Shown: piece by piece, positions 1 to 20,653 of the stretch
How the letters are laid out: the number at the start of each line of letters is the position of its first letter
How positions within the stretch are numbered: position 1 is the stretch's first letter
From: a virus
Virus record (IMG/VR): IMGVR_UViG_3300006793_000368
Span: 1-20,653 of that record
Length of the DNA: 20,653 nucleotides
Direction: 5' to 3' (one strand)
Translations under genes and position numbers: made by a program
Notes under the pieces: generated by a model
Told to the model about the DNA's origin: nothing
Databases searched by the model: none
The model's input: the letters and a program-made list of their open reading frames with translations, nothing else

Positions 1-71
1 CACAGAACTTAATCAAGCTAGATAAACGTAAAGCCAAGGGAACACTGGGTGGAAGTGGAGACACTAGGTAA
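1..71 (+). CDS. C-terminal end of a plus-strand gene, truncated by the window edge
   Basis: Only one plus-strand frame stays open from the left edge to a TAA at 69-71; the other two close at 10-12 and 23-25. It would encode about 22 residues ending GGSGDTR, rich in Lys, Arg and Gly (QNLIKLDKRKAKG). It runs toward the minus-strand structural operon and stops right beside the shared hairpin at 70-98, the usual place for a convergent gene to end. The fragment is too short to identify the product. An open frame of this length could occur by chance, so the call rests mainly on its position next to the terminator. Confidence 0.45.
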   Translation, partial: QNLIKLDKRKAKGTLGGSGDTR

Positions 72-98
72 AAAAAAATGGGGAGCTAAATGCTCCCC
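70..98 (-). terminator. Strong intrinsic terminator ending the structural operon, probably bidirectional
   Basis: Read on the minus strand, this is a perfect 7-bp GGGGAGC/GCTCCCC stem (80-86 with 92-98) and a 5-base loop. One base after the stem comes a run of nine U (plus-strand A at 70-78). It starts 8 bases after the stop codon of the last ejection gene. In the plus direction the same stem is followed by TTTGTGTATT, a weaker U-rich tail, so it may also end the convergent gene that stops at 71. Confidence 0.88.
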
Positions 99-106
99 TT
101 TGTGTA

Positions 107-3100
107 TTAAAACAATCCCATGTCTTCTTTTGAGTATTCCAGTAACTCTATTAAATCTTCAAGAGATTCTATATCAGGAAGCCTCCCATTGTTTTGTTGT
201 TTAAATCTCATAACTCCATACTTTCTACTATCGGCATCTAACCTTCTTAATTGATCAGCGACTATAGCTTGTTGATCTGCATTTCCAAATTGAGGGTCAT
301 TAAACTCTTCACGTAATGCAATTGCGGTTTCTTTTACAATCTTACGTGCCATTAAATGTTCTTCTTTTTTAGTTGGTTCTTCACTGGCTATTTCTTTTGC
401 TATCTCTACTAGCATTGGAAGGTACATACTTATGTATTCATTCTCTGCTATTTTATTTTCGGGTATCCTTGACTTACTACCAAGTTCATATGTTGCATCA
501 GCAAATCCTATTTCTTTTAGGTAGTCAGTAACGTCATCATCTTTTTCAGTAATAGTTAAACCAAGTGCTAGTCGTGAAGCTGCATCAGGACGTTCCTTTG
601 GGCCTTTGATTACATCTACACGTTGTGGTAGCTCTTCTTCAAATGATGGTGCAGCCATACCACGTTGTGCCATTTGTTCATATAATGAATTTACAAATGT
701 AGACTCACCTATATCAACACTTCCCTTAAAATCTTTTGCTTCTGTGCCACGTATTCCTAATGCACGTTGAGCCTCTGGTATTTGAAACAATGGGGTAAGA
801 AATGTATTGGCGTATTGACCAAATACACGACCAAGTGCTTTTGCCCTTTGATCTTCTGCTACAATGTCTTGGCTACCTGCAATCATTTCACGAACTTCCT
901 CAATAAAAATATTACCAGTTCCTGTACGGGCATTAGTGCCTAGCCATGTCTCCATCATTTCATCTACTTGTGTTCCGTACCAAGTTTCAAACGTACCGTC
1001 CATGTATCTATCATACGCTTCAGTCATCCATCCCATTTGTCTCATAGGATATTGTGCAGATATATCTACCTGTTGTCCTTCATTAGCATACACAGTATAA
1101 TCATTTGTACCATATGCTTGTCTTACATCATACACTGCTTTCAATGTGGCAGCACCTACTAGGTTACGTGTTATATCTTGTCTATCTCTTGCACTTAAAG
1201 GTCCACGAGCATCTTTTGATATGGCTCTTCTTATAACAGGTAACAAAGCCCCACCTGTATTTTGAGCTAGATATTCCATAGAGTTAAACATAAATCTTGG
1301 AAATGGTATTATAACCGTAAGACCAGATTTAGTAATACCATTTGTCATTGCTTTAAATGGCGCAAAGTCTGGTTGTTTAGCATACGTAACATCTAGTGCT
1401 TTATTGGTAGCCTGTTCGACCATATTTAAAAAAGAAGTACCACCTTCAGGACGTACAGTTGCAGCGTCATTCAACATGTCCTGTATCTTACCCTCTTTTA
1501 AGGCGGTCTGTAAATTCATATCCCAGTTTACTTTTACCTGACGTTCTAGTTCACCTAGAAATGTAGCTCTACGTATGATATGTTCTTGCCAACGGTTAGG
1601 TGTATTAACTGCCCATACAAAGTCTTCCATGCGTGAGGTTACTTCATCAACACCTTTGCCTACTTTAGTTACTGCCTGACCTTTACCAGTATACTTTTGG
1701 ATTTCCTGTATACTGCTATACATTCTACTAAACTGCTCTGCTAGTTCAGGTCTATCTAAAATATAATCTGTAAATTGTTGAGCACGAGTTTGATCCATAA
1801 ACATATAACGTAAGTTGTTCATAGACCCTGACCATGTACCATCACGCACTAATGGATTAACAGAACTGGCAAACTTACCTATTGCTTTAGCTGTGGTGTC
1901 ACCTGCCTCTTTAGATTTAGCATACGTTAGCAACGCAGTGTCCATAACGTCAGCAAGCGACTCCATAGGAGCACGTATCATACCTGATTGAAAGTTACGT
2001 GCAGCAGTTGCAACAGACGAAACCATAAGACCTCGCCTTATGTTCTCCATTCTTAAAACAGAACCTGCCCATAGTCTACCAAAAGCTTTCTGTGTTTCTA
2101 TTTTAGCTGCTGCTTCTTGTGCCTCTTTTACAGATGAGGGTTTTAATCTTTTTATTTGAGATAATTGATTAAGCAATTTACCTGCGTCTGACCCTGAACC
2201 TACAATACCAAGTACATATTCTTCAAAAGATAATCCTCGTTTAGTTAAAGCTGCAAGTAAATCTTCTGAACCTAATAAATCACCCTCTAATGTAGCATCA
2301 AATAGTCTATCTATTAAAGCACCACCACCTGCTTTATCTAGTTTCTTTGATAACTCTGGGTTTGATTTTTTTAAGTCAACAATAGTAGATACAAACATAT
2401 CCATCTTTTCAGGATCAAGAATAGGTATAGCTAGTGACTCATCATTTATAGCGTAGTCTGAAAGGTTAAGACTTTTACCGTCACTACCTTCAAATACATC
2501 ATCAATGTAATAGTCTGTAACTTTTTTCTTACCTGTTTGTCTGACTAGCTGTGGGTCTACTATTAAATTACCTGCGGCATCTTCTTTAGAAATAGTTACC
2601 TTAAACTTTTCCTCAAACTCAAGTATTAACCTATTACGTAAGGTTTTATTTTCATTTGCTGTATCTGCGGCTGCACGTTTTATTTCCGCATAACGTTTAG
2701 TTTCGTTAGCAGCAGCCTCTAACATTTCATTGTATGCGCCACTACCACCACTTGCAGCTTCCCAAACTTTATTGATTCCCTTTACTGCTACCTTGGCTAA
2801 AGGAATAGCCGCTATAGTATTTAGTACACCCATAGCTGCATGTCCTGCAGCAGCTTTATAATTACCGCTACGCAAAGCCTCTTGTACATCTTTAAAATTA
2901 TGTGGTACTTCTACCGCTACAGTTACAGGGGAAAACAATTCATCTGCACCTATAATAAAATTTAATTGTGGTATAGATAAAATACCCTGATCTACAGCAA
3001 ACAACAGTTGTTCTGTTAGTCCACTAGTAATAACATTTCTACTGTTTAAAAAGTTTAATGTTTTCTCTTTATCTTTTTTATACTTTACTTCAAACTTATT

Positions 3101-3619
3101 TTTTTGATACTCTATCATTTCCTCTAAATCATCAGTGTAGGGAACTTCACCATTAATAAGCATTTGATCTTTGTCTTTACTTTTTATTCGTTCTATTAAT
3201 TGCTGTGCTGCAAAGTCACCTGCCTGTGCTTTTTTATATATATCTGTATTTCTTAGATCATCTAGTCTATTTTGTGCAAAGACTTTCATATCTTCTTGCT
3301 TGCCTGTGTCGTACAATTCTAATAGATATTTACTGTATGCATTGTCTATAATTTGTTCAGGAGTTATTGCACGTTTTATTTCTTCCGCTTCATCCACATC
3401 AACACCATCTGGTTCATCTATTAATTCATTTATATCATCATAAACCTGTGGCTGTGTTAGATCTGTTTCAGTCATAGATATAGGCGGCACAGAGATTTCT
3501 GTGTCGGACATTATATCTTCCGCATTAACGGTGGGTAAATCTTTATTTACTTTTGGAGCAAAAAAAGGATTTACTGTAGTACCCGAATCCTGTTTAAAAA
3601 ATGGGTTTATTTCTACCAC
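107..3619 (-). CDS. Very large virion protein, probable DNA-ejection (internal core) protein
   Basis: Last and largest gene of the structural operon (1170 residues from the chosen start). I assign a DNA-ejection/inner-core role by analogy with T7 gp16: it sits at the end of a podovirus virion operon, directly after two other ejection-type proteins, is very long, mostly helical and charged, and has no signal peptide. Visible features, numbered on the 1181-residue version starting at 3652: two NPFF motifs (16-19, 28-31), an acidic linker (about 48-92), a small-residue amphipathic helix (about 265-300), a basic helical stretch with VATAARNFQSG (546-557), and a hydrophobic segment LTVIIPFPRFMF (778-789). 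No cysteine and no recognisable lytic transglycosylase motif. Start: GTG at 3619 has AAAGGA six bases upstream and follows the previous stop directly. The longer option (ATG at 3652, 11 more residues) lacks a Shine-Dalgarno sequence and overlaps the upstream gene by 32 bases. Function is inferred from context. Confidence 0.82.
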   Translation of the reverse strand: MVEINPFFKQDSGTTVNPFFAPKVNKDLPTVNAEDIMSDTEISVPPISMTETDLTQPQVYDDINELIDEPDGVDVDEAEEIKRAITPEQIIDNAYSKYLLELYDTGKQEDMKVFAQNRLDDLRNTDIYKKAQAGDFAAQQLIERIKSKDKDQMLINGEVPYTDDLEEMIEYQKNKFEVKYKKDKEKTLNFLNSRNVITSGLTEQLLFAVDQGILSIPQLNFIIGADELFSPVTVAVEVPHNFKDVQEALRSGNYKAAAGHAAMGVLNTIAAIPLAKVAVKGINKVWEAASGGSGAYNEMLEAAANETKRYAEIKRAAADTANENKTLRNRLILEFEEKFKVTISKEDAAGNLIVDPQLVRQTGKKKVTDYYIDDVFEGSDGKSLNLSDYAINDESLAIPILDPEKMDMFVSTIVDLKKSNPELSKKLDKAGGGALIDRLFDATLEGDLLGSEDLLAALTKRGLSFEEYVLGIVGSGSDAGKLLNQLSQIKRLKPSSVKEAQEAAAKIETQKAFGRLWAGSVLRMENIRRGLMVSSVATAARNFQSGMIRAPMESLADVMDTALLTYAKSKEAGDTTAKAIGKFASSVNPLVRDGTWSGSMNNLRYMFMDQTRAQQFTDYILDRPELAEQFSRMYSSIQEIQKYTGKGQAVTKVGKGVDEVTSRMEDFVWAVNTPNRWQEHIIRRATFLGELERQVKVNWDMNLQTALKEGKIQDMLNDAATVRPEGGTSFLNMVEQATNKALDVTYAKQPDFAPFKAMTNGITKSGLTVIIPFPRFMFNSMEYLAQNTGGALLPVIRRAISKDARGPLSARDRQDITRNLVGAATLKAVYDVRQAYGTNDYTVYANEGQQVDISAQYPMRQMGWMTEAYDRYMDGTFETWYGTQVDEMMETWLGTNARTGTGNIFIEEVREMIAGSQDIVAEDQRAKALGRVFGQYANTFLTPLFQIPEAQRALGIRGTEAKDFKGSVDIGESTFVNSLYEQMAQRGMAAPSFEEELPQRVDVIKGPKERPDAASRLALGLTITEKDDDVTDYLKEIGFADATYELGSKSRIPENKIAENEYISMYLPMLVEIAKEIASEEPTKKEEHLMARKIVKETAIALREEFNDPQFGNADQQAIVADQLRRLDADSRKYGVMRFKQQNNGRLPDIESLEDLIELLEYSKEDMGLF

Positions 3620-3620
3620 A

Positions 3621-4817
3621 TTAATTCCTTTCAGTATATTCCCCTGCATCATGGAACATATCGTATATTACTTTTCCATTTTCCAATTTTATTGCACGAC
3701 CAAGTATTCCTGTAAAAACTTTTATTCTTATAGTATCAATGCCCTCAACTTTTTCTTTAACTAATATTACGTCACCTACTCTGTATTCTCCTGCTAATCC
3801 TTTTTGTACTTCTGTAACAACATCTGTTGGAGACATTGTACCATCCGCATTTTTTTGAGTTTTAAAATAACCAAATTTTTTTAAGGTTTTATCTTCTTGT
3901 TCACTAACAACGGTTCTACCAAATGATGTTAGTGTGGTATACGCTGCATCTTTTAATCTTTCTGCTTTATCAAATAGTATTTGATCAACAACACCATCTT
4001 CTACAGTTGCTCTTGCCGATATTTCTGCAGCAGCATTTAATTTTGCAACAGCAGCAGGTCCGCCTCTTCCTTCTAGTTTACTTGTTATATTACCGTCCAT
4101 ATCTACAGTAAAATCTAAATCTTGACGTGCTTCTGATAGAGCGTCCTTAACTATTCGACCACGAGACTCTATACTAAACCATTCTGTTTGATTTTTTGTT
4201 TCGGCTGCTGCATCTTTAATTCGTTGCTTCCAATCATTTAGAACACTTTCTTCTGCTAAATATTCTTTACTACCTTTGCCATACTTTGTTTTTGCATCTA
4301 TTAAACGAGATACAGCAGCAGAATGACCTGCCTGTAGTGTAGCATATTCTTTAGGTTTCTTTTTACCTTCACCTAATATCTCACCAAGCACACCTGTTTG
4401 AAGTTCGTATATATCTGCTGACTCATCAACTTCTCTATTAACAGTCAAAAGTGCTGACTCATTACGTGGGTCTTGTTGATCTGAGTGTATAAGAGAGCTA
4501 TCTAATATAGTGCTAGGGTCAATTCCTTTAGATAGAGCTTGAGTTGCAAAGTCACTATACAAAGCTACTGTGCTAGAACCTCCTTTTAAAATCCAACTAG
4601 ATTGTGCATCTGTGAATCCAAGGGATTTAAGCATATTTACATTTTCTTCACTGAGTTTATTTTCTGCACGTCTTTCTGCAGAACGTTGTAAACGTAGTTT
4701 AGTTGCCTCTTCTTCTGCAAGCATGTCAAATCTAAACTGTCGTTCTTCATTTTCACGCATACCTTTCGCTGCACCTTGGCTCATACCACCTATAAATGCT
4801 CCAAAATTAAATCCCAT
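3621..4817 (-). CDS. Putative internal virion / ejection protein, 398 residues
   Basis: I do not recognise a named family. The N terminus (3-20) is glycine-rich and mildly hydrophobic (FNFGAFIGGMSQGAAKGM). It is followed by a highly charged helix likely to form a coiled coil (about 21-62, rich in Glu, Arg and Leu). The middle is alpha-helical and charged; the last 80 residues look more beta-like (VGDVILVKEKV, IRIKVFTGILGRAIKLENGKV). No cysteine. A short glycine-rich N-terminal segment plus coiled coil, placed next to the largest virion protein, resembles the small core proteins of podovirus ejection machines (T7 gp14/gp15 position). This is inference from context. Start: ATG at 4817 has AGGAG eight bases upstream, inside the end of the preceding gene, which it overlaps by 11 bases; translation is probably coupled. 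Confidence 0.8.
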   Translation of the reverse strand: MGFNFGAFIGGMSQGAAKGMRENEERQFRFDMLAEEEATKLRLQRSAERRAENKLSEENVNMLKSLGFTDAQSSWILKGGSSTVALYSDFATQALSKGIDPSTILDSSLIHSDQQDPRNESALLTVNREVDESADIYELQTGVLGEILGEGKKKPKEYATLQAGHSAAVSRLIDAKTKYGKGSKEYLAEESVLNDWKQRIKDAAAETKNQTEWFSIESRGRIVKDALSEARQDLDFTVDMDGNITSKLEGRGGPAAVAKLNAAAEISARATVEDGVVDQILFDKAERLKDAAYTTLTSFGRTVVSEQEDKTLKKFGYFKTQKNADGTMSPTDVVTEVQKGLAGEYRVGDVILVKEKVEGIDTIRIKVFTGILGRAIKLENGKVIYDMFHDAGEYTERN

Positions 4818-5337
4818 TTGTTGCTCTCCTAGACATTAATCCACCAGTAAGTTCCTCTTCGGTATTAAGTTCTTCTACCATGTTTTCTTCTGGTAACATT
4901 TCTTCTTTAGTTTCTTCGCCTTGTCTTTTACGTACTTTATTAATAGCACGAGCAATTGAAGCATCTGTAGGTGTATCTTTTTTCATATCTACACTAGACC
5001 CTGCATCATATTCTATATCGGATTCATCTGCTAGATAAGCCATAGTCTCAATTAATATAGGTAGTATTAGTATACCTACATCTAAAGTATGTTTACCCTC
5101 CATTGCCCCTGCAGTTTGCATAGCATTAGCTATAGTTGTAAGAGGTATTCCACTTTCCATAACGTCAAATAAATTGTTTAACATATCTGGATTAGTTATA
5201 CGAGGAATATAGTATTCTAATGCTTCTTCGACAGTACTATACTGTGGAGGATTTTGCCAAGGTCTATTACCTACCTCTGCTGTAAGTGACTGTCCTGCTA
5301 TAGGAGCATCTAACATTGGACCTACAGTTTCAACCAT
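4807..5337 (-). CDS. Conserved virion-associated protein of unknown function, 176 residues
   Basis: The N-terminal half carries a Pro/Trp-rich stretch (NRPWQNPPQY, 24-33), then EEALEYYI, and a helical region leading to MEGKHTLDVGILILPILIE (79-97), whose hydrophobic core could touch a membrane or be buried. The C-terminal third is low-complexity and strongly charged, first basic (INKVRKRQG), then acidic. From memory, the combination GQSLT - PW..PP - EEAL - MEGxHTxDxxxxxxPxxxE recurs in small proteins of marine phages, but I cannot verify this here and know no assigned role. It overlaps the 65-residue gene upstream by 8 bases and the 398-residue gene downstream by 11, so it belongs to the virion operon. 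The Shine-Dalgarno sequence is weak (GGA, eight bases before ATG at 5337). Confidence 0.78.
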   Translation of the reverse strand: MVETVGPMLDAPIAGQSLTAEVGNRPWQNPPQYSTVEEALEYYIPRITNPDMLNNLFDVMESGIPLTTIANAMQTAGAMEGKHTLDVGILILPILIETMAYLADESDIEYDAGSSVDMKKDTPTDASIARAINKVRKRQGEETKEEMLPEENMVEELNTEEELTGGLMSRRATNGI

Positions 5338-5527
5338 TTTTTAATTCCATTCTTGCTTTACGTATTTCATTAGTATAACGTGCAACACGTTGCCTAACAT
5401 CTTCCTCTTCTGTGTTGGGAGTATTGTTAACATTACGTGCTAACAGTCCCGTACTTTGTTCTTTTTTTGGTTGCTTTTCTTTTGGCATAGCCAAGTTATT
5501 CATAGCTTGAAATCCTACATTATACAT
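5330..5527 (-). CDS. Small basic/charged protein of unknown function, 65 residues
   Basis: Not recognised. It has a Met/Asn-rich start, a Lys-rich patch (PKEKQPKKEQ, 15-24), the segment TGLLARNVNN (26-35), then a charged helix (about 40-63, EEEDVRQRVARYTNEIRKARMEL) that could pair with another helical virion protein. No membrane segment or signal peptide. It lies 4 bases after the stop of the 674-residue gene and its end overlaps the next gene by 8 bases. AGGA seven bases before ATG at 5527 is a good ribosome site, which supports a real gene despite its size. It may be a small structural or assembly partner of the ejection proteins; this is inferred from position only. Confidence 0.72.
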   Translation of the reverse strand: MYNVGFQAMNNLAMPKEKQPKKEQSTGLLARNVNNTPNTEEEDVRQRVARYTNEIRKARMELKNG

Positions 5528-5531
5528 TCTA

Positions 5532-7556
5532 TTATCCTATTCCAAATACGTCACCTAAAATACTCCCACCTAAACTGGTGCTTAAATCTGACGTAAATAA
5601 TTTACCTATAAAATCCCCAAACCCTGCAGATGATTGAAAGTCACCTTCTAGTTTTGCAAGGTCATAGGCTTTATCTGCTTGTAATTGAGCTAATGCCATA
5701 TTAGCAATACGACCTCGTTCATTTTCAGCAGATGTCCATGCCCATTCCATATTGTCACCGTAGAATTGCCATAAGTTATTATATGCAGTTTGAGAATAAC
5801 CTAGTAATGCTTGAGCATTTATTTCATTAGCACGATTAACTGCGGCTGTATCAGCTGTTGCTACTTCTCTACGCCATGTTGCGTTTGCCTGATCAATAAG
5901 TAAACGATTTTGAGCATTAAATTGATCACGTTGATTATTAATTTCTGCATTAAAACGTTCAACTACGTTAGTTTCACCTGCATTAAATTGTGCTTGTGCA
6001 TTACTTTGTGATGTATTAAACTGAGAAGTTGTAGATTTTAAACTTGCAAAAAATTGATCGACTTGATTTTGAGAACTTGCATTAAATTGTTCTGCTGCAT
6101 TTAATGCAGCTTGATCAGTAAACAAAGATTGTATACGTGACTCAGCTTTAAACATTTCCGTTTGTTGTTGATTAGATAAATTAGCTAAATCCATCTGCAA
6201 AAAGTTTTGTGCATTTTGAACTGCAGCTTGCTGACGGTTGTTTAAATTAGCCATATCTAAATTGGCTAATGCTGCAGCTTCTGCCATTATTAATGCTTGT
6301 TGATTAGACAAGTTTTGTAAATTCATTGTGTTTGCAATGCGTGAATTTTCTAAAGCTACTTGTTGTTCAGCCGTGAAGTTCATGTTAGCAACATCACCAA
6401 TACGAGCAGAGTTAGCTACACGAGCTTGAAAAGCCTGATCAAACTCTTGTTGCATAAAAGATGCACGTTGTTCTGCAGCAAGCATTGCACGTTGTTGTCT
6501 ATTAGATAAATTCTGAGATTCAAAACTTGCCTGTGTAGCCGCATCTATTTGAGCAATAGGTAATGCTGCTTCCATAGCGGCTTGTATAACTGCTTGTCCT
6601 GCCATAGAAGAAGCACCCAAACCTCTTGCAGCAAGACTTGCCATAGCTGCTCTCATTGATCCTGCTGCCCATGAAGGTGTTTTACCATCTTCAAACTGAT
6701 CCATGAGTCCTTCTAGTTGACCTTGTACGGTAGCTTTAGTAGAAGGTTCTGCTGTAGCAGCTTCAATTTGTTCGGTAAATGCAGCAGCTTTTTCTGCATT
6801 AGCTTCACCAGAAATAAGTTCACCGTCTTGGATTTCCCTTTGCACAGGGTTATCCATAGCAATGCCAGTACCTTGTGCAGATTTTAGTTTAGATAAAGAG
6901 CTTTCTTCTTGCTGTGCGGCTTCAATCTCAGAAACCTCTTCTTGTTGTGCTGCGTCAACTTCATCTAATGCTTCTTCAACTTTACCTGCATACTCTGTTA
7001 CTCCTGCTAAATTTGCGTCAGTTACTGTGGGGTCTTCTGCCTGATAAATATCCGCAGTTGTGGTAGGAACATTTGTTGGATCTTCTAATTGACCAGAGTT
7101 AGGATCTAAAAGTTGATCTTCTGTTATTTGTGTTCCAACAGGAACTACTGTTGCACCTTCAGGTAAACCTGGAGTTTTAGCTAAGTTAGCTTGTACCTCT
7201 ACTAAATCTTTACCTGTTAAATCAGGTTGTTGAGGTATGAATTGTTGTGTAAGAGCACGAGGATCTTGTTGTTCTAGTCCTGCAGCAGGATCAGATTCAG
7301 GAGGTTCATCTGTAACAGCACCTCCTTCTGCCATTTGTTTTGCACGTTGTGTGTACATATTCATCATTTGATTTTTGTTTGGGTTATTGTTTAAATAACT
7401 ACTAAAACCAGAAATGTCTCCAGAGTATCCAAGATTTTGTGCAATTCTTTGCATTGCCTCTGGTTTAAAACCGCCAAATTTATTTCCTGATGGTCTAAGC
7501 ATAGGCTTTGCAATTCCTCCCATTGAAAGTTTTTTAGCATTTAAATTTTTAACCAT
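5532..7556 (-). CDS. Probable internal virion protein with long hendecad-repeat helix, 674 residues
   Basis: First gene of the ejection block. The N terminus (1-80) has small glycine-rich motifs. Residues 81-300 are Pro/Glu/Gln-rich, probably flexible, with a repeated AAQQEE (202-207, 213-218). Residues 300-345 are Ala-rich helix. From about 348 to 589 there is a strict 11-residue periodicity with Asn at position 2 of most units (for example QNLSNRQQ at 348, QNLSNQQ at 414, FNTSQSNAQAQ at 513, FNAEINNQRDQ at 535). The C terminus (644-674) is Gly/Phe/Leu-rich (FGDFIGKLF, LGGSILGDVFGIG), possibly membrane-active. No cysteine. Length, helix content and position match the middle ejection protein of podoviruses (T7 gp15-like role), but no sequence family is recognised. 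AAGGA seven bases before ATG at 7556 supports this start. Strongest alternative: a structural coiled-coil protein of the tail. Confidence 0.83.
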   Translation of the reverse strand: MVKNLNAKKLSMGGIAKPMLRPSGNKFGGFKPEAMQRIAQNLGYSGDISGFSSYLNNNPNKNQMMNMYTQRAKQMAEGGAVTDEPPESDPAAGLEQQDPRALTQQFIPQQPDLTGKDLVEVQANLAKTPGLPEGATVVPVGTQITEDQLLDPNSGQLEDPTNVPTTTADIYQAEDPTVTDANLAGVTEYAGKVEEALDEVDAAQQEEVSEIEAAQQEESSLSKLKSAQGTGIAMDNPVQREIQDGELISGEANAEKAAAFTEQIEAATAEPSTKATVQGQLEGLMDQFEDGKTPSWAAGSMRAAMASLAARGLGASSMAGQAVIQAAMEAALPIAQIDAATQASFESQNLSNRQQRAMLAAEQRASFMQQEFDQAFQARVANSARIGDVANMNFTAEQQVALENSRIANTMNLQNLSNQQALIMAEAAALANLDMANLNNRQQAAVQNAQNFLQMDLANLSNQQQTEMFKAESRIQSLFTDQAALNAAEQFNASSQNQVDQFFASLKSTTSQFNTSQSNAQAQFNAGETNVVERFNAEINNQRDQFNAQNRLLIDQANATWRREVATADTAAVNRANEINAQALLGYSQTAYNNLWQFYGDNMEWAWTSAENERGRIANMALAQLQADKAYDLAKLEGDFQSSAGFGDFIGKLFTSDLSTSLGGSILGDVFGIG
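5790..6515 (-). repeat. 11-residue (33-bp) hendecad repeat array inside the 674-residue protein
   Basis: Residues 348-589 divide into 22 consecutive 11-residue units without insertions. Asn occupies position 2 in 15 of 22 units (at 349, 382, 393, 404, 415, 437, 448, 459, 492, 514, 525, 536, 547, 558, 580). In the second half Phe often takes position 1 (469, 491, 502, 513, 524, 535, 546). A superimposed 22-residue rhythm is visible at 415, 437 and 459 (NLSNQQ, NLNNRQ, NLSNQQ). Hendecads fit a straight or slightly right-handed coiled coil. Confidence 0.85.
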
Positions 7557-7566
7557 ATCTTATTCC

Positions 7567-7821
7567 TTATTTACCCATTGTCATCCACACTGCACCTGCA
7601 ATAAATGTAAGCAGTGCGACAGTGGTTACTTTAACTACAGTTGACCAGACAGACTTACGTGTGTCACGCCATGCCTCTAGCAAACTTCTCATCTCTATAA
7701 TATCTCTGGCAGCGTCATCGTCAAGTAGACCAATAGAACGTAGTGCCTCTTTAGCACCACGCCTAGCTGCGTTGTCTAGCATTGTCTCTACTTCTTCTGG
7801 GGTTAGTTTGATGTCACTCAT
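7567..7821 (-). CDS. Small single-span membrane protein, holin-like candidate, 84 residues
   Basis: The N-terminal 55 residues are soluble and helical (LTPEEVETMLDNAARRGAKE, then GLLDDDAARDIIEMRSLLEAWRD). One C-terminal membrane span follows at about residues 60-80 (STVVKVTTVALLTFIAGAVW), ending MTMGK. The basic run before the span (WRDTRK) predicts a cytoplasmic N terminus. The pattern recalls a small uncharacterised family of phages and alphaproteobacteria (DUF6127-like, from memory). Such proteins in phage structural operons are candidate holins or membrane partners, but nothing here proves lysis activity and no lysin gene is adjacent. Start ATG at 7821: the best Shine-Dalgarno-like element, AAGGA, is 15 bases away (too far), with only GAG at seven bases, so initiation looks weak. 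Immediately upstream lies a strong promoter-like sequence whose start point would fall inside this gene. Confidence 0.8.
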   Translation of the reverse strand: MSDIKLTPEEVETMLDNAARRGAKEALRSIGLLDDDAARDIIEMRSLLEAWRDTRKSVWSTVVKVTTVALLTFIAGAVWMTMGK

Positions 7822-7850
7822 ATTTTAACTCATAAGTCCTTATTTGTCAA
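7822..7850 (-). promoter_or_regulatory. Near-consensus sigma70-type promoter at the junction of recognition and ejection genes
   Basis: On the minus strand: TTGACA (7850-7845, perfect -35), a 17-base spacer, TAAAAT (7827-7822, five of six -10 bases). The -35 overlaps the TGA stop of the 754-residue gene, and the -10 abuts the ATG of the 84-residue gene. Initiation about seven bases beyond the -10 would fall near 7815, inside that gene, so the main beneficiary would be the 674-residue gene and everything to its left. AT-rich DNA yields chance matches, but a perfect -35 with ideal spacing at a gene junction is uncommon. Confidence 0.45.
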
Positions 7851-10111
7851 GTCTTTACTAATAACTTTGTTGCAGAGATAGTAGTTCCTGCCAGTACACT
7901 TGGGCTATCTGCTGTTAAACTAAAACTTCCATCACTTGTTACATAAACGCTTTGACCTGCTGTAAGAGAAGATGGAGTATCAAATTCATACACACTGTCT
8001 GTAGCACCACCTGTTGCATAAAGTTTTGTTCCATCAGCACTAAATACAGCCCCTGTTATAGCGTTATCACTTACCTGTGTTAAAAAATCTTTACTTATAC
8101 CAGAATAAGAAGCGGAAGATAAATCAAAAGCAGTAGACAAATTATATTGAAACAACCCCTCAAGACCCCCATCTACAACAAAAAGTTTTGTTCCATCGTC
8201 ATTAAATGTTAAACCCAAAGGTACAGAGAATGTTCCAGATCCACTTAAAGCTACGTTGTTATAACTTAAAGAACTGGCTGATGTATCATAAGCAGTTGAT
8301 AAATCATATTCATAAATTTCGTCATTATCATTAGCAGCAACAAATACCTTTGAACCGTCATTATTAAACCTAATGCCTTGCGGATTACCTGTTTGTGAAG
8401 AAACGGAAGTAGTGTCTAAAAGGGTTATAGTTGAATTTAAATCAAACCCTGTAGATAAACTATACCTATTTATTTCATCACCTGACGAACCAACAATAAC
8501 CATAATAGTGCCTGATGGGTTAAACGTAAGTCCATTTGGAGAACCTTCTTGTGATCTAACATAATGAAAATACCCACTGTATGTTGCTGTAGATAAATCA
8601 AAGGCAGTAGACAAATTATATTGATTAACATCATCTTGGTTGTTATCTAATACAAATAAACGAGTACCATCTGGACTTATATCTATATCTGTAGGAGATG
8701 GGCCTTGCCCAGAAATATCTAATGATACACTATTGTAGGTTGAATTAACAATATCGTATGGAGCTTGCACTATCTCTGCGACACTACCTTTCGTGCCTAT
8801 AGTTGCACCCTTTGTGTCAGCTACAGCGCCACCTGTAGACACACCAATGTAATTCTCTGATGTGAGGGTTGTAGCGGTGTAGCCTGTCTGAAAAATAACG
8901 GCTTGACCTTCAGAAGTAGTGTCATCATAATAAACAATTACAACTTTTTGAGCGTTAGAATCATAGGCATTATGTATTTGACCTATTGTGTTTGTGTCAA
9001 AAGCCGCAGGAGTATCAAAAGAAATACTTGTACCACTCACTGCCCCACTTACTACAGTACCACTATCAGAGTTACTCCGATCTCTATAAGAAATTACTAC
9101 TTTCCCTGCACCACTGTCATAAGTAGTTGAAGTCACTCCATCCGAAATATTGCTTGATGTAAACTGAGCTTTTGTTCCAAACGTTGCAGAGGTTGAACCT
9201 ATTGTAGCAACAATTGCAGTCCCTTTATTTCCATCAGCACCGTCTGCAAATGAAATTACTACCTTTTGATTGCTTGAATCGTAAGCAGCAGATATTCTTA
9301 CAGCCGCTGAACTACCATTGAAAGATTGCCTAGTATTTACAGTTGGAACTAAATCCCCTGTTCCACCGACAGATATAACACAACAAAAACCATTATTAGA
9401 AGTATTCTCATCTTTGTGAGCAGTTACAAATCTTTCAGCACTAGCGTCATAAACAATGTCACCATCATTAAATAATCCACTTTCAAAAGTAACTGAACTA
9501 CCAAAAGTTAAAGATGTACCACTAACTTCACCAATAACAATTTCTCCATTATCACTTGCTGAAGAATTTTTATATATTATTCCCACTCTGTTTTTTGCAG
9601 AGTGATATGCAATTCTTGTAAGATTTTGTAATGCAGCAGTTTTGAAAATAACAGGTGTACCAAAACTAATACTTGTACCGCTTACTGTACCTACAACACC
9701 ATAGCCATAACCATTATTTACATTCTGATATGAAATAACAACCTTTTGGGCGGTGCTGTTATAAGTAATATCAACTAGATCTGAATAAGCTGAATCAAAT
9801 TGTGCAGGTGTACCAAAGCTAATAGATGTTCCGCTCACTGTTCCTACTATGGCATAACCCTGATTAGAGTTACCATTATCTCTATAAGCAATAACAACTT
9901 TCTGGGCATTAGCATCGTAAGCTACGGCAGGTCTTGTTAGTTGTGATCCTGTTATATTAACAGGAGTACCTACAGATTCAGAAGCAGAAGTCTTACTTAT
10001 AACACTCACAGTCCCATTTGAATTGATCACCACTGGCTTACCGCTTGGCAGTGTGCCACTCGCTACTGCTTTAAACTCACCACTCTCTTCAGCACCTATA
10101 CGTTTTAGCAT
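7847..10111 (-). CDS. Two-propeller receptor-binding/tail-appendage protein candidate (paralogue 3), 754 residues
   Basis: Third and largest of three paralogues. Layout: N-terminal flank (about 14-40, ASGTLPSGKPVVINSNGTVS); seven blades of 52-56 residues (about 53-410), each with a YDxxAQKVVIxY-type strand starting at 65, 117, 169, 221, 277, 331 and 383, and most with GTVSGTSISFGTP; hinge with TTLTSENYIG (413-422); an extra array of five repeats of about 52-54 residues (about 456-712) with DGTKLFV-type strands and the phrase YNLSTAFDLSTA; then the C-terminal flank (715-754, LTAGQSVYVTSDGSFS ... TISATKLLVK). Its siblings have nothing between hinge and flank, so the second array is an insertion. 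Likely role: host-surface or glycan binding at the tail or capsid, inferred from fold type and position after the fibre. No enzymatic motif is recognised. AAAGGG five bases before ATG at 10111 fixes the start. It contains CC at 243-244, whereas the ejection proteins lack Cys. Confidence 0.82.
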   Translation of the reverse strand: MLKRIGAEESGEFKAVASGTLPSGKPVVINSNGTVSVISKTSASESVGTPVNITGSQLTRPAVAYDANAQKVVIAYRDNGNSNQGYAIVGTVSGTSISFGTPAQFDSAYSDLVDITYNSTAQKVVISYQNVNNGYGYGVVGTVSGTSISFGTPVIFKTAALQNLTRIAYHSAKNRVGIIYKNSSASDNGEIVIGEVSGTSLTFGSSVTFESGLFNDGDIVYDASAERFVTAHKDENTSNNGFCCVISVGGTGDLVPTVNTRQSFNGSSAAVRISAAYDSSNQKVVISFADGADGNKGTAIVATIGSTSATFGTKAQFTSSNISDGVTSTTYDSGAGKVVISYRDRSNSDSGTVVSGAVSGTSISFDTPAAFDTNTIGQIHNAYDSNAQKVVIVYYDDTTSEGQAVIFQTGYTATTLTSENYIGVSTGGAVADTKGATIGTKGSVAEIVQAPYDIVNSTYNSVSLDISGQGPSPTDIDISPDGTRLFVLDNNQDDVNQYNLSTAFDLSTATYSGYFHYVRSQEGSPNGLTFNPSGTIMVIVGSSGDEINRYSLSTGFDLNSTITLLDTTSVSSQTGNPQGIRFNNDGSKVFVAANDNDEIYEYDLSTAYDTSASSLSYNNVALSGSGTFSVPLGLTFNDDGTKLFVVDGGLEGLFQYNLSTAFDLSSASYSGISKDFLTQVSDNAITGAVFSADGTKLYATGGATDSVYEFDTPSSLTAGQSVYVTSDGSFSLTADSPSVLAGTTISATKLLVKT
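7976..8746 (-). repeat. Five-repeat second propeller-like array inserted in the 754-residue protein
   Basis: Residues about 456-712 hold five repeats with DG or SG turns at 481, 533, 585, 639 and 693 (spacings 52, 52, 54, 54). Each has a GTxLFVxxxxxDxVxxY core, and most are followed by the signature LSTAFDLSTA. The pattern is like NHL/YVTN-type propeller blades and unlike the seven upstream blades. Five units is short for a closed propeller; blades 1 and 6 may be completed by the strands on either side. Confidence 0.8.
8882..9955 (-). repeat. Seven-blade propeller array of paralogue 3
   Basis: Residues about 53-410. The blade signature Y-D-x-x-A-Q-K-V-V starts at 65, 117, 169, 221, 277, 331 and 383, with spacings 52, 52, 52, 56, 54 and 52. 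Blades 3 and 4 are the most diverged (YHSAKNRVG, YDASAERFV). Seven units of this size predict a seven-bladed beta-propeller. Confidence 0.82.
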
Positions 10112-10113
10112 AG

Positions 10114-11604
10114 TTACCCTTTCACTATTAACTTTGTTGCCGATACAGCTGTACCTGCAAAGACGCTAGGACTAGCCGCTGTTGTACTTAGTGTGCCATC
10201 AGTCTGGACAAAGTAGCTTTGCCCTGCTGTCAGCCCTGAGAGGTTGTCAGCTATTGCACCTTGCGTGTTTATGATAGCCCCTGCACCAGAAGCAGCACCA
10301 GAACGAGTTATGCCTATGTAGTTTTCTGACGTAAGGGTTGTAGCGGTGTAGCCTACCTGAAACACGATACCTTTTCCATGCTCACTATCTCCGTCATCTT
10401 CAAAAGCAATCACGACTTTATTAGAATTACTATCAAATGTAGTTGTCGTGGACTCAGTATCACCAGATTCATAAGTAACAGCACTATCAAAACTTATTGT
10501 TGTTCCACTTATTTCTGCAACTTTTAAAGTTCCAGGTCCTTTAGTTCCACCACCACTTCTATCCATGTAAGTAAAAACTATCTTTTTTGCACTAGTATCA
10601 TAAACAGCCTGACCATCACGATTAGGAGTGTTATTTGTTGTTGCTTCATTAAAAATTACTGCCGTACCAAAACTTATGGAATCGTCTGAAGAATCAACTG
10701 TGCCAACAACGGCTGTACCATAATCAGAGTTGCCGTTATCGTGATGGAAAATAGCTACTTTATTATTGGTACTGTCAAATACTGAACACTGAAACTTTGC
10801 TACCCCTGCATTATTATATATAGCTTCTGTACCAAAAGTTATTGACGTTCCACTAACTTCGCCAACAATTGCTTTTCCTTTTTGATTAGTGGAATCTCCC
10901 CACCCAATAACAATTCTGTTAACGTTTGAATCAAAAGCTATACAAATGTATGCAGTGTTTTGACTATTAGCAAAATAAACTTCACTTCCAACACTTATAG
11001 ATGTACCAGAAACAGTTCCTACCACAGCCCTTCCATAATTACTAGCTGACCCATCCCGAAAAGCTATAACAACTTTATTAGTGCTAGAGTCAAATGCAAT
11101 AGCGTTGTAGCCTGATTGTCCACTACCAGAGGTAATGTTTATTTCTGAACCAAAAGTCATTGAGTTATCTGAAGCATCTACAGTACCAACAACAGCCCTA
11201 GGTCTAGTTCCATTATTCCAAGTAATTACAACTTTATTAGCATTTGAGTCAAAAGTTACAGCAGCATAGCTACCTTCTGTACTACTAATAACTCCAGGTG
11301 TACCAAAACTTATGGAGTTAGAACTAACAGTCCCTACAACATATGTGAGATAAAAACCGTTATCTCTGTCTGCATAAACAATAACGACTCTGTTTACGTT
11401 TGAATCAAATGTAGAAGAAATATAAGTAACTCTTGCAGATTCAAAAGTTACAGCACTTCCAATAGCTTGAGTTACGGAGCTTTCACTTATAACGCTTACA
11501 GTCCCATCTGCGTTCACAGTAACAGCTTTACCATCAGTCAAAGCACCAGAAGCTACAGCGTGTTCCTGTCTTGGTATACTTGGATCGTTACCAATGATAC
11601 GCAT
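10114..11604 (-). CDS. Seven-bladed propeller tail-appendage protein candidate (paralogue 2), 496 residues
   Basis: Same architecture as its neighbours without the extra array. N-terminal flank with ASGALTDGKAVTVNADGTVS (18-37); seven blades (about 54-417) whose FDSNxNKVVI-type strands start at 66, 118, 171, 224, 276, 335 and 390; hinge YTATTLTSENYIG (419-431); C-terminal flank LTAGQSYFVQTDGTLS (458-473) ending ATKLIVKG. It differs from paralogue 1 in using N/K rather than AQK in the blade signature, so the two are clearly diverged copies rather than a recent duplicate. Likely a virion surface or host-recognition protein, inferred from repeats, operon position and absence of catalytic motifs. 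AGGA six bases before ATG at 11604 supports the start. Its last codons, GTG AAA GGG, double as the ribosome site of the 754-residue gene 3 bases downstream. Confidence 0.82.
   Translation of the reverse strand: MRIIGNDPSIPRQEHAVASGALTDGKAVTVNADGTVSVISESSVTQAIGSAVTFESARVTYISSTFDSNVNRVVIVYADRDNGFYLTYVVGTVSSNSISFGTPGVISSTEGSYAAVTFDSNANKVVITWNNGTRPRAVVGTVDASDNSMTFGSEINITSGSGQSGYNAIAFDSSTNKVVIAFRDGSASNYGRAVVGTVSGTSISVGSEVYFANSQNTAYICIAFDSNVNRIVIGWGDSTNQKGKAIVGEVSGTSITFGTEAIYNNAGVAKFQCSVFDSTNNKVAIFHHDNGNSDYGTAVVGTVDSSDDSISFGTAVIFNEATTNNTPNRDGQAVYDTSAKKIVFTYMDRSGGGTKGPGTLKVAEISGTTISFDSAVTYESGDTESTTTTFDSNSNKVVIAFEDDGDSEHGKGIVFQVGYTATTLTSENYIGITRSGAASGAGAIINTQGAIADNLSGLTAGQSYFVQTDGTLSTTAASPSVFAGTAVSATKLIVKG
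10354..11445 (-). repeat. Seven-blade propeller array of paralogue 2
   Basis: Residues about 54-417. The signature F/Y-D-S-x-x-N-K-V-V starts at 66, 118, 171, 224, 276, 335 and 390 (spacings 52, 53, 53, 52, 59, 55). Blade 6 carries a Gly-rich loop (RSGGGTKGPG, 349-358) that lengthens it. Confidence 0.82.
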
Positions 11605-11612
11605 GTTGAGTC

Positions 11613-11882
11613 CTACTCTTCTTCTTCAGGCTCTACCCAATCAGGGTTAGCTGCCCAAGTTGTACCGTCAAAGGTATACTTGTTACCAAACCAATCACTA
11701 GGTGCATTAGTTACGTTTTCATAAATTGTGGTGTCTTGGCTTGAGTGGCAAGCAATTATATACGCAGGGTTACTTGCGTCTGGATTTCCAACCGTAATTT
11801 TTGCAGTAGTTGAAACTACTTCAACATTATCCTCTAACAAAAATTTACTTAACTTAGTTGATGTTTCTACAATAGTCTTCAT
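11613..11882 (-). CDS. Small tail-associated protein of unknown function between two propeller paralogues, 89 residues
   Basis: Compact, probably beta-rich protein. Residues 1-35 look like alternating strands (LSKFLLEDNVEVVSTTAKIT). It continues with TIYENV and the aromatic motif GNKYTFDGTTWAANPDW (66-82), and ends in an acidic tail VEPEEEE. From memory, small proteins starting MKTIVE and carrying YTFDGTTW-NPDW recur beside fibre genes of marine phages; the role is not established and I cannot check it. It could be a fibre accessory or assembly factor, or a small appendage subunit. It starts at ATG 11882, with AAAGG seven bases upstream supplied by the terminal codons of the 482-residue gene, and ends 8 bases before the 496-residue gene, so it is translated as part of the same unit. 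Confidence 0.78.
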   Translation of the reverse strand: MKTIVETSTKLSKFLLEDNVEVVSTTAKITVGNPDASNPAYIIACHSSQDTTIYENVTNAPSDWFGNKYTFDGTTWAANPDWVEPEEEE

Positions 11883-11885
11883 TAT

Positions 11886-13334
11886 TTAACCTTTCACTAT
11901 TAGTTCAGTAGCTGATATAGCAGTTCCTGCTGTTACTGAGGGGTCTGCTGCTGTTGTTCCAAGTGTGCCGTTTGTTTGTACAAAATAAGTTTGCCCTGCT
12001 GTGAGGCCACTTTGGTTTCTGTCTACTGTGTTAGTTGTGTTTATTGCTGCACTGCCAGTGTCTGCAAATGCACCGTCTGAGAAACCTATGAAGTTTTCTG
12101 AAGTTAAAGTTAGATTATTAAATCCTGCTTGGAAGATCACTGATGTTCCCTGAGAACTGTTACCCTCATCAGCATAAGCAATTGCAACTTTATTTTCAGA
12201 ACTATCAAATACACAGGCAGGGTAATCAATTTCTGCATTTTCAAACGTAGCCTTAGTGTCAAATGTAATAGATGTACCACTGACTACTCCACTTATTGCT
12301 GCTCCATAATTAGAATTACTCCCATCTACATAAGCAATTACTATTTTTTGAGCATTTGCGTCATATGTCATGCCAAGTCTATTAGTAGATGCATTGTTAA
12401 ATACCACTTCTGTACCAAAAGTAATATCTGTTCCGCTTATCGTTCCTACTATAGCCGTTCCTTTACTAGAATTGCCACTATCTTTATAAGCAACGACTAC
12501 CTTTTGTGCATTACTGTCATAGGCGGCTCTATTATTACGGCTATCTCCAGTATTATATACAGCCGAAGCCCCAAAACTAATAGATGTACCACTTATAGTT
12601 CCAACAATAGCAGTTCCGTAATTAGAATTACCAACATCTTTATAAACAAACACTACTTTTTGTGCATTAGCATCATAAGTTGCTCCCAGTTCATCGGGTC
12701 TACCACTATAAGCCGTTACCATTGTACCAAAGCTAATTGATGTTCCAGATACAGTTCCTACTATTGTTTCAAATTCACCGCTTACAGTATCATACCACCC
12801 AACTGCAGTTTTTTGAGCATTGACATCATAAACAGCAGTTATCGGAGTAGTGTTTACGGTGTTAAAAACTTCTGGACTTCCAAAAGATATGCTTGTTCCA
12901 CTTACAGTACCTACAATAGCAGTACCCCTACTAGAGTTTCCACCATCTCTATAAAAAATTACTACTTTTTGAGCGTTCTCATCATAAACTATGTTAATAT
13001 CACTGGTGTTACCAGTTTCAAAAACTTCTGGACTTCCAAAAGATATACTTGTTCCACTTACAGTACCAACCACTGCTGTCCCTTGTGATGAATTACCACT
13101 GTCTTTATAAGCAATAACTACTTTTTGTGCATTAGTATCGTATGCAATCGAATTCAAATCTGTCGCACCAGTTTCAAAAATTGCCGCAGATCCGACTGCT
13201 TGACTTACATCTCCTCCAGTAATAAGACTTACAGTTCCATCAGCATTAACAACAACAGGAGATCCATCAGTCAAAGCCCCAGAAGCTACCGCCCTGACCT
13301 GACCATCTTTCGCAATATTACCAAAAGCTTTCAT
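11886..13334 (-). CDS. Seven-bladed propeller tail-appendage protein candidate (paralogue 1), 482 residues
   Basis: The most regular of the three paralogues. N-terminal flank ASGALTDGSPVVVNADGTVS (17-36); seven blades (about 53-404) with YDxNAQKVVIAY at 65, 117, 169, 220, 272, 324 and 376, most followed by KDSGNSS-GTAIVGTVSGTSISFG; hinge LTLTSENFIG (408-417); C-terminal flank LTAGQTYFVQTNGTLG (444-459) ending ATELIVKG. Spacing of 51-52 residues throughout and near-identical neighbouring blades indicate expansion by unit duplication. No signal peptide, membrane span or enzyme motif. Likely a surface-exposed virion or adsorption protein acting with the fibre upstream; this is inference. The start ATG at 13334 has only a weak purine run (GAAAG) about ten bases upstream, unlike its siblings, so translation may depend on coupling to the gene ending 14 bases earlier. 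Confidence 0.82.
   Translation of the reverse strand: MKAFGNIAKDGQVRAVASGALTDGSPVVVNADGTVSLITGGDVSQAVGSAAIFETGATDLNSIAYDTNAQKVVIAYKDSGNSSQGTAVVGTVSGTSISFGSPEVFETGNTSDINIVYDENAQKVVIFYRDGGNSSRGTAIVGTVSGTSISFGSPEVFNTVNTTPITAVYDVNAQKTAVGWYDTVSGEFETIVGTVSGTSISFGTMVTAYSGRPDELGATYDANAQKVVFVYKDVGNSNYGTAIVGTISGTSISFGASAVYNTGDSRNNRAAYDSNAQKVVVAYKDSGNSSKGTAIVGTISGTDITFGTEVVFNNASTNRLGMTYDANAQKIVIAYVDGSNSNYGAAISGVVSGTSITFDTKATFENAEIDYPACVFDSSENKVAIAYADEGNSSQGTSVIFQAGFNNLTLTSENFIGFSDGAFADTGSAAINTTNTVDRNQSGLTAGQTYFVQTNGTLGTTAADPSVTAGTAISATELIVKG
12123..13178 (-). repeat. Seven-blade propeller array of paralogue 1, with near-identical adjacent units
   Basis: Residues about 53-404, seven signatures at 65, 117, 169, 220, 272, 324 and 376 (spacings 52, 52, 51, 52, 52, 52). 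At DNA level, 12864-12911 and 13020-13067 differ at one base in 48 and lie exactly 156 bp (52 codons) apart, marking the most recent unit duplication. Confidence 0.88.
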
Positions 13335-13348
13335 TAAGCTACTTTCTA

Positions 13349-13711
13349 TTAAGCGTCATCTATTTCTTCATATGAAAGAACAGCAGACAAGTCTCCTGCT
13401 GCACTTGCTTGTATTTTTAATATGTCGCTTTCATTTAAGTATAATCCCATGTTTTTATCAATAGGAAGTAAAGTACTACCTGCTGCAACTGTAATACCTT
13501 TAGCTATATAGTAGTCTACACTTGATCGTGTAATATATACATCTATATCAGCAGAGTTAGTGCCATCTATATTAGCTATAATTAACGAATTAATTTTACA
13601 TAATTTATTTGATGCACACGTTAGTAAACTAACTGCGCTTGCAGCAACGTCAGCATCTAGCACTGTTTGAGCTTGAATACTACTTACTGCAACTACATTT
13701 GGATTTGCCAT
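13349..13711 (-). CDS. Small beta-sandwich-like virion protein, 120 residues
   Basis: The sequence alternates short hydrophobic strands with turns: SLLTCASNKLCKINSLIIAN, then SADIDVYITRS, YYIAKGITVAAGSTLLPID, GLYLNESDILKIQA and DLSAVLSYEEIDDA. This layout (value readout, spread of strands, L.E.D.L, then a final SYEEI) is common in small structural proteins of marine tailed phages found near fibres. No enzymatic role is known to me. It lies between the long fibre and the propeller cluster and is probably a virion component or fibre accessory. It has two cysteines (52, 58) close together. The start ATG at 13711 is preceded by AAGGAG seven bases upstream, one of the strongest ribosome sites here, embedded in the last codons of the fibre gene, which suggests high expression relative to the fibre. 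Confidence 0.78.
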   Translation of the reverse strand: MANPNVVAVSSIQAQTVLDADVAASAVSLLTCASNKLCKINSLIIANIDGTNSADIDVYITRSSVDYYIAKGITVAAGSTLLPIDKNMGLYLNESDILKIQASAAGDLSAVLSYEEIDDA

Positions 13712-13726
13712 TTAATAACTCCTTTA

Positions 13727-16720
13727 TTATCCAAATACCATTGCCATAGCAATAGCTTTTCCTGTTGAGGCTACATCTTTTGTTAAAGCTACAGTGCCTG
13801 TGTCATCAGGAAACGTAATTGTTCTTGTTGCTGTAGCATCTGTAGCAGATAAAAGAGTAGCATAATTACCTGTACTGTCAAAATAGCCATATGATTTACC
13901 GTTTTTTAATAACGTACCAAAAGTGCTGTTGACTGTAAGAATGTCATTGCTAGTACCACCTGCTGCAAATACAAGACCCGTTACAGAATTACTTTTTACC
14001 GCATTTGCTGTACCTGCACTACCTGCACCAAATGATACCATTCTACCATTTGAAAGTGTAATATCTAAATTTTGATCTACCCCACCTGCAAGATTACCGA
14101 CAATAACAGTACCAGTAACATCACCAAAAGTAACAGTACGATCAGCGGTTGGGTTTGTAAAACTGACTGTAGTTTCGTTATCATCTGCACTAGAACCTTC
14201 TACAGTAAAGCCTGAGTCGTTAAGATGTAGCCCAGTTACAACAGGAGATGTAAGAGTTTTGTTTGTTAGAGTTTTAGTTGTGCTTGCATAATAATCATCA
14301 AGCAAATCTACGTCACGATAACCTATTTCATTACCGTTATCAAACATTAGTATAGCATCGTTATTAGCTATAGCTGTACTTGTATCAACACTTACGGCAG
14401 TAAAATCTGCCACTGCGTTAAGCTCTGGACCTGTAGCATTAAGACCTGTAACGTTGTTGGCTTGACCTGCTGTACTATCTACATAAGCTTTAATAGATTG
14501 TTGTGTTGCAAGTTTAGTTGCACTGTTACTACTAAAGTCGTCCTCATCTGCAATATCAGTAACTGACACTGTACCATCTGATAGATTACCAAACTGTATA
14601 GTACCTGATGTAGTAATGTTACTTGAGCCATTATCTATAGCTCCAAAGCCACTTGTTATGCTACCACTGTTAAGAGCACCAACTGTTGTTACATTACTAA
14701 GTGTGTCTAAAGCTCCTTCAAAGTAAGTCTCAAAGTCAGTAAGAGCTACTTGCTTCATAGTTCCTGCATCGTTTACAACAACTCTGTCAGCATCTGCAAG
14801 GTCAGTTGCTGTGGCAGAAGTAGTACCATCCAGAATATTTAATTCACTAGCATCGGCAGTTACACTTGTTAAATCTGTAGGTGCAATGTTTATATCAGCA
14901 GAACCATCAAAAGACTGACCTGCTATAGATCTAGCAGTTGCTAATGTTGTAGCAGTTGAAGCATTTCCCGTAACAGCCCCCTCAAGATTGGCTACAATCG
15001 TTCCTGCTGTGCCTGAAAAAACCTCACTATTGTTTGTTGCATCTGGTATAAATGTAAATTTACCTGCACTGTCATCAAAACCAAAAAATCCTACTTTAGC
15101 AGCAGAACCTGTGTGGTATCTAAACTCTATACCACGATCTTTGTTGTCATCTGATCCAGGGGCTGTATCACCTCCAATAGTAAAAACAGGATCGTCTATT
15201 GTAACTGTAGTACTGTTTACTGTAGTGGTTGTACCACTAACAGTTAAATCGCCTGTAACTATTAAGTCTTGACTCATAGTAACATTACCACCAGAAGCAA
15301 TTGATATTGCATCTGTATCACTAGATGAACCTATATTACCTCCATCAGATACTATAAGATTACCACCTGTAATAGCTCCTGTAGTGGTAATTGTACTAGA
15401 GCCAGTGTTAATAGTACCAAAACCAGATGTAATAGATCCAGAGTCAAGAGCACCTGTGCTAACAAGATTTGGCATTGCTGTAATTTCATCATCAAAGTAT
15501 TCAGCAAGGTCTGTAACAGCAACTTGTACCATTGTACCATTATCATTTATTACAACACGATCTGCATCTGCTACAGTCGTTGAAGTAGCTGAAGTTCCTC
15601 CTGCTAATATATTTAGTTCAGCAGTTGTCGCAGTTACACCATCTAGTTTATTTAACTCTGCTGCACTGGCTGTTACTACAGTACCACCTAAAGCAAGACC
15701 ATTTGTGCCATCATGAGAAGCTATATTAAAGTCAAAAGAGCCATCAGCAAAAGTAGTATTACCTGTAATAGTAATTGTACTACCATCTGCACTAATACTA
15801 TCTAATGCAATATCACCTACATTAGTAATATTGTTATCGCCAAAAGATGTAGCAGGTAACACAGTAGTTCCTGTAGCTGTAAAGTCAGCAACAGTTGTTT
15901 GACCTGTAACATCTAACGTGCCTGCTATTGCAGTGTTACCGCTTGTATCTGCGACAGTAAACTTGTTGGTGTCCATAGTAAGACCACCATTAAGAGCAGT
16001 AGCACCTGTTACTGTAAGTGAGTTTAATGTGGCTAAACCAGAAGAGCCTACTGTAGTAAAACTACCTGCAGCAGCACTGTTACCACCAATGACTGCACCA
16101 TCAATTGTACCACCATTAATATCTGCAGTATCAGCTACAAGGCTATCTATATATCCTGTACCATCAACATACAAATCACGCCACTCAGAGCCTACAGCAC
16201 CAAGGTCATGTGTGTCATCATCAGAAGGGATAAGAGGAGAGGCAACGTCAGCAGTAACAGTAACAGTATCTGAGGCAGCGTTACCAAGAGTAGTGTTTCC
16301 GTTTATAGTAAGGTTGCCTGTCACTGTAGCATTTTCATCTACTTGAAGTGTGTCTACTGTAGCTGTGCCATCCAGAAATAAATCTTTAAACTCTACAGAA
16401 TTTGTACCCAAATCTATGTCATTATTTGTTACGGGTACAATTACACCGTCTTGAAATCTAACTTGTTCAACTGCTGAAGAGGAAACCTCGACAAACACCC
16501 CATGTCTATTGTTACCTGTATCTACTACAACTTTGTTTAACGCATCAGTATCAGCTATAAGAGGCACATATGCACCTTCAGTAGAAGTACCATCGTGTTT
16601 GTGTCCACCTGATACAGCAAACGCATCTCTTAATGCATTGTACTCTGCGTTTACTGGTGCAGCTTTAATAACCTCATTAGGCTGTATAGTTGTTGAGGAT
16701 TGCCTTGAATAACCTGCCAT
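13727..16720 (-). CDS. Long tail-fibre-like structural protein, 997 residues
   Basis: The N terminus (about 1-60) looks like a fibre attachment domain, with SGGHKHDGTSTEGAYVPLIA (37-56) including an H-x-H-D-G motif. It continues as a long Thr/Ser/Gly/Asp-rich beta-structured shaft: GNLTINGNTTLG, DDDTHDLGAVGSEWRDLYVDG (167-187), LTVSGTTTTVNSTTVTIDDP (492-511), then DRGIEFRYHTGSAAKVGFFG (528-547). Phrases such as ELNILDG and KAYVDSTAG are familiar from fibres and structural proteins of marine phages. An 89-residue segment is duplicated (367-455 and 625-713), with a weaker third copy starting near 766. The C terminus ends GKAIAMAMVFG; no intramolecular chaperone domain is seen. No cysteine. Predicted to form trimeric fibres for host contact. 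ATG at 16720 lies one base after the stop of the preceding gene; AGG seven bases upstream is a modest ribosome site. Confidence 0.85.
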   Translation of the reverse strand: MAGYSRQSSTTIQPNEVIKAAPVNAEYNALRDAFAVSGGHKHDGTSTEGAYVPLIADTDALNKVVVDTGNNRHGVFVEVSSSAVEQVRFQDGVIVPVTNNDIDLGTNSVEFKDLFLDGTATVDTLQVDENATVTGNLTINGNTTLGNAASDTVTVTADVASPLIPSDDDTHDLGAVGSEWRDLYVDGTGYIDSLVADTADINGGTIDGAVIGGNSAAAGSFTTVGSSGLATLNSLTVTGATALNGGLTMDTNKFTVADTSGNTAIAGTLDVTGQTTVADFTATGTTVLPATSFGDNNITNVGDIALDSISADGSTITITGNTTFADGSFDFNIASHDGTNGLALGGTVVTASAAELNKLDGVTATTAELNILAGGTSATSTTVADADRVVINDNGTMVQVAVTDLAEYFDDEITAMPNLVSTGALDSGSITSGFGTINTGSSTITTTGAITGGNLIVSDGGNIGSSSDTDAISIASGGNVTMSQDLIVTGDLTVSGTTTTVNSTTVTIDDPVFTIGGDTAPGSDDNKDRGIEFRYHTGSAAKVGFFGFDDSAGKFTFIPDATNNSEVFSGTAGTIVANLEGAVTGNASTATTLATARSIAGQSFDGSADINIAPTDLTSVTADASELNILDGTTSATATDLADADRVVVNDAGTMKQVALTDFETYFEGALDTLSNVTTVGALNSGSITSGFGAIDNGSSNITTSGTIQFGNLSDGTVSVTDIADEDDFSSNSATKLATQQSIKAYVDSTAGQANNVTGLNATGPELNAVADFTAVSVDTSTAIANNDAILMFDNGNEIGYRDVDLLDDYYASTTKTLTNKTLTSPVVTGLHLNDSGFTVEGSSADDNETTVSFTNPTADRTVTFGDVTGTVIVGNLAGGVDQNLDITLSNGRMVSFGAGSAGTANAVKSNSVTGLVFAAGGTSNDILTVNSTFGTLLKNGKSYGYFDSTGNYATLLSATDATATRTITFPDDTGTVALTKDVASTGKAIAMAMVFG
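14582..14848 (-). repeat. Second copy of an 89-residue duplication in the fibre
   Basis: Residues 625-713 (SELNILDGTTSATATD ... TIQFGNL) match residues 367-455 over the full 89 positions without gaps. By hand count about 55 positions are identical, including ADADRVV and SGSITSGFG. Confidence 0.85.
15356..15622 (-). repeat. First copy of an 89-residue duplication in the fibre
   Basis: Residues 367-455 (AELNILAGGTSATSTT ... AITGGNL), paired with 625-713. The two copies are separated by a unique region (456-624) that holds the GIEFRYHTGSA segment. Confidence 0.85.
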
Positions 16721-16721
16721 T

Positions 16722-18275
16722 TTATAACCTATCTCCTACCCCAAATGTAATTACTAAACCTTGTATACTGTGTGAAGGTTTTGTGTCATTTGTAACATAT
16801 CTTATTGAAACTGATTTTCCTGATCCTGATACATTTGTTCTTCGTATAGGCGCAGGACTACCATCGTAAACAGCACCACTAGTAGCATCAGCAGCAGCAT
16901 ATGCAGCTTCGTTATAATAAGCAGCAGCATTTGCATTACTTATTGTAAAGTCATTGGGGTTTAATACATTTACATCTTCGTAATCATACACTGCTGACAT
17001 TAGTATTTCATTATCACCCTCAGAGCGTAAGTAAGTTGCTATAGTATAAAATATTTTACGTTGCTCTGGGTCTTCCATATAAAAATAAGGAGTTTGAAAA
17101 GCACTAAATATATCGCTTCCTCCAAAGTTATTACCTTTTTCTTGTCTATAAACTTTACCTGTACTATCTCCATGTAATACAAATTCGTTTTGTCCTATAT
17201 AACCACTGTCTGCACAGGTAGCTGTAATACCTAGTAATTGCCCATACTCAAACTGTAATCCATTAGGTGTTTGTCTAAATCCACCTATAATACCTTGCGT
17301 ATCAACAGCAGAGAAAAAATACCTGAATTGTGTTTTGCCTCTGACAACAACAGCATTTAAGCCATCTAAGTCAATATCAAAAACAACATCCGTAAAAACT
17401 GACTGAATGTCTTTTGATACAGTTTCTAGATTTACATCACCAATTTTATCTGTACCTGAAATAGGACGTAGACCATCCTGTGAAAGAAATAGTAAATCAC
17501 CACCTATTTCTATAACACTGTCTATAGCTAAACATCCAAGATTATCTGTAACTGATTCTAATACGAAATTAGAAATATTATTACCAACAAGCTTACGGAT
17601 GTTGTTAGTGCCAAAAATAAACAAAGCATCACGAAAAGTCTTTATTGCTACAACAGGAAAACCTACATTTATAACACCAGAACCGTTAGCAGCACTAAAG
17701 TCTGTTTCTGCTAAAGGTGCACTAAAATATAAATTAGTATCTTCGTTAGGATCACCTGCTAAAAATAAATGATTTTTACATATTGCGGATACTTTGGGAT
17801 CATCGGGGGCGTTAGCGTGTGTTATCTGAGTGTAAGTTGAGCCGTCATATGTAGCTGCAGGGTTTACTCCATCTGTAAGTATTACCTTTGGGCTACCAAA
17901 ATTATATTTAGTAAACCTAACTTTTGTTACACCTGACATGGTAGGTGATCCAGAAGTAGTTACGGCATCCCATGCACTTGTAGAGTTATTCCATTTATGT
18001 AAATAATTATTACCGCTAGAGGGAGTTCTACAAGCTAGTATGCCGTCATTAATACCATTAGCTACACAGACTCCAAGCACATTTCCTGTGCCTGTTACCG
18101 TTCCAAAATCATTACTAAATCCGCTTATCTTACGATAACCACCAGTAACAGAAGGCTCATAATTGGTAAGTTTTATAGCAGATCCAGGTGAAGTTTCACC
18201 TTGGGATAAAACATCTCTACTAGTGTTTAGCCCACCCTGACAGAAAACTTTAAATGATCCTAAATTATCTGGCAT
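16722..18275 (-). CDS. Tail nozzle/stabilisation-type protein, 517 residues
   Basis: It has the N-terminal pattern GGLNTSRDVL ... ATKLTNYEP-type motif (here GSAIKLTNYEPSVTGGYRKI, 31-50), which recurs in a conserved tail protein of marine podoviruses. I equate it by position and length with the P22 gp10 / T7 gp12 type nozzle that follows the adaptor. The body alternates beta strands and loops (LFIFGTNNIRKLVGNNISNF; GGDLLFLSQDGLRPISG), consistent with a propeller-like nozzle subunit. It ends with ITFGVGDRL. It contains several cysteines, unlike the ejection proteins. Its ATG (18275-18273) shares one base with the TAA of the adaptor gene and has no clear Shine-Dalgarno sequence, so translation is probably by coupled reinitiation. 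The assignment to gp10 rather than a general tail protein is inference. Confidence 0.72.
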   Translation of the reverse strand: MPDNLGSFKVFCQGGLNTSRDVLSQGETSPGSAIKLTNYEPSVTGGYRKISGFSNDFGTVTGTGNVLGVCVANGINDGILACRTPSSGNNYLHKWNNSTSAWDAVTTSGSPTMSGVTKVRFTKYNFGSPKVILTDGVNPAATYDGSTYTQITHANAPDDPKVSAICKNHLFLAGDPNEDTNLYFSAPLAETDFSAANGSGVINVGFPVVAIKTFRDALFIFGTNNIRKLVGNNISNFVLESVTDNLGCLAIDSVIEIGGDLLFLSQDGLRPISGTDKIGDVNLETVSKDIQSVFTDVVFDIDLDGLNAVVVRGKTQFRYFFSAVDTQGIIGGFRQTPNGLQFEYGQLLGITATCADSGYIGQNEFVLHGDSTGKVYRQEKGNNFGGSDIFSAFQTPYFYMEDPEQRKIFYTIATYLRSEGDNEILMSAVYDYEDVNVLNPNDFTISNANAAAYYNEAAYAAADATSGAVYDGSPAPIRRTNVSGSGKSVSIRYVTNDTKPSHSIQGLVITFGVGDRL

Positions 18276-19003
18276 TAAATTACACTATTAAAAGTACTAG
18301 ACTGTGGACGATTTATTACTGTTGATCTTACATATAAATTGTCATCCAATAATATTCGCCTCATTGCTTTTATACCTTCTTCAAAATTTTGTTGATGTAT
18401 AGCTGCGCTTTGTTCGTTGCTTCTAAATCTCATAACAAACATAATAGCACCATCAATTATAACATGTTTAAATCTATCAGGTATAATTGTTGTATCTGTA
18501 TGTAACGATAAATCTGCAGGAAAAGTAAAGTAAACATATTCTACTTCATACGCTGCATCAGTAAGAGGGGTAACACCAAACTTTTCTTCTAGTGTTTGAT
18601 AAACAAATAAAGGTTTACCTATACCATTTGTTTGATCTCCTTCATCATCTTGTGTACGATAATTTTGTATATAATCATTATAAGTTATTGTTTTAAGATG
18701 TCTAGGTGTATTATCTAGGCCACTGGTTTTTTTCAAAAAGAACGAATCCCAATCTACAGTACCCATGTCTGTAGGAAAATCATATGTTCTTTGGGCTATA
18801 GTTAATGTTTGAGTATTAGTTGTTTTTAAAAAAGGATATTCTTGACCGTCTTGTATTATTAATCTTATACTGTTATTTACAGCATCTTTAACTAGACCTT
18901 GTACATTACGTACAGTATCAAAACCGTCACCCGATATATCTAAGGTAACTTCATTAAGTCTTCGTAATGCATCGTTTACTAATGTAATGTACGTAGTTGC
19001 CAT
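18275..19003 (-). CDS. Head-tail adaptor, tail tubular protein A-like, 242 residues
   Basis: Begins MATTYITLVNDALRRLNEV and continues with a helical region (VRNVQGLVKDAVNNSIRLII), then QEYPFLKTTNTQTLTIAQRT and YDFPTDMGTVDWDSFF, and ends with a helical segment (FEEGIKAMRRILLDDNLYV). The leading helices, the QEWPFL-type motif and the YxFPTDM-type motif fit the T7 gp11 / P22 gp4-like adaptor family, which bridges portal and nozzle. Length is close to that usual for the family (about 190-260). Start: ATG at 19003 has AAGG eight bases upstream. A further in-frame TTG at 19036 would add 11 residues but lies within the hairpin at 19030-19050 and has no better ribosome site. It follows that hairpin, so its expression is probably below that of the capsid genes. 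Confidence 0.8.
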   Translation of the reverse strand: MATTYITLVNDALRRLNEVTLDISGDGFDTVRNVQGLVKDAVNNSIRLIIQDGQEYPFLKTTNTQTLTIAQRTYDFPTDMGTVDWDSFFLKKTSGLDNTPRHLKTITYNDYIQNYRTQDDEGDQTNGIGKPLFVYQTLEEKFGVTPLTDAAYEVEYVYFTFPADLSLHTDTTIIPDRFKHVIIDGAIMFVMRFRSNEQSAAIHQQNFEEGIKAMRRILLDDNLYVRSTVINRPQSSTFNSVI

Positions 19004-19029
19004 TTGTATAACCTTTAAATAAGATGAAA

Positions 19030-19050
19030 GGGGCAAGTTGCCCTGCCCCC
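19030..19050 (-). terminator. Probable intrinsic terminator/attenuator after the capsid genes
   Basis: On the minus strand, GGGGC (19049-19045) pairs with GCCCC (19034-19030) around a 10-base loop, extendable by G-U and A-U pairs. An alternative inner hairpin, GGGCA-ACT-TGCCC, overlaps it. A broken U-rich tail (TTTCATCTTATTT) follows. It lies 11 bases after the stop of the capsid-associated gene and before the adaptor gene. The interrupted tail suggests partial termination with read-through. Confidence 0.6.
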
Positions 19051-19060
19051 TAAAGTTTAA

Positions 19061-19537
19061 TTATGCGAGTGTGTCACGATCTACTTCATTAGCAGTCATT
19101 TCACCAAGTGCACTAACATCCATCATTACTGCGTACACACGTAGTGTACCTGCAGTAAATGATGCACCTGAACCTGCAAGAGTTACATCAAGTGTATCTG
19201 CAGAAGTAATTACTATTTCACCAGAAGTAGTAACTAATGGTGCATATGCCCCATCAGAAGCACCGTCAATGTCAAATACATTAACGTACTCATTTGGGTC
19301 TACAGCAGTTCCTAAACTTGCAGTAGCATCAGTACCAGAGTTCTGAGTAGCAGAAGATGTTACTTGAACACCTGCAGTAACAATATGTGTATTTGCAGGA
19401 ACAGTAAGAGCCTGTACTACATCACCTGGGGCAATGCTGTTTGCAGTCAGATCAATGGTTTGTTCCACCATGTAAGGCTGTCGCCCACGTGAGTCACTCC
19501 CATGTGCAGGAGCTAGAGTTGCGGTAATAGTTGCCAT
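19061..19537 (-). CDS. Capsid-associated (putative decoration) protein, 158 residues
   Basis: Second gene of the head unit, directly after the capsid gene. The sequence is predicted almost all beta: MVEQTIDLTANSIAPGDVVQ, then ALTVPANTHIVTAGVQVTSS, ATASLGTAVDPNEYVNVFDI, GEIVITSADTLDVTL, and a final strand LRVYAVMMDVSAL. Similar small beta-rich proteins after the major capsid gene are common in marine podoviruses and are usually taken as head decoration or minor structural proteins; I cannot confirm decoration here. No cysteine or enzymatic motif. Its ribosome site AAAGGAGG, eight bases before ATG at 19537, is the strongest in the window and overlaps the capsid stop codon, which fits a protein needed at copy numbers similar to the capsid. 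Confidence 0.78.
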   Translation of the reverse strand: MATITATLAPAHGSDSRGRQPYMVEQTIDLTANSIAPGDVVQALTVPANTHIVTAGVQVTSSATQNSGTDATASLGTAVDPNEYVNVFDIDGASDGAYAPLVTTSGEIVITSADTLDVTLAGSGASFTAGTLRVYAVMMDVSALGEMTANEVDRDTLA

Positions 19538-19545
19538 TATTCAGT

Positions 19546-19553
19546 CCTCCTTT
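19546..19553 (-). promoter_or_regulatory. Strong Shine-Dalgarno site overlapping the capsid stop codon
   Basis: AAAGGAGG on the minus strand begins within the TAA stop of the capsid gene (19554-19552) and lies eight bases before the ATG at 19537. It is the best match to the 16S rRNA anti-Shine-Dalgarno sequence in the window. Confidence 0.75.
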
Positions 19554-20649
19554 ACGCCAAGTTATATGCTGCAGTAACGATAGCTTCTGGGCGAAGAATC
19601 TTGCGACCATATAGGTGCATACCACGAACAATATCTGCAAATGAGTCAGGATCACGATATGTTTCAGTTTTGTTGATCTGCTCTGCAGTTGCAACTGCTG
19701 AATCATGTCCTGCAACAATGATTCCAAAGTTAGAGGCGTTTGAGCCACCAACAGTTGAAGAACCTGTACCTAATGCAGGTAGGTTGTTAGATGAGTGAAC
19801 ACGAAAACCGTGTAGATTACTCACAGACAATCCATTTTGTAAACCTGACCCACCAAAGTCAGAATTTAACAAACGTGAATCTTCATCTTTCAAGACTTCC
19901 ATAAATACTGGGTCTACAACGATCCATCGACCTTGTGTATCAACATTTTGTTGGTCCATCAAACGAGACATACGTGCAAGAATTTGCAATGGAAATGCGT
20001 TACCTGCAGTTGCAGATTTCGCAGCAGTAGCACCACCTGCACGAGGCTCAATACCAATAGATTGGTTAGCTGTACCTGCGCTTCCAGAGGTGTTAGTAAA
20101 GTCAGATGCGTCTAGTGACATTGAAGACAATAGTTCTGCACCAACTAAATTAGAACCGCTTGAAGCAGTAGATACGGCTTTTGAACCGTTTACAGATGTA
20201 TTTACTGTACTTGCATTTGCATGTAATGATGCTTGTGCAAAACCAGATAGATAACCAAGAACTTCTTGATCCATTTGGTCAGCTAGTCTATATGCAGCAC
20301 GATCACTTGCAAGGCTGCCGAAATTTACGTGGCTGTGGGCCTCTTCTATATCGTCAACTTTAAAAGCAAAGTAATTGGCTTTATCAATAGTCAATGAAAA
20401 ATCTTCATCGTCTAAATCTTGTGGTGTGATAGTCGTACCACGTGCATATGATTTTACGGTGATTTCAGGTTCTTTAATAATTTTTACTGAATCACCCATT
20501 TGAGCTATCTCTCCAAAATAATCAGAGTTAGTGATAGCTTCAACAACAGATGCCTTGCGGAAAGCAAGTTGCACCTGTTTGGAATAGATCACTGGGCTAA
20601 AATTGCCGTTAGGTAAATTGCCGTGACCTGCTGCTGATGAAAACGCCAT
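19552..20649 (-). CDS. Major capsid protein (HK97-fold type), 365 residues
   Basis: Forms the icosahedral shell. The layout matches podovirus coat proteins: N-terminal arm (SPVIYSKQVQLAFRKASVVE, 18-37), then MGDSVKIIKEPEITVKSYAR (51-70) as the E-loop/beta region, the helix DRAAYRLADQMDQEVLGYL (116-133) as the spine-like helix, ILARMSRLMDQQNV with RWIVVDPVFMEVLKDE (241-256) as the axial domain, and the closing segment DSFADIVRGMHLYGRKILRP (335-354). Length is close to that of T7-type coats (about 345). A Gly/Ser/Thr/Ala-rich region (about 140-215) is probably a surface insertion. No cysteine. The ATG at 20649 lies 4 bases from the window edge, so its ribosome site and the expected scaffold and portal genes are outside the window. 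The gene appears complete, but an upstream in-frame start cannot be excluded. Confidence 0.85.
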   Translation of the reverse strand: MAFSSAAGHGNLPNGNFSPVIYSKQVQLAFRKASVVEAITNSDYFGEIAQMGDSVKIIKEPEITVKSYARGTTITPQDLDDEDFSLTIDKANYFAFKVDDIEEAHSHVNFGSLASDRAAYRLADQMDQEVLGYLSGFAQASLHANASTVNTSVNGSKAVSTASSGSNLVGAELLSSMSLDASDFTNTSGSAGTANQSIGIEPRAGGATAAKSATAGNAFPLQILARMSRLMDQQNVDTQGRWIVVDPVFMEVLKDEDSRLLNSDFGGSGLQNGLSVSNLHGFRVHSSNNLPALGTGSSTVGGSNASNFGIIVAGHDSAVATAEQINKTETYRDPDSFADIVRGMHLYGRKILRPEAIVTAAYNLA

Positions 20650-20653
20650 TATG

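What the first reader, a model, noticed from the sequence alone, without database searches (positions are those of the whole stretch)
7976..8746. A second, unrelated propeller-like array inserted between hinge and C-terminal flank of one paralogue
In the 482- and 496-residue paralogues the hinge runs within 30-40 residues into the LTAGQ flank. In the 754-residue protein about 260 residues with five repeats of a different class (DGTKLFV ... YNLSTAFDLSTA) lie exactly there, and flank and hinge remain intact on both sides. This is a clean domain insertion that makes a double-propeller protein, a plausible route to a new receptor specificity.
Basis: seen in the sequence. Interest (0 to 1): 0.62.

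Follow-up and report, generated by a model that had tools for sequence, protein, structure and literature searches.

The report
Plug-in propellers on phage decoration-type scaffold
A marine virus protein is built on a small scaffold, of the kind that coats virus shells, with ring-shaped propeller domains plugged into its loops; near-identical wild viruses carry or lack the same plug-in, so this looks like a natural swap system for surface adhesins.

Summary
The 754-aa protein (7847-10111, minus strand) carries a five-repeat array (residues 447-713, nt 7973-8773) that its 496- and 482-aa paralogues lack. Repeat class, boundaries and count check out; the class is unrelated in sequence to the first array.

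The interpretation needs rebuilding. N-cap, "hinge" and "LTAGQ flank" are not separate elements. They are one ~115-aa beta domain, which also occurs alone, with no propeller, in other viruses. Its predicted fold matches phage capsid decoration/head-fibre base domains (Phage_cement families). Both propellers are insertions into its loops: seven-bladed class A usually in loop 1, five-bladed class B in the window in loop 2b. Elsewhere class B sits in loop 1 or loop 3, and class A in loop 2a or 2b.

The best evidence for modular gain or loss is two viral contigs that are 99.7% identical over 5.8 kb up to the exact junction codon. One then has 803 bp of class-B propeller where the other has 14 bp. 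The virus is an HMO-2011-type marine podovirus.

Most likely role: a virion-displayed adhesin with swappable glycan- or receptor-binding propellers. Binding and head-versus-tail location are inferred, not shown.

The parts
9992..10111 (-). N-cap of the scaffold domain, residues 1-40 of the 754-aa protein (AVASGTLPSGKPVVINSNGTVSVIS); DNA conserved with relatives up to about nt 10001
   Evidence: strands E12-17, E26-29, E35-37 shared with the propeller-free protein; DNA islands end at 10001/9999 in L320, L279, L316
8870..9964 (-). Class A propeller in loop 1, residues 50-414; seven four-stranded blades, N-terminal strand 51-57 predicted to complete blade 7
8774..8872 (-). Hinge = scaffold strands 4-5, residues 414-446 (TTLTSENYIG...GSVAE)
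7973..8773 (-). Inserted class B array in loop 2b, residues 447-713; five blades, N-terminal strand 458-465 predicted to complete blade 5
7850..7972 (-). LTAGQ flank = last scaffold strands, residues 714-754
10114..11604 (-). 496-aa paralogue: same scaffold, class A in loop 1, no second propeller
11886..13334 (-). 482-aa paralogue: same scaffold, class A in loop 1, no second propeller
11613..11882 (-). 89-aa conserved partner gene between the paralogues, function unknown (candidate assembly factor)
   Evidence: 182 tblastn matches in the fetched loci; no Pfam or PHROG family

Best explanation
The 754-aa protein is a virion-displayed modular adhesin. Its core is a ~115-aa all-beta scaffold of the phage decoration/cement (beta-tulip-like) type, made from the N-cap, hinge and LTAGQ flank together. 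Self-closing beta-propellers, whose N and C termini lie side by side, are plugged into successive surface loops of that scaffold: a seven-bladed class A in loop 1 and, here, a five-bladed class B (SGL/lactonase-like repeats) in loop 2b. The scaffold segments stay conserved at DNA level and act as homology arms, so propellers are gained, lost or exchanged in frame by recombination between paralogues and between co-infecting phages. The propellers most likely bind host-surface glycans or receptors, and a second propeller adds a second binding specificity or avidity. Shown here: the insertion, the module boundaries, the presence/absence pairs, the predicted folds. Inferred: ring closure (from strand pattern), recombination as mechanism, display on the virion, ligand binding.
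For: Insert and boundaries. Propeller-free scaffold proteins of 110-117 aa, and one scaffold with another large domain in loop 1. Near-isogenic pair: L009 and L038 share 5809 bp at 99.7% up to codon 448, then 803 bp of class B against 14 bp, then 92% identity over 229 bp; L147 and L069 give the same insert-free allele, and their downstream DNA matches L009 at 98%. Site-1 pair: L192 (empty) and L196 (class A), 93% and 95% DNA identity on either side of the propeller. Across 237 proteins N-cap, hinge and flank identities covary (rho 0.52-0.56) but barely with the class-A array (0.08-0.13). Class B at site 2b, site 3, site 1 and the C-terminal end. On the N-half tree the class-B label needs at least 17 changes for 20 rows, 11 forced by strongly supported branches. 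Models: P0001 pLDDT 91.9, empty scaffold 87.9. The 18 best PDB fold hits of the scaffold are phage/virus head proteins, mostly decoration, cement or head-fibre base proteins. Pfam cement families hit 13 of 29 scaffolds, sub-threshold.
Against: No binding, virion or expression data exist. Scaffold fold E-values are modest (best 1.1e-3) and Pfam scores stay below cut-off. Presence/absence pairs do not say whether gain or loss happened. The N-half tree is built on repeats that may themselves recombine. Sequences are metagenomic contigs, although the same architectures recur in independent assemblies.
Confidence: 0.72

Rival explanations
1. Tail-fibre/receptor-binding reading: these proteins are distal adhesins of the short tail, and the decoration-like scaffold is only a shared structural adaptor. 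The second propeller changes host range directly.
For: Genes lie downstream of the long tail-fibre gene in the tail module, and the same region of HMO-2011 and roseophages is annotated as tail fibre. The scaffold fold also occurs in fibre proteins with collagen, intramolecular-chaperone or Mtd-N parts. ICBM2 gp49 has the same scaffold and class-A propeller behind a 53-aa N-terminal extension that I read as tail-fibre-like. Five-bladed propeller RBP of phage phi11 (PMC4901313).
Against: Solved matches of the scaffold are capsid decoration or head-fibre base proteins; cement Pfam families lead the sequence hits.
Confidence: 0.45
2. Head-fibre/decoration reading: the proteins sit on the capsid as trimers, and the propellers give many weak contacts with host cell surface or extracellular glycan, like Hoc, phi29 gp8.5 or RcGTA head spikes.
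For: Fold hits: Adjutor, Pam3 cement, HFTV1, TW1 gp56, phi29 gp8.5 base, Sf11, lambda gpD, SHP; BFVD hits include DUF2190, head fiber and minor capsid proteins; known precedents for head adhesins (PMC7602432, PMC7296036).
Against: Gene position is not next to the capsid genes; the fold is also used in tail fibres.
Confidence: 0.4
3. Deletion reading: a double-propeller protein is ancestral, and the 482/496-aa paralogues lost the second propeller.
For: Positional counterparts of the third gene in L279, L316, L320, L321/L326 are also double-propeller proteins, with class A.
Against: Those second arrays are class A and, in the A+A proteins inspected, sit mostly in another loop, so class B at loop 2b is not the shared state; insert-free proteins dominate (197 of 261); class B occurs scattered at several sites.
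Confidence: 0.1
4. Assembly chimera: the contig joins two genes wrongly.
For: Repeats favour misassembly.
Against: One open frame throughout; the same architecture at the same loop in L009, L200, L201/L202, L205, L206 and L011 from different samples.
Confidence: 0.03

Closest known systems
Phage decoration/cement proteins with beta-tulip fold (lambda gpD, SHP, TW1 gp56, phi29 gp8.5 base; Pfam PF09956, PF22758)
   Same: Predicted fold and size of the propeller-free scaffold; the best PDB fold matches are almost all of this kind; weak sequence matches over full length
   Different: Here the domain is split by large propellers in its loops, which I did not find described; sequence scores stay below family cut-offs; capsid binding unknown
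Five-bladed propeller receptor-binding protein Gp45 of Staphylococcus phage phi11 (PMC4901313)
   Same: Five four-stranded blades, closed by the N-terminal strand joining three C-terminal strands
   Different: phi11 has a triple-helical stem, platform and tower; here the propeller is a loop insertion in a small beta scaffold, and no homology was shown
SGL/SMP-30, Lactonase and YVTN surface-layer propellers (PF08450, PF10282, PDB 1l0q)
   Same: Class B repeats score above the Pfam cut-offs and match 1l0q at E 1.9e-9
   Different: Five blades rather than six or seven; no test of catalytic residues; phage-borne and mobile between loops
Class B propellers in isolate phages: Roseobacter phage CRP-13 gp43 and CRP-9 gp42, Lentibacter phage ICBM2 gp51
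   Same: Same repeat class, 33-41% identity, near-constant groups of five
   Different: There they sit in long fibre-like or small proteins without this scaffold
Metaviromic islands / shuffled receptor-binding domains in phages (PMC3909814, PMC10684548)
   Same: Host-recognition genes vary between nearly identical marine phages; domain shuffling is known
   Different: Here the exchanged unit, its exact junctions and the scaffold loops that accept it are resolved

Membership tests
Phage cement / beta-tulip decoration proteins | Fold of the domain | tested here: met
   Propeller-free L189 model (pLDDT 87.9): top 18 PDB matches are phage/virus head proteins, mostly decoration or head-fibre base domains, best E 1.1e-3, probability 1.00, TM 0.6
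Phage cement / beta-tulip decoration proteins | Score above Pfam cut-off of PF09956 or PF22758 | tested here: not met
   Best E 4.8e-4 and 1.7e-3; 13 of 29 members hit each family at E up to 1; the full tables for empty proteins show scores below cut-off
Phage cement / beta-tulip decoration proteins | Trimer bound to the capsid | not testable with these tools
   No virion data
SGL / Lactonase beta-propellers | Repeat sequence above Pfam cut-off | tested here: met
   Insert alone: PF08450 36.2 bits (cut-off 26.3), PF10282 24.3 bits (cut-off 21.7)
SGL / Lactonase beta-propellers | Six or seven blades | tested here: not met
   Five blades by DSSP and by group counts
SGL / Lactonase beta-propellers | Catalytic metal site | not tested
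   Not examined
Five-bladed phage RBP propellers (phi11 type) | Five 4-stranded blades closed by the N-terminal strand | tested here: inconclusive
   Strand order and repeat counts fit; strand pairing not inspected, coordinates unavailable
Five-bladed phage RBP propellers (phi11 type) | Binds host receptor | not testable with these tools
   No assay
HMO-2011-type phages | Capsid protein and structural gene order | tested here: met
   Coat protein 78% identical to HMO-2011 and CRP-345; tail module follows in similar order
HMO-2011-type phages | Family A DNA polymerase and other core replication genes | not testable with these tools
   Outside this 20.6-kb fragment

The most novel reading that the evidence does not exclude
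A decoration-type domain works as a universal docking frame: at least four successive loops accept self-closing propellers of unrelated classes, giving marine viruses an exchangeable library of one- and two-propeller adhesins displayed on the capsid rather than on the tail.
Probability: 0.35. Interest if true: 0.75.

Novelty: new variant of a known kind. Interest (0 to 1): 0.6.

Why it matters
It resolves to the codon how abundant marine phages change a surface-exposed module: a conserved small scaffold, propellers with adjacent termini, and natural near-isogenic alleles with and without the propeller. That makes the question of what one exchanged domain does for host choice directly testable. 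It also shows that conserved 'hinge' and 'flank' pieces hundreds of residues apart can be one domain.

Tried and rejected
Chance or low-complexity repeats: rejected. Class B as a divergent copy of class A: no profile similarity. My first reading that all second class-A arrays share the window's insertion point (notebook): wrong. In 28 of 30 inspected they sit one loop earlier (between ENYIGMSxG and strand 5); only L048 and L161 use the window's junction. A scaffold-HMM chaining script to map insertion loops automatically failed for double-propeller proteins and was replaced by reading the junctions. The whole-protein fold search of P0001 returned only eukaryotic tandem WD40/YWTD proteins with low TM: it says 'double propeller', nothing on function. 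The scaffold profile against PDB sequences gave only a short partial match to an adhesin (6vs7, E 0.005) and chance matches. Cellular genomes: one match, in a contig binned to a Euryarchaeota MAG; its viral origin was not checked. Pfam Cyclophil_like2 hits on class-A repeats cover only about 35 residues inside a repeat and were taken as spurious.

Full report
WHAT WAS CLAIMED AND CHECKED. The window is a 20,653-bp virus record. Its 754-aa protein P0001 (7847-10111, minus strand) and the 496-aa P0002 and 482-aa P0003 are paralogues, 42-46% identical to P0001. P0001 alone has an extra block, residues 447-713 (nt 7973-8773), between the hinge (LTSENYIG...GSVAE) and the flank (SSLTAGQ...). In the other two only a few residues lie there. 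A repeat model trained without the window finds five repeats in the block (full E 8.5e-68) and nothing comparable in 200 shuffles or in the paralogues. The class is unrelated to the first array by profile comparison and belongs to the SGL/Lactonase propeller group (nearest solved relative by sequence the surface-layer protein 1l0q, E 1.9e-9; that 1l0q is a YVTN-type propeller is from my own knowledge).

WHERE IT SITS. The coat protein is 78% identical to those of SAR116 phage HMO-2011 and Roseobacter phage CRP-345, and the gene order matches their structural module. The window is therefore a piece of an HMO-2011-type podovirus. The three paralogues lie between a 997-aa structural/fibre gene and a small DUF6127, holin-like gene. 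In those isolates the same interval is annotated as tail fibre and hypothetical proteins.

THE SCAFFOLD IS ONE DOMAIN. Scans of viral contigs gave 261 full-length homologues: 197 with one class-A array, 40 with two class-A arrays, 17 with class A plus class B, 2 with class B in place of class A, and 3 with no propeller at all. The propeller-free proteins (L121:2418-2768, L189:2608-2958, L192:4501-4830) are N-cap joined directly to hinge and flank, 110-117 aa. L189 folds in AlphaFold2 as a compact beta domain (pLDDT 87.9). In the full P0001 model (pLDDT 91.9) the same strands reappear in N-cap, hinge and flank. Across 237 proteins the three pieces covary in sequence (rho 0.52-0.56), although hundreds of residues separate them, while the class-A array lying between them covaries hardly at all with the scaffold (0.08-0.13; permutation maxima about 0.1). 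They are one domain, and the propellers are loop insertions.

WHAT THE SCAFFOLD RESEMBLES. The best 18 PDB fold matches are phage or virus head proteins, mostly decoration, cement or head-fibre base domains: Adjutor, Pam3, HFTV1, TW1, phi29 gp8.5, YSD1, Sf11, lambda gpD, SHP. E-values are modest (best 1.1e-3), probability mostly 0.9-1.0. Pfam's Phage_cement_2 and Phage_cement are the leading families for excised scaffolds, sub-threshold, 13 of 29 each. In predicted viral structures the fold also occurs in fibre proteins. ICBM2 gp49, from a Lentibacter isolate, has the same scaffold and class-A propeller behind an N-terminal extension of about 50 residues that looks tail-fibre-like to me. Head or tail location therefore stays open.

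THE PROPELLERS CLOSE ON THEMSELVES. DSSP of the P0001 model gives four strands per repeat. Class A has seven units, the last completed by strand 51-57; class B has five, the last completed by strand 458-465 (pairing inferred, coordinates not available). In homologues, class-B repeats come in groups of five in 52 of 66 groups, including long proteins with several separate groups of five. The five-bladed receptor-binding propeller of phage phi11 closes in the same manner (PMC4901313). Adjacent termini explain why a propeller fits into a loop.

SEVERAL LOOPS ARE USED. Class A is usually in loop 1. Second class-A arrays are mostly in loop 2a (28 of 30 inspected) and twice in loop 2b, exactly the window's junction (L048, L161). 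Class B is in loop 2b (window, L009, L200, L201/L202, L205, L206, L011), in loop 3 inside the flank (L010, L203, L207, L208, L231, L244, L260 and others), at the C-terminal end (L045) and in loop 1 (L108). On a tree of the N-terminal half, class B needs at least 17 changes for 20 rows, 11 forced by strongly supported branches. The tree rests on repeats, so the count is indicative.

NATURAL PRESENCE/ABSENCE PAIRS. L009 and L038 are 99.7% identical over 5809 bp up to codon 448. L009 then has 803 bp of class B where L038 has 14 bp (a difference of 789 bp, 263 codons, in frame), followed by 92% identity over 229 bp. L147 and L069 carry the insert-free allele of the same gene, and L009's downstream DNA matches L147 and L069 at 98%. 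For loop 1, L192 (empty) and L196 (class A) agree at 93% and 95% on either side of the propeller. Against HMO-2011-type relatives, conserved DNA islands in the window run from one gene's hinge/flank into the next gene's N-cap and stop at the propeller edge (window 10339-10001 in L320 and L279, 10356-9999 in L316). This fits homologous recombination in the scaffold parts; the mechanism is inferred.

GAIN, LOSS OR SWAP FOR THE WINDOW. Insert-free is the commonest state, also for proteins with the window's scaffold type (N-terminus MLKRIGA: none 14, two class A 11, class B 1 = the window). In four syntenic relatives the third gene is a double class-A protein (L279, L316, L320, L321/L326). So the slot-bearing third gene is often double, and class B at loop 2b is the window's own variant. 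Direction cannot be fixed from these data.

FUNCTION. Propellers on phage surface proteins bind host glycans in known cases (PMC4901313); head decorations can aid adhesion (PMC7602432, PMC7296036); host-recognition genes are the variable islands of marine phages (PMC3909814); and domain shuffling is concentrated in receptor-binding proteins (PMC10684548). The best-supported reading is a virion-displayed adhesin whose binding modules are exchanged as whole propellers. Ligand and location are untested.

NOVELTY. Domain shuffling in phage adhesins and propeller RBPs are known. In the papers found I saw no description of a decoration-type scaffold with several loops that accept unrelated propellers. 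That is a limited search of open-access papers.

Noticed in passing
window 11613-11882 (-): 89-aa gene between two paralogues (MKTIVETSTKLSKFLL...DWVEPEEEE) is conserved next to scaffold genes (182 matches in fetched loci) and matches no Pfam or PHROG family; candidate assembly partner.
   Followed up: partly
L117:10054-13728 (-), L119:10045-13782 (-): Long proteins of Roseobacter phages CRP-13 and CRP-9 hold about fifteen class-B repeats in three blocks (three five-bladed propellers in a row), annotated only as hypothetical.
   Followed up: partly
L258:6853-8478 (+): The same scaffold carries a different, unidentified domain of about 430 residues in loop 1 instead of a class-A propeller.
   Followed up: no
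window 18275-19036 (-): Gene matches the SU10 adaptor family (PF24175, E 9e-20), a head-tail connector; its counterparts in HMO-2011 and CRP-1/9/13 records are annotated as hypothetical.
   Followed up: no
window 13349-13711 (-) and 19061-19537 (-): Two small proteins in the structural module have no significant family match (P0005 only a weak PHROG hit); possibly further decoration proteins.
   Followed up: no
L346 (PBTA01000007.1): Only match of the hinge-flank pair in bacterial/archaeal genomes lies in a Euryarchaeota MAG contig, perhaps a misbinned marine virus.
   Followed up: no
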